50,378 nucleotides of DNA from Archangiaceae bacterium (GTDB lineage: Bacteria > Myxococcota > Myxococcia > Myxococcales > Myxococcaceae). Below are positions 1 to 50,378 of this stretch, one piece after another (the stretch's first letter is position 1; every line of letters starts with the position of its first letter). The translations under genes were made by a program, and so were the position numbers. The notes under the pieces were generated by a model that saw only the letters and a program-made list of their open reading frames with translations, was not told the DNA's origin and searched no databases. The DNA lies in contig JAACJQ010000364.1 of the NCBI GenBank assembly GCA_016879935.1, positions 1-50,378 of the forward strand, given 5' to 3'.

Positions 1-593
1 GTGGTCGAGAGGTTCAGCTGCGTGCGGCGCTGACACTCCTGCACGGCCTTGCCGTCGGGGCTGCAGCGGCGCTCGCCGGCAGTGCATTCGCGGCACTCGC
101 CCATGGTGCAGGTCGCAGTGCCGGCACACATCACCGAGCGGAAGCCCGAGCCGGTGCTCTCGCAGACCTCGAGATCGGTCGCGACGGCCCCGCACTTCGT
201 CGCGTTGGGCCGGCACGCCAGGCAGCGCTCGTTGGAGCAGAAGCCATCAGGGGCAGGGCAGGCCATTTCGACCGCGAAGCGGCCATCGGCCCCACACAGC
301 TCGACCGCCGCACCATCGACGCTGCAGCGGCGCGCCCCCTCGGTACAGGGCACGAAGACCGAGGCATCAGGCGCTGGCGGTTTGGGCTCGCAGGTGGCGG
401 AGAGCAGGTTGCAGCGCTCGCCCGTCGCGCAGTCTCCGTCGCGGTGACAGACGAACCGGCACTGGCCATTGACCAGCGTCTCACGCTCCGAGCACGCCGG
501 GCCCCCGTCTTCGGGCGGGCGTTGGAGCACCTTCTCTTTGCAGCCAGTGAGAAGGATCAGCAGCGAGAAGACGGCAGGAACGGAACGGCGCAT
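1..593 (-). CDS. Cysteine-rich lipoprotein, 3' part outside window
   Basis: The gene starts at an ATG (593-591) and runs off the left edge with no stop, so about 197 residues are visible. The N-terminus MRRSVPAVFSLLILLTGCKE is a lipoprotein signal with lipobox LTGC (Cys18). The mature part is rich in paired cysteines, with spacings such as CxxDGDCxxGERC and CTAGERRC, separated by a Pro/Asp-Ala linker. This is the pattern of the Cys-rich surface lipoproteins that myxobacteria carry in large numbers. No enzyme motif is visible, and function is unknown. It lies downstream of the aglZ-like gene on the same strand after a 99-bp gap. Confidence 0.75.
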   Translation of the reverse strand, partial: MRRSVPAVFSLLILLTGCKEKVLQRPPEDGGPACSERETLVNGQCRFVCHRDGDCATGERCNLLSATCEPKPPAPDASVFVPCTEGARRCSVDGAAVELCGADGRFAVEMACPAPDGFCSNERCLACRPNATKCGAVATDLEVCESTGSGFRSVMCAGTATCTMGECRECTAGERRCSPDGKAVQECQRRTQLNLST

Positions 594-692
594 GCGGTGG
601 CGCTCCAGAAGGCGGTCGGCTCAGGTGGCCTCCGGTCGTGAAGACCCGGCCCTGAGCGGCTCGCCGTCCTACCTCACCTCACAGAAAAAGGG

Positions 693-3600
693 CTACTCGC
701 CGAGCTTGTCGATGATGCTCGTGAAGTCGGCGTCATCGTCTTTCGGGAGCTGCCCGACGACGGTGCGCTCATCGGGAGGCGGCGCCTTCTTTGCGGGCGC
801 GGCGGTGATGGCGACGGCAGGGCGCGCCGGCTGGGTCGCGGGCCTGGCGACGCCGGGTGCCGGAGCGGCAGGCCGGGCGACGGCAGGGGCAGGGCGGGTG
901 GCGGCTTCGGGAATGGTGTTGACCTTCGTCGCCTCCTCGAACTCCTCACCCAGCTGCGAGAGCGAAGCCGCAGACGAGGGGCGCGACGCGTTCGGCATCG
1001 TGGTCTGGGGAATACCGGCGGGCGCAGGCGGGCGGGCCGCAGGCGGGGCGGACGAAGCGGCTCCTCCTGCGGGCTTGTTCTTGTAGCGAGCCAGCTCGAG
1101 CTCGACGACCTTGAGCTGCTTCGACTTCTCCTGCACGGCCTCCTGGAGGCGCTTCACTTCTTGCGCCTTCACCTGCTCACGGCGCTCGATCTCGGCCTTG
1201 TGCTTGACGTTCGCGTCGTCGAGCGACTTCTGGTGCAGGCCTTCGATCGTCTTCTTCTCGGCGATGGCAGCCTGGAGCTTCGCGGCGGCGTCGTTGGCCT
1301 TCTGCTCGGCGGCGGTGATCTTCGCCTGCAGCTCCTTGTCGGCGCGGGTGCGGGCAGCGTTCGCGCCCTCCATGGCCTGCTCGAGCTCGGCGACGCGGCG
1401 CTGGCGGGTGGCGAGCTGGCTCTGCGCCTCCTTCAGGCGAGTCTCCATCTCGCCGGCCTTCGTCTGCGACTCCTGCTGCACCTGGGCGATGCGGGCCTCG
1501 GCGCGCTGGAGCTTCTGCGCCATGTCGTCGTGCGACTTCTTGGCGGCGGCCTTCTCCTGGTTGAGCGCGTTCCCGGCCTCCTGGAGGCGGGCGTTGGCCT
1601 GCTGCAGCTGCTGGCCGATCTGCGCCTTCACCTGATCGCGCTCGGCGACGGCGTGGGCGTGCGCTTCCGTGGCCTTCTCGAGGGCAGAGGAGCGCTCGGC
1701 GAGCTCCTTCTTCGTGCCGTCGAGCTCGGCGGCCAGCGCGGCCTTCGACTGCGCGAGCTCGTCGGTCTTCTTCTTCGACTCGTCGAAGAGCGACTTGAGC
1801 TTGAGCTCGAGCTGCTTCGACAGCTCGGTCTTGGCCGTGACTTCGCGGGTGAGGGCGTCGACCTGCCGCACCTTCTCCTGCTGCTGGGTCGAGAGCTTGC
1901 GCAGCGTGTCGGCGAGCTCCTTCGACTTCGCTGCGACGTCGTTCTGCAGCAGCTCCTCGCGCCGCTGCGATTCCTCGGTGAGGGTCGCGATGCGATCTTC
2001 GAGGTTGGCGCGGGTGTCTTCGGCGTGGGCGAGCTTGGCGTTGAGCTGGGTGAGATCCGAGACGCGGGCGCCGAGCTCCTGCTTGGTGGCGGCGAGCTGC
2101 TCTGTGAGATCCTGCGCCTGATCGCGAATCTGGGCGAGCTCGCTCTCGAGGGTGCCGACGCGCTCCTCGTAGTGCTTCTGGGTGTCGGCGAGCGCGCGCT
2201 TCTCGATGTCGAGCGACTTGGCGGTGTCGTCGAGGTTGGCGCGGGTGGCGGCGAGATCGACCTGCGTGCGCTCGAGCGTTCCGGCGAGGGTGTCGCGTTC
2301 GCCGGTGAGCTTCTCGATGGCGGCGGTGGTCTCGCGATCGAGCTGCTGGTGGGCGGCGGCTTCGGCCTCGTAGTTGCCCTGGGCTTCCGAGAGGGCCGTC
2401 TTCAGCTGGCCAATCTCGCCCGACAGGGTCTCTTCGAGCTGGGCCTTGGCCGTCTCGGTCTGACGGAACAGGCCGGTGACGCGCTGAATCTCGGTGCGGG
2501 CCGAGACGACCTCACCCTGGCGCTCGTCGCGCTCCTTGCGGGTCTGCTCGAGATCGAGCTGGGTGCGCTCGAGGGTGCCAGCGGTCTCTTCCTGCTCGCC
2601 GGTCTTCGCCTCGAGGGCCGCCTGCGTCTGGTTGAGCGTGTCCTGCGTCTGCAGGAGCGCCTTCTGCGTCTCGTCGAGTGAGGTGTTGAGGCCGGTGATC
2701 TGCTCGTCGCGCTCGGCCAGCGTGCTCTGTAGGCCTTCGATCTCCTGGCCGCGTGACTCGAGCGTCTGCTTGAGCGCCCCGATCTCGCCATCACGATCGG
2801 CGATGGTCTGCTGTGCGGCCGAGAAGCGGCCTTCGAGATCGGCGATGCGCGTGTCGCGATCGGAGACGTCGGCGTTGAGGCCGTCGATGCTCTTCTGCCG
2901 CGCCTCGAGCGTCTGGTTCAGCTCGGCGATGTGCGCGGTGTTGGCCTCGATGACGCCCTGGGCCTCCTGCAGCTGGCCGCCGACGTCACCGAGTTCACCC
3001 TGCAGCTCGGCTTCGCGATCGGCGAGCGCCTGCTTGGCGGCTTCGACCTCGCCCTCGAGCTCGCCGATCTTCTCGAGCTTCTCCTGAATCTGCGACTGGA
3101 GCTCGGCTTCCTGACGATCCTTGCGCTCGACGGTGTCGGCGAGCTCCTGCTCCAGCTGGCCGATGCGGCCGTCGCGGTCGGTGATCTTCTCGTTGAGGCT
3201 CTGCTCCGACTCGGCCTTCTCGGCGGTGAGTGCCTCGAGGCTGCTCTTGAGGCCGGCGATCTCACCTTCGAGCTCACCGATCTTCTCGGCGGAGCGGGCG
3301 CGGGCGTCGGCGAGCTCACCTTCGAGGCGGGCGACTTCACCCTCACCGCGATCGCCGCGCTCGGTGGCGAGGCGCAGGTTGCTCTCGAGCTGCGAGACGG
3401 TGCCATCGCGCTCGACCTGGTTCTTCTCGATGGTCTCCTGCAGCGCCTTGCCGATGCCTTCGTACTCGGCGTACTTCGCGTCGCGCTCGGCGACGGTGTC
3501 GTTCTGCAGCTTCGTCAGCGCTTCGAACTCTGCCTTGAGGGAGCTGAGCTCTTCGTTGCGCGCGGCGAGCGAGCCCTGCAGCTCCTTCTCCTTGACCTCG

Positions 3601-4715
3601 AACTCCAGCGTCGCGAGCTGGTAGTCCTTCTCGAGGCCCTCGTACTCCTTGCGCTGTGACTCGAGCTCGGAGTTCTTCCGGTTGATCTCCTCTTCCCGGT
3701 TGTTGAGCTCCTTGCGCAGGCCATTGATGTCCTTCTCCTTGGCGGAGACGACCTCGATGACCTCTTTCTCGCCGATGAACTTCTGCAGCAGCAGATCTTC
3801 GACCTGCCGGCCGTGCTCGCGCTCCTTCTCGACGAGGGTGTTCTGCGAGTCGTTGAGCCGACGGGTGAAGTCGTCGACCTGCATCTTCAGGCCCTGAATC
3901 TCGACGTCCTTCTCCGAGATTCGATCTTCGACCGAGAGCAGCTCGCGTTCACGAACGGTCCAGATCTCCGAGAGCCGGGCGATCTGTGCCTCGCGCGTCT
4001 TGAGCTCGTCGCGGAGGATCTGGATCTTCGCCTCGGGCGTGCCGAGCATGTCGCGGCGGGGCGCGCTGCGACGAAGCTCACGCGACTCGGCGAGCAGCTC
4101 GGCCTTGCGGTCGGCGATCGACTGGAACGCGCGATCGAGGAAGGAGCGGTCTTCGTCGGTGAGCTGGCTGCGGCGCTCGCGGCGGGGGAGTTTGGGCGGG
4201 CCTCCCGCGCTCGTCTTGAGCGGCGGTGGGCCACCCTGCGCGGGGATCTCCATCGTCGGCCCTGCGCCGGTGAGCGCGTTGTCGAGCGCCGCGTCTTCTT
4301 CTTCGCTCGTCGACGACGGGCCGGTCGCCGTGGAGGGCGCGGTGGGCGGAGCGATGGTGGTGGTGAGCCGGGTGAGCTCGCTCATCTCGAACGGAATCGC
4401 GAGGTAGCCGTGCGCCGCGTTGGGAGACGCCGCGTGCTGCTGCAGGGCCTCGATGCGCGACTCGCTCGACAGCAGAATCACCGGCAGGTTCTGCCCGAAC
4501 TTGCCCTTCCGAATGCTGCCACAGAGCACGAAGCCGCTCTGATCAGGCAGCTCGGCGCGCAGCACGACGATGTCGGGCCGGCGCTTCTCGAGTTCACGGG
4601 TCGCGTCCGAGGCGCTGGTGGCGAGGCTGGTCTGGTACCCGGCGTCTTTCAGAACCGACGCCATGGTGAGAGCGAAGTCGTTCTGACTTTCGACGATGAG
4701 AACTCGGCGCTCCAT
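693..4715 (-). CDS. aglZ: AglZ/FrzS-like protein: pseudo-receiver plus long coiled coil
   Basis: The protein has 1340 residues. Residues 1-120 look like a response-regulator receiver (RRVLIVES at the start, DIVVLRAELPDQSGF at 48-62). The phosphoacceptor Asp is replaced by Arg53, the acidic pocket is reduced to Glu9-Ser10, and the conserved Lys before Pro-Phe is Ile (YLAIPF). It is therefore a pseudo-receiver that should not be phosphorylated. Residues ~190-1200 are an almost unbroken Glu/Gln/Leu/Arg coiled coil, followed by a Pro/Ala-rich linker and an acidic C-terminal tail ending IIDKLGE. Domain order and length match AglZ, the cytoplasmic MglA-linked scaffold of A-motility in Myxococcus xanthus (about 1400 residues); FrzS has the same plan but is shorter. 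A glycosyltransferase gene lies 102 bp upstream on the same strand. AglZ orthology is inferred from memory of the family; the architecture itself is plain. Confidence 0.8.
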   Translation of the reverse strand: MERRVLIVESQNDFALTMASVLKDAGYQTSLATSASDATRELEKRRPDIVVLRAELPDQSGFVLCGSIRKGKFGQNLPVILLSSESRIEALQQHAASPNAAHGYLAIPFEMSELTRLTTTIAPPTAPSTATGPSSTSEEEDAALDNALTGAGPTMEIPAQGGPPPLKTSAGGPPKLPRRERRSQLTDEDRSFLDRAFQSIADRKAELLAESRELRRSAPRRDMLGTPEAKIQILRDELKTREAQIARLSEIWTVRERELLSVEDRISEKDVEIQGLKMQVDDFTRRLNDSQNTLVEKEREHGRQVEDLLLQKFIGEKEVIEVVSAKEKDINGLRKELNNREEEINRKNSELESQRKEYEGLEKDYQLATLEFEVKEKELQGSLAARNEELSSLKAEFEALTKLQNDTVAERDAKYAEYEGIGKALQETIEKNQVERDGTVSQLESNLRLATERGDRGEGEVARLEGELADARARSAEKIGELEGEIAGLKSSLEALTAEKAESEQSLNEKITDRDGRIGQLEQELADTVERKDRQEAELQSQIQEKLEKIGELEGEVEAAKQALADREAELQGELGDVGGQLQEAQGVIEANTAHIAELNQTLEARQKSIDGLNADVSDRDTRIADLEGRFSAAQQTIADRDGEIGALKQTLESRGQEIEGLQSTLAERDEQITGLNTSLDETQKALLQTQDTLNQTQAALEAKTGEQEETAGTLERTQLDLEQTRKERDERQGEVVSARTEIQRVTGLFRQTETAKAQLEETLSGEIGQLKTALSEAQGNYEAEAAAHQQLDRETTAAIEKLTGERDTLAGTLERTQVDLAATRANLDDTAKSLDIEKRALADTQKHYEERVGTLESELAQIRDQAQDLTEQLAATKQELGARVSDLTQLNAKLAHAEDTRANLEDRIATLTEESQRREELLQNDVAAKSKELADTLRKLSTQQQEKVRQVDALTREVTAKTELSKQLELKLKSLFDESKKKTDELAQSKAALAAELDGTKKELAERSSALEKATEAHAHAVAERDQVKAQIGQQLQQANARLQEAGNALNQEKAAAKKSHDDMAQKLQRAEARIAQVQQESQTKAGEMETRLKEAQSQLATRQRRVAELEQAMEGANAARTRADKELQAKITAAEQKANDAAAKLQAAIAEKKTIEGLHQKSLDDANVKHKAEIERREQVKAQEVKRLQEAVQEKSKQLKVVELELARYKNKPAGGAASSAPPAARPPAPAGIPQTTMPNASRPSSAASLSQLGEEFEEATKVNTIPEAATRPAPAVARPAAPAPGVARPATQPARPAVAITAAPAKKAPPPDERTVVGQLPKDDDADFTSIIDKLGE

Positions 4716-4817
4716 GAGGCTCTTTTCTAGTCAGGGGAAACGAAAGCGGCGCGCCAGTCTGCTACGCCGTTTGGAGGCGGTAAACCGACTTCTGGCGTGT
4801 CAGCAGCACGTCGGAAA

Positions 4818-7364
4818 TCAAGTGTCGCGACCGGGCATCGTGGTGGGTGGAACGTGCCGCGTGAACAGCTGCGACTCTGGCGGGCAGTAGCCGTGCACGA
4901 GCTGAGCGAACCAGGGGTCGAGGCGTGAGGGTGGCGGCGCGGCCGAGGTCTCGAGCGCGTGCAGCTCGTGCGCGTCGATCTCCTTGTCGGGGTCGTGCGC
5001 CACGTCGTCGCCGTCATGGAGCGACTCGATGGACTCGTCGTTGAGCAGCTCGAGCTCGTCGTCGCGCACCTCGACCACGTCCTCCGACGAGGTGGTGCGG
5101 CTGATGATCGCACCCGTTCCTGCGGCATTTGGAACGAACCGGGCCAGGGGCGGCAGCGGCGCAACCGGCTCCTGAACGGCCTGTGGAACCGGCAGCGAGG
5201 GCATGGTCGCGGGAGCGGGCAGGGGCGGCGGCGGGCGCACCTGGCTGGCACTCGGAGCCATCGGCTCGGCAGCACGCACGCCGCTCGGGCTCGTCGACGC
5301 CGGCTCGACCACGGGCAGCGCACGAACACCGCTTGGCGAGCCACCGGGCCCTGGCATGGGCGGAGGTTTCGGCAACGGGGGTGGAGCACCTGGCGCTGGT
5401 GGCACGGAGACAGGAACCCGTGCTGGTACCGTCGAGACCTGAACGCCGATCGGCACCGGAACGAACGTCGCGCCAGGCGGCGGGTTGGTCGGTCGTGGCG
5501 CCGGCATCGAGAACGACGTGGGCACGGCGATGGGCACGGGCGCTGGCGCACGAACCTGTGGCGCCTGTGGGATCGGGGCGGTGATGTCGGGCGACGGCAG
5601 CGCCACGGTCGGCATGCGCACCGGCGCGCTGGGCTTGAGCAGGTTCGCGAAGTCGAGCGGCTCGTCGTCGGTCGACAACAGCGGGTTGGGCCGCGCCGGC
5701 GCTGGTGGAGGCGGCGGCGCGGGCGGAGGGCTCTTCGGCGCTGGAGTCGCGACGAGCGGCGAGAGGGCCGCGCCGACGGTGGCCGGCTCCTCGTCGGGAA
5801 CGGGCGGGCCTTCACGCGGCGCGGGTGCTTCCACCGCGTCGACGTCGGGCAGTCGATCGTTGACCGGCAGACCCATGACCGTCGGCAGCTGTCCTGAAGG
5901 CGGGGACACCGCCGGGTCGGTCGACTCGGGCGGCACGGGCGGAGCGTCGTTACGCAAGAGCACGCCCATCACTGGCGGGCGCTCACCGCGGCCCACGGCC
6001 TGATCGGTTCCGGTATCAGCCTCGGGCGCAGGCACGACGACCGCCGGGTCGGTCTTCACCTTGTTGGTTCCGACGTCGTGCTTCGCCGAATCGCTCTCGA
6101 GTCGCACGCTGGCCTGGGTCACGTCGCCCAGCTCGTCAGGAGGACGGCCGCCGAGCTGCGTCGCGTCGGAGGGATCGACCGCGTCGACGTGGTCAGCGGG
6201 TGCCCGCGCGCCCGGCGCCACGCGTTCGTAGAGCGCGATCAACTTCTCGCGAACGATCGAGGCATCGGTCGCCTCCGTCGCTGCGCGGGCTGCTGCGCCC
6301 ATCGTCTTTCGAAGGGCTCCGTCGGCTGCGAGTGCGTCGATGGCGTCGGCGAGCGATTGCACGTCACCGGCTGTGTAGAAACGCGTCGCGTCGGCGGGCA
6401 CGAGCTCCCGTGTCAGGGGAAGATCGGCAGCGATGATCGGCCGGCCCGCCGCCAGGAACTCTCCGACGCGCGCGAGCGCCGTGGTCGTTCGGTTTCTGGG
6501 TTCGTCGGTCAGCGTCACCACGCCGATGTCGGCGGCGGCGATCACCTTGTGAATGTCGTCGTGGCCGACGGGCTCCTGGAACTCGACGCGCTCGCCCAGC
6601 CCCAGCTCGGCGGCGCGCTCCTTCAGCGGCGGCGTCAGCTCGACCGACGAAGGCCCCACCACCGCGAGCTTCACCGGCGTCTTCGTCTTCGAGAGCGCTT
6701 CGAGGAGCAGCGGCAGATCTTGATGGCGCCCGTGGCTGCCGAGGTGAATGAGCCGCGCTGGCGTCTGATCGGGCAGCCCCATCAGCTCGGGCGAGTAGGG
6801 CGCGAGATCGACGGGCGCGCGCACGACCGACACGTTCTGGCCGGGCACGCCGAGCGAGACGCAGTGGGCCTTGGCCGCTTCGCTGCCGACGATCACCGCG
6901 TCGGCGTTCATCAGGCAGAACAGCTCCTGCCGGCGGGAGCGCGCGAGCAGGCGTTTGTTCGAGCCCTCCTGCGGAACGAGCGATGGCAGATCGCCCGAGG
7001 GAAATCGGCAGGCGTCGTAGATGAGCTTGTAGCCGAAGTCGCCGCGGCGCTCGCACAGCGGGTACCCGCTGACAGGGTCGAAGAAGTGCACCAGCAGGTA
7101 CTCTTCGCTCTCGAGCTGACGGCGCACGGCGCGATCGAACGCCTCCATGCGGGAGCGCAGATCGCCGCTGCCGACGGGAACCCGAAGCAGCCGCGCGCCC
7201 TGATACCGCTCGATGTGCGAGTGATCGGGCGTCTTCACCGTCAGCACGACCACCTGGTACCGCTCCGAGAGGCCCTTGAGGTACTCACTCAATCGACGCG
7301 ACGTCGCGTGCGGCGCCGGGACCACGTCGAAGCAGCAGAAGAGCAGTCGCGGCAACTCGCTCAA
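4818..7364 (-). CDS. GT-B glycosyltransferase with long Pro-rich C-terminal tail
   Basis: The protein has 848 residues from a TTG at 7364. The frame stays open upstream to about 8009, but that part is antisense to the TPR gene and reads as low-quality protein. Residues ~1-365 form a GT-B, family-4-like glycosyltransferase: an N-terminal LLFCCFDVVPAP strand, a middle RLIHLGSHGRHQDLPLLLEAL donor-domain entry, and GEFLAAGRPIIAADLP near the nucleotide-sugar site. Residues ~370-770 are disordered Pro/Ala/Val sequence, followed by an acidic stretch (DDELELLNDESIESLHDGDD) and a short conserved-looking end. A tail this long is unusual for the family and may be a protein-binding arm. The sugar and acceptor are unknown. 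Proximity to the aglZ-like gene suggests, but does not show, a role in surface polysaccharide or motility. The start is uncertain; TTG 7355 is an alternative. Confidence 0.8.
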   Translation of the reverse strand: MSELPRLLFCCFDVVPAPHATSRRLSEYLKGLSERYQVVVLTVKTPDHSHIERYQGARLLRVPVGSGDLRSRMEAFDRAVRRQLESEEYLLVHFFDPVSGYPLCERRGDFGYKLIYDACRFPSGDLPSLVPQEGSNKRLLARSRRQELFCLMNADAVIVGSEAAKAHCVSLGVPGQNVSVVRAPVDLAPYSPELMGLPDQTPARLIHLGSHGRHQDLPLLLEALSKTKTPVKLAVVGPSSVELTPPLKERAAELGLGERVEFQEPVGHDDIHKVIAAADIGVVTLTDEPRNRTTTALARVGEFLAAGRPIIAADLPLTRELVPADATRFYTAGDVQSLADAIDALAADGALRKTMGAAARAATEATDASIVREKLIALYERVAPGARAPADHVDAVDPSDATQLGGRPPDELGDVTQASVRLESDSAKHDVGTNKVKTDPAVVVPAPEADTGTDQAVGRGERPPVMGVLLRNDAPPVPPESTDPAVSPPSGQLPTVMGLPVNDRLPDVDAVEAPAPREGPPVPDEEPATVGAALSPLVATPAPKSPPPAPPPPPAPARPNPLLSTDDEPLDFANLLKPSAPVRMPTVALPSPDITAPIPQAPQVRAPAPVPIAVPTSFSMPAPRPTNPPPGATFVPVPIGVQVSTVPARVPVSVPPAPGAPPPLPKPPPMPGPGGSPSGVRALPVVEPASTSPSGVRAAEPMAPSASQVRPPPPLPAPATMPSLPVPQAVQEPVAPLPPLARFVPNAAGTGAIISRTTSSEDVVEVRDDELELLNDESIESLHDGDDVAHDPDKEIDAHELHALETSAAPPPSRLDPWFAQLVHGYCPPESQLFTRHVPPTTMPGRDT

Positions 7365-7384
7365 GCGGCGGCGATGATGCCACG

Positions 7385-7645
7385 TTGACCGGCACGACCC
7401 CGAGTGAGAAACGCACCCTCGTGGCCGGCCCTGCATGGACGATGCGAGAGCTCTTGACGAAAGCGCGGGAACGCTTCGGCCCTGACGCCGCGCGCTACAA
7501 GACGCGACAGGAACTCCTGGAGGCCCTGGGCCTCGTGGCCGCCACAATTCCCGAGGCGACGGCGCCGGTGGAGGCTGCCCCCGCCGTGAAGGTCGCCGAG
7601 CCCCTGGTGGTGCGGGACTTCTTCCTGCCTCCGACGAAGCGCTGA
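7385..7645 (+). CDS. Small protein with Rho-N/SAP-like helical motif
   Basis: This is an 86-residue ORF if it starts at TTG 7385; GTG 7421 and ATG 7442 are alternative in-frame starts. The segment TMRELLTKARERFGPDAARY followed by KTRQELLEAL resembles the helix-loop-helix of Rho-N/SAP-type small nucleic-acid-binding modules. The rest is Ala/Pro/Val-rich, ending FFLPPTKR. It is divergent from the glycosyltransferase. The TTG start would leave only 20 bp between the two, so one of the two starts is probably internal. It is followed after 14 bp by the TPR gene and may be co-transcribed with it. No function can be assigned. Confidence 0.55.
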   Translation: MTGTTPSEKRTLVAGPAWTMRELLTKARERFGPDAARYKTRQELLEALGLVAATIPEATAPVEAAPAVKVAEPLVVRDFFLPPTKR

Positions 7646-7659
7646 CGTACAGTCTGCCC

Positions 7660-9642
7660 GTGTCGGCTCGGCTCAACAAACGCAAGGCGGGCGCGCTGCT
7701 CGACCAGGCACGTCTGTTGATCGCCAACGGCACCTTCGGGCGAGCCATCGAAGTGCTGCGCGAGGTGCTCGACGCGAAAGTGTTGCCCGGCACCGATGCC
7801 GATCGGCTGTACGCCGAGGCGCTCGAGCTCGCTGGCCGCCGTGACGAGGCGCGGGTCTTTCTCGAGAAGGCCGTGCACCGCCACAAGCACGACACGACGC
7901 TCATGGTGCGGTTGGGCGTGCTGCTGATGCACGTGAACGAGTCGGCCCGCGCAGTGGAGCTGATGGCCCGCGCGCGCAACGAGCTTCGTCGCGATCCCAT
8001 CTTCCTCACGAACTATGCGGCAGGGCTGCTGAAGGTCGGCCGCCTGGCTGAGGCGGAGTCGACGCTCGCCGCAGCGATGCTCACCGGTGGTGGTGAAGAC
8101 ACGCGCCTGGTGCTTGCGCTCGCGAAGGCCCAGCGGGGTGACGCACAGGGCGCCGAGGCGATCGCGGTGCAGATCGGCACACAGTCGAAGGACGCGAACC
8201 TGCGCTCGGCAGCGCGCGCGATCGAGGCCGATTGCCGGCTCATGCAGGGTGACCCACGTGGCGCGCTCCAGCGCTTCCGCGCACTCGACGCGGAAGGAAA
8301 CCTCGACCCCGAACATCTGCCGCACGCCGCGCTCGCCGCTCAGCTCGCAGGTGACGAAGCGCAGGCCAGTGCGTTCATGCAGCGGCGCATGTCGACGGCC
8401 ACGGCCGAAGACCGACTGCTGTTCGCGCAGGTCGCGCTGAGCCGCGGCAAACCCTCCGACGCGATGGCCGATCTCGAGCGCGCCGAGCAGTCGGTTGGCG
8501 AGCGGTTGCCGGGCTTCGACTATGAGCTGCTGGTCGCGAAGGCGCGTGCGCTGCGGCTCATGGGAAAGCTCGCCGAGTCGCGGGAGTTGGTGGAGCGCGC
8601 GAAGGTGATGCCCGAGGCCGAGCTTCGTCTGCTCGGTGCGCGCGTGTGGCTCGAGGCAGGCCACCTGGCGGCGGAGTCGGGTGACTTCGAGCTGGCGAGC
8701 CTCTCGTTCGGCCGCGCGCTCGACCTCGATCCCAACGAGTCAGAGGCGCGGCTCGCCCGTGAGTCGTCGGCGCGAAAGGTGCCGTGGAAGACCGAGCTGA
8801 AGGCGTCTCCCGATGCGCGCCTCGAGGCAGCGAAGTCCGAGGCCGAGGCGATGAAGCGGCGCTTCCTCGCGCGCGAGGGCGAGCTCGAGCTGATGCGCCG
8901 TGAGCTGCAGCGCCTCAAGTCGGCGTCGGCCGATGCCGAGCAGCGCGCGAAGGATCTCGAACGAGATGCCCGCCGCGTGAAGGACGAGCAGGCCCAGCGC
9001 GTGCGTGAAGAACTCGAGGCGCAGGAGCGGGACACCGACAGCAAGGCTCGCGACGTCGTCGACGAAGGGCTCGGCGCCGTTCGTGAGAAGTGTCCTGAGA
9101 CGCTGCTTCGCATGGTGATGGTGGCCGAGCGCACGTACCAGAAGGGGCTGTACTCCGAGCTGCCCGCCGCGGCGGTGGCGGTGCTCTTCTCGGGCGCCCT
9201 CGAGCGCAGCCTCTTCATGCTCCTCGTGCAGCGCTTCGACGGGTGGCTCGAACACTCGGGCCGGCGCGCGTCGTTCCTCAAGGGCGCGGTGCGTGAGAAG
9301 CGCGGCAAGCGCGTCGAGTACTTCGATCGGTTCGTCGAGGCGTTCGATCGATCGATGGAGGCGAAGGCGCCTTCGCTCGGAGAGGTCGGGCGGGCGCTCA
9401 CGCGACGAAACGAGGCGCCGCTCGCCGACTTCAAGACGTTCCTCGACTCCATCGGCCTGGCGGATGCCTTCGTCGACTCGCTCGCGCGCTTCGTGCAGAC
9501 GGCGAAGGAGCGCCTGCGAGATCCGGTCGCGCACGGGCTCGCGATCGATCTGAGCTGGGACGAGCTGAAGGCGTTTCGCGAGGCCTTTCTGCTGAAGTTC
9601 GAAGGCGGCCCGAGCGTGCTGGCGAGGCTGCTGGGCGCGTGA
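7660..9642 (+). CDS. TPR/coiled-coil protein with HEPN-like C-terminal domain
   Basis: The 660-residue protein starts at GTG 7660. Residues ~5-370 are tetratricopeptide-type helical pairs (for example GRRDEARVFLEKAVHRH, GRLAEAESTLAAA). Residues ~375-470 are a charged coiled coil. Residues ~480-660 are a compact all-helical domain beginning ECLRMV-like KCPETLLRMVMVAERTYQKG and ending with RLRDPVAHG, an R-x4-H (Arg620, His625) that fits the HEPN ribonuclease/nucleotide-binding superfamily. TPR-HEPN combinations are known in stress and conflict systems; whether this domain is catalytic is inference. The stop overlaps the GTG of the next gene (GTGA), so the two are translationally coupled. Confidence 0.75.
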   Translation: MSARLNKRKAGALLDQARLLIANGTFGRAIEVLREVLDAKVLPGTDADRLYAEALELAGRRDEARVFLEKAVHRHKHDTTLMVRLGVLLMHVNESARAVELMARARNELRRDPIFLTNYAAGLLKVGRLAEAESTLAAAMLTGGGEDTRLVLALAKAQRGDAQGAEAIAVQIGTQSKDANLRSAARAIEADCRLMQGDPRGALQRFRALDAEGNLDPEHLPHAALAAQLAGDEAQASAFMQRRMSTATAEDRLLFAQVALSRGKPSDAMADLERAEQSVGERLPGFDYELLVAKARALRLMGKLAESRELVERAKVMPEAELRLLGARVWLEAGHLAAESGDFELASLSFGRALDLDPNESEARLARESSARKVPWKTELKASPDARLEAAKSEAEAMKRRFLAREGELELMRRELQRLKSASADAEQRAKDLERDARRVKDEQAQRVREELEAQERDTDSKARDVVDEGLGAVREKCPETLLRMVMVAERTYQKGLYSELPAAAVAVLFSGALERSLFMLLVQRFDGWLEHSGRRASFLKGAVREKRGKRVEYFDRFVEAFDRSMEAKAPSLGEVGRALTRRNEAPLADFKTFLDSIGLADAFVDSLARFVQTAKERLRDPVAHGLAIDLSWDELKAFREAFLLKFEGGPSVLARLLGA

Positions 9643-10157
9643 AACAGCTCGTTCTGCTCCCCGGGTTCAACGGCGCGGCGCGACAGCCGATCCTCGTGAA
9701 GCTGGCCGAGGCGCTCGACGGCTGGAGCGCGACGTTTCCCGGCATGACGAAGGGCCGCCCGAGTCCCGGGTTTGCGCGCGAGCTCGAGTTTCTCTCGAAG
9801 GCGATTCCACCGAAGTCGAAGCCGGTGCTCGTGGGCCGCTCATTCGGTGGGCGGGTCGCCATTCGTTATGCGCTCGAGCATTCGGTCGCGGCCGTCGTGT
9901 TGCTCGGCTTTCCCGTTCGCCCGCCCCGCACCCCACGGCCAGACGACGAAGCCGCGCTACGTGCGGTGAAGGTGCCGACGTTGATCGTTCAGGGAGACGC
10001 CGACGACAAGGGCCCGCTCGAGGTGCTTCGGCCGATCGTGAAGCAGAACCGTGCGCTGACGCTCGAGGTGATCGCCGGAGCAGGGCACTCGTTCGGTCGT
10101 CACGAAACGCGGGCGCTCGACGTCGCGGCCCAGTTCATTCGGAGCCTGCGGCGGTAG
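9639..10157 (+). CDS. Small alpha/beta hydrolase (KANL3/Tex30-like)
   Basis: The protein has 172 residues and starts at a GTG overlapping the upstream stop by 4 bp. It is a compact alpha/beta hydrolase: LVLLPGFNG oxyanion strand, nucleophile elbow GRSFGG (Ser69), TLIVQGDADDKG carrying the acid, and GAGHSFGRH carrying the catalytic His. The size and the 'dienelactone hydrolase/KANL3-Tex30' style sequence fit small cytosolic hydrolases. No lid domain or signal peptide is present. The substrate is unknown. It is coupled to the TPR/HEPN-like gene, which may mean a shared pathway, but nothing in the sequence says which. Confidence 0.85.
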   Translation: MKQLVLLPGFNGAARQPILVKLAEALDGWSATFPGMTKGRPSPGFARELEFLSKAIPPKSKPVLVGRSFGGRVAIRYALEHSVAAVVLLGFPVRPPRTPRPDDEAALRAVKVPTLIVQGDADDKGPLEVLRPIVKQNRALTLEVIAGAGHSFGRHETRALDVAAQFIRSLRR

Positions 10158-10191
10158 ACCAGACGGGCGCTCCCACGGCATAAGCGCGCGC

Positions 10192-10857
10192 ATGGTGTCG
10201 CTCCTCGCTGTCTCCCTCGTCGCTGCGCTTCCGACCCTCAGGCCGCTCCAGCCGCCGCTCGCGCTCTTCACGCCCGAAGTGATGCAGGACGCGAACACGG
10301 CGAGCCCCCAGAACGGTGATCAGTTCATCGCCTTCGGTGGCCCGGCGTGCGCTGGCAAGTCGATCTCGACGGTGCGCGCCATGGGGGCAGCGCTCACGAC
10401 CCTCGAGCGCGTGCAGACCTGGTTCAAGGAGAACCCCGGCGTCGAGGCGAAGCTCTTCAAGAAGGACACGCTCGCGCAGGTGATGAAGCACGTGAGCGTG
10501 GGCACCGTGAGCCGTCACGAGCCGTGCAAGCCGTGGGGCGGGGCGGGTGAGTGGCAGCTGCCCACTGCGGATCCTGGAAAGCTGTGCGAGGCGAAGAAGC
10601 CAGCGACGTCGACTCTGTGGTTCACCGTCAAAGGCAAGGCCTCGTCGGCGGTGCAGGCCCTGCCCGCAGCCGATGCATGCCAGCCCCGAGTGTCGATCGC
10701 GCTGTTCGACCCGAAGGGGAAGACACGGCTCGTGCTGCAGGCCGATTTCGGCGGCGTGATGTCGGCGACCGTGGTCGGAGACGCCTGCAAGGTCGACTTC
10801 TCGTGGGACCCTTCCATCGAGGCGTTCAAGCCCGAGTGGAAGTCCTGCAAAGGCTGA
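10192..10857 (+). CDS. Exported protein of unknown function
   Basis: The protein has 221 residues. The N-terminus MVSLLAVSLVAALPT is a short hydrophobic signal-like segment without a lipobox. The rest contains eight cysteines (including CKPW, KLCEAKK, ADACQPR, GDACKVD, SCKG-end), which suggests disulphides in the periplasm or outside. I recognise no domain. Residues GGPACAGKS look superficially like a P-loop, but the surroundings are not NTPase-like. It sits 34 bp after the hydrolase gene on the same strand. Confidence 0.6.
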   Translation: MVSLLAVSLVAALPTLRPLQPPLALFTPEVMQDANTASPQNGDQFIAFGGPACAGKSISTVRAMGAALTTLERVQTWFKENPGVEAKLFKKDTLAQVMKHVSVGTVSRHEPCKPWGGAGEWQLPTADPGKLCEAKKPATSTLWFTVKGKASSAVQALPAADACQPRVSIALFDPKGKTRLVLQADFGGVMSATVVGDACKVDFSWDPSIEAFKPEWKSCKG

Positions 10858-10883
10858 CGGTTTCGGCTACAGCGAAGAGCGTC

Positions 10884-11498
10884 ATGGCATCAGCACCGAT
10901 TCTCGAGGTCGACCCGCAGTTCCCCCAGCCCCGCATCGTCGAAAAGGCGGCGAAGGTGCTCGAGGACGGCGGCCTCATCGCGTACCCGACCGACACCTAT
11001 TACGGCATCGGCTGCGATCTGCTCTCCCGCAAGGCGATCGATCGCATCTACGGCGTGAAGGGCCGCGATCGAAAGAAGCCGCTCGCGTTCCTCTGCCCCG
11101 ATCTCTCCGACGTCTCGAAGTACGCGATCGTGAGCAAGTTCGCGTACCGCACGATGAAGCAGCTGACGCCCGGCCCGTTCACGTTCGTGCTCGTCGCGAC
11201 GAAGCTCGTGCCCGACATGATGCAGACGAAGCAGCGCCAGGTGGGCATTCGTGTGCCGCAGGCGCCGTTGATGCTGGCCATCGCGTCGAAGCTGGGCCGG
11301 CCGATCGTCACCACGTCGGCGACCGATCAGGACGGCCAGGTGCTCATCGACGCGAAGGACATCAAGGAGCAGTTGGGCTCGCGGCTCGATCTGATCCTCG
11401 ATGGTGGCGTGCAGCCCAATGAGCCTTCGACGGTGGTGTCGCTGATCGACGACCAGATCGAGGTGCTCCGGCAGGGCAAGGGCATCATCGTCGTCTGA
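10884..11498 (+). CDS. Sua5/YciO/YrdC family protein
   Basis: The 204-residue protein starts at ATG 10884; the frame is open further upstream, but that overlaps the preceding gene. Typical family features are GGLIAYPTDTYYGIGCD near residue 29, the KxR...KxP RNA/ATP-binding signature in VKGRDRKKPLAF, LTPGPFTFVL, VGIRVPQAPL and PSTVVSLID near the C-terminus. The family includes threonylcarbamoyl-AMP synthase, which makes the activated intermediate for t6A37 of tRNA. Single-domain members of this length without the Sua5 C-terminal domain include TsaC and the less understood YciO. The sequence alone does not settle which, so I give no symbol. Confidence 0.88.
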   Translation: MASAPILEVDPQFPQPRIVEKAAKVLEDGGLIAYPTDTYYGIGCDLLSRKAIDRIYGVKGRDRKKPLAFLCPDLSDVSKYAIVSKFAYRTMKQLTPGPFTFVLVATKLVPDMMQTKQRQVGIRVPQAPLMLAIASKLGRPIVTTSATDQDGQVLIDAKDIKEQLGSRLDLILDGGVQPNEPSTVVSLIDDQIEVLRQGKGIIVV

Positions 11499-11519
11499 AG
11501 CTGGGGTATCGTGGGTCTC

Positions 11520-12137
11520 ATGTCGCGAGTGCTCTTGTCGGTCGTCGCCGGGCTGGTCGTCGCGTGCAGCCCCACCGTGAGTCCGCAGCCCGTGCAGGGC
11601 CGCACGACGGTTTCGCCGAACGCGACGTACTTCTGGAAGGTGACGAGCTCGATGGTGGAGTGGGGGACCTGCGCCGACGCCGCCGACTTCCGCGCGAACG
11701 TGGCGCCGCTGCCGTTCTCGATGAACAGCTTCCTCATCTACAAGACCGACGCCGAGGCCAAGACGGCGACCGCGCAGTCGTGCACCGCGCTCGACCCCAG
11801 CACGTGCATGAACTCGTCGAGCAACGTGGTGTTCACGGTTGCCGGCACCGAGCTCACGTTCACTCGTGACCCGACCACAGAGAAGCTGCGGGTGCGTGAC
11901 ACCAACGGCGTCGAGCGCGACTCGACGTGCGAGCTGACGCAGCTCGAGACGTGGACGATGCGCGACAACGGCCAGAAGTTCGAGCTCGAGGTGCAGAATA
12001 CGCTCGGGCTCAATGAGACCGACATGGTGGCCAAGGAGTGCGACCTGATCGAGCAGAACCTGATCTCGCGCAGCCCGAACATGGCTGGCGTGCGCGGGTG
12101 CGTGCTGACGTTCAAGCTGACCGGCGACCTGCGCTGA
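11520..12137 (+). CDS. Lipoprotein of unknown function
   Basis: The protein has 205 residues. ATG 11520 gives a clean lipoprotein signal, MSRVLLSVVAGLVVACSP with lipobox VVAC; a GTG nine bases earlier is possible. The mature part is a single ~185-residue beta-rich domain with six cysteines and no recognisable motif. The gene ends TGA immediately against the stop of the convergent phosphoesterase gene, the two stops together forming TGATCA, so there is no intergenic base. Confidence 0.65.
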   Translation: MSRVLLSVVAGLVVACSPTVSPQPVQGRTTVSPNATYFWKVTSSMVEWGTCADAADFRANVAPLPFSMNSFLIYKTDAEAKTATAQSCTALDPSTCMNSSSNVVFTVAGTELTFTRDPTTEKLRVRDTNGVERDSTCELTQLETWTMRDNGQKFELEVQNTLGLNETDMVAKECDLIEQNLISRSPNMAGVRGCVLTFKLTGDLR

Positions 12138-13349
12138 TCAGCCGGTGGTGAGCACGAGCTTCACGACCTCAGGCGGAGCTCCGATGCGCATCGGCGGGCT
12201 CACGAAGCCACAGCCGCGCGAGGTGTAGAGCCAGCTGTTGCCCTGCTTCGAGAGGCCGGTGTTCCGCTCCTGCCACATGAGCGCGCCAATCAGCGTGCCC
12301 GGGAAGAGCTGGCCACCGTGGGTGTGCCCCGAGAGCTGCAGGCCGATGTTCTTCGCCGAGACGGCTTCGAGGTTCGAGGGCTGGTGCGCGAGGAGCACCG
12401 AGGCTCGTGAGGGATCGCGGTTGGCCGTGGCGGCTTCGAGATCGTAGTCGCCCGCGCCGAATCGGCCCCAGTCGTCGACGCCGAGCAGATCGAACGAACC
12501 GCCCGCGTCGCCGATGGTGACGGCGCGGTTGCGGAGCACGGTGAAGCCGAAGTCGGGCAGCACCGGAGCCCAGCGCTCCCAGCCCGAGTAGTAGTCGTGG
12601 TTGCCCGAGCAGAAGTACGTACCGTGCTTCGACGAGAGCCTGCGGAGCGTCGCGACGTAGCGGCCGAGCGACGCTGGAGAGCCGTCGACGAGATCGCCGG
12701 TGATGGCGACGAGATCGGGCTTCGCGCGGTTCGCCTCGGTCACCAGCATCTCGAGGAACTTCTCCTGAATGACCGCGCCGACGTGAATGTCGGAGAGCTG
12801 CACGATGGTGAAGCCCTCGAGCGACTTCGGCAGGCCGGGCAACTTGATCGGCACCTCGGTGATCTCGGGCGGCGTCATCGCCTTGTAGACGCCGAAGGTG
12901 GTGAGGCCTCCACCGACGCCGAGGGCCGTGGCGGCACCCACGCGAGCGAGGAACCGACGGCGCTCGGGGTCGTCGATGGTCGGCGAGGGCACGGGCGCCA
13001 TGCTGTCGAGTGACGGAACGCCGCTGGCAACCGAGGGAGCCGCTCTCGCGACGCGGCGGTTGAGCCACCACTTCACGCCTTCGAAGGCGACGAGCACCAG
13101 GAGGACGTTGAGGAGCAGGCCCCAGAAGACGAGCACAACGAGCGAGGCGGTTGCAGGCGGCTGGCCTGAGGAGCCCCAGGCGCGGAGCAGTGGCACCGCG
13201 GCGTAGGTGAGCAAGAGCACGAGCGCGAGGCCTCGTTTCACCCAGGGGTTCGACGTGACGTCGAGGATGAGCCGCTTGAAGAGAAACCAGTTCAGCGCGC
13301 CGAAAAGCACGAGCGCGACGAGGGCGATGACGATGCGGAACCACTCCAT
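12138..13349 (-). CDS. Membrane-anchored calcineurin-like metallophosphoesterase (YkuE/YaeI type)
   Basis: The protein has 403 residues. About 95 N-terminal residues hold three hydrophobic helices. After a linker comes a twin-arginine-like segment (PERRRFLARVG plus a hydrophobic stretch), then the catalytic domain from ~165. The metallophosphoesterase motifs are complete: DIHVG, GDLVDG, GNHDYY, HQP and GHTHGGQ, binding two metals. This fits the YkuE/YaeI family, whose E. coli member hydrolyses UDP-diacylglucosamine. Given the membrane segments, activity on a lipid or cell-surface phosphoester is likely. The exact substrate is not visible. Confidence 0.88.
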   Translation of the reverse strand: MEWFRIVIALVALVLFGALNWFLFKRLILDVTSNPWVKRGLALVLLLTYAAVPLLRAWGSSGQPPATASLVVLVFWGLLLNVLLVLVAFEGVKWWLNRRVARAAPSVASGVPSLDSMAPVPSPTIDDPERRRFLARVGAATALGVGGGLTTFGVYKAMTPPEITEVPIKLPGLPKSLEGFTIVQLSDIHVGAVIQEKFLEMLVTEANRAKPDLVAITGDLVDGSPASLGRYVATLRRLSSKHGTYFCSGNHDYYSGWERWAPVLPDFGFTVLRNRAVTIGDAGGSFDLLGVDDWGRFGAGDYDLEAATANRDPSRASVLLAHQPSNLEAVSAKNIGLQLSGHTHGGQLFPGTLIGALMWQERNTGLSKQGNSWLYTSRGCGFVSPPMRIGAPPEVVKLVLTTG

Positions 13350-13488
13350 GCGGCGACCCTAACCGGCCAGGCGACCGTTCGCTTCCCGGCCGAATTCACT
13401 TCACGAAGCTTCACACGGGGGTCGACGGATTCCCTGGGGCACGAGGCGATCGCCGATCCTCCAGCGTGAGGGAAGCTCGCGGTGCATC
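13350..13488. other. Non-coding leader between phosphoesterase gene and tandem repeat
   Basis: This non-coding part of the 493-bp gap (13350-13842) lies before the repeats. It should contain the promoter of the metallophosphoesterase gene (minus strand), but I cannot pick a convincing -35/-10 pair. No RNA gene or coding potential is visible. Confidence 0.4.
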
Positions 13489-13804
13489 GGGATTTCTGCC
13501 TCTCAATTCCGGTTCGGTCGTGGGCGGCAGCAAGCCCGGACCACGCGCGGGATTCTTGCCTCTCAATTCCCGAGCGGTCGGGGCGGCAGCAAACCCGGAC
13601 CAAGCGCGGGATTTCTGTCTCTCAATTCCCGAGCGGTCGTGGGCGGCAGCAAACCCGGACCAGGCGCGGGATCTCTGCCTCTCAATTCCCGAGCGGTCGT
13701 GGGCGGAGCAACCCGGACCAGGCGCGGGATCTCTGCCTCTCAATTCCCGAGCGGTCGTGGGCGGTAGCAAACCCGGACCAAGCGCGGGATTTCTGCCTCT
13801 CGAT
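13489..13804. repeat. ~60-bp tandem repeat (minisatellite), 5.3 copies
   Basis: There are five head-to-tail units at 13489-13548, 13549-13607, 13608-13667, 13668-13725 and 13726-13785, plus a partial sixth to about 13804. Unit lengths are 60, 59, 60, 58 and 60 bp. Each starts GGGATTTCTGCCTCTCAATT and contains CCGAGCGGTCGTGGGCGG then GCAAACCCGGACCA. Copies differ by a few substitutions and one- or two-base deletions, so the array is not kept in a reading frame and is not protein-coding. The whole unit is conserved, with no variable spacers, so it is not a CRISPR. Within each unit GGGATTT and AATTCCC can form an imperfect hairpin around a 9-nt loop. Confidence 0.93.
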
Positions 13805-13842
13805 CAGGTCCGCCGAGAGGGAGGCCTCCTCGCGAAGTAACG

Positions 13843-15405
13843 TCATCTCCCAGCGACTGACCGGGGCTTGCCTCGGGCGGCGAGCGTTGCTGCGACTGCG
13901 AGACCAACGAGACCACCGAAGAGGATGGCTCCGATCAGATCGAGTGAGTCGGCGAGCTTCGCTGGCGTGACGGTCGAGATGATCGCCGCGCCGAGGTCGA
14001 ACTGCTTGGTCTCACGCCAGGTCTTCAGCGCGGTGAGACTCGCGGCTCCCACGATGCCGAGGATGATCGCGAACAGGGCCGAGGCGCCGCCGCGAGCCCA
14101 GAGCGTCTTCGCCTCCCACGGCTCACCGCGTTCGATGGGCTTCGCGTCATCTCCCGAGATCTCGATCAGCGTCGGGCTCGAGAACGGCGCGAAGCGGCGC
14201 AGCATGATGAGCCCGGGAATGGCGGCGGGAATCGAGAGCAGAAAGAACGCGCTCCAGCCGAGGGCATCGGCAAGCGCTCCCGATGGCGGGCCGGTGAGCG
14301 TTCGGCCGAGCCCGAACAGACTCGAGAGCAGCGCGTACTGGGTTGCCGAGAAGCGCTTCTCGGTGAGGCGAATCATGAGGAACGAGAACGCCGCCGTGCC
14401 GAGCCCGCCTGTGAAGTTCTCGAGGCTGACCGCCACGTAGAGCAGCGTTCGGTCGACCGGCATCGCGGCGACGACCGCGTACCCGACGTTGGAGAGGCCC
14501 TGAATGACACCGAAGATCCACAGCGCCTTCGTGACGGTGATGCGTTCGGTGAGCACGCCGCCGATGAACGTACCGAGCGCGATCGAGATGAGCGTCGCGG
14601 TGCCGCTCCCAACGCCCACGTCCCACGCGTCGTAGCCGTGCTGTTGGAGGACCGGCCGAATCAGCGCGCCCGCGAGGTTGTCGGCGAGCTTGTAGAGAAA
14701 GAGGAACGCCGCGATCTCAAGCGCGCGCGGCCGCGAAAGAAAGCCGATGAACGGCTCCCAGACGGCTGCGCGCAGAGACGTCGGTGGAGCCGGCTGCGTG
14801 TCGGGCTCGGGCGCCAGCAGCGTGACGGGGATGAGCACGATGAAGAGCCCTGCGAGTGCCCAGATCGTGACGTCCCAGCCCCAGATCGGGCCGACGGAGA
14901 TGGCGGCGTTGCCCGAGATCCACATGGCGACGCGGTACATGGCCGTGCGTGTGCCGGCTGCGGCTCCCTGCTCACCGTCGCGCAGCACCTCGACCGTGTA
15001 CGCGTCGACCGCGATGTCCTGGGTCGACGAGGCGAACGAGATCGCGAGCAGCAGCGCTGAGATCACGCCGACGGTGGGAGACGTCGCGACAGTCGCGAGG
15101 GCTCCGAAGAGCGCAGCGAGGGCGAGCTGGGTGACGAGAATCCACCCGCGCTTGCGGCCGAGGAAGGGTGGCCACAGGCGATCCATCAGCGGCGCCCAGA
15201 CGAACTTGAAGGAGTAGGGCGCCTGCGCGAGCGTGATGAGGCCGACGGTCTTGATGTCGACGCCGACCGCCGCCATCCACGTCGGCACCGAGAGCCACAC
15301 CAGCCCGAGCGGAAGCCCCGAAGAGATCGAGAGCAGTGACACCGCACCCACGCGCCAGCTGGTGAAGGCGATGAGCCACGACTTGCGGTGCTGCGGTACC
15401 GTCAC
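13843..15405 (-). CDS. MFS permease of the AmpG/acetyl-CoA-transporter (PAT) type
   Basis: The protein has 520 residues starting at GTG 15405. There are twelve or more hydrophobic helices. Characteristic AmpG-family sequence: SSGLPLGLVWLSVPTWM in helix 1, YSFKFVWAPLMDR after helix 2, LGRKRGWIL loop, and SSTQDIAVDAYTVEVL in helix 4-5, where the Asp is highly conserved. AmpG imports anhydro-muropeptides for cell-wall recycling in the inner membrane. Other PAT-family members carry different solutes, so substrate assignment is moderate. The C-terminal ~110 residues add two extra helices. It is divergent from the next gene (45 bp between starts). Confidence 0.85.
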   Translation of the reverse strand: MTVPQHRKSWLIAFTSWRVGAVSLLSISSGLPLGLVWLSVPTWMAAVGVDIKTVGLITLAQAPYSFKFVWAPLMDRLWPPFLGRKRGWILVTQLALAALFGALATVATSPTVGVISALLLAISFASSTQDIAVDAYTVEVLRDGEQGAAAGTRTAMYRVAMWISGNAAISVGPIWGWDVTIWALAGLFIVLIPVTLLAPEPDTQPAPPTSLRAAVWEPFIGFLSRPRALEIAAFLFLYKLADNLAGALIRPVLQQHGYDAWDVGVGSGTATLISIALGTFIGGVLTERITVTKALWIFGVIQGLSNVGYAVVAAMPVDRTLLYVAVSLENFTGGLGTAAFSFLMIRLTEKRFSATQYALLSSLFGLGRTLTGPPSGALADALGWSAFFLLSIPAAIPGLIMLRRFAPFSSPTLIEISGDDAKPIERGEPWEAKTLWARGGASALFAIILGIVGAASLTALKTWRETKQFDLGAAIISTVTPAKLADSLDLIGAILFGGLVGLAVAATLAARGKPRSVAGR

Positions 15406-15450
15406 GCGCGGGAGTGTTGCACGCCGTCAGTCGATCGTCGGGAAAACGCC

Positions 15451-15939
15451 ATGCCCATCAGCGATGACGACAGAATCGAGTTCGCCAGGCAGATGGCCGC
15501 GAGCGGCGCATCGTTCGAGGACACCTTTGTCGCCTTCCGGCGCACGGGGACTGGCTACATCCACGCGATCCTCGCGGTACGGAACGCGTTCCCGGCGTCG
15601 TCGTTGTTCGAGGCCCGCGACTTCTTCGAGCGAAGGTTCGGTCTCGACGTGCTCGAGCTCTCTTCGGCACTCACCGCCGCACTCCGCTCGGCACTCCCCG
15701 ATCCCGAGAATCCAGAAGCCGCTCGAGTCCTGGTGTCCTGTCTTCGTCGACCGTACTCGCCGCTCGCGATCGCGGCGCACTTCGAAGCCGCCTGGGGCGT
15801 GCCGTGGAGACCGGTCTATGAGACCGCTCGACTCATGCAGCCAGCTGACGACGCTTCCGCAGCCGTCACGCAAGACCTGCTCGAAGAGCATGGCCTGAGC
15901 TGGGAAGCCGAACTCGCAGCCATCGCTCCGCGCGTCTGA
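15451..15939 (+). CDS. Hypothetical protein
   Basis: The 162-residue protein starts at ATG 15451; the frame extends 21 codons upstream, but those overlap the region just upstream of the divergent permease gene and are compositionally poor. It is soluble, helical and acidic, with no signal peptide and no motif I recognise. It ends 1 bp before the end of the convergent toxin pseudogene. Confidence 0.6.
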   Translation: MPISDDDRIEFARQMAASGASFEDTFVAFRRTGTGYIHAILAVRNAFPASSLFEARDFFERRFGLDVLELSSALTAALRSALPDPENPEAARVLVSCLRRPYSPLAIAAHFEAAWGVPWRPVYETARLMQPADDASAAVTQDLLEEHGLSWEAELAAIAPRV

Positions 15940-15940
15940 A

Positions 15941-16349
15941 TCAGGCTCGCCAGTCTTCCAGCTCGAGGGGAAAGCCCAGCTCCACGATCCTCGTGAAGTG
16001 CCGCGTGTTCGATGTCGCCAGGCCCCATCCCTGATCGACGGCAGTCGCGGCAATGAAGACATCTGCGGTCCCGATGCTCTGCTAGAGCTGAGTCCATGTC
16101 CGCCGCCAGTTCCGCAACACCGAGCGTCAACGGCAGGACTTCGAACCACTGAAGATCCACTCGCACTCTCGCGAGGCGGTCGAGCGCGCCAATCATCAGC
16201 AGCCCTCGTTCGATCTCAAAAGCAGTGACGACGGAGATGTGGTGCTTCCCGAAGTGAGCGAAGTACTCGTGCGCTCGTCGATTGCTCGAGGCAAACCGCC
16301 CGCTTCTCACGTCGGACAAGGTGTCGGAGTCGAGCAGCAGCTTCTTCAT
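15941..16349 (-). pseudogene. Frameshifted PIN-domain (VapC-type) toxin
   Basis: The first ~92 codons read as a PIN-domain RNase: MKKLLLDSDTLSDVRSG with the first catalytic Asp, VVTAFEIERGL with the conserved Glu, and ELAADMDSALAEH. The frame then shifts near 16065-16078. In another frame the expected C-terminal half follows: IGTADVFIAATAVDQGWGLA then TSNTRHFTRI, ending ELEDWRA and a TGA at 15943-15941. The total span of 409 bp equals 136 codons plus one base, the normal VapC length. A one-base insertion (or net deletion) thus explains it. The unshifted frame continues as nonsense into the neighbouring gene. The toxin is probably inactive unless the change is a sequencing error. Confidence 0.82.
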
Positions 16350-16552
16350 CGTTTCGTCGAGAACGCCGCGTCGAAGTTCGTCCGGCCGGCCTTCATCGCC
16401 CGCTCGAGCAGTTCAGGGCCGTCAGCGAAGGTCCCGACGATGGGGCTCTGCGGTAGAGCGGCAGACTGGTTCTGCAGCGCTTCGAGCACCTGCTTGCGCT
16501 CGTTTTCGGGGAGCGCCCGAATCGCGGCGATGAGTTCGTCCAACTTCGTCAT
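16346..16552 (-). CDS. Antitoxin of a VapBC-like pair
   Basis: The 68-residue protein is immediately upstream of the PIN toxin, with stop and toxin start overlapping as ATGA (16346-16349), the usual arrangement for toxin-antitoxin operons. The N-terminal helix LDELIAAIRALPENERKQVL is typical of short antitoxins that dimerise before a toxin-binding tail. No clear ribbon-helix-helix or AbrB fold can be read by eye. It appears intact although the toxin is frameshifted. Confidence 0.75.
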   Translation of the reverse strand: MTKLDELIAAIRALPENERKQVLEALQNQSAALPQSPIVGTFADGPELLERAMKAGRTNFDAAFSTKR

Positions 16553-16595
16553 GGGTCAAGCATACGGCCGCCCAACAACGCGAGGCAAAGCACGC

Positions 16596-17375
16596 TCAAC
16601 GACGCGCCTGCCCCACCACCTCCTCCGTGTGCGCGATGAGTCGAAGTCCTCCGAACCCACCGTGCCCGGGCACCACCATCAGCGGGCTCCGAACTTCCTT
16701 GTCCTCGAGCGCCGCTACCCACGTCGTCAGCCTCTTCAACGACGCTGCCCACGCACCGATGTCGGCGTCACTCACGTTGCCGAGATCGCTCGCGGCGGCT
16801 GACTTGATGAAACAGCCTCCGAACAACACCCGCTGCGTCGGCAGCATCACCACGATGTTGTCCGGCGCGTGGCCCGCACCGGGAAAGAAGGTCGTGAGCT
16901 TCACTCCGCCGAGGGTGAGCTGCTCGGTCGGTTGAAGGGGCTCGGCGGTGAATGTTCGGCCCTGCGCCGCCGCAAACTCGACCGTCTTCTGCAGCGCGTG
17001 GATCTTCGTCGTCGGCGCAAGCTCGGCCACTCCCGCGGTTCGATCGTCGTGCGAGTGCGTGACGATCACGTCGGTCACCGGCTTGTGCAGCCGAGTCTCG
17101 ACCCACTCGAGCAGCGTCTTCGTCGCCTTTGGAGTCCACGGTGTGTCGACCACCACCACTCCATCAGCGCCCTCGATGATCAGCCCATTCGAGGGAAACG
17201 GACCGCCCCCAGGCAGCTCCGTGAAGGTCGTGTGAATCCACACGCCGTCACTCACGCGAGCCAGCTCGAAATCGGAAGCCAACAGAATGCGCTCGACCCG
17301 AACGTCATCGGGCCGAAGCTCACGCGAACTCGTGCAGGCGGCGAGCAGGCAGCACGAAACTGCCAGCTGGCGCAT
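16596..17375 (-). CDS. Subclass B1 metallo-beta-lactamase, lipoprotein
   Basis: The 259-residue protein starts at an ATG whose first base is the last base of the nuoI stop (TGATG). [17 protein letters not shown] carries a lipobox (LAAC, Cys14), predicting an envelope lipoprotein as in NDM-type enzymes. All six B1 zinc ligands are present: His107, His109 and His169 for Zn1 (THSHDDRTAG, GAGHAPDN) and Asp111, Cys188 and His238 for Zn2 (FGGCFIKS, VVPGHGG). Lys191 matches the substrate-binding Lys224 of the standard numbering, and the following DLGNVSDAD and HTEEVV are also B1-like. Hydrolysis of beta-lactams including carbapenems is the family reaction. Activity here is predicted, not shown. The position at the end of a nuo operon is unusual. 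Confidence 0.92.
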   Translation of the reverse strand: MRQLAVSCCLLAACTSSRELRPDDVRVERILLASDFELARVSDGVWIHTTFTELPGGGPFPSNGLIIEGADGVVVVDTPWTPKATKTLLEWVETRLHKPVTDVIVTHSHDDRTAGVAELAPTTKIHALQKTVEFAAAQGRTFTAEPLQPTEQLTLGGVKLTTFFPGAGHAPDNIVVMLPTQRVLFGGCFIKSAAASDLGNVSDADIGAWAASLKRLTTWVAALEDKEVRSPLMVVPGHGGFGGLRLIAHTEEVVGQARR

Positions 17376-18118
17376 CACTTGATGAACTTCGTCACCGCCA
17401 CGGGCTTCGAGGTGTCGACCTCGATCGTGTTGTGCGGCAGCTTGAGCGCCACCAGCCCTTCGCCGACCCGCGTGTGCTTCTCCATGTGCTGGTGATCGGG
17501 CGCCTCCGACGAGCCGCGCTTGAACCAGGGGTCGCTCGGGTGCGTGACGGCCGGCCCGACGAGGAGCTTGGGAATGTCGTAGACGAAGCTCTGGCGCGTG
17601 TACTCGCTCGGCGTGTGCGTATACGTGTCCATGCGAATCGCGTCTTTCGGGCACGCGTCGACGCAGAAGCCACACACGATGCAGCGCAGCTCGTCGATCA
17701 CGAACTGCTTCGGGAACTTCTCGATGACGCGCGACTCGGCCACCTCATCGGCCGGGTCGTACTCCTCGGCCTCGATGTAGATGCACTGCGCCGGGCAGAT
17801 GGTCGCGCACATGTAGCAGGCGACGCAGCGGGGCTTTCCGTCTTCGCGCGGCACCAGACGGTGCAGCCCGCGATAGCCAGGAGGGTAGGGAACCTTCTCT
17901 TCCGGGTACTGAACGGTGCTGATCGTCGACAGCCCCGTGCGGTCGATGACCTCGGGGTTGGTGTCGCGCTCGCCGAACAGGTTGCGCAGGAAGTGCTTCG
18001 TGGTGATCGCGATGCCCTTGATGAGCTCGGGCAGGTACGCGCGCTCGCGAATGTCCTTCTCGATCAGCTCGCGCTTCTCCTGAACGGCGTGCCCGTGTCC
18101 GTGCGTGATGGTGGCCAT
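17375..18118 (-). CDS. nuoI: NADH-quinone oxidoreductase subunit I
   Basis: The protein has 247 residues. It carries the two 4Fe-4S motifs of complex I subunit [21 protein letters not shown] and [20 protein letters not shown], which hold clusters N6a and N6b and pass electrons toward NuoB. It is longer than usual (often 150-180 residues), with a His-containing start ([10 protein letters not shown]) and a ~60-residue tail after the last cluster. The gene follows nuoH by 14 bp, and its stop overlaps the start of the metallo-beta-lactamase gene. Confidence 0.95.
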
Positions 18119-18132
18119 GGTGTCCGGTTTCC

Positions 18133-19584
18133 TTAGTGGCCCGCAGTGCCAGCCGGGAGCGCCGCAGCCGGCGCGTGGCCGTGGGCATCGTGTGCGTCGT
18201 GACCGTGATCGTCGTGACCATGGCCGCCGCCGTGGCTCGCAGCTTCCTGTTCACGGCGAACCTGACGGGGCGGCGTCAGCGTGAGCATCGCAACGGCGAC
18301 GATCTCGAGAATGCCGACGATGGCGAGCGACTTGAGCGAGGGGTCTCGGAGGATCAACGCGCCAGAGACGAACAGGTTCACGAGGCCCAGCGGCAGCAGG
18401 ATCTTCCAGCCGAGGGTCTGAATCTGGTCGTAGCGGAAGCGGGGGAACGTCCACCGGATGACGAGCTGGAGGTAGCAGAGCAGCACGACCTTCACCCAGA
18501 AGATGGTGCCGAAGACCGCGCCCGTGAGAATCGGCGAAATGGCCGACAGCTTCATCGTCAGCCACTCGTTGCCGAACGGGAGCGACCAGCCACCGAAGAA
18601 GATCGCCGCCAGCACACCCGAGAGCACCACGACCTCGACGAACTCCGAGATCATGAAGAGGCCGAACTGCATGCCCGAGTACTCGAGGAAGTAGCCGACG
18701 ATCTCCGACTCACCTTCGGGCGAGTCGAACGGCGCGCGCTTCGTCTCGGCGAAGGCCGCCGCGAAGAAGAGAATGAAGCCCGCCGGCTGGAGGAAGATGC
18801 CCCACGCCGGAAGCCCGATGTCGAAGCCGCCCGCGTTGAACGACCACAGGTAGCGGGCCTGCATGGCCGCCATGCCGTCGTCACCCGCGAGGCGCACCGT
18901 CGAGAACGCCGCCATCATGCCGACGAGCGAGAGGCCAAGCGCGACTTCGTAGCTCACCATCTGCGACGAGGCGCGAACGCCACCGAGCAGCGCGAACTTG
19001 TTGTTCGACGACCAGCCGGCGAGCGAGGTGCCGTACACCGCGAGCGAGGCCACCGCGAACATCAGCAGCAGACCGGCGTCGGGGTTGGTGGGCGACATCA
19101 CGACCTTCGCCGCGTAGCTCCCGATCGCGATGTCGAGCGTCGGGCCCGACGGCACGATCGCGAACAGGGCGAAGGCCGGCGCGAACGCCAGCATCGGGGC
19201 CAGGTTGAACAAGAACTTGTTCGCCGTCGCCGGGCGGAACGCCTCCTTCGTGAGCATCTTGATCACGTCGGTGGCGATGTGCGGCAGACCGGCCAGCGGG
19301 CTGTCCTTGATGCCGGGCAGCGCGATGCGAGCGCGGTTGGGGCCGGTGCGGTCCTGCATGAAGGCCGACCATTTGCGCTCGGCGAGCGTGAGCAGCGTGG
19401 CGATCACCATCACGACCAGCAGCATCGAGACGAGGATCTGAACGATGTGGCCACCGCCCGAGATGCCCAGCTTCTCGAGCATCAACGATTCGACGACTGC
19501 ACCACCGACGTAGGCGACCGCCGAGACGCCGAAGAGCGCACCGACGATGAGAGCGACACCAGTGAAGACGACTCCGAGGCGCAT
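18133..19584 (-). CDS. nuoH: NADH-quinone oxidoreductase subunit H
   Basis: The 483-residue integral membrane protein contains the NuoH signatures [37 protein letters not shown] and the conserved acidic loop forming the quinone-site entrance of complex I. It is longer than typical NuoH (320-430). It has an additional N-terminal helix, and a soluble C-terminal tail that is strikingly His/Asp-rich ([16 protein letters not shown]). Tail function is unknown; metal binding is possible. It follows nuoG by 3 bp, so co-translation is likely. Confidence 0.95.
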
Positions 19585-19587
19585 GGG

Positions 19588-21315
19588 TCAGGTCCCCGAG
19601 GGAAGAGTGAGACCGCGAAGGTTGGGAACGCCCTGCTCACGCCAGCCGGGCGGGCGGCCATCGGCTCCCGACGCCATCGTCGAGATGCCAGGGCGGGTCT
19701 GGTTGATGGGCGCGTTCTTGTCCCACGCGTAGTCCTTCAGCTCGGCCACCGACGCCGAGAACGTCTTGAAGACCTCACGCGAGGAGGCGACTTTCAGCTC
19801 GAGGCCGATCGACTTCGCCAGCTCGACCGCGCACTTCCAGAGGGGGTGCGAGTCGCCCTTGGGCGGGTAGGCCCGGCGAACGCGCTGCACGAGGCCGCCT
19901 TCGTTGGTGAAGGTGCCTTCGTCTTCCACGTGGCTCGACGCGCCGATGACGGTGTCGGCCGCCGCGGTGACGCCGTTCTCGTTGGTGGCGATGACGGCGA
20001 AGTGCGCCACGCTCGAGAGGCGCTTCACGAACACCGCTTCGTCCTCGGGCACGTCGGCGCCGAACGCGAGCAGGTTCTTCACCGAGCCCTTGTCGAGCAG
20101 CGCGGTCAGGTCCGAGAACGGCTTCGCCTCGAGGCCGAGCCCCTTCGCGATCCACTCCAGGCCCTTGCGGTTCGGGTTCTTGTCGGCCGTGATGAGGAAG
20201 TCGTCGGCCTTTCCGCCCGGGCGACCCGACACGTAGATCGTCTTCACCGACAGGCCGTCGCGCGCGAAGGCGAGAGCGGCCATGAGGTCTTCGTTCGAGA
20301 ACGTGGGCGAGACGACGACCGACACGCTGGTGCCCTTCAGCTTCGCGCCAAGCTCACGAACGGCGTCGGCGAAGTGCGTCTCCTTCGCGTCAGCGCCTTT
20401 GCCGACGAGCGACTGGAGCACGCGCTTCTGGTTGATCGCCTTGTAGGTGAGACGGCCGGCGTCGCAGAGCCACGACTTGTTGACGGCCTCGTTCTCGCGC
20501 GGCCGGTAACGGTACGTGTCCTGGCCCATGAAGTCGGCGAACGTGTTGCAGCCCCGCGAGCAGCCCGTGCAGATGCTGGGCGCCGCCGAGAGGAACCACG
20601 CACGCGCGCGGAAGCGGAAGTCACGGTTGAGCAGCGCGCCGACCGGGCAGATGTCGACGATGTTCGCCGAGTAGTTCGACTCGAGCTTGCCGTAGTGCGG
20701 AGCGACGTCGACGACCTCGTGCGAGCCGCGGCCGAACACGCCGAGCTGCGGCGCCTTCGCGACCTCTTCCATGAAGCGCACGCAGCGGGTGCAGACGACG
20801 CAGCGCTCCTGATCGATGACGACGTGCTCGTTGAGCACCTTGCGCTTGTTGCGGAGGATCTTCGGGCCTTCGAGTCGCGAGGGCTTGAAGTCGTACCGCA
20901 TGTAGTAGTCCTGCAGCTTGCACTCACCGGCCTGGTCGCAGATCGAGCAGTCGACCGGGTGGTTGAGGAGCAGGAACTCCATCACCGACTTCTGCTGCGA
21001 CTTCACCTTGTCGCTGTTCGTCTTGACGACGAGCCCCTCGGAGATCGAGTGCTGGCACGACGGCACCAGCTTGGGCGCGTTCGAGACCTCGACGAGGCAC
21101 ATGCGGCAGTTGGCCGCGATGGTGAGGCGAGGGTGGTAGCAGTAGTACGGAATTTCGCTGCCGACCGACTTGGCGGCCTCGATGAGGTTGGTGCCGGGCT
21201 TCACGATGGCTTCCTTGCCATCGATCGTCATCGTCACCATGCCGGGGTTCTTCGGAGGCGGCGGGCCGGGAGGCGGCGCAGGCTTCGGGGCTTCGACCTT
21301 CTTGTCCTCGCTCAC
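19588..21315 (-). CDS. nuoG: NADH-quinone oxidoreductase subunit G (short form)
   Basis: The 575-residue protein starts at a GTG overlapping the nuoD stop by 4 bp (GTGA). After a ~25-residue Pro-rich start come the 2Fe-2S motif (CYHPRLTIAANCRMC then PSCQH), the HxxxCxxC motif around CSICDQAGEC, and the 4Fe-4S ligands ERCVVCTRCVRF with DICPVGALL. Next is a CTGCSRGCNTF cluster and a molybdopterin-oxidoreductase-like domain lacking cofactor motifs. It is the electron-wire subunit of the peripheral arm. Most NuoG proteins are 700-900 residues; this compact form lacks the C-terminal molybdopterin-binding part. Confidence 0.94.
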   Translation of the reverse strand: MSEDKKVEAPKPAPPPGPPPPKNPGMVTMTIDGKEAIVKPGTNLIEAAKSVGSEIPYYCYHPRLTIAANCRMCLVEVSNAPKLVPSCQHSISEGLVVKTNSDKVKSQQKSVMEFLLLNHPVDCSICDQAGECKLQDYYMRYDFKPSRLEGPKILRNKRKVLNEHVVIDQERCVVCTRCVRFMEEVAKAPQLGVFGRGSHEVVDVAPHYGKLESNYSANIVDICPVGALLNRDFRFRARAWFLSAAPSICTGCSRGCNTFADFMGQDTYRYRPRENEAVNKSWLCDAGRLTYKAINQKRVLQSLVGKGADAKETHFADAVRELGAKLKGTSVSVVVSPTFSNEDLMAALAFARDGLSVKTIYVSGRPGGKADDFLITADKNPNRKGLEWIAKGLGLEAKPFSDLTALLDKGSVKNLLAFGADVPEDEAVFVKRLSSVAHFAVIATNENGVTAAADTVIGASSHVEDEGTFTNEGGLVQRVRRAYPPKGDSHPLWKCAVELAKSIGLELKVASSREVFKTFSASVAELKDYAWDKNAPINQTRPGISTMASGADGRPPGWREQGVPNLRGLTLPSGT

Positions 21316-22541
21316 TGCTCGACCTCCCCGCCGATCATGTTGATGGTGTCGAAGGTGGGAATGAGGTCGGGCAGCATGCGCCCCACGCACATCTTCGAGA
21401 GCCCGCTGAGAATCTGGAAGCCCGGCGCGCGCACGTGGCACTTGTACGGGCGGCCCGAGCCGTCGCTCTTGAGGTACCAGCCGAGCTCGCCGTTGGGCGA
21501 TTCGGTCGCGTGGTAGATCTCGCCGACCGGCACCGGCACGCCTTCCATGACGAGCTTGAAGTGCGCGATGACGCCTTCGATCGAGCTGTAGACGTTCTCT
21601 TTGGGCGGCATGGCGATGCGCCAGTCGTCGATCATCACCGGGCCAGCAGGCATCTGCTTGAAGCACTGGCGAATGATCTTGAGCGACTGGTGCGTCTCGA
21701 GCACGCGCAGGTAGAAGCGATCGAAGTTGTCGCCGTTGTTTCCAAGCGGCACCGAGAAGTCGAGCTGGTCGTAGGCCCAGTACGGCTTCGCCTTGCGCAC
21801 GTCGTAGTTCACGCCGTTGGCGCGAATGCACGGGCCTGTGAAGCCGAAGTCGAGCGCGTCTTCGGTGGTGATGACGCCGGTGCCACGCATGCGATCGGTG
21901 AAGATGCGGTTGCGCGTGAGCAGCTTGTCGGTCTCGTCGAGCAGCTCTTCGAGCTTGATGAGGCTCTTGAGCACCTTCTCTTCCCACCCCGCGGGCAGAT
22001 CGCGGTTGATGCCGCCGATACGGCCGTAGCTGGTGGTCAGGCGCGCGCCGGTCAGCTCGGTCACGCGGTCGGTGAGCAGCTCGCGCGCTTCGATGGCGTA
22101 GAGGAAGGCCGAGAAGCCACCGAGCTCGAGGCCCGACGCGCCGATGGTGGTGAGGTGGCTGGCGATGCGGTGCAGCTCGGCGCCGATCACGCGAATGTAC
22201 TTGGCGCGCTCGGGAATCTCGATGCCCATCAACGACTCGACGGCCGAGAGGTAGCCGAAGTTGTTGGCGAGCGAGGCGACGTAGTCGAGGCGGTCGGTGT
22301 ACGGCAGCACCTGCGTCCACGTGACGTTCTCGCAGCTCTTCTGGAAGCCGCGGTGCAGGAAGCCGATCTCGGGGTCCATCGAGACGATCGTCTCGCCGTC
22401 GAGCTCGATGCGCAGGCGAACGGTGCCGTGAGTGGCGGGGTGCGAAGGCCCGAGGTTCACCACCATGTTCCGCGTCTGCAGGTGGGCTTCGAGCTCGTCG
22501 TCGCTGGGAGTCGGATCGTACTGGTCGTCAGCAGAGGCCAT
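21312..22541 (-). CDS. nuoD: NADH-quinone oxidoreductase subunit D
   Basis: The 409-residue protein has the family landmarks HPATHGTVRL, the quinone-site region GFLHRGFQKSCENVTWTQ, and C-terminal DLIPTFDTINMIGGEVEQ. This 49-kDa-type subunit forms the quinone pocket together with NuoB. The N-terminal ~25 residues are acidic. It starts 29 bp after nuoC and ends overlapping nuoG. No nuoB is present nearby. Confidence 0.96.
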   Translation of the reverse strand: MASADDQYDPTPSDDELEAHLQTRNMVVNLGPSHPATHGTVRLRIELDGETIVSMDPEIGFLHRGFQKSCENVTWTQVLPYTDRLDYVASLANNFGYLSAVESLMGIEIPERAKYIRVIGAELHRIASHLTTIGASGLELGGFSAFLYAIEARELLTDRVTELTGARLTTSYGRIGGINRDLPAGWEEKVLKSLIKLEELLDETDKLLTRNRIFTDRMRGTGVITTEDALDFGFTGPCIRANGVNYDVRKAKPYWAYDQLDFSVPLGNNGDNFDRFYLRVLETHQSLKIIRQCFKQMPAGPVMIDDWRIAMPPKENVYSSIEGVIAHFKLVMEGVPVPVGEIYHATESPNGELGWYLKSDGSGRPYKCHVRAPGFQILSGLSKMCVGRMLPDLIPTFDTINMIGGEVEQ

Positions 22542-22570
22542 GTGAGTTCTCGATGAAGGTCGAAGAGGGC

Positions 22571-23104
22571 TTACTCAGCGACGCCGTTGGTGCCGGGGCC
22601 GCGGAAGATGTCCTTGATGGGGCGCTCGGCGATGAGGCCCTGGCGGCCGCGCAGCGGGTAGTCCTTGCGGAGCGCGTGGCCCTTGAACTCTTCGTACGTG
22701 AGCATGCGCCGCAGATCGCCGTGGCCCTTGAAGGGCACGCCGTAGAAGTCCCACACGAAGCGCTCGGCCCAGTTCGCTCCCTGGAACACGGAACGAATCG
22801 AGTGCACCTCGACGCCCTCGTTCACGCGAACCTTGAGCCGCGCGAGCTCGTTTCGCTCGACGTTGCGCAGGAAGTAGACGACCTCGAAGCGCGGGTCCTG
22901 CTCCTCGGGCGGCAGGTGCAGGCGATCGACGCCGTCCATCGAGATGAACATGCGAAACCCGAGTCGCTCCTTGAGCAGCTTGGCGACGTGCGGAATCTGA
23001 TCGGGCTTGATGACGCCCCAGGCATCGCCGGCGCGATCGACATATCGCTCGACGAGGGCCTCGGGCAGCTGGTTCTGAATCTGGTCCAGCGCGAAGGTGC
23101 TCAC
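22571..23104 (-). CDS. nuoC: NADH-quinone oxidoreductase subunit C
   Basis: The 177-residue protein starts at GTG 23104. The C-terminal signature reads WDFYGVPFKGHGDLRRMLTY followed by EEFKGHALRKDYPLRGR, as in the 30-kDa subunit of complex I. It is the first gene of the cluster, with a strong sigma-70-like promoter about 40-70 bp upstream. In many genomes nuoA and nuoB precede it; here the upstream gene is an unrelated one on the same strand, after a 128-bp gap. Confidence 0.95.
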   Translation of the reverse strand: MSTFALDQIQNQLPEALVERYVDRAGDAWGVIKPDQIPHVAKLLKERLGFRMFISMDGVDRLHLPPEEQDPRFEVVYFLRNVERNELARLKVRVNEGVEVHSIRSVFQGANWAERFVWDFYGVPFKGHGDLRRMLTYEEFKGHALRKDYPLRGRQGLIAERPIKDIFRGPGTNGVAE

Positions 23105-23145
23105 GTGATGGAAGCTCCGGGCGGGGGCTACGTAGAACGCGCCGT

Positions 23146-23174
23146 TGTATAGGGACGCGTCACCCGTCGGTCAA
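23146..23174 (-). promoter_or_regulatory. Sigma-70 type promoter of the nuo cluster
   Basis: On the minus strand TTGACC (23174-23169) and TATACA (23151-23146) are separated by exactly 17 bp. Each hexamer matches five or more of six consensus positions, rare in DNA of this GC content. Transcription would start near 23138, giving a leader of about 35 nt before the nuoC GTG, with GGAG about 9-12 nt upstream of the GTG. The fit is good but unproven. Confidence 0.7.
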
Positions 23175-23179
23175 CGTGA

Positions 23180-23195
23180 ATTCCTTCGGTGGAAT
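23180..23195. promoter_or_regulatory. Inverted repeat upstream of the nuo promoter
   Basis: ATTCC and GGAAT are separated by 6 bp and lie 5 bp upstream of the -35 hexamer of the nuo promoter. It could be a regulator site or a short hairpin closing the upstream gene (23233-24213). Five-bp arms are short, so chance is possible. Confidence 0.3.
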
Positions 23196-23232
23196 CGACG
23201 CTTAGCGAACGTGATGGGCCACGTCAGCCGCG

Positions 23233-24213
23233 TTACCAGCCCTGGTGACCCGGCAACGCGAGGCCGCCAGCGGCCTTGGCCATCTGCATACCGGCGTAGG
23301 TCCCCGTCAGCTCGACGCCCATGCCGACGCCCACTGCCGCGTAGGCCTTCGCCTTGAACTTGCCGTGGCCGGCTTCGAACTCTGCGCCAGCCATCGCTCC
23401 GGCAGCGGCCGTCAGCTTCAGCTCGCCGCCCAGGATCTTCTTGTCGTTCACCTTCAGTTCGAGCGAACCAGAGAGGGAGCCGCGCGCGCCGGCGAAGCCC
23501 TCAGCGCCAGCCTGCAGCGAGACGCCGTCTTTGCCGACATGCAGGCGCAGCTTCACTTCGCCGTTGATGCCGACCTGGGCATCGGCGCCGAGCTTGACCT
23601 TCACCGAGACGTCTTCGCCGTTCACCTTCACCTTGAACTCACGCTCGATCGAAGCGCCGGCCTTGAGCAGGTTCGCGTCGACCTTGAGGTTGACGTCGAC
23701 GTCGAGGCCCCAGCCGTTCTTGCGAGCCGACATGCCACCCGTCATCTCGAACGAGGGGCCGTTGGCGTAGGTCTCGGCGGTGAAGCCGTTGCCGAGATCG
23801 TGCTTGGTGGGAGCCGAGAGATCGCCCGCGCCCGCGATGCGCGTCTTGCCATCGGCGCCGACGGTGCCGAACTCCTTGTTGTAGATCGGCTCGGCGCGAA
23901 GCTCTTTGTACATGCCCGGCTTCTGGGTCTGCTCCGTACCCGAGCCCTGGTGCAGGTCCTGCTCCTTGCCCTTCGAGTACTGCTTCGACTTCTTCGTCAC
24001 CGTCTCGCTGTCGGTGGTGGTGGTGCGAGTGATGTCGGTGCGGTTGGGGTTCTTCTTGGTCGCGCTGAACTCCCAGCCCTTCTCCTTCTGCACCGAGACC
24101 GAGCCAACCGAAGCGTTCTGCTTGCCAATCGGCGTGGGCGCGCCCATCGACTTCGTTCCAGCGTTGAAGCGGGAGGCAGTGTTGGCGACGCGGCGGGAGA
24201 TGGGGTCGGTCAT
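23233..24213 (-). CDS. Beta-rich Gly/Ala/Lys repeat protein, unknown function
   Basis: The 326-residue protein has a charged, disordered first ~110 residues (many Thr/Lys/Gln). It is followed by a region in which short beta strands alternate as KVKVNGEDVSVKVKLGAD, GEVKLRLHVGKDGVSLQAG and SLSGSLELKVNDKKILGG. It ends in an Ala/Gly-rich stretch (AAAGAMAGAEFEAG, AYAAVGVGMGVELTG). There is no signal peptide, lipobox or clear membrane helix. The Gly/Ala-strand pattern resembles the linker or scaffold regions of secreted toxins and adhesins, but no catalytic motif is present. It is a single gene between nuo and the formate-tetrahydrofolate ligase gene, all on the minus strand. Confidence 0.7.
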   Translation of the reverse strand: MTDPISRRVANTASRFNAGTKSMGAPTPIGKQNASVGSVSVQKEKGWEFSATKKNPNRTDITRTTTTDSETVTKKSKQYSKGKEQDLHQGSGTEQTQKPGMYKELRAEPIYNKEFGTVGADGKTRIAGAGDLSAPTKHDLGNGFTAETYANGPSFEMTGGMSARKNGWGLDVDVNLKVDANLLKAGASIEREFKVKVNGEDVSVKVKLGADAQVGINGEVKLRLHVGKDGVSLQAGAEGFAGARGSLSGSLELKVNDKKILGGELKLTAAAGAMAGAEFEAGHGKFKAKAYAAVGVGMGVELTGTYAGMQMAKAAGGLALPGHQGW

Positions 24214-24287
24214 GGTCTGGGTTCCAGAAGAGTGAAGACGGTGGATTCTCTCAGGATTTGAGTGAGAAGTTGTCCACTCGCAGCAGA

Positions 24288-24299
24288 CAGTTGTAACTG
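24288..24299. promoter_or_regulatory. 12-bp palindrome upstream of the 23233-24213 gene
   Basis: CAGTTGTAACTG is a perfect 12-bp palindrome in the 93-bp gap between the ligase stop and the start of the beta-rich protein gene, 75 bp upstream of the latter's ATG. It could be an operator for a dimeric repressor. There is only one copy and no supporting data. Confidence 0.25.
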
Positions 24300-24306
24300 C
24301 TCGTGA

Positions 24307-25917
24307 TTACTGAACTCCGGTGACCTCGCCAGCCTCGGTGAGATCGAGGTTGTAGGCCGCGGGCACTTTGGGGAGCCCGGGCATCGTGAGGATTTCGCCG
24401 GTGAGGGCCAGCAGGAAGCCGGCTCCGGCCGAGGCCCGCACGTTGCGAACCGTGACGGTGAACCCTTCGGGAGCGCCCTGTTTCGACGGGTCGTCGGAGA
24501 ACGAGAGGTGCGTCTTGGCCATGCAGACCGGGAGACCGCCGAGCCCCCAGCTCGTCAGCCGCGCGAGATCCTTCTTCGCGTCAGCCGACAGCTCGATGTC
24601 TTTCGCGCCGTAGATCGTGCGGGCGATTGCGCGCACCTTCTCTTCGAAGGGCGCGTCGTCGGGGTAGGTGAACTGCGGCTTCGGCGCAGGCTGCTGGAGT
24701 GCTTCCATCACGAGGCTCGCGATGCCTTCCGAGCCCGAGCCGCCCTTGAGATAGCCCTCGTTGCGCGAGACCTTCACACCCTCGGCGCGCACCAGCTTCT
24801 CGACGAGTGCGAGCTCTTCTTCGGTGTCCTGCGCGAAGACGTTGAGCGAGATGATCGGCGTGAGGCCGAAGCTCTTGATGGAGCGAATGTGCCTGGCGAC
24901 GTTGGCGAAGCCCTTCTCGATGCTCGCGAGGCCAGGCTGATCGCCACCGTGAAAACGCAGGGCGCGCGCCGTGACGACGAGCACCACCGCGTGCGGGAAC
25001 AGGCCCGACATGCGGCACTTCAGATCGAGGAACTTCTCGCCGCCGAGATCGAAGGCGAAGCCGGCCTCGGTGACGACGATGTCTGCGAGCGAGAGCGCCG
25101 CGCGGGTAGCCATCACCGAGTTGCAGCCGTGGGCGATGTTCGCGAACGGGCCGCCGTGCACGAGCGCGGGAACGCCTTCGGTCGTCTGCGCGAGGTTGGG
25201 CAGCAGCGCGTCACCAAGCAGCGCCGCCATCGACCCGTGCGCGTTCAAGTCGCCCGCGGTGATCGGCTTGCCATCCATTCCGATGCCGACGATGAGCCGC
25301 GCGAGGCGCTTCTTCAGATCGGCGACGCCATCGGCGAGGCAGAGCGTGGCCATCACTTCGGACGCGGCCGTGATGTCGAAGCCGTCTTCGCGGGGAACGC
25401 CGTTGGCGGTGCCTCCGAGCCCGATGACCGTGTTGCGCAGGAACCGATCGTTCATGTCGATGCAGCGCTTCCACGTCACCTGCTTGAAGCGTTTCTGATC
25501 GAAGTTGATCGCGTTGTCGACGAGGGCCGCGAGCAGGTTGTTGGCGGCCGTGATCGCGTGGAGATCACCCGTGCAGTGCAGGTTGATGCGCGCGCTGGGC
25601 TCGAGCGTCGCCTGGCCTCCACCCGTGCCGCCTCCCTTCGCGCCGAAGACGGGCCCGAGCGAGGGTTCACGCAGCGCCGCCATCGCCTTCGCGCCTTTGC
25701 GAACGAGCCCCTGCACGAGGCCGATGGTGGTGGTCGTCTTGCCTTCGCCGTACTTGGTGGGCGTCATCGCCGAGACGAGCACGAGCTTTCCGCGGCTCTG
25801 CTTCTCCTTCAGCTTCGCCATCGTCTTCCACGACAGCTTCGCGAGGTGCGGGCCGTGAAAGAGAAGATCGTCAGCGGTGAGATCGAGACGGCGGGCGACG
25901 TCGGCGATGGGGAGCAT
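24307..25917 (-). CDS. fhs: Formate-tetrahydrofolate ligase
   Basis: The 536-residue protein (chosen start ATG 25917; the frame continues 12 codons to a TTG) matches the whole family: VSAMTPTKYGEGKTTTTIGL P-loop, REPSLGPVFGAKGGG, NLHCTGDLHAITAANNLL, DMNDRFLRNTVIGLGG and GGPFANIAHGCNSVM. It converts formate, ATP and THF to 10-formyl-THF in the cytosol, feeding one-carbon metabolism. It is slightly shorter than the usual ~557 residues but looks complete. Confidence 0.95.
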   Translation of the reverse strand: MLPIADVARRLDLTADDLLFHGPHLAKLSWKTMAKLKEKQSRGKLVLVSAMTPTKYGEGKTTTTIGLVQGLVRKGAKAMAALREPSLGPVFGAKGGGTGGGQATLEPSARINLHCTGDLHAITAANNLLAALVDNAINFDQKRFKQVTWKRCIDMNDRFLRNTVIGLGGTANGVPREDGFDITAASEVMATLCLADGVADLKKRLARLIVGIGMDGKPITAGDLNAHGSMAALLGDALLPNLAQTTEGVPALVHGGPFANIAHGCNSVMATRAALSLADIVVTEAGFAFDLGGEKFLDLKCRMSGLFPHAVVLVVTARALRFHGGDQPGLASIEKGFANVARHIRSIKSFGLTPIISLNVFAQDTEEELALVEKLVRAEGVKVSRNEGYLKGGSGSEGIASLVMEALQQPAPKPQFTYPDDAPFEEKVRAIARTIYGAKDIELSADAKKDLARLTSWGLGGLPVCMAKTHLSFSDDPSKQGAPEGFTVTVRNVRASAGAGFLLALTGEILTMPGLPKVPAAYNLDLTEAGEVTGVQ

Positions 25918-26025
25918 GAGCCGCTTCAGAGAGCAGCCCCGCACAGGCGTCAAGCGATGGAGACAGTCGGGTTCCCACGTTTCAAGAAGAACAATCCGGA
26001 AAAGAGGTTCCTCCGATGACTCTGC

Positions 26026-27240
26026 ATGATGCGCGCAGCGTGGGTGACCGTGATCTCGATCAGCGCCGGGTGCATGGGTGTCGCCGAGAGCTCGATCGAT
26101 GACCGGGCTGGGCTGAGCGTCGACGACGCTGGCGCGAGTGGCGGCGGAAGCGCAGCTGCTGCTGGCGGGCAGGGCGGTGGCATGGCGAGCACGGCGGGCG
26201 GGTTCGTGGCGAGTGGGGGCGGCGCTCCGGTGATCGACGCGGGCTCGATGCCGCGAGACGCCGGGCCAATCGACGCGGGAGTGATCAACCCGTGCGCGAC
26301 GGTGCGCTGCGGCCCGAACTCGGTGTGCACGCCGAACCCTGTGCGGTGCGAGTGCAACCCCGGCTTCGTGAGTGACGGTGGAACGTGCCTGCCCGGCGAC
26401 CCCGGAGTGCCGGCGCTGCGTTCACAAGCGCAGGTCTGCGCCGCCTACGCCGAGGGCTACCGCAGCCGCGTGACGGGAATGGACTTCGTGCCGGGCGCGG
26501 GAATGTGTGACGTCGGCACGCTGACGAGACCCGCCATCGACGACGCGCTCGCGCGCCTCAACTTCCACCGCTGGCTCGCGGGGCTCGGGCCCGTTCACGA
26601 CGAACCGAACCAGAACACCGCGGCGCAGGCCTGCAGCGTGATCTCGGCGTGGAACCCTGCCGGCCCGTCGGCGCATTTTCCGCCTGCGACCGCGACCTGC
26701 TACTCGGCTACCGGGGCAGGTGGCGCGGGCTCGAGCAACATCGCCTGGGGCAGCGCGAACGCGGCCGACGCGATCGATCAGTGGATGATCGACTGGGGCA
26801 ACGACACGACGTTCGGCCATCGCCGCTGGTTTCTGTACCCGTTCCTCGACGACGTCGGCATCGGCTTCTATCGGGGCGGGAACAACTACGGCTCGGCGTC
26901 GTGCTCCGCGGTGTTCGGTGGAGGAAACCCGGGCCCGAACCCGGCATGGTTCTCGTTTCCGCCCGCGGGGTTCTCTCCCGAGTCGGTCACGCGGTGGACC
27001 TGGTCGGTTCATGGCGACATTCCGCAGTCGATGCCCACGGCTACGGTGACGCGGCTGTCGGACAACACGGTGCTGCCGGTTCGTGTCGACGTGATGCAGG
27101 GCGGGTACGGGCGGCTCGCTGCGGTGACGCTCGTGCGAATGGGCTGGGATCCCGTGGCGGGGCAGACGTACCACGTGCTGCTCGAGGGCTCCTCGGGCCC
27201 GCGCCGCGAATGGGACGTCAAGCCCATCAGCTGCCCCTGA
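26026..27240 (+). CDS. CAP/SCP-domain lipoprotein with EGF-like module
   Basis: The protein has 404 residues. The N-terminus MMRAAWVTVISISAGCMG has a lipobox SAGC. A Gly/Ala/Ser-rich and Asp-Ala-Gly linker (to ~85) precedes a short EGF-like Cys cluster (CATVRCGPNSVC then CECNPGFVSDGGTC). The C-terminal ~270 residues are a CAP (cysteine-rich secretory/SCP) domain: LNFHRWLAGLGPV, QMID-type helix AIDQWMIDWGND, TFGHRRWFLYP with the conserved His. CAP proteins are extracellular and often lipid- or surface-binding; no specific ligand can be assigned. It is divergent from fhs. Confidence 0.8.
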   Translation: MMRAAWVTVISISAGCMGVAESSIDDRAGLSVDDAGASGGGSAAAAGGQGGGMASTAGGFVASGGGAPVIDAGSMPRDAGPIDAGVINPCATVRCGPNSVCTPNPVRCECNPGFVSDGGTCLPGDPGVPALRSQAQVCAAYAEGYRSRVTGMDFVPGAGMCDVGTLTRPAIDDALARLNFHRWLAGLGPVHDEPNQNTAAQACSVISAWNPAGPSAHFPPATATCYSATGAGGAGSSNIAWGSANAADAIDQWMIDWGNDTTFGHRRWFLYPFLDDVGIGFYRGGNNYGSASCSAVFGGGNPGPNPAWFSFPPAGFSPESVTRWTWSVHGDIPQSMPTATVTRLSDNTVLPVRVDVMQGGYGRLAAVTLVRMGWDPVAGQTYHVLLEGSSGPRREWDVKPISCP

Positions 27241-27286
27241 CGTACGCGTGGCGGGGTAGCATGTGGGCTCTTCCCCGGAGCCCTTC

Positions 27287-29005
27287 ATGAATCGTCTGCT
27301 CGTCGGCTGTGCCGTCGTCTCGTTTGCGTTCGCGTGTCAGTGCGGTTCGCCACTTCCAGGTGACGGTGACGGTGGCGCAGGCGGCGACGCGAATACCGGC
27401 GGCGGCGTGTCGGGGACGGGTGGAGGCTCGGCGACAGCTGGCGGAGCCGCGATGGCTGGCGGCGCTGCGACGGCGGGTGGTACGGGCTCCTCGGGCGGCT
27501 CGGCCACTGGCGGAGGCAACACGCTGATGGACGGCGGCGTCTGTACGCCCGCAGGCCAACCGTGTGGACCAGGCACGAGCTGCTGCTCGAACGGCACGTG
27601 CGTCGCGGGGCTCTGCCGCGCGCAGTTGTTCTGCTCTCAGGCAGGCGTCGGCTGTACGGCTTCGAGTGAGTGTTGCTCGAACCGATGCTCGTCTGGCCAG
27701 TGCGCATCGCAGCAGTGCATCGCGACCGGAGCGGCTTGCACCAACGCTTCCGACTGCTGCACTGGGCTCTGCAACGGTACCTGCCAGGCCGTGCCGCGTG
27801 GAACGTGCAAGGTCGTCGGTGATTCGTGCACGGGCAACGGAGACTGCTGCTCGACGCTCTGTCAGAGCGGCGTGTGCCGTCGCGCATATTCGTGTCAGCC
27901 CAACGGAGACGTCTGCCGCTCGAACGCCGAGTGCTGCGGGCTGCGGTGCGGCGCGAACGGTGATGGTGGCGTGGGCCGTTGCCTCTTCATCACGGGCGGC
28001 GGTGCAGGCAGCTGCGTGCAAGAGGGCAACCCCTGCAACGACGGCTCGACGTGCTGCTCTCGAATCTGCTTCGACCCGGGCACCGGCGCGAAGGTGTGCC
28101 TGGGGGCAGGTGGCTGCCGCCTCACGGGCACGTGGTGCACCAACGACAATGAGTGCTGCGGCGGTGGCGTGAACCCGAACGGCAGCGTGCAGTGCTCGAA
28201 TGGGCGCTGTGACAACGGGCAGTCGTGCAACGGCGTCGGCAACATCTGTGGCCGCGCGAACCTGCCCGACGGCGGCTCGGTGATGATCAACGCCTCGATG
28301 AACTGCTGCGGTGGTGACGATGCGTGCAAGCTCGACCGCTCGGGCATTCCCCGCTGCTTTGGCGGGCCGCCGGGCAACATGTGTCCGTCGGGCTACACGG
28401 GCCAGGCGCCGTGCTGCATCGGCACGGGCGACGTCTGCCAGTTCCGCGATCAGTGCTGCAACGGTCAGCTCTGTCTGCCCGGTGACGGTGGCGTGCTGCG
28501 CTGTCAGGGCCTGACCTGCACGCAGGCGGGCGGAGCGTGCACCATGGACGCGAACTGCTGCGCCGGAACCGCATGCGTGCTCAACGTGTGCCGCCCGCCG
28601 GTGACGATGATGGATGCAGGCGTCACCCCGTCGGACGCCGGCACGACCGACGCAGGCACCGGCGGCCTCGATGCGGGCACGCTCTGCCGCGCGAACGGGG
28701 CTGGGTGTCAGTTCTCGATCGACTGCTGCTCGCAGGTCTGCACGAACGGCACGTGCGGCCCGGCGGTCGTCTGTCAGCCCGTCGGCGGAGCGTGTCGCGC
28801 GAACGCAGACTGCTGCTCGGGCTCGACGTGCACGATTCCGGCGGGGCAGCAGACCGGCTCGTGCAGCGCGTCGACGTGCGTCGCGCAGGGGCAGACCTGC
28901 ACTGCCGGCGGCCAGTCGTGCTGCTCGGGCCTGGGCTGCTACGACCCCAACTTCTTCCCCTGCTCGGGCTCGGGAACCTGCTCGTGCCGCTTCGGCATTC
29001 AGTGA
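27287..29005 (+). CDS. Lipoprotein built of ~13 knottin-like Cys modules
   Basis: The 572-residue protein starts at ATG 27287 (the upstream in-frame ATG at 27263 gives no signal peptide); signal MNRLLVGCAVVSFAFACQCG with lipobox FAFAC. A ~65-residue Gly/Ala/Ser linker leads to about thirteen repeats of the spacing C-x6-C-x5-CC-x3-C-x4-C. Module 2 is exact: CSQAGVGC, then SSECC, SNRC and SGQC. Modules 5-9 have longer loops. One Asp-Ala-Gly linker separates the last three modules. The spacing is that of inhibitor-cystine-knot peptides. The role may be structural or in surface recognition or predation; no enzyme is visible. Confidence 0.82.
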   Translation: MNRLLVGCAVVSFAFACQCGSPLPGDGDGGAGGDANTGGGVSGTGGGSATAGGAAMAGGAATAGGTGSSGGSATGGGNTLMDGGVCTPAGQPCGPGTSCCSNGTCVAGLCRAQLFCSQAGVGCTASSECCSNRCSSGQCASQQCIATGAACTNASDCCTGLCNGTCQAVPRGTCKVVGDSCTGNGDCCSTLCQSGVCRRAYSCQPNGDVCRSNAECCGLRCGANGDGGVGRCLFITGGGAGSCVQEGNPCNDGSTCCSRICFDPGTGAKVCLGAGGCRLTGTWCTNDNECCGGGVNPNGSVQCSNGRCDNGQSCNGVGNICGRANLPDGGSVMINASMNCCGGDDACKLDRSGIPRCFGGPPGNMCPSGYTGQAPCCIGTGDVCQFRDQCCNGQLCLPGDGGVLRCQGLTCTQAGGACTMDANCCAGTACVLNVCRPPVTMMDAGVTPSDAGTTDAGTGGLDAGTLCRANGAGCQFSIDCCSQVCTNGTCGPAVVCQPVGGACRANADCCSGSTCTIPAGQQTGSCSASTCVAQGQTCTAGGQSCCSGLGCYDPNFFPCSGSGTCSCRFGIQ

Positions 29006-29041
29006 CTTCGTGACGCTGGGGGCGTTAGAGGGCGGCTCACG

Positions 29042-29881
29042 ATGGCCGAGTCGCTCACGCCGCTGATTCAGACGCTGCACGACAGCGTCATGGTGCTCGC
29101 TCCCGGCGGGTGGACCGCCGTCGAGCTGAAGTTCGTGCGCAGTGGAAACGGGCTCAAGCTGACCGAGCTCGAGACCCGCGGAGAAGGCTCGAAGGCGCCG
29201 AAGCCGAAGCCCGAGCTGAACATCGACCCGCGCGCCGAAGCGCAGCGGTTGTCCGAGGGCGTCGCCGAGCTGGCCGAGCACCTCAAGGGCCGCTGGGAGC
29301 CCGGGAGCATCGTAGTGCAGCGCACGGCCGACTTCGCCGATTGGCGGCTGCTGCAGCCCGATCGCCAGCAGGCGTGGTTCACCCGCCTGCAGAAGGAACA
29401 CCTCGACTCGTTGCTGATGACCGACGCGCTGTTCGAGCTGATTCACGGCTCGCAGCGAGCGTTTCACGATCTCCAGCTGGGGCTCGAAGCGAAGCTGCGG
29501 CGCACGGTGGGCTTCTCGTTCGACCCCAGCGCGGGGATGTTGACGCTCCAGCAGGCCGAAGGCCCGACGCTGAGCGCTCCGGTGCAGGTGATCGCGCAGT
29601 ACTTCCCCGATGCGTTCACGTGGGCGTGGGGCTGGGCGTACGAGCAGCGGCAGCCGCAGACGGTCGAGCGCGTGAAGCGCATCTGCGCGCCCGAGGTGAC
29701 GCAGCCGGGGTTGTCGGCGCTGTGGCGCTCGGAGTTCCACTGCGACGAGGGCTTCGCGTGGGCCATCGCCGGGTCGATCGTCGTGCAGCTCGGCGCGCGC
29801 GGGGTGTTCCGGGCCGAGCTCGCCGATGGGGCCGGCGTCGTGTTCTTCGCGTTGATGAGCGAACCATCACCCGTGAGCTGA
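29042..29881 (+). CDS. Two-domain protein, possibly DUF6882/YezG-like
   Basis: The 279-residue cytoplasmic protein has an N-terminal half (LAPGGWTAVELKFV, later GSIVVQRTADFADWRLLQP) resembling YezG-type immunity-protein sequences. The C-terminal half, YFPDAFTWAWGWAYEQRQPQ with LSALWRSEFHCDEGFAWAIA, resembles DUF6882-like domains, which share a W-x-W-G-W core. Such proteins often occur near secreted toxins, but no toxin gene adjoins. I cannot give a function. It converges with the ATPase gene, with a 36-bp palindromic element between them. Confidence 0.65.
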   Translation: MAESLTPLIQTLHDSVMVLAPGGWTAVELKFVRSGNGLKLTELETRGEGSKAPKPKPELNIDPRAEAQRLSEGVAELAEHLKGRWEPGSIVVQRTADFADWRLLQPDRQQAWFTRLQKEHLDSLLMTDALFELIHGSQRAFHDLQLGLEAKLRRTVGFSFDPSAGMLTLQQAEGPTLSAPVQVIAQYFPDAFTWAWGWAYEQRQPQTVERVKRICAPEVTQPGLSALWRSEFHCDEGFAWAIAGSIVVQLGARGVFRAELADGAGVVFFALMSEPSPVS

Positions 29882-29885
29882 GAAG

Positions 29886-29921
29886 TGCAGGCAGAGTTGC
29901 CTGCAGGCAGAGTTGTCTGCA
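29886..29921. repeat. 36-bp double-palindrome element, copy A
   Basis: TGCAGGCAGAGTTGCCTGCA (29886-29905) overlaps by its final TGCA with a second, near-identical 20-mer (29902-29921) with one change. Each 20-mer is an inverted repeat of TGCAGGCA with a 4-bp centre. It lies between the ends of two convergent genes. A sister copy, 32 of 36 bases identical, is at 31562-31597 on the other side of the ATPase gene. Confidence 0.85.
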
Positions 29922-30012
29922 CGCGCTTCGTTCGTGCGGTCGCTCGACGCGACGAAAGGGATCGAGGCGGTCTGCTCGGGGACTTCGCTTCGATTCGTCG
30001 CAGGCGGTCGAG

Positions 30013-31557
30013 TCAGGGCCGCGCCGACAGCCACGCGAGCACGTTGGTCAGTTCGGCCTTCTGATCGAGCGTCACCTGCTTGCCGGAGCGCGCGCGGTTC
30101 GGGTCGAGGAACATGAGCTCGTTCTTCGGGCCCACCTGAGCGACGCACCAGCGCCAGCCGAACCGACCGGCGTCGGCCTCCATGCGTTGCCACGCGGCCT
30201 TCGACCATCGCAGGGGCAGGGGAGAGCGCTTCACCTGCACACCCAGCAGCGTGGCGCCCCGCGCCGCGAAGAGATCGAACGCGCCTCGCGACGCGCGTGA
30301 CTGATAGACGAGCTCGAAGCCCATCTCGGCCAGGCGCTCGGCGACCGCGAGCTCGGCTTCGTCACCGATCACCGACATCGGCACCACCGAGCCGCCCGGC
30401 CGCCGCCACCGCAGCCAGAGCGCGAAGGTCGGGTCGGACAGCTCGTACAGCCCATCGTCCCGCCGGACGGCGAGATCGCCCACGCGCTCGAGGTAGCGCG
30501 CCACCGAACCCGTCGACGCTCCGATGTGGTGGGCGACGTCGGTCGGCCGCTTCGGCCCGTCGGCCAGCGCATCGAGTGTCGCCGCGAGCGTCGAGGCCTG
30601 ACCCACCACCCGCTGGAACTCCCGCTCGAAGAAGAGCGAGAGCCGCCCCGTGCGACTGAACAACACGTCGGCCAGCACCGCGCGCACCGTGGCTTCGTCG
30701 AACGGCGGCTGGGCCTGCATCAGCTCTTCACCGACGACCTGCAGATAGAAGGGCTGGCCCCCGAGCAGCTCGGCGAGTCGGCGGGCGAGGGCGACGCCGA
30801 ACCCTCGCGCTGGCTTCGCGTTGCGCAGCAGCAGCGCCACCGCGTCGTCCAGGCCCATGGGCCCGAGCTCCATGAGGCTGAAGTGCTGGAAGAAGGGCGA
30901 GTTCTTCTCTTCGACGAGGCGGCGCAAGAGAGCGCGCTCGGAGCCCGAGACGAAGTACGTCGTGCGCTTGTGGCGCTGCCAGATGGCGCGTGCGAGCGGC
31001 AACACACCGGTCGAGCGGCTCGAGTCGAGGCGGCCGATCTCCTGAAACTCGTCCCACGCGACGACGCAGTGCACCTTCAGGGCCGTCGCGAGGCGATCGG
31101 CGAGGCCCAGCGCGAACTCGGCCAGCTTCTCGTCGGCCTTTCGTTCGGCCACGTCGAGGATCTCGGTGCGCAGGCCGCGATCCAGCCCCTGCCAGACCTT
31201 CGAGTCGCTCCACACGGCGCGGTAGGCCGAGGGCGTGCGGCTCAGGGCCAGCACCGACACCCCCAGCTCGTCGGCGAAGAAGGCGTCGAGGGTGCGCAGC
31301 GCGAGCCGGCGAAACACCTCGAAGCTCAGCGGGTGCTCTTCGAACGAGTCGAGCACCACGAAGCGCAGGCGCGGCGAGGCGACCCGGCGCTGCAGCTCGA
31401 GCATCAGGCTCGTCTTGCCCACCTTGCGGCTGCCGAGAATGGCGACCCATTGCGGTGCTCCGCGCATCAGGCGTTTCACGGCGCCTTCGAGCTGCGTCAG
31501 CTGCTGCTGGCGATCGAAGAAGGCGTCGGCCGTGGCGGGCGTGCTCGAGAAGAACAT
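30013..31557 (-). CDS. Archaeal-type STAND-like ATPase fused to PD-(D/E)xK-like nuclease domain
   Basis: The protein has 514 residues from ATG 31557. Walker A GSRKVGKT is at 42-49, Walker B CVVAWDEFQEI near residue 180, and sensor-like YFVSGSERALLRRL near 220. A winged-helix segment (PTDVAHHIGASTGSVARYLE) near 365-400 is followed by a C-terminal domain with fold-typical EAELAVAERLAEMGFELV, GAFDLFAARG and GVQVKRS, giving D-x15-QxK as in Mrr/PD-(D/E)xK variants. This is the PF01637-type ATPase layout with a DUF234/nuclease-like end. The 5' end abuts a double palindrome that occupies the Shine-Dalgarno position, and no SD is visible. Both flanks carry the same palindromic element. Confidence 0.82.
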   Translation of the reverse strand: MFFSSTPATADAFFDRQQQLTQLEGAVKRLMRGAPQWVAILGSRKVGKTSLMLELQRRVASPRLRFVVLDSFEEHPLSFEVFRRLALRTLDAFFADELGVSVLALSRTPSAYRAVWSDSKVWQGLDRGLRTEILDVAERKADEKLAEFALGLADRLATALKVHCVVAWDEFQEIGRLDSSRSTGVLPLARAIWQRHKRTTYFVSGSERALLRRLVEEKNSPFFQHFSLMELGPMGLDDAVALLLRNAKPARGFGVALARRLAELLGGQPFYLQVVGEELMQAQPPFDEATVRAVLADVLFSRTGRLSLFFEREFQRVVGQASTLAATLDALADGPKRPTDVAHHIGASTGSVARYLERVGDLAVRRDDGLYELSDPTFALWLRWRRPGGSVVPMSVIGDEAELAVAERLAEMGFELVYQSRASRGAFDLFAARGATLLGVQVKRSPLPLRWSKAAWQRMEADAGRFGWRWCVAQVGPKNELMFLDPNRARSGKQVTLDQKAELTNVLAWLSARP

Positions 31558-31561
31558 GAGG

Positions 31562-31597
31562 TGCAGGCAAGATTGCCTGCAGGCAGAGTTGCCTGCA
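31562..31597. repeat. 36-bp double-palindrome element, copy B
   Basis: TGCAGGCAAGATTGCCTGCA (31562-31581; 9-bp arms, 2-bp centre) overlaps by TGCA the 20-mer 31578-31597, which is identical to the first 20-mer of copy A. It begins 4 bases upstream of the ATPase start codon, so on the mRNA it would form a hairpin over the ribosome-binding region. On DNA it could be an operator. Confidence 0.85.
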
Positions 31598-31693
31598 ACG
31601 CCGTGGCGGCGGCGCCGCGCCCTTTGAGGTTGCGTCGGCCCACCGTGCGGTGTACCCGGCGCGCGCAACCCTCACGTCTTTCCGGAGTTCTCC

Positions 31694-32131
31694 ATGGCCA
31701 TCGAACGCACCCTGTCCATCCTCAAGCCTGACGCCCTCGAGAAGGGCGTCATCGGCAAGATCATCACCCGCTTCGAAGACGCGGGCCTGACGCCCATCGC
31801 GATTCGCCTGCAGCAGCTCGCCCGTCACGAGGCCGAGGGCTTCTACGCGGTTCACAAGGAGCGCCCCTTCTTCAAGGACCTCGTCGGCTTCATGACGTCG
31901 GGCCCCGTCGTCATCATGTGCCTCGAGGGCGAGAATGCCGTGCTGAAGAACCGCGACCTGATGGGCGCGACCGACCCCAAGAAGGCGAACCCGGGCACGA
32001 TCCGCGCTGACTTCGCGAAGTCGATCGACGCGAACACGGTGCACGGCTCGGACAGCCTCGAGAATGCGAAGAACGAGGTCGCCTACTTCTTCCGCGCCAC
32101 CGAGCTCGCGCCGTACGCGCACAAGAAGTAA
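31694..32131 (+). CDS. ndk: Nucleoside diphosphate kinase
   Basis: The 145-residue protein is full length for the family. The active-site motif NTVHGSDS contains the phospho-His. [14 protein letters not shown] and [15 protein letters not shown] are also canonical. It transfers gamma-phosphate from ATP to NDPs in the cytosol. GGAG lies 9 bases upstream of the ATG, and a strong terminator follows. Confidence 0.98.
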
Positions 32132-32158
32132 TCGGCGCCGCTTCGGTGTCGTGAAGAA

Positions 32159-32190
32159 GGGCTCGGGAGACGACTCCCGGGCCCTTTTTT
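32159..32190 (+). terminator. Rho-independent terminator after ndk
   Basis: An 11-bp stem (GGGCTCGGGAG / CTCCCGGGCCC, one mismatch) with a 4-nt loop is followed by six T residues (32185-32190), 27 bp after the ndk stop. Ten bases further, the oppositely oriented FHA gene ends; the same hairpin could end its transcript, but the reverse T-run is weak (TTCTTC). Confidence 0.93.
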
Positions 32191-32200
32191 CATGCCCGGT

Positions 32201-34714
32201 TCACTCGGGCTCGGTGAAGCGGAACGTCACCTTCTCGTTCCCGAACTGCACCACGTCGCCGTCGTTCACCACGTGGCGCATCACGCGCTCGCCGTTGAAG
32301 AAGGTGCCGTTCGACGAGTTGAGATCGGTGACGAGCACGGTGTCGGCGTCGACGAGAATGGCGGCGTGCTCACGTGAGACGCGCGGCGAGGCGATGGCGA
32401 TCTCGCAGCGCGGGTCGCGGCCGACCGTGAACCGAAGCCCGACGAGCTCGATGGTCTCGTGGTTCTCGCGCATCACCCAGATCTTGCGGCCCGAGGGGCG
32501 AACGATGGCGGTGCGCTCGGCGGGCTCGGAAGGCGCGTCTTCGGGGGGCGGCTCTGCTGCGGGCTGCTGGGCGGTGTGTGCCGACGGCGCGGTCGCGACG
32601 GGCTCGGGCGCGTCACGCTCGTCGTCGTCGGCGGCTGCCGCGGGCTCTTCACCTTCGTCGTCTGGCGCGTCGTCGTCTGCGCCCGCTTCGTCGTCTTCGC
32701 CCTCGTCGGCGCCCTCGCCCTCGCCATCGTCATCGTCGTCGTCTTCTTCGTCTTCTTCTTCTTCGGCGCTGCCCGCTTCGGCGAACGGTGAGGCCACCTC
32801 GGCGTTCGCGGCCCACTCCACGGCCGCGAGGGCCGTCGCCACCTCGGGAAGCGCGAGCTCGCTCGCGTTGGCGCCGTCGATCTCGGCCGGCGTCGTGTCA
32901 CACCAGGGAATCGTCGAGACACGGCGCGCGTCTTCCCGGTCGACTTCTTCGAAGCCATCTTCCAGCGACGTCTCTTCGTTCTTGATGACGAAGAGGTGCT
33001 GCCGCAGCCCGAGCGCGCGGTGAACGATCGACGGAGAGCGGGGCTTGCTCGTCGCGGTGGGCACGCCGACCGCATCGAGCCCGGCCAGCCAGCACAGCCA
33101 CGTCAGCCGTGCCCACTCGTTGCGCATGAAGCGCATGAGCTGCGGAATGCTCTTGAGCTGCCACTCGTCGAGGCCGACCTGCTCGTCGTCGGTGAGGGTG
33201 ATCTTCCCGCGTGCGAGCAGCGCATCGACCGACGGCGGCAGCCACGGCGTCTCGGCGGGAACCAGCGCGAGCAGGTGATCACGAACCGATTTCACGCGCA
33301 GCGCTGCCTTCAAGATCGCGTTGCGGAAGTCGGCGAGCTTTCGCGCAGAGGGCTGGGCTTCGACGTCGAGCTCGAGTGACGCGACGCCGTCTTCACCGGC
33401 CCAGAACCCGAACTTCGGGAAGAGGCCGTGCAGGTAGGTGGTGAGGAAGTCGGCCTGCTCCTCCGAACGTTCGCGCAGCTCGTCGGCGCAGACGCGCGCG
33501 GCGTCGGGGTTGCCGAGGCTCATCTCGATGAGCGCCTGCGTGTACGCGTAGTAGGGCTTGTCGTCAGGGTTGAGCGCCTTGGCCGCGCGAATGAGATCGC
33601 CTGCCGCCCGGGAGCTCGCGTACTGATCCTGATCGATCGCCAGCTCGCGGCAGATCGAGGCGGGGAAGGCGCCCTGCAGCAGCTCTTCGACGAGGTACGA
33701 CGCCTTGCGTGGCGGCGGCGCACCGAAGCGGTTCATGTTCGAGAGCACGTACCCCGCCTTCTGGGCGCGCTCGAGGGCCGCGCGCTCGGAGCGGACGATG
33801 GTGTGCTCGGTGAACCACGCGTTCAGCGTCTGCAGCGGCTCACCCGCACCGATGGCCCGGATGAGCGCGAGCGTGGCCTCGCCGATGTGGCCCTCTTTCG
33901 CGAGCTGCTGCGAGAGCTGCTTCCATGCCCTGGGCTCGCGTACTTCGTGCACGAGCACCGACTCGACGCGTTCGTCTTCGACCGAGCCCCCGAGCTCGAG
34001 CGTGCGCAGCAGGGTGCCCTTCTTGTCGAACGCCTGCACCGAGCCCTGAAAGTCGTGGCCCTTCACGGTGCCCTTCACCAGCGCGACGGCTTTGTCGGCC
34101 AGAATGAAGGGAGGCACCTTCCACTCGATGGCGCCGTTCTCGGGCAGTGCGTCGAGGCCGTCGTCGAGGTTCTCGTCCTGTGGCGGCTCGACCGGCTCCT
34201 CTTCTTCTTCGTTGGCGCCGGTCTGCGCGGCGGGGGCGGGCTGCTCCGTGGCCGGGTTCGAGCCGGTCTGCGCGACGTTCTGTGGGTCGGTCGTGGGCGC
34301 CGGGCCGCTGAGCTCCTGGGCTGCCTCCGTCATCACCGGCGGAGGGGAGGGCGGCGTACTCGCGGGCGGCGGAGACGAGACGGCTGCGATCGAACCCGTC
34401 GCCATGCGGCCTCCCGGCGCGGGCGGCTCCGACGGGCCAGGCGCGGGCGGCTCTTCTTGCGCGCGGCGAACCGCGTTCGGAGGAGACGCGAGCGGCTGAG
34501 CGACGGCTGCCGAGGCGGTCGCAGCAGGGCCGGGGGCTGCAGCCTGCGCATGGGGCGCGACCGAGCCCGGCGTCACGTAGCCATTGAAGCGCGCGAAGGT
34601 GAAGAGCGCCTGGTTCACGAGGGCGTCGCGATCGACACTCATCTCGCGGCTCATCAGCTCGAGCGCCTCCCAGAGGGCGTCGGAGATCTCCACCGTTCGT
34701 CGGGTACGGGTCAT
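32201..34714 (-). CDS. FHA-domain protein with ribbon-helix-helix-like N-terminus
   Basis: The 837-residue protein starts at ATG 34714; the frame is open further upstream, but that is antisense to rlmN. Residues 1-47 (TRRTVEISDALWEALELMSR, then VDRDALVNQALFTFARF) look like a short ribbon-helix-helix DNA-binding or dimerisation motif. A Pro/Ala-rich region follows (50-180), then a helical middle (~200-540), a run of Asp/Glu (~610-700), and a C-terminal FHA domain with GRDPRCEIAIASPRVSREHA then DLNSSNGTFFNGE, the phosphothreonine-binding loops. FHA domains recruit Thr-phosphorylated partners of Ser/Thr kinases, which abound in myxobacteria. The combination suggests a kinase-responsive DNA-associated regulator (inference). 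Confidence 0.78.
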   Translation of the reverse strand: MTRTRRTVEISDALWEALELMSREMSVDRDALVNQALFTFARFNGYVTPGSVAPHAQAAAPGPAATASAAVAQPLASPPNAVRRAQEEPPAPGPSEPPAPGGRMATGSIAAVSSPPPASTPPSPPPVMTEAAQELSGPAPTTDPQNVAQTGSNPATEQPAPAAQTGANEEEEEPVEPPQDENLDDGLDALPENGAIEWKVPPFILADKAVALVKGTVKGHDFQGSVQAFDKKGTLLRTLELGGSVEDERVESVLVHEVREPRAWKQLSQQLAKEGHIGEATLALIRAIGAGEPLQTLNAWFTEHTIVRSERAALERAQKAGYVLSNMNRFGAPPPRKASYLVEELLQGAFPASICRELAIDQDQYASSRAAGDLIRAAKALNPDDKPYYAYTQALIEMSLGNPDAARVCADELRERSEEQADFLTTYLHGLFPKFGFWAGEDGVASLELDVEAQPSARKLADFRNAILKAALRVKSVRDHLLALVPAETPWLPPSVDALLARGKITLTDDEQVGLDEWQLKSIPQLMRFMRNEWARLTWLCWLAGLDAVGVPTATSKPRSPSIVHRALGLRQHLFVIKNEETSLEDGFEEVDREDARRVSTIPWCDTTPAEIDGANASELALPEVATALAAVEWAANAEVASPFAEAGSAEEEEDEEDDDDDDGEGEGADEGEDDEAGADDDAPDDEGEEPAAAADDDERDAPEPVATAPSAHTAQQPAAEPPPEDAPSEPAERTAIVRPSGRKIWVMRENHETIELVGLRFTVGRDPRCEIAIASPRVSREHAAILVDADTVLVTDLNSSNGTFFNGERVMRHVVNDGDVVQFGNEKVTFRFTEPE

Positions 34715-34741
34715 GGCGGGCGGAATGAACGCATGGGTCGC

Positions 34742-34771
34742 TTGAAAGTAAAGCCAACAGTCACGTATTCG
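34742..34771 (+). promoter_or_regulatory. Possible promoter overlapping the rlmN start
   Basis: TTGAAA (34742-34747) is a good -35, followed after 18 bp by TATTCG (34766-34771), a poor -10. It would place the transcription start almost on the GTG at 34778, giving a leaderless rlmN message. The fit is weak. Confidence 0.25.
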
Positions 34772-34777
34772 AGTCAC

Positions 34778-35857
34778 GTGGAGTCCCCCGCCGTCGACCT
34801 CGCCAGCCTCACCCTCGAAGGGCTGACCGCCTTCTTCACCTCGATCGGCGAGAAGCCGTTTCGCGCGAAGCAGCTCTACACGTGGGTGCACCAGCGCGGC
34901 GCGACCTCGTTCGACGAGATGACCGATCTCTCGAAGGCGCTGCGCGAGACGCTCAAGGCGAAGGCCGTGCTCCGCGTGGTGACGAAAGATCTCGAGCAGC
35001 GCAGCGTCGACGGCACCATCAAGTACCGGTGGCTCACCCACGACGGGAAGCTGATCGAGTCGGTGTACATGCCGTCGCCCGAGCGAAAGACGCTCTGCGT
35101 GTCGACCCAGGTGGGCTGCGCGATGGGCTGCCGCTTCTGTGCGACGGCGACGCTCGGCCTCGTCCGTCACCTGTCTCCGTCGGAGATCGTCGCCCAGGTA
35201 CACGCGGTCAACCGCGAGGTGCGCAAGAACGAGGGGCTCGAGACGCTGCGCCCGCTGACGAACCTGGTCTTCATGGGCATGGGCGAGCCGCTCCACAACT
35301 TCGAGAACGTGAAGACGGCGCTCGAGCTGCTGCAGAGCGAGGCTGGGCCGAACTTCTCGGCGCGGCACATCACGGTGTCGACCGTCGGCCTGGTACCGGT
35401 GATCGAGCGCTTCGCCACCGAGACCGACGTGAAGCTGGCCATCTCGCTCAACGCGTCGAGCGACGAGGTTCGCGATCGCATCATGCCGGTCAACAAGCGG
35501 TGGAAGATCGCCGACCTCATGGAGGCGGTGAAGAAGTTCCCCGTGAAGCAGGGCCGCCGCGTGACGTTCGAGTACGTGCTGATGAACGGGGTCAACGACA
35601 CCGACGAAGACGCGCACCGTCTGGCGAAGCTGCTCGAGGGCGTGCCGGCGAAGGTGAACCTCATTCAGTACAACGAGAACCCGGGGCTGGGGTTCAACAC
35701 GACCGGCGACAACCGGGCGGAGCGGTTTCGGCAGATTCTCGAGGGCGCTGACGTCGCCGCGTTCATTCGCGCGAACCGGGGCCGAGACATCGCCGCGGCG
35801 TGCGGCCAGCTCGCGAACGTCGACAAACGCACCGACGTTCCGGCGCCCGCGCTCTAA
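34778..35857 (+). CDS. rlmN: Dual-specificity RNA methyltransferase RlmN
   Basis: The 359-residue protein is given from GTG 34778; the alternative ATG 34733 adds 15 residues but lies only 18 bp from the divergent gene's start. The radical-SAM cluster motif is CAMGCRFC within STQVGCAMGCRFCATATLGL. GMGEPLHNF, NASSDEVRDRIMPVN and the C-terminal Cys in DIAAACGQLA, which forms the methyl intermediate, are all there. It methylates A2503 of 23S rRNA and A37 of some tRNAs using SAM. Its stop overlaps the convergent histidine kinase stop by 4 bp. Confidence 0.95.
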   Translation: MESPAVDLASLTLEGLTAFFTSIGEKPFRAKQLYTWVHQRGATSFDEMTDLSKALRETLKAKAVLRVVTKDLEQRSVDGTIKYRWLTHDGKLIESVYMPSPERKTLCVSTQVGCAMGCRFCATATLGLVRHLSPSEIVAQVHAVNREVRKNEGLETLRPLTNLVFMGMGEPLHNFENVKTALELLQSEAGPNFSARHITVSTVGLVPVIERFATETDVKLAISLNASSDEVRDRIMPVNKRWKIADLMEAVKKFPVKQGRRVTFEYVLMNGVNDTDEDAHRLAKLLEGVPAKVNLIQYNENPGLGFNTTGDNRAERFRQILEGADVAAFIRANRGRDIAAACGQLANVDKRTDVPAPAL

Positions 35858-37212
35858 GCCGGGAACTCGATCACGACCTCGGCGCCTGATGGCGTCGGCG
35901 CGACGAAGGCCCGGCCACCGTGACGTCGGGCGACCTCACGAACGATGGCGAGCCCGAGACCCGTTCCCGGTGGCCCACCCCGCACGCGGTGGAACGGCTC
36001 GAAGATCGCTTCCCGCTCCGCTTCGGGAATTCCAGAGCCCTGATCGGTCACGGCGATGCGAACGAGGTCGCCCACGCGCTCCAGCTTCACAGCGACGCGT
36101 GTGCCCTCGGGCGCGAACTTGAGGGCGTTCGAGAGCAGGTTGTCGACGGCCTGCCGAATCGAGAGCGCGTGGGCCGAGACGACGAAGGCGGGTGGACCCT
36201 CGAGCACGACGGTGACCTGTCGCTGGGCTGCAAGCGGCTTCGTGCCACTCACCGACCCGTTCAAGAGCGAGTGAAGATCGGTTGGTTCACGCACGATGGG
36301 GCCGCGCGTGGCTGCGGCAGTGTCGAGCAGCCGGTCCGCGAGCTCAGCCAGCCGAACGACCTCTTCGCGCGTCTCTGCCAACGCGGTCTTCAATTCGTCC
36401 GACGTGCGCTCGCGCCGCAGCGCGAGATCGAGCCTGGTGCGCATCGACGACAGCGGCGTGCGGAGTTCGTGCGCGGCATCGGCGAGCAGGCGTTCACGAG
36501 AGTCACGCACGGCCTGCAGCCGCTCCGTCGCCTGACCGAGCACCTCGTGAACGGCAGACACCTCGTCGTCTTCGCGATCGGGCTCGAGCCGTTTCTCCAA
36601 TTCCCCCGCGTGCACGGCCTCGAGGTGACTGCGCAGCGCGGTGAGCCGGCGGCGGAGCCCACGGCCCTGAAGCCCCTGCGCGAGGAGGAGCAGCGCGGCG
36701 GTCGCCAGTGTCGAGACGAGCGCAATGGTGTGGAAGGTGTTGGTGGAGGCGTCGGTCTGCGCGAGGGAGGCCTCGAGCTTGAGCGCGTAGGGCTGCCCTT
36801 CGGGGCTCTTCACGGCGACGACGAGCTGGCGATGACGGTGGCCCGAGTGTTCGACGGTGGTGAGCTCCGGCGTGTCGCGGTGGTGCGAGGGGTGAACGAT
36901 CTCCTTCGCGGCGCCTTCGACGGGCGGCGGGTAGCGCATCACCTCGTGACCATCAGGCCCGAAGAGCACGCCTTCGGGCGCGAACGGGCGAACGCTGTCG
37001 ACGAGGGGCGAGGTGGCCATGTGCAGGTGCGGCCGGTTGTTGGGCCCGTCGAAGAGGCTCACGCTCTCGATGGCCGCCTGCGCGAGCAGCGCCTGATCGA
37101 GCGAGCGCTCGAGCGCGGTGTGGAAGATGCGATCCGCTCCGAAGAGCACGACGCCGAGCAGGCACGCAGGCAGCACTGCGCCCCAGAGCCACAGGCGCGC
37201 CGACAACGTCAT
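35854..37212 (-). CDS. Sensor histidine kinase with His-rich periplasmic domain
   Basis: The protein has 452 residues. Two N-terminal hydrophobic helices (residues ~7-28 and ~163-183) bound a ~135-residue periplasmic domain that is rich in His: HLHM, HPSHHRD, HSGHRHRQ. HAMP follows, then the dimerisation box DAAHELRTPLSSMR (phospho-His) and the ATP-binding lobe with N, G1, F and G2 boxes (NLLSNALKFAP, DQGSGIP, EPFHRV, GTGLGLAI). It is typical of kinases next to metal-efflux operons; the His clusters suggest Zn, Co, Ni or Cu sensing (inference). It overlaps its response regulator's stop. Confidence 0.93.
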   Translation of the reverse strand: MTLSARLWLWGAVLPACLLGVVLFGADRIFHTALERSLDQALLAQAAIESVSLFDGPNNRPHLHMATSPLVDSVRPFAPEGVLFGPDGHEVMRYPPPVEGAAKEIVHPSHHRDTPELTTVEHSGHRHRQLVVAVKSPEGQPYALKLEASLAQTDASTNTFHTIALVSTLATAALLLLAQGLQGRGLRRRLTALRSHLEAVHAGELEKRLEPDREDDEVSAVHEVLGQATERLQAVRDSRERLLADAAHELRTPLSSMRTRLDLALRRERTSDELKTALAETREEVVRLAELADRLLDTAAATRGPIVREPTDLHSLLNGSVSGTKPLAAQRQVTVVLEGPPAFVVSAHALSIRQAVDNLLSNALKFAPEGTRVAVKLERVGDLVRIAVTDQGSGIPEAEREAIFEPFHRVRGGPPGTGLGLAIVREVARRHGGRAFVAPTPSGAEVVIEFPA

Positions 37213-37895
37213 GGCGTCACCTTCTTGAGCCGATAGCCGATGCCGCGCACGGCGGTGATCTCGACGTCGGTCGCGCCCAATTCGGTGAGCTTGGTGCGCA
37301 GGTAGCCGACGTACACGTCGACGACGTTCGGCAGGCCGTCGAAGTCGGTGCCCCAGACCGACGAGAGGAGGCGTGAGCGCGAGAGCACGTCGCCACCGTG
37401 GCTCCAGAGCTCGTTGGCCAGCGCGAACTCCCTCGCGGTCAGCGTCACCTCGAGGCTCCCTCGCACGAGCGAGCGCTTCTTCGAGTCGAGCACCACGGAG
37501 CCAACCTGTGCCGTCGGCGCAGAGCCGGCGCCTCGTCTCGACAGCGCCTCGAGCCTGGCCAGCAGCTCGTCGAAGTCGAACGGCTTCACCAGGTAGTCGT
37601 CGGCGCCAGCGCGAAGCCCGGTGACTTTTTCTCCCGTCGAGCCGCGCGCGGTCAGCATCAGCACCGGCGTCGACAAGCCGTCTTCACGCCACTGGCGCAG
37701 CACCGACACGCCGTCGAGATCGGGCAGCGACCAGTCGAGCAGAATGACGTCGTACGAGACGTCGGCAGCCTGGCTGAGGGCATCTTCGCCGCGCGCGCAG
37801 ACGTCGACCTGGTGGCCCTCCTCCGAGAGCCCGCGCTGGAGGAGCCGGGCCATCTGCGCTTCGTCTTCGACCAGCAGCAGCTTCACGGCGCGCAC
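37209..37895 (-). CDS. OmpR/PhoB-family response regulator
   Basis: The 228-residue protein starts at GTG 37895 (GTG 37886 is an alternative). The receiver has the phosphoacceptor Asp in VILLDWSLPD, with GADDYLVKPF carrying the conserved Lys. The C-terminal winged helix (TAREFALANELWSHGG, VDVYVGYLRTKL, TAVRGIGYRLKKV) is OmpR-like DNA binding. It is read into the kinase gene with a 4-bp overlap and lies 73 bp downstream of the efflux pump gene. It is expected to control the efflux operon. Confidence 0.95.
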   Translation of the reverse strand: MRAVKLLLVEDEAQMARLLQRGLSEEGHQVDVCARGEDALSQAADVSYDVILLDWSLPDLDGVSVLRQWREDGLSTPVLMLTARGSTGEKVTGLRAGADDYLVKPFDFDELLARLEALSRRGAGSAPTAQVGSVVLDSKKRSLVRGSLEVTLTAREFALANELWSHGGDVLSRSRLLSSVWGTDFDGLPNVVDVYVGYLRTKLTELGATDVEITAVRGIGYRLKKVTP

Positions 37896-37968
37896 CTTAC
37901 GCCGCAGGAGCGGCCCTGGCGCACTCTCGCCCCGACTTTGACCGCCGTCGCCGTGATCGTCTCGAGCC

Positions 37969-40900
37969 TCATGCCTTGCGCCGCGTGCGTCGAACGCCGA
38001 CCAGCACCGGGAACAGAGAGGGGAGCACGAGCAGGGTCAGCAGGGTCGACGAGGCGAGGCCACCGACGACGACGGTGGCGAGCGGGCGTTGAACCTCGGC
38101 GCCAACGCCGGTCGCGAGCATCATCGGCAAGAAGCCGAACGCGGCCACCAGCGCCGTCATGAGCACTGGCCTCGCGCGTTCGTGTGCCGCGCGCTTCGCT
38201 GCCTCGGGCGGCGGCAGTCCGTCCTCCTGGAGTTCGAGCGCACGGGAGACCCAGACGACGCCGTTCATCACCGCGATGCCCGAGAGCGCGATGAAGCCGA
38301 TCGCCGCCGGCAACGAGACGGGCATGCTGCGGGCCCAGAGCGCGAGGGCGCCACCAACGCCTGCGAAAGGCACGAGCGAGAAGACGAACAGCGCGGGGCG
38401 AAGGCGCGAGAACGTCCACGCGAGCACGGCGAGAATGCCCAGCAGCACCACCGGCACGACGACCGCGAGCCGACGAGAGGCCTCGGTGAGCGACTCGTAT
38501 TGCCCGCCCCATTCGAGGCGGAAGCCCGACGGCAGCGGGAGCTCCTTCACCGCGGCCTGCGCACCGGCCACCGCCGTGCCGAGATCGGCCCCGCGAACGT
38601 TGAAGCCGACCACCAGCCTGCGCTCTCCATTTCGGCGCGAGATCAGCGCCGGCCCCTCGGTGCGGAGGACGTCGGCGACGCGCGAGAGGGGAACGACGCC
38701 GCCCGAGGCGACCGGGAGCGGAAGGCTGTCGAGGCTCCACGCGTTCGGCGCGCCGGCCGTCTTGAGCCGCAGCGGAATGGGAACGGGCCCGTCGAAGGTG
38801 AGCCCGACGTCGAGGCCCACGCGCGCGGCTTGCACGGCGTCGAGCACGTCACGCGCGGTGAAGCCAGCCGTGGCGGCGTCGAGCGCACGGGGGCGAACGG
38901 TCACCAGCGGGACGAACGGCGGAGCGAGCACGCGCACGTCGGCAGCGCCGGGCACCTTCTCCACACGCGCGGCCACCGCGTCGGCCGTCTTTCGCAGTTC
39001 GGTGAGATCCTCTCCGTAGATCGACACGGCGACGTCGGTGACGGCCCCGCCCAGCAGCTCGTTGAAGCGCATCTGAATGGGCTGGGTGAACGACGGCTCG
39101 GCCTCGGGCACCTCGCGGTGGAGCAGCTCCTCCATCTGCGCGACGAGCGCCTGCTTCGTCAGCCCGGGCCGCCACGTCTCCTTCGGCGTCAGCTGCACGA
39201 AGATGTCGGCCTGATCGAAGCCCATGATGTCGGTGGCGACGGCGGGGCTGCCCACACGCGAGACGATCTGCGCGACCTCGGGGAAGTTCTTTCGAACCAG
39301 GGCCTCGTAGCGGTTGCTCGCCTTCACCGCCTCTTCGAGCGAGATGTCAGGTGCGCGCACGGTCTGAATGACGAGATCGCCCTCGTCGAGCTGGGGCGTG
39401 AACTCGACGCCGAGGGTGCGGCCGAGCAGCACTCCGACTGCCAGCATCGCGAGCGTTCCACCCGCCACCGCACCGCGCCGCTCCAGCCCCGGAGAGAGCA
39501 CCTTCGGGTAGAGCCACTCGACGAAGCGCACGAGCGGCGGGTGGTGTTTCGGCACGTCTTTCTGGCGCAGCACGAGCGCGGCGACCGCGGGCACCCAGGT
39601 CAGCGAAAGCAGCAACGCGGCGCCCAGCGCGAACACCACCGTCAGCGCCATCGGGCGAAACAGCGTGCCGTCGACGCCGGTGAGAGAGAGCACCGGCACG
39701 TAGACGAGCAGGATCACCAGCACCGAGAAGAAGACGGGTCGCGCATTTCTCGCCGCGATGGTGCGAATACGATCGTGCAGCTCGCCCTTCGTGAGCGCCT
39801 GGTGGTGGGTGATGCCCTGGAAGAGGCCTTCGACGAGCACGACCGCGCCGTCGACGAGCAGCCCGAAGTCGAGCGCGCCGAGGCTCATCAGGTTGCCGGG
39901 AATGTCGAACATCGCCATGGCGGCGGTGGCGAACGCCATCGAGAGGGGAATGACGCTGGCGACGATGAGGCCCGCGCGGAAGCTGCCGAGGAAGAGCAGC
40001 AGCACCACCACGACGAGCAGACCGCCTTCGAGCAGGTTCGACGCGACCGTCTTGAGCGTCGCCCGCACCAGCGTGGCGCGGTCGTAGACGATGTCGATGC
40101 GCACGTCGGAAGGGAGCACCGCCTGCACCTGCGGCATGCGCGCGTGGAGCCTGTCCATCACCTCGAGGGCGTTCGCGTCTCGCAGCATCTGGGCCATCAG
40201 GTAGAGCGTCTCGCCCTGGCCGTTCGCCGTCGCCGCGCCGAGCCGAAGCTTCGCGCCTTCTCGCACCTCGCTGACGTCGCCGACGCGCACCGAGTTGCCG
40301 GTGACGATCGCGGCGCCGAGCTCTCCCGGGCGACTCGGACGCGCCTGGCCACGGAGCAGCACCTGGGCCGTTCCCGACGGGAGCGCTCCGCCGGTCGCCA
40401 CCCCCGACGCGCCTTCGAGCGCGGTCTTGAGCTGCGAGAGCGTGAGCCCACGCGCCGACAGCCTGGCGTCATCGGCGATCACGTCCCACGTGCGCTCGGC
40501 GCCGCCCCACGAGTTCACTTCGACTACACCGGAGACCGACTTGAGCAACGGCGCGACGCGATAGGTGGCCAGCTCGAGCAGCTCGGCCGGCGGGCGCGAA
40601 GACGACGAGAGAGTGCGCTGGAAGATCTCACCCAGACCGCCGGTGAGGGGCGCGAGCTCGGGCTTCGCCGCGGTCGGCAGGTCGAGGCTGGTGATTCGTT
40701 CGGCGATCATCTGGCGCGCGAGCCACGGAGAGACCCGCTTGTCGAACACCACCGTGACCGACGAGATGCCAGAGAGCGACAGGCTGCGCTGCTCGATCAG
40801 ATCGGGAACGCCTCCGAGCGCCACTTCGATGGGCCTCGTGATGAGCCGCTCGACCTCTTCGGGCGAGAGCCCCGGCGACCGCGTCAGCACGATCACCTGG

Positions 40901-41034
40901 TTGTTCGTGAGATCGGGCAGGGCGTCGAGACGCAGCTGAACGCCCAGCACGAGAGCCCCGGTCGCCAGCAGCAACGTGATGCCGACCACCCAGCCGCGAG
41001 CATCGACCGACAGCTCGACCAGCTTGCGGATCAT
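37969..41034 (-). CDS. czcA: Heavy-metal RND efflux pump, CzcA type
   Basis: The protein has 1021 residues, 12 membrane helices and two large periplasmic loops. Transmembrane helix 4 carries SLGALDFGLLVDGAVVLVEG, the DFGxxVDGAVxxVE proton-relay motif of the CzcA/CnrA class; the Cu/Ag class (CusA) usually has a different motif here. The periplasmic ATDIMGFDQADIFVQLTPKE is also CzcA-like. So divalent cations (Zn, Co, Cd, Ni) are likelier than copper. The start overlaps the fusion-protein stop as ATGA. Symbol czcA is by family and not substrate proof. Confidence 0.88.
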   Translation of the reverse strand: MIRKLVELSVDARGWVVGITLLLATGALVLGVQLRLDALPDLTNNQVIVLTRSPGLSPEEVERLITRPIEVALGGVPDLIEQRSLSLSGISSVTVVFDKRVSPWLARQMIAERITSLDLPTAAKPELAPLTGGLGEIFQRTLSSSSRPPAELLELATYRVAPLLKSVSGVVEVNSWGGAERTWDVIADDARLSARGLTLSQLKTALEGASGVATGGALPSGTAQVLLRGQARPSRPGELGAAIVTGNSVRVGDVSEVREGAKLRLGAATANGQGETLYLMAQMLRDANALEVMDRLHARMPQVQAVLPSDVRIDIVYDRATLVRATLKTVASNLLEGGLLVVVVLLLFLGSFRAGLIVASVIPLSMAFATAAMAMFDIPGNLMSLGALDFGLLVDGAVVLVEGLFQGITHHQALTKGELHDRIRTIAARNARPVFFSVLVILLVYVPVLSLTGVDGTLFRPMALTVVFALGAALLLSLTWVPAVAALVLRQKDVPKHHPPLVRFVEWLYPKVLSPGLERRGAVAGGTLAMLAVGVLLGRTLGVEFTPQLDEGDLVIQTVRAPDISLEEAVKASNRYEALVRKNFPEVAQIVSRVGSPAVATDIMGFDQADIFVQLTPKETWRPGLTKQALVAQMEELLHREVPEAEPSFTQPIQMRFNELLGGAVTDVAVSIYGEDLTELRKTADAVAARVEKVPGAADVRVLAPPFVPLVTVRPRALDAATAGFTARDVLDAVQAARVGLDVGLTFDGPVPIPLRLKTAGAPNAWSLDSLPLPVASGGVVPLSRVADVLRTEGPALISRRNGERRLVVGFNVRGADLGTAVAGAQAAVKELPLPSGFRLEWGGQYESLTEASRRLAVVVPVVLLGILAVLAWTFSRLRPALFVFSLVPFAGVGGALALWARSMPVSLPAAIGFIALSGIAVMNGVVWVSRALELQEDGLPPPEAAKRAAHERARPVLMTALVAAFGFLPMMLATGVGAEVQRPLATVVVGGLASSTLLTLLVLPSLFPVLVGVRRTRRKA

Positions 41035-42065
41035 GGCGACTCCGCCCCGTCAGCCGCCACCACCGCATTCGCGGCGAGCCCGAGCACGACCGCTTCGGCG
41101 CCGCTGCGCGCGATCACCTTCACTTCGATCAGCTCGGAGCCGCTCGCCGTTCGTTGACGAACCCGCACGCCGCCGCGCTCCTCGAGCAACGCGCGCGAAG
41201 GCACGACTCGCCACGAGGGGTCGGCCGAGACTCTCACCCGCCCGGTCGCACCGATGGGCAGCAGACCTGCGTCGGCCGAGAACCACGCGAGGCGGGAGCC
41301 ATCGGACGGCTCGAAGCGTGGCGAGATGGAGATGAGCTCGACTGGTGCCGTGACCGAGCCTGCGAGGAAGACGAAGCGCGCGCCCTCACCAGGGGTGGAG
41401 GGGAAGCGGGCCTCGACCCGGCCATCGCCCGCGCCGACGAGCTGAGCGAGGGGCCGGCCCGCGGGGTCACGAACCTCTCCCGGGACGGCTTCGACCGACG
41501 TCACCAGCCCGGCGATTGGCGCGCGCAGCGACAACACCCCGTCGCCCGAGACCAGCGCCTCGGCCTGTTTGTCCGAGACGCCCGAGGCCCTGAGCGTCGC
41601 GCGTGCAGCCTGGGCATCGGCGCGTGCCGTGGCGAGCTGCGCATCGACCTCGGCCAGCTCGGCGAGCCGCGCGAGGCCCTCGCTCTTGAGCAGATCGAGC
41701 TGCGCCTTTCGCCTCGTGAAGGCGTCGACCTTGAGCTGTTCACCCGCGAGATCGCCCGCCGCGTGGAGCAGCTCCGGCATCAACCCGTCGATGAGCGGCT
41801 CCTGCGCCGTCACCCGCTGACCAGGCCGCACCCGAACGCGAACGACGCGAGCCTGGAGCGGCGGCGAGATCGACGCGATGCCGTCAGGGCTCGGCAGCAC
41901 GCGTGCGGGAGCTTCGAGGAGCGCGGTGTCTTCGGCGCTCCGGCTCTCGACCCAGCGCGTGGTGGCGCTCGTCGCCGTCAGCGGTGGTGGTGGGCTCAGC
42001 ACCATCGTCGCCGGCGGCTTGTCACAGCCCATCACCATCATCGTCGCCAGCACTGCGCGCTTCAT
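41031..42065 (-). CDS. Membrane fusion protein of the metal efflux system
   Basis: The 344-residue lipoprotein has a short signal with lipobox (MMVMGCDK). The plan is that of periplasmic adaptors: a lipoyl-like half-domain, a helical hairpin (residues ~110-170) and beta-barrel part, with the second lipoyl half around SLRAPIAGLVTSV. ATG 42065 overlaps the outer-membrane protein stop by 4 bp; the frame extends upstream, but that is shadow sequence. It links the RND pump to the outer-membrane channel. Confidence 0.9.
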   Translation of the reverse strand: MKRAVLATMMVMGCDKPPATMVLSPPPPLTATSATTRWVESRSAEDTALLEAPARVLPSPDGIASISPPLQARVVRVRVRPGQRVTAQEPLIDGLMPELLHAAGDLAGEQLKVDAFTRRKAQLDLLKSEGLARLAELAEVDAQLATARADAQAARATLRASGVSDKQAEALVSGDGVLSLRAPIAGLVTSVEAVPGEVRDPAGRPLAQLVGAGDGRVEARFPSTPGEGARFVFLAGSVTAPVELISISPRFEPSDGSRLAWFSADAGLLPIGATGRVRVSADPSWRVVPSRALLEERGGVRVRQRTASGSELIEVKVIARSGAEAVVLGLAANAVVAADGAESP

Positions 42066-43258
42066 CGCGAGACCTCCGTGATCAACGTCGACAACCTGAA
42101 ACGAGCCCACGCCACGTCGGCCTTCGCGCGAGCCAGGCGCGCCTTTGCGGCGACCAGGGCGCGGCGGGCCAGCACCAGCTCCTGCGCCGTCGTCTCGCCT
42201 GCGTCGAAGCGGCGCTGCAGACCATCGAGGGCGATCTGCGCGGCGGGCACCAACTCGGCCTCGGTCACGTGGAGCACCTCGGCGGTGTGTTCGACCTCGT
42301 GGAGCGCGTCGAGCCGTTCGGCGCGTTCTTCGGCGAGGTTGGTGGCGACACGCCCTTCGGCTCGGGCGATGGCCGCCGCGTTGGCGGAGCGCTCGCGTTG
42401 GGCGCGCTCGAAGGCGGGCAGGGTGAGCTGCAACGTCGCGACGGCGGCGAGATCGCCCGTGCCCTCTCGCCACCCCAGGGCACCGACCTGGAGCGAGCTG
42501 CCACGCGAGGCTTCGAGTTCGAGCCCACGGGCGCGCTCTGCCTCGACGTGGGCGGCGGCCGTCTTCACGGGGGCTGCGTCGCCCGCCGTCGCGAGCACCT
42601 GCGCGTCATCGTGCCGGGGAATCTCGAACGGAGGCAGGGTGGTGGTGACGACTGCAGGCCGCTGGGCGTCACGGCCGAGGGCCCGGTTGAGCGCGACGCC
42701 GCGAACGAAGACCTCGCCTTCGAGGCTCAGCGCGGCGAGGTGCGCCTCGGCGTGGTACGCGTTCGCGACGGCGACGTCGACACGGGTGAAGCCGCTGGCC
42801 GCTGCGCCCTTGAGCACCTTGTTCTGCCACTCCGTCGCGAGCGCGAGCTCTTCTCGCACCGCCTGCAACGAGTCCTGCGCGGCCCACAACGAGAGCCAGG
42901 CCTGCGCCGCGGTGAGGCGAACGACTCGCGCCAGCGTGTGGTGCTCCATGCGGTCGGCGTCGACTTCGGCGAGCGCGGCGGCTTTGCGGCTGGCTCCTGC
43001 GCCCGCGAGGCTCACGTCCTGGGTGAGGCCGACGTAGAGCTCGGGCCCGACCCCGCCCTGCGCGGTGCGGCGGCCACCGGGCTGGAGAATGAACGAGGGG
43101 TTTCCCGTCAGCCACGGCACCTGCTCGGCCAGGGCGCGACGTTGCTCGATGGCCGTCGACGCCGCCGTCAACGCAGGCGACGCGTCAGCGAGCCGCAGCG
43201 CCTCTTCGAACGACAACGCCTGCGCTTGAACCGAGACCAGCACGAGCCACGCAACCAT
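42062..43258 (-). CDS. TolC/CzcC-like outer membrane efflux channel
   Basis: The 398-residue protein has a signal-like start (MVAWLVLVSVQAQA). Two long amphipathic helical regions of the TolC fold are seen: LTAAQAWLSLWAAQDSLQA and GLQRRFDAGETTAQELVLAR, the latter a standard outer-membrane efflux repeat. It is the first gene of the efflux operon; the remaining genes follow with 4-bp overlaps. A GAGAATTCTC palindrome lies 50 bp upstream of its start and could be a regulator site. Confidence 0.9.
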   Translation of the reverse strand: MVAWLVLVSVQAQALSFEEALRLADASPALTAASTAIEQRRALAEQVPWLTGNPSFILQPGGRRTAQGGVGPELYVGLTQDVSLAGAGASRKAAALAEVDADRMEHHTLARVVRLTAAQAWLSLWAAQDSLQAVREELALATEWQNKVLKGAAASGFTRVDVAVANAYHAEAHLAALSLEGEVFVRGVALNRALGRDAQRPAVVTTTLPPFEIPRHDDAQVLATAGDAAPVKTAAAHVEAERARGLELEASRGSSLQVGALGWREGTGDLAAVATLQLTLPAFERAQRERSANAAAIARAEGRVATNLAEERAERLDALHEVEHTAEVLHVTEAELVPAAQIALDGLQRRFDAGETTAQELVLARRALVAAKARLARAKADVAWARFRLSTLITEVSR

Positions 43259-43307
43259 GCGCGGCGTCGTAGCGAGTCGGCGCAGACCTTCCCTGAATCG
43301 ATGATGA

Positions 43308-43317
43308 GAGAATTCTC
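43308..43317. promoter_or_regulatory. Palindrome upstream of the efflux operon
   Basis: GAGAATTCTC is a perfect 10-bp palindrome in the 65-bp gap between the FHA regulator stop and the efflux-channel start, on both strands. The response regulator of the operon would be a candidate binder; OmpR-type sites are usually direct repeats, so this is weak. Confidence 0.25.
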
Positions 43318-43323
43318 AGGAAG

Positions 43324-44592
43324 TCACTTCTCGTCGAGGCCGTGCCGTTTGATCAGCCGGTGCAGGTACGCGCGATCGAGCCCTGCTTCTCGCGAGGCCT
43401 TCGAGACGTTTCCATCGAAGGTGCGCAACAGATGGGCGACGTACTCGCGCTCGAACGAAGTGAGCGCCTCTTCACGCGCCTGCTTGTAGTCGAGCGTGGC
43501 CGGGGCAGCCGGAGCCTGAGCGTCTTCGTCGTCGAGCGTCGCGGCGGGGCTCGAGAGATCGCCGAGCGCGAGCGCCTTCTCGATGAAGTCGTGCAGCTCG
43601 CGCATGTTGCCGGGCCAGTGGTGCGCCTCGAGCTGGGTGAGCGTCTCGGGCGACAGCACGAAGCCTCGCGCGCGTGGCCCGAGCGTTTCGAGAATGTGCC
43701 GCACGAGCAAAGGCAGGTCCTGCAGGCGTTCGCGGAGCGCCGGGAGTCGCACGCGCTCGGGCGCGAGGTGCTTGAAGAGGTCGGACCCGGGCAGTGGGTG
43801 GACGGTGGTGCCCGAGATGACACGCACGTCGATGATGAACTGCTGCCCGTCTCCGAAGCGGCGCACCATGCCGTCCTGCAGCGCCCGGAGCAGCGGCTGC
43901 TGGAGCTCGACCGGCAAGGTCTCGGGCGCGTCGAAGAAGACCGTGCCGCCTGCTGCACGAGTCAGCGCGCCCGGCCGCTCGCGATCGACGCCAGGCACGG
44001 CGCCGCGCGAGTGGCCGAACAGCGAAGCCGCCGTCGCCGTCTTGCAGTCGACGAGCTCGAACGGCCGCTCGGCGCGGGGGCCGCCGAGGTGCAGCGCTCG
44101 GGCGGCGGTTTCATGACCGGTGCCGGCTTCGCCCTCGATCAACACGGGCGTCGTCTTGTTCGCGAGCGCAGCGAGCTGCTCGATCGCCTCGCGCATCATC
44201 GGTGAGATCGCCTCGAGCCCGCCGAACTTCACCGCCTCGGGCTGATCGCCGTCCTCCAGGCGCAGCTCGACGACGCCGACGAGCAGCACGTGCCCGACCG
44301 AAACGAACGCTTCACCGATTCGGGAGCCCGCCAGCCGCGTGCCGTTCTTCGACTGCAGATCCTTCACGTACAGCGCCTCGCCCTCGGTCGAGAGCTCGAG
44401 GTGGCGGCGCGAGACGGTGGGGTGATCGATGACGACGTCGTTGCCCGGAGCGCTGCCGACGGTGACGCGGCCGCGGGTGAAGGCATGGCGGGCGAGGGTC
44501 ACGCCGTCGGCCCGCGCCACGAGACGCACGCGGGTCGGCAGCTTCACGAAGTCGGCAGAGACGGGGCGCGTGCTGCTGGACGTCATCGTCAC
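43324..44592 (-). CDS. FHA plus sigma-54 activator-like protein with dead ATPase motifs
   Basis: The protein has 422 residues; start at GTG 44592 or ATG 44586. An N-terminal FHA domain (VGSAPGNDVVIDHPTVSRRH then LQSKNGT) covers ~25-110. The middle aligns with the AAA domain of sigma-54 activators, but key residues are altered. The Walker A Lys is His160 (GEAGTGHE), the GAFTGA loop reads GAVPGV, and Walker B GTLFLDE is GTVFFDA. The C-terminus is a Fis-type helix-turn-helix (DGNVSKASREAGLDRAYLHR). It could still bind DNA and phosphopeptides but should not hydrolyse ATP or activate sigma-54. It precedes the efflux operon by 65 bp on the same strand. Confidence 0.88.
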   Translation of the reverse strand: MTMTSSSTRPVSADFVKLPTRVRLVARADGVTLARHAFTRGRVTVGSAPGNDVVIDHPTVSRRHLELSTEGEALYVKDLQSKNGTRLAGSRIGEAFVSVGHVLLVGVVELRLEDGDQPEAVKFGGLEAISPMMREAIEQLAALANKTTPVLIEGEAGTGHETAARALHLGGPRAERPFELVDCKTATAASLFGHSRGAVPGVDRERPGALTRAAGGTVFFDAPETLPVELQQPLLRALQDGMVRRFGDGQQFIIDVRVISGTTVHPLPGSDLFKHLAPERVRLPALRERLQDLPLLVRHILETLGPRARGFVLSPETLTQLEAHHWPGNMRELHDFIEKALALGDLSSPAATLDDEDAQAPAAPATLDYKQAREEALTSFEREYVAHLLRTFDGNVSKASREAGLDRAYLHRLIKRHGLDEK

Positions 44593-44614
44593 ACCTTCTT
44601 ACTCGGCATGGCGC

Positions 44615-45625
44615 TCACTGCACCCGCTCGAAGACGTGCAGGCCCTGGCGGTTCATGCGATCGGTGGCGGCCAGCGTATTCGACTCGACGTAGTCGCTGA
44701 CCGAGGTGGTGCCGTCGCCAGTGGTGATGGCGGTGTGGCCGTACTTCGAGCCCGCGCGGGTGTTGGTGCGATCCCACGTGAGCACGAGGCCCGGCGTCTT
44801 CAGCGCGTCTTCGAGTGACATGTTCACCTCGCGGAAGCCGGCCTTCTGAATCGAGTTCTTCAGCTGGTTCGCGTGGCCGTAGATGCGCACTCCGGTCGTG
44901 GCGAGAATCGCCCGGTTGACGGCCTTGGCGCAGTTGCCCGTGCCCGGCATCGTCTTCTCGACGGCGTTGATGTTGCCCACGAGGTCCTTCGACGATCGCG
45001 CGTTGGTGCTGGTGCGGCCGTTGAGGCCCAATGAGCGCTGGTAGTCGCGCAGCGCCTTCTCGGTGCGCTTGCCGAAGACGCCGTCGATCTTGCCGGGGTT
45101 GAAGCCCGCGTTCTTCATCGTCTGCTGAAGCTCACGAACGCGATCGCCCTTCGCGCCGCGCGAGAGATCGTAGCCGGGCATCGACGCGCGGTCGGCAGCG
45201 CGCGCAGCCGCCATCGAGCCCGGGCCCGCGATGGTGCGCCCCGAGTAGCCAGCCACGCTCGCTCGATCGAGCGCGCGCCCGGCCGCCATCGAGTCGAAGG
45301 AGCTGCGCCCCGAGTAGCCGGCGACCGATGAACGATCGAGCGACCGGCCAGCGGCCATGGAGCCGGGGGAGGAGACGCTGCGCCCCGAGTACCCAGCGAC
45401 GCTCGAGCGGTCGACCGAGCGGCCCGCGGCCATCGAACCCGAGCTGAACGAGCTGGTGCCGGAGTAGCCCGCCACGCTCGAGCGATCGATCGACCGGCCC
45501 GCGGCCATGCTGCTCGACGACGGGCTGCTCCGCGTGCCCGAGTAGCCAGACACGCTCGAACGATCTGCCGAACGCCCCGCCGCCATGCTGCCGCTGCTGC
45601 TCGAACCGATTCCGCCAAGTGCCAT
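44615..45625 (-). CDS. Peptidoglycan-binding protein with Cys/His hydrolase-like domain and N-terminal repeats
   Basis: The 336-residue protein starts at ATG 45625. Residues 12-155 are six repeats of about 25 residues, core SMAAGRSxDRSSVAGYSG. Residues ~156-204 are a peptidoglycan-binding type-1 domain (GDRVRELQQTMKNAGFNPGK). Residues ~225-336 look like a CHAP/NlpC-like papain fold, with Cys232 in GNCAKAVNRA and His297 in KYGHTAIT as likely catalytic pair. There is no signal peptide, so export would need another route or lysis. It is separated by 150 bp from pgsA. Confidence 0.8.
   Translation of the reverse strand: MALGGIGSSSSGSMAAGRSADRSSVSGYSGTRSSPSSSSMAAGRSIDRSSVAGYSGTSSFSSGSMAAGRSVDRSSVAGYSGRSVSSPGSMAAGRSLDRSSVAGYSGRSSFDSMAAGRALDRASVAGYSGRTIAGPGSMAAARAADRASMPGYDLSRGAKGDRVRELQQTMKNAGFNPGKIDGVFGKRTEKALRDYQRSLGLNGRTSTNARSSKDLVGNINAVEKTMPGTGNCAKAVNRAILATTGVRIYGHANQLKNSIQKAGFREVNMSLEDALKTPGLVLTWDRTNTRAGSKYGHTAITTGDGTTSVSDYVESNTLAATDRMNRQGLHVFERVQ
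45161..45592 (-). repeat. In-frame tandem repeats, six copies of 60-78 bp
   Basis: These encode the SMAAGRSxDRSSVAGYSG repeats of the peptidoglycan-binding protein. Copy lengths at protein level are 26, 25, 25, 24, 24 and about 20 residues, all multiples of three bases, so coding is maintained. Copies 1-4 are closely alike; the last is most divergent. Confidence 0.9.
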
Positions 45626-45775
45626 GGTGTTCTCCGAGAGTAGGACCGACCGTCTGTCCTGGTTTTCGGAGCGCGCGGCGGGCACGCCCAGGCGGAAAAC
45701 GACAACGCCCGCGTCACCGTGTGGACTCGGAGTCACAGGCGCGCGGGCGCAGAAACGACTGAAAGAACGGCTGTT

Positions 45776-46516
45776 TCAGGACGCGGGAGCGATGGGGGCG
45801 CCACGCTTCGCGAGCATCTTGAGGAACGCCTGGAAGTACACGCCAGCGCTCCACACCGAGAAGGCCGTCGACAGGTAGACCATGAACTTGCCGACGAGGT
45901 TGAAGTTCACCGGGTACCACGCGAAGCCGAAGAACATCGGGTGCGTGTAGTGAATGCAGAGCGAGACGATGCCCACCAGCTGGAGCGACGTCTTCCACTT
46001 CCCCTCCTGCCCGGCGGCGATCACCATGCCTTCGCTCGCCGCGATCTGCCGCAGGCCCGTCACGATGAACTCGCGTGAGAGCAGCACGATCACGATCCAC
46101 GCGTGAATGCGGCCCAGCCGCACCATCATCACCAGCGCCGCCGCGACGATCAGCTTGTCGGCCAATGGGTCGAGCAGCTTTCCGACGACGGTGATCATGT
46201 TCCAGCGCCGCGCGAGGAAGCCGTCGATGACGTCGGTGACGGCAGCGAGCGTGAAGAGCGCCGCGGCGAGGTACGAGAAGAACGGGTCGGCGTCGTAGGT
46301 GAACCAGACGAAGAGGGGGATCACCGCGATGCGCCCCATCGTCAGCATGTTGGGAAGGTTCCAGAACTCCTTCAGCAACGCCGACGGCGGGCGGCTGCGG
46401 CGCTCGGCCTTCTTGGCCTCTTTGCGTGCGAGCTTGTCGGCCTTCTTGCGCGCCTTCTCTTCACGCTTCTTGAGGCGGGCCTCCTGCTTGAGCTGACGGG
46501 CGGTCTCTCGATCCAT
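45776..46516 (-). CDS. pgsA: CDP-diacylglycerol-glycerol-3-phosphate 3-phosphatidyltransferase
   Basis: The 246-residue protein has the CDP-alcohol phosphotransferase motif D-x2-D-G-x2-A-R-x8-G-x3-D-x3-D, present as DVIDGFLARR then GKLLDPLADK. Four to six membrane helices follow NLPNMLTMGRIAVIPL. It makes phosphatidylglycerolphosphate, the precursor of PG and cardiolipin. A ~45-residue Lys/Arg/Glu-rich N-terminal extension is unusual. It follows the TPR/AIM24 gene by 3 bp and is likely co-transcribed. Confidence 0.93.
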   Translation of the reverse strand: MDRETARQLKQEARLKKREEKARKKADKLARKEAKKAERRSRPPSALLKEFWNLPNMLTMGRIAVIPLFVWFTYDADPFFSYLAAALFTLAAVTDVIDGFLARRWNMITVVGKLLDPLADKLIVAAALVMMVRLGRIHAWIVIVLLSREFIVTGLRQIAASEGMVIAAGQEGKWKTSLQLVGIVSLCIHYTHPMFFGFAWYPVNFNLVGKFMVYLSTAFSVWSAGVYFQAFLKMLAKRGAPIAPAS

Positions 46517-46519
46517 CGG

Positions 46520-49081
46520 TCAACCTGGAGTCACCAGCAGGGCATACCCGTCTCCGGTGAGCTCGACAGCTCCTTGTCCCGCGAACCCGGTCAGACGGGG
46601 AGACACGCGGCCGAACCAGCCGACGAGCCGCTGCAGGGGAACGACCATGGGCTCGCCTGGAGGAACCGCGAGCGACTTCATCGCGCCGTTCAACTGGAGC
46701 AGCACACGGCCATCACCCGAGAGGTGAACGAGATCGAGGTGCAGCTTGCCTTCGTCGTCGGCGAGCCGGCCGTGCTCGAAGCCGATCGTCTCTTCGAAGC
46801 CGAAGACACGCTCTTCACGCAGGTACGCGCTGTCGTCGTTGAGATCGAGCGCGTGGAAGCGGGCGGCGCCCATCTCGAGGTGCACGACGCCGTGACCCAT
46901 CAGGCGCTGCATCTGGTTCGGGCCGTCGCCGAAGCTCGCCTCGGTCGCCTTGCCGCGCGACCGCTTGTGCTCGGGGCGCGCGGTGACGCTGCCGACGATG
47001 GCGACCAGGTTCGTCATGCGGGTGAGCATCTGCCCGTTGACCGAGACGGCGAGCCCGTGCGGCCCGACGTGGAACGGGCCTGCTTGCGGCTGCTCGATGT
47101 CAGAGGTGGTGGCGCCGAGCTCGACGAGCGTGCGCGCCTCCATCGGGGCATAGCCGCGGCCTGGTGAAGACGGGGGAGGCGGCGGGGCGGAGGGCGGGGG
47201 CGGGTTCTCGGGAGTGAACTGCGATAGGGGCTGGGCGACCCACTCGGGCTCGGGCGCCGGCTGCTCGACGGAGGTCTGCTCCGCGTACTGCTGCTGGTCC
47301 GCGTACGACTGCTCAATCGGCTGCTCGGTGTACTGCTGATCAGCGTACGACTGCTCGACCGGCTGCTCGGTGTACTGCTGCTCGACGGGCTGCTCGGCGT
47401 ACGACTGCTCGACCGGCTGCTCGGTGTACTGCTGCTCGACGGGCTGCTCAGCGTACGACTGCTCGACGGGCTGCTCGGTGTACTGCTGCTCGACGGGCTG
47501 CTCAGCGTACGACTGCTCGACGGGCTGCTCGGCGTACGACTGCTCGACGGGCTGCTCGGCGTACGACTGCTCGACCGGCTGCTCGGTGTACTGCTGCTCG
47601 ACCGGCTGCTCGGTGTACTGCTGCTCGACGTACGACTGCTCGGCGTACTGTTGTTCGACGGGTTGCTCCGCATACGACTGCTCGGCGAAGGACTGCTCGA
47701 TCGAGGTTGCGTCGGAGGCGGCCTCGCTCACGGGCGCATCGACCGGCGCGACGTCGGCGAAGTTCAGCTCCTGGTTTGGATCCGGAGGGACGTTCCAGCT
47801 CATGTCCTGCGCTGCCGCCACAGGGGCTGGCGGCACGTCGTCGGCCTCGGGCGCGAACTCCGCGGGCGCGACGTCAGGCATCGGCTGGGGAACAGGTGAC
47901 GCGGAGGCGCTCTTCGCGGCGCTCCACGCGGGATCTTCAGCAGCCGGATCGAGCGTCGACTCCATCGTCGGCTCGGCCGTCGGTGCAGACGGTGGCGGCG
48001 TGAGGCCAGACGCGGCGTCCCAGCTGTTCACTCGCGGCGCGATCCACTCTCGCGGAGCCGGTGCCGCTTCGGCCGTCGCCTCGATCATCGGCATCTCTTC
48101 CGAGACCGTTCCTTCGGTGATCGGCAGCTCCTCCGAGACCGTGCCTTCCGTGGGCGCGGGGTCGCCGTCCATTCCGAACTGCGCTCCCCAGTCACGCTCG
48201 AGGCGAGGCCCCGACGGCGCGGGAGGCGAGATCTCGATCTCGGCGGGCATCTCTTCCGGCGGCGGCGGAGGAGGCGGCGCTTCGACCTCGACCGTCTCCA
48301 CGGCCGGCTCGACAGCGTCGATCGGTGAGCTCTCGAACGACTCGACGGCCGCTTCGGCTGGCTCCTCGACGGCGACGGGGTTCGGGTGCTCTCCCGAGAT
48401 CACGTCCGAGTCCATCACCTCGGAGTCGCTCATCACCTCGATCTCTTCTTCGGGCGGAGCCGGCGGCGGCAACGGCGGGGGCGGCAGCGGCGGTGGCGCG
48501 TTCGGCGAGACCACCGGCATCGACTCGGCTGGCTTCGACGTCACCGCCTGGGCGGTCGCCGGAGGCGCAGGCGGCACCACGAGGCCATGGCTCGATGGCG
48601 CGCTCTCGATCTTCGCCGTCAGCGCGCGCGTCATCTTCTCGGCCATCTGATCACTGCCGGCGAGCACGAAGTGCTCCTTCGCCTTCGCGTAGTCACCCGC
48701 CTGGGCGAGCGCGAGCCCGAGGTAGTTGTGCGCCTTCTTGTGCTCGGGATCGAGATCGGTCGCCGTCTCGAACTCCTTGATGCAGCGCGGAAGGTTGTTC
48801 GTCTTCAGGTACACGAGCCCGAGGTTCACCCGCAGGGTCGGGTCAGCCGGGTTCTCGTTGACGAGCTTCTCGTAGATGTCCGAGGCCTGATCGAAGAGGC
48901 CGAGCTTGAAGTAGGTGAGCCCGAGCAGGTTCTGCGCTTTCTCGTTCTTCGGCGCGAGGCCGTGCGCCTTCTCGAGAAAGCCGCGCGCTTCGACGATCTT
49001 CCCCGCCGCGAGCAGCTCGCCGCCCTTGTAGAGCGCCGCGAGGAACTCCTCTTCGTTCACTGGAGCCCGCGTCGTGGCCAT
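46520..49081 (-). CDS. TPR protein with Pro/Glu tail, EQPVEQ repeats and AIM24-like C-terminus
   Basis: The protein has 853 residues; start at ATG 49081 as the upstream frame is shadow. Residues ~10-150 are TPRs (EARGFLEKAHGLAPKNEKAQ). A long acidic/Pro-rich region follows, then ~147 residues of imperfect Gln/Glu repeats alternating SYAEQPVEQ and QYTEQPVEQ. The last ~190 residues are AIM24-like: GSVTARPEHKRSRG, REERVFGFEETIGF, LVGWFGRVSPRLTG, GAVELTGDGYALLV. AIM24 folds are beta-rich; function in bacteria is unclear. It lies between the lytic transglycosylase and pgsA genes. Confidence 0.85.
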   Translation of the reverse strand: MATTRAPVNEEEFLAALYKGGELLAAGKIVEARGFLEKAHGLAPKNEKAQNLLGLTYFKLGLFDQASDIYEKLVNENPADPTLRVNLGLVYLKTNNLPRCIKEFETATDLDPEHKKAHNYLGLALAQAGDYAKAKEHFVLAGSDQMAEKMTRALTAKIESAPSSHGLVVPPAPPATAQAVTSKPAESMPVVSPNAPPPLPPPPLPPPAPPEEEIEVMSDSEVMDSDVISGEHPNPVAVEEPAEAAVESFESSPIDAVEPAVETVEVEAPPPPPPPEEMPAEIEISPPAPSGPRLERDWGAQFGMDGDPAPTEGTVSEELPITEGTVSEEMPMIEATAEAAPAPREWIAPRVNSWDAASGLTPPPSAPTAEPTMESTLDPAAEDPAWSAAKSASASPVPQPMPDVAPAEFAPEADDVPPAPVAAAQDMSWNVPPDPNQELNFADVAPVDAPVSEAASDATSIEQSFAEQSYAEQPVEQQYAEQSYVEQQYTEQPVEQQYTEQPVEQSYAEQPVEQSYAEQPVEQSYAEQPVEQQYTEQPVEQSYAEQPVEQQYTEQPVEQSYAEQPVEQQYTEQPVEQSYADQQYTEQPIEQSYADQQQYAEQTSVEQPAPEPEWVAQPLSQFTPENPPPPSAPPPPPSSPGRGYAPMEARTLVELGATTSDIEQPQAGPFHVGPHGLAVSVNGQMLTRMTNLVAIVGSVTARPEHKRSRGKATEASFGDGPNQMQRLMGHGVVHLEMGAARFHALDLNDDSAYLREERVFGFEETIGFEHGRLADDEGKLHLDLVHLSGDGRVLLQLNGAMKSLAVPPGEPMVVPLQRLVGWFGRVSPRLTGFAGQGAVELTGDGYALLVTPG
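47266..47706 (-). repeat. 27-bp coding repeats in the TPR/AIM24 gene
   Basis: About 15 in-frame copies of a 9-residue unit, alternating SYAEQPVEQ and QYTEQPVEQ, with some single substitutions and two short copies at each edge. Nearly identical codons suggest recent expansion by slippage or unequal crossover. Copy number may vary between strains. Confidence 0.88.
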
Positions 49082-49097
49082 GTCGCTTTCCTGTCGC

Positions 49098-49733
49098 TCA
49101 ACGGTCGGCGTCGGTCTTCGCGACTTCCGACTGCGCTTTGTATTGGAAGTAGAGCGAGAGCACCTTGCGCACGTACGCCTGGGTCTCGGGGTAGGGCGGA
49201 ACCTGGCCACCGTACTTGCGGACCGCGTCGGGCCCGGCGTTGTAGGCGGCCACCATCTTCACCATGTCGCCGTCGAACTCGTTCGCCAGCACCCGCAGGT
49301 AGCGCGTGCCGCCTTCGATGTTCTCTCGCGCGTCGAAGATGTCCTTCACGTACATCTCTCGTGCGGTCGCCGGCATGAGCTGCATGAGCCCCGAGGCGCC
49401 GACGTGCGAGATCGCGTTCGGGTCGAAGGCCGACTCGGCGTGCATCACCGCGCGTACGAGGTTGACGGGCATTCGGTACTTCAGCGCCATCTCGTCGATG
49501 ATCTCGTCGAACTCGGTCAGCTTCGTCTTCGAGCTCGGCGTGACGCGCGCGGGCGCTGACGGCTCGGGCGCGGGGCGGAACTCACCTTCGACCTTCCTCG
49601 CCTGTCGCGCGCTCGCGCCCTTCGGCGGAACGTTCGTGTAGACGATGGTGCCGTCCTTCTCGACGTACTTGTAGATGCCTCCAGCCCAGGCGAGCGACGG
49701 CAGCATCAGCAGTGGAAGGAGTCGACGCAGCAA
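49098..49733 (-). CDS. Lytic transglycosylase (SLT family) with DUF4124 module
   Basis: The 211-residue protein starts at TTG 49733, with GGGAG ~10 nt upstream; no ATG gives a signal peptide of normal length. The signal MLRRLLPLLMLPSLAWAGG is Sec-type. A DUF4124-like stretch (GIYKYVEKDGTIVYTNVPP) precedes the SLT domain: catalytic Glu in MHAESAFDPNA, GASGLMQLMPATA, NIEGGTRYLR and AAYNAGPDAV. It cleaves the MurNAc-GlcNAc bond in the periplasm. First gene of the operon with the TPR/AIM24 gene and pgsA. Confidence 0.93.
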   Translation of the reverse strand: MLRRLLPLLMLPSLAWAGGIYKYVEKDGTIVYTNVPPKGASARQARKVEGEFRPAPEPSAPARVTPSSKTKLTEFDEIIDEMALKYRMPVNLVRAVMHAESAFDPNAISHVGASGLMQLMPATAREMYVKDIFDARENIEGGTRYLRVLANEFDGDMVKMVAAYNAGPDAVRKYGGQVPPYPETQAYVRKVLSLYFQYKAQSEVAKTDADR

Positions 49734-49893
49734 GCCGGTGGTTCTCCCAAGGTACGTCGGTTCAAACCCTACACCCGATCGGCGGCCTCTCGAAGAAAGC
49801 CAGCAGGGGTGAGAACCAGCAGCCCCCCACCCACATTCACGGCCCGTTCAGTCAGGGTGAACAAAGTCGAACGGAGCCTGTTACACCCGCGAC

Positions 49894-50378
49894 ATGGCTC
49901 GGTCTTTCGACTTCCTGGTCATGGGTGGTGGCGTCGCAGGTCTCTCGTTCGCCCTCGAGGCGGCGAAGCACGGCACCGTGGCAGTGCTCACGAAGCGCAG
50001 CCGCTCGGAGGGCAACACCGTCTACGCGCAGGGCGGCATCGCGGCGGTGCTGTCTCCCGACGACACGTTCGACAAGCACGTCGAAGACACGATCGTCGCG
50101 GGCGCCGGCCTGAACAAGAAGTCGATCGTCGAGATCACGGTGAAGGAGGGCCCCGACCGGCTCAAAGCGCTGGTGGCGATGGGGGCCGAGTTCAACCGCC
50201 GCGCGAACGGCGAGTTCGATCTCACGCGTGAAGGCGGGCACTCGAAGCGGCGCATCGTTCACGCCGGCGACGTCACGGGCAAAGAGGTCGAGCGCGCGAT
50301 GCTGGCGGCGTGTGACGAGCAGAAGAACATCACGTTCTTCCCCGACTCGACGGCGATCGATCTCATTCGTGAACGGCA
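49894..50378 (+). CDS. nadB: L-aspartate oxidase, 5' part
   Basis: The gene starts at ATG 49894 and runs off the right edge; about 161 residues are visible. The FAD-binding Rossmann motif is VMGGGVAGLSFALEA, followed by EGNTVYAQGGIAAVL, the signature of NadB, and later LTREGGHSKRRIVHA with the conserved His-Ser-Arg substrate region. It oxidises aspartate to iminoaspartate, the first step of de novo NAD synthesis. The start of a divergent lytic-enzyme gene lies 160 bp upstream. Confidence 0.94.
   Translation, partial: MARSFDFLVMGGGVAGLSFALEAAKHGTVAVLTKRSRSEGNTVYAQGGIAAVLSPDDTFDKHVEDTIVAGAGLNKKSIVEITVKEGPDRLKALVAMGAEFNRRANGEFDLTREGGHSKRRIVHAGDVTGKEVERAMLAACDEQKNITFFPDSTAIDLIRER

Follow-up and report, generated by a model that had tools for sequence, protein, structure and literature searches.

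The cassette gene and its flanking arrays

The window (the whole stretch of DNA that was analyzed, 50,378 nucleotides) contains a gene for a predicted ATPase-nuclease with a 36-bp element on either side of it (Table 1). The two elements are more similar in the direct than in the inverted orientation (0.89 vs 0.76), and each consists of two overlapping 20-bp palindromes, exactly as described in an earlier note made from this DNA alone, which had also given the positions and the degree of identity of the pair correctly. A better description than the double palindrome of that note is an array of four half-sites, GGCA/TGCC, with alternating orientation, 8-bp spacing and a 16-bp period, in which each 16-bp unit is palindromic and so is each unit-unit junction. 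The palindrome pattern has eight strand-counted matches in the window, compared with a mean of 0.09 and a maximum of 2 in shuffled sequences. At three or fewer mismatches the 20-mer occurs at only four positions of the entire genome (9.5 Mb), all of them in the two arrays at this gene, and it is not dispersed in the relatives either.

Only 4 nt separate the upstream array from the conserved ATG, so that it covers the ribosome-binding position as the earlier note had stated, and the downstream array lies 91 bp past the stop codon. As single strands, the two arrays fold into strong hairpins (z -3.1 and -4.1). An Rfam search of the arrays gave no match, and no sigma-70 promoter was found in the upstream region, a result that is uninformative at 70% G+C.

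Table 1. Features of the cassette locus (positions in the window).
Feature	Position	Strand	Remarks
Whole inserted segment	29882..31620	.	Limits taken from the comparison to loci without the gene, accurate to about 20 bp; both arrays inside
Downstream array	29886-29921	.	Direct repeat of the upstream array, 32/36; putative other cassette end
CDS, 514 aa	30013..31557	-	ATG 31557-31555, stop 30013-30015; M1-F2 start invariant in 15 homologs
Protein domains			Orc/STAND-type ATPase, residues about 1-300; winged helix, 322-385; Hjc-like PD-(D/E)XK nuclease, 398-514
Predicted recognition helix of the winged helix, residues 349-358	30484..30513	-	From AlphaFold2 (AF2) secondary structure; R354 codon 30496-30498
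Upstream array	31562-31597	.	GGCA/TGCC half-sites, four at 8-bp intervals in alternating orientation; putatively the operator and one cassette end

Domain structure of the protein

The Pfam profiles AAA_16 (PF13191) and ATPase_2 (PF01637) matched all 15 members of the group described below, the window protein included (counted at E <= 0.01), the latter scoring above the cut-off of PF13191 and 0.6 bit below that of PF01637; the nSTAND2 profile was matched in 13/15 members. Sequence profiles for the nuclease domain were matched less often, PDDEXK_5 in five of the 15 members and Hjc in one. The AF2 model of the window protein has a mean pLDDT of 82. Its first 384 residues have their best structural matches in 2QEN (Z 27.3 over 328 residues) and 2FNA (Z 25.8 over 314 residues), both of which were also recovered by a profile search of the sequences of solved structures, and the next matches are Orc/Cdc6 and NLR proteins. 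Residues 398-514 match Hjc Holliday-junction resolvases (Z about 15, 1.9-2.5 Å over 112-115 residues).

The ATPase_2 domain has Walker A and B motifs and is followed by a winged helix, as in the ATPase_2/archaeal STAND-type proteins, and the Hjc fold carries the catalytic D and the (E/Q)xK motif (D428, Q441 and K443) of the Hjc-like PD-(D/E)XK nucleases. The protein belongs to the ATPase_2/STAND group and has an Hjc-type nuclease. The Walker and nuclease residues G47-K48-T49-S50, D169-E170, E402, D428, Q441 and K443 are invariant in the 15 homologs, and the dN/dS ratio of the gene is 0.15-0.39, so that its function is maintained by selection. An NCBIfam scan of the protein gave only a sub-threshold match, Pfam and NCBIfam scans found no known transposase (DDE, HUH, serine or tyrosine), and PADLOC PDC-S27 matched weakly (1.8e-6) and only to a part of the ATPase.

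Distribution of homologs

Full-length homologs, 15 including the window copy, are distributed patchily in 10 of the 96 genomes of the family, and the other 14 are 44-62% identical to the window protein. The carriers include two public MAGs with the labels Myxococcaceae and Archangiaceae. Elsewhere among 195 genomes of the phylum, a single truncated copy passed the E 1e-20 threshold, beside weak partial matches. This copy (L064, G056:C42; 226 aa, 57% identical), which comes from a different family of the same order, has no array and is probably a decaying remnant. A scan of genome contigs found two loci, both already in the set, and no homolog was matched in the plasmid (72,556 records), phage and viral collections.

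The tree of the 15 homologs is divided into three clades, all fully supported: six sequences form clade I, six clade II and three clade III. Genome G065 holds three paralogs, one per clade, and G000 (that of the window), G064 and G066 hold two each. No genome has two copies of the same clade, an exclusion that is suggestive only (permutation P = 0.075).

Conservation of the arrays

In 15/15 full-length homologs, the 65 bp that precede the start codon contain an array with a 16-bp period. The arrays were scored with the half-site left free, that is, no half-site was assumed, and 6000 windows served as the background. Twelve of the 15 upstream arrays, that of the window among them, scored 16/16, as did none of the background windows; two clade-I arrays scored 14, which is reached by 2.9% of the background windows, and these have the same place and the same half-site as the others. 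The half-sites obtained by this free scoring follow the clades: the six clade-I arrays all have GGCA, the six clade-II arrays AGCA and the three clade-III arrays TACA.

A second array past the stop codon was found in six copies (G000a, which is the window copy, G066a, G015, G065a, G065b and G064b) and was unrecognizable in the other nine. The downstream arrays have the half-site type of their own gene and are always closer to the upstream ones in the direct than in the inverted orientation; in G065a, the two arrays are identical over 35 bp. When the array patterns were searched alone in the 96 genomes of the family, they were found only at these genes, except for one match in G076, which is likely due to chance.

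In the multi-copy genomes (G065, G000, G064 and G066), each paralog keeps an array of its own type, so that the binder of the array is linked to the gene, and the encoded winged helix is the simplest candidate. Only three alignment columns, 93, 146 and 354, are fixed within and different between all three clades. The last of these, residue 354, falls within the predicted recognition helix; it is R, G or N depending on the clade, and the first base of the half-site is G, A or T; this apparent match rests on three clades, that is, on two changes on the tree. The agreement of half-site and clade in 15/15 copies, along with residue 354, favors the idea of the earlier note that the encoded winged helix binds the palindrome, and we consider it highly probable that the protein binds its own array. 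Binding sites of a host factor were also considered for the arrays and were rejected, since paralogs in one genome carry different arrays.

Insertion sites and boundaries

Gene-free counterparts of the window site were found in two genomes of the same genus (G006:C30 and G001:C132), which align with the window up to position 29865 and resume at 31621/31623; the window flanks are directly adjacent there, with 8 and 16 bp between them, and both arrays are absent. Gene-free sites also exist for the cassette common to G003 and G000b (G006:C79 and G001:C198), and the G066a cassette is absent from the otherwise collinear site in G064 (G064:C1176). The G003 copy lacks a downstream array, and its right boundary immediately follows the stop codon. 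In the clade-I cassettes G015, G065a and G066a, homology starts and stops at the outer edges of the arrays and the flanks are unrelated. As in insertion sequences, terminal repeats bound the mobile unit; they are direct, not inverted, and were seen in 6/15 copies. The gene-free sites showed no target-site duplication, but the relatives are only 75-85% identical, which blurs the junctions and limits this result. G066:C21 shares the left flank of G065a up to 6 bp from the array but not the right flank, and was therefore rejected as a complete gene-free site.

In all, about ten distinct sites are occupied. Some of them are common to different species (G003/G000b; G066b/G064b; G067/G021/G065b), so that part of the history is vertical. 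The values of dS between the copies, 0.5-0.8, indicate that the moves are old, and the base composition of the cassette is not distinct from that of the flanks. Loci with and without the gene thus compare as the earlier note would have it for a mobile cassette, with both arrays missing from the gene-free sites and the homology of related cassettes ending at the outer array edges. Judging from these comparisons, the array and the gene are nearly certain to be constantly linked, to have been inserted as a unit and to have the arrays as the ends of this unit.

Proposed mechanism and alternative explanations

We propose that the locus is a self-contained mobile cassette of about 1.65 kb with the structure array - gene - (array), and that the protein binds its own arrays both as the operator and as the ends; we hold the chances for and against this proposal to be balanced. 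Through its winged helix the protein would recognize the half-sites of the array beside its gene, with a specificity to which residue 354 contributes, and it would probably do so as an ATP-dependent oligomer that extends along the series of alternating half-sites. By binding at the upstream array it would repress or tune its expression from its own promoter; such autorepression is somewhat favored. With arrays at both ends, the protein would bring the ends together and the nuclease would cut at them, its substrate perhaps being extruded hairpins or four-way junctions between or within the arrays. This last point is speculation: hairpin formation by the arrays is possible, and a four-way junction would be a suitable substrate for an Hjc-like nuclease. 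The cut would free the cassette or copy it to a new site. That the mobility is driven by the cassette's own nuclease is a tentative suggestion. Several observations speak against the proposed scheme: the downstream array is missing in 9/15 copies, so that two ends are not always kept; two same-clade copies never occur in one genome, unlike what is seen for an active insertion sequence; no target-site duplication is visible at the blurred junctions; the moves are old; the match of half-site and residue 354 stands on two changes on the tree; and four relatives have a cytochrome-type gene at the window's site.

The strongest alternative is a gene that is autoregulated, perhaps defensive and carried passively, for example, a STAND-type phage-defense nuclease. 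The gene would have been transferred horizontally and moved by general recombination, not by its own nuclease; the upstream array would be its operator, and the downstream array a by-product or a DNA-looping site. The upstream array is indeed universal, whereas the downstream one is found in 6/15 copies only; the ATPase has a STAND/NLR-like fold, with the nSTAND2 matches and the weak PDC-S27 match mentioned above; and no genome has more than one copy of any clade, within the limits of the permutation P = 0.075. However, neither a unit delimited on either side by the edges of the arrays nor the matching half-site and the direct orientation of the downstream arrays follows from this explanation, and an unsystematic look at the sites recognized no co-transferred defense island. 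We regard it as a real possibility with less than even chances.

If the gene were ancestral, not mobile, and had been lost many times, the sites common to different species would be expected, but the gene occupies about ten unrelated sites and the homology of the flanks breaks at the arrays. Moreover, G066a groups with G015 from another genus and not with G065a from its own genus (the support of this fork being only 89/84), and finding one clade at different sites within one genus largely contradicts such a history, which we consider improbable. Instead of being DNA sites, the arrays could also act in the transcript, as hairpins at its 5' and 3' ends that serve as an attenuator, in stability or as a nuclease target. 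The palindromic arms do change together between the clades and the hairpins are strong, but the strict 8-bp alternation runs across the outer spacers, as expected of DNA half-sites, and a residue of the DNA-reading helix tracks the array sequence; together with the negative Rfam result, this makes the RNA explanation very improbable. A REP/REPIN-like dispersed repeat flanking the gene by chance, another suggestion of the earlier note and one that fits palindromic, intergenic elements paired around one gene, was rejected as having a negligible chance, given that the only four 20-mer units in 9.5 Mb are all at this gene, that no dispersed copies were found in this genome or in 95 relatives, and that the gene and all other members have no HUH/Y1 transposase domain according to Pfam.

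Comparison with known systems

The ATPase and winged-helix core of the cassette protein is the same as that of the archaeal ATPase_2 proteins 2QEN from Pyrococcus abyssi and 2FNA (SSO1545) from Sulfolobus solfataricus, but the solved chains of these stop after the winged helix, whereas the cassette protein adds a fused Hjc-like nuclease, and the gene a cognate array. The C-terminal domain shares its fold and the E...D-(12)-QxK arrangement of the PD-(D/E)XK core with the archaeal Hjc resolvases; the Glu of the Hjc ExK motif is replaced by Gln in all 15 cassette proteins, and the cassette nuclease is fused to an ATPase and a winged helix. We know of no arrays beside hjc genes. Orc1/Cdc6 and the iteron-binding replication initiators likewise combine an ATPase with a winged helix recognizing short DNA repeats (Z about 15-21 for the fold), and plasmid rep genes have arrays beside the gene itself, as the cassette gene does; the cassette differs from them in its fused nuclease, in showing no sign of a replicon and in having no match in the 72,556 plasmid records.

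Among mobile elements, the Tn7-type systems with TnsC (AAA+) and TnsA (PD-(D/E)XK) share with the cassette an ATPase, a restriction-like nuclease and repeated end sites (fold Z about 14-15 for TnsC), but the cassette has a single gene, no DDE transposase and no target-site duplication that could be seen. A classical insertion sequence has a known transposase; the cassette has none and so is not a member of this group. REPIN/RAYT systems (Bertels and Rainey 2011, PMC3116915) also have palindromes around a single nuclease-type gene, but the cassette arrays are not dispersed and the nuclease is of the PD-(D/E)XK and not the HUH type.

A single-gene mobile cassette with repeat ends is of a known kind, and the cassette is categorically new only if the ATPase-nuclease moves it. 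In that case, it would represent a new class of transposable elements, in which an Orc/STAND-type ATPase fused to a Holliday-junction-resolvase-like nuclease reads the end arrays and moves the cassette without a known transposase or recombinase, with at least three specificities coexisting in one genome; we consider this rather doubtful. A transposition machinery would then have arisen from a replication-initiator-like ATPase and a junction-resolvase-like nuclease. A word search of the open-access literature yielded no description of such a cassette, which does not prove that none exists. Structures have been solved for proteins of this ATPase group, but to our knowledge there is no consensus on what they do. 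For the cassette protein, the sequence itself shows which DNA is the partner; three specificities and one candidate residue for setting them are available, and the function is therefore directly testable in terms of binding, specificity swap, autoregulation and movement.

Genes adjacent to the cassettes

At the window's cassette site, between the orthologs of the window gene at 29042-29881 and ndk, four relatives (G002-G005; L089-L092) have a cytochrome-c-type (CxxCH-bearing) gene of about 1.6 kb, and G001 and G006 have neither this gene nor the cassette. Genes seem to turn over at the intergenic site beside ndk, and the cassette may have replaced something instead of entering an empty gap.

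Directly downstream of the cassettes of G067 (L055) and G064a (L057), the upstream flanks of which differ, there is a gene of about 0.9 kb that looks LysR-type on inspection. It is absent after the related cassettes of G021 and G065b and may have travelled with the cassette. Directly after the G066b cassette (L061) there is a stretch of approximately 0.7 kb with a toxin-antitoxin-like pair, identified by eye, and at the same site in G064b (L062) this stretch is absent and the second array is found instead. In the window, the convergent neighbor of the cassette is a DUF6882 protein (29042-29881), adjoined by a cysteine-rich repeat protein with many CC blocks (27263-29005).
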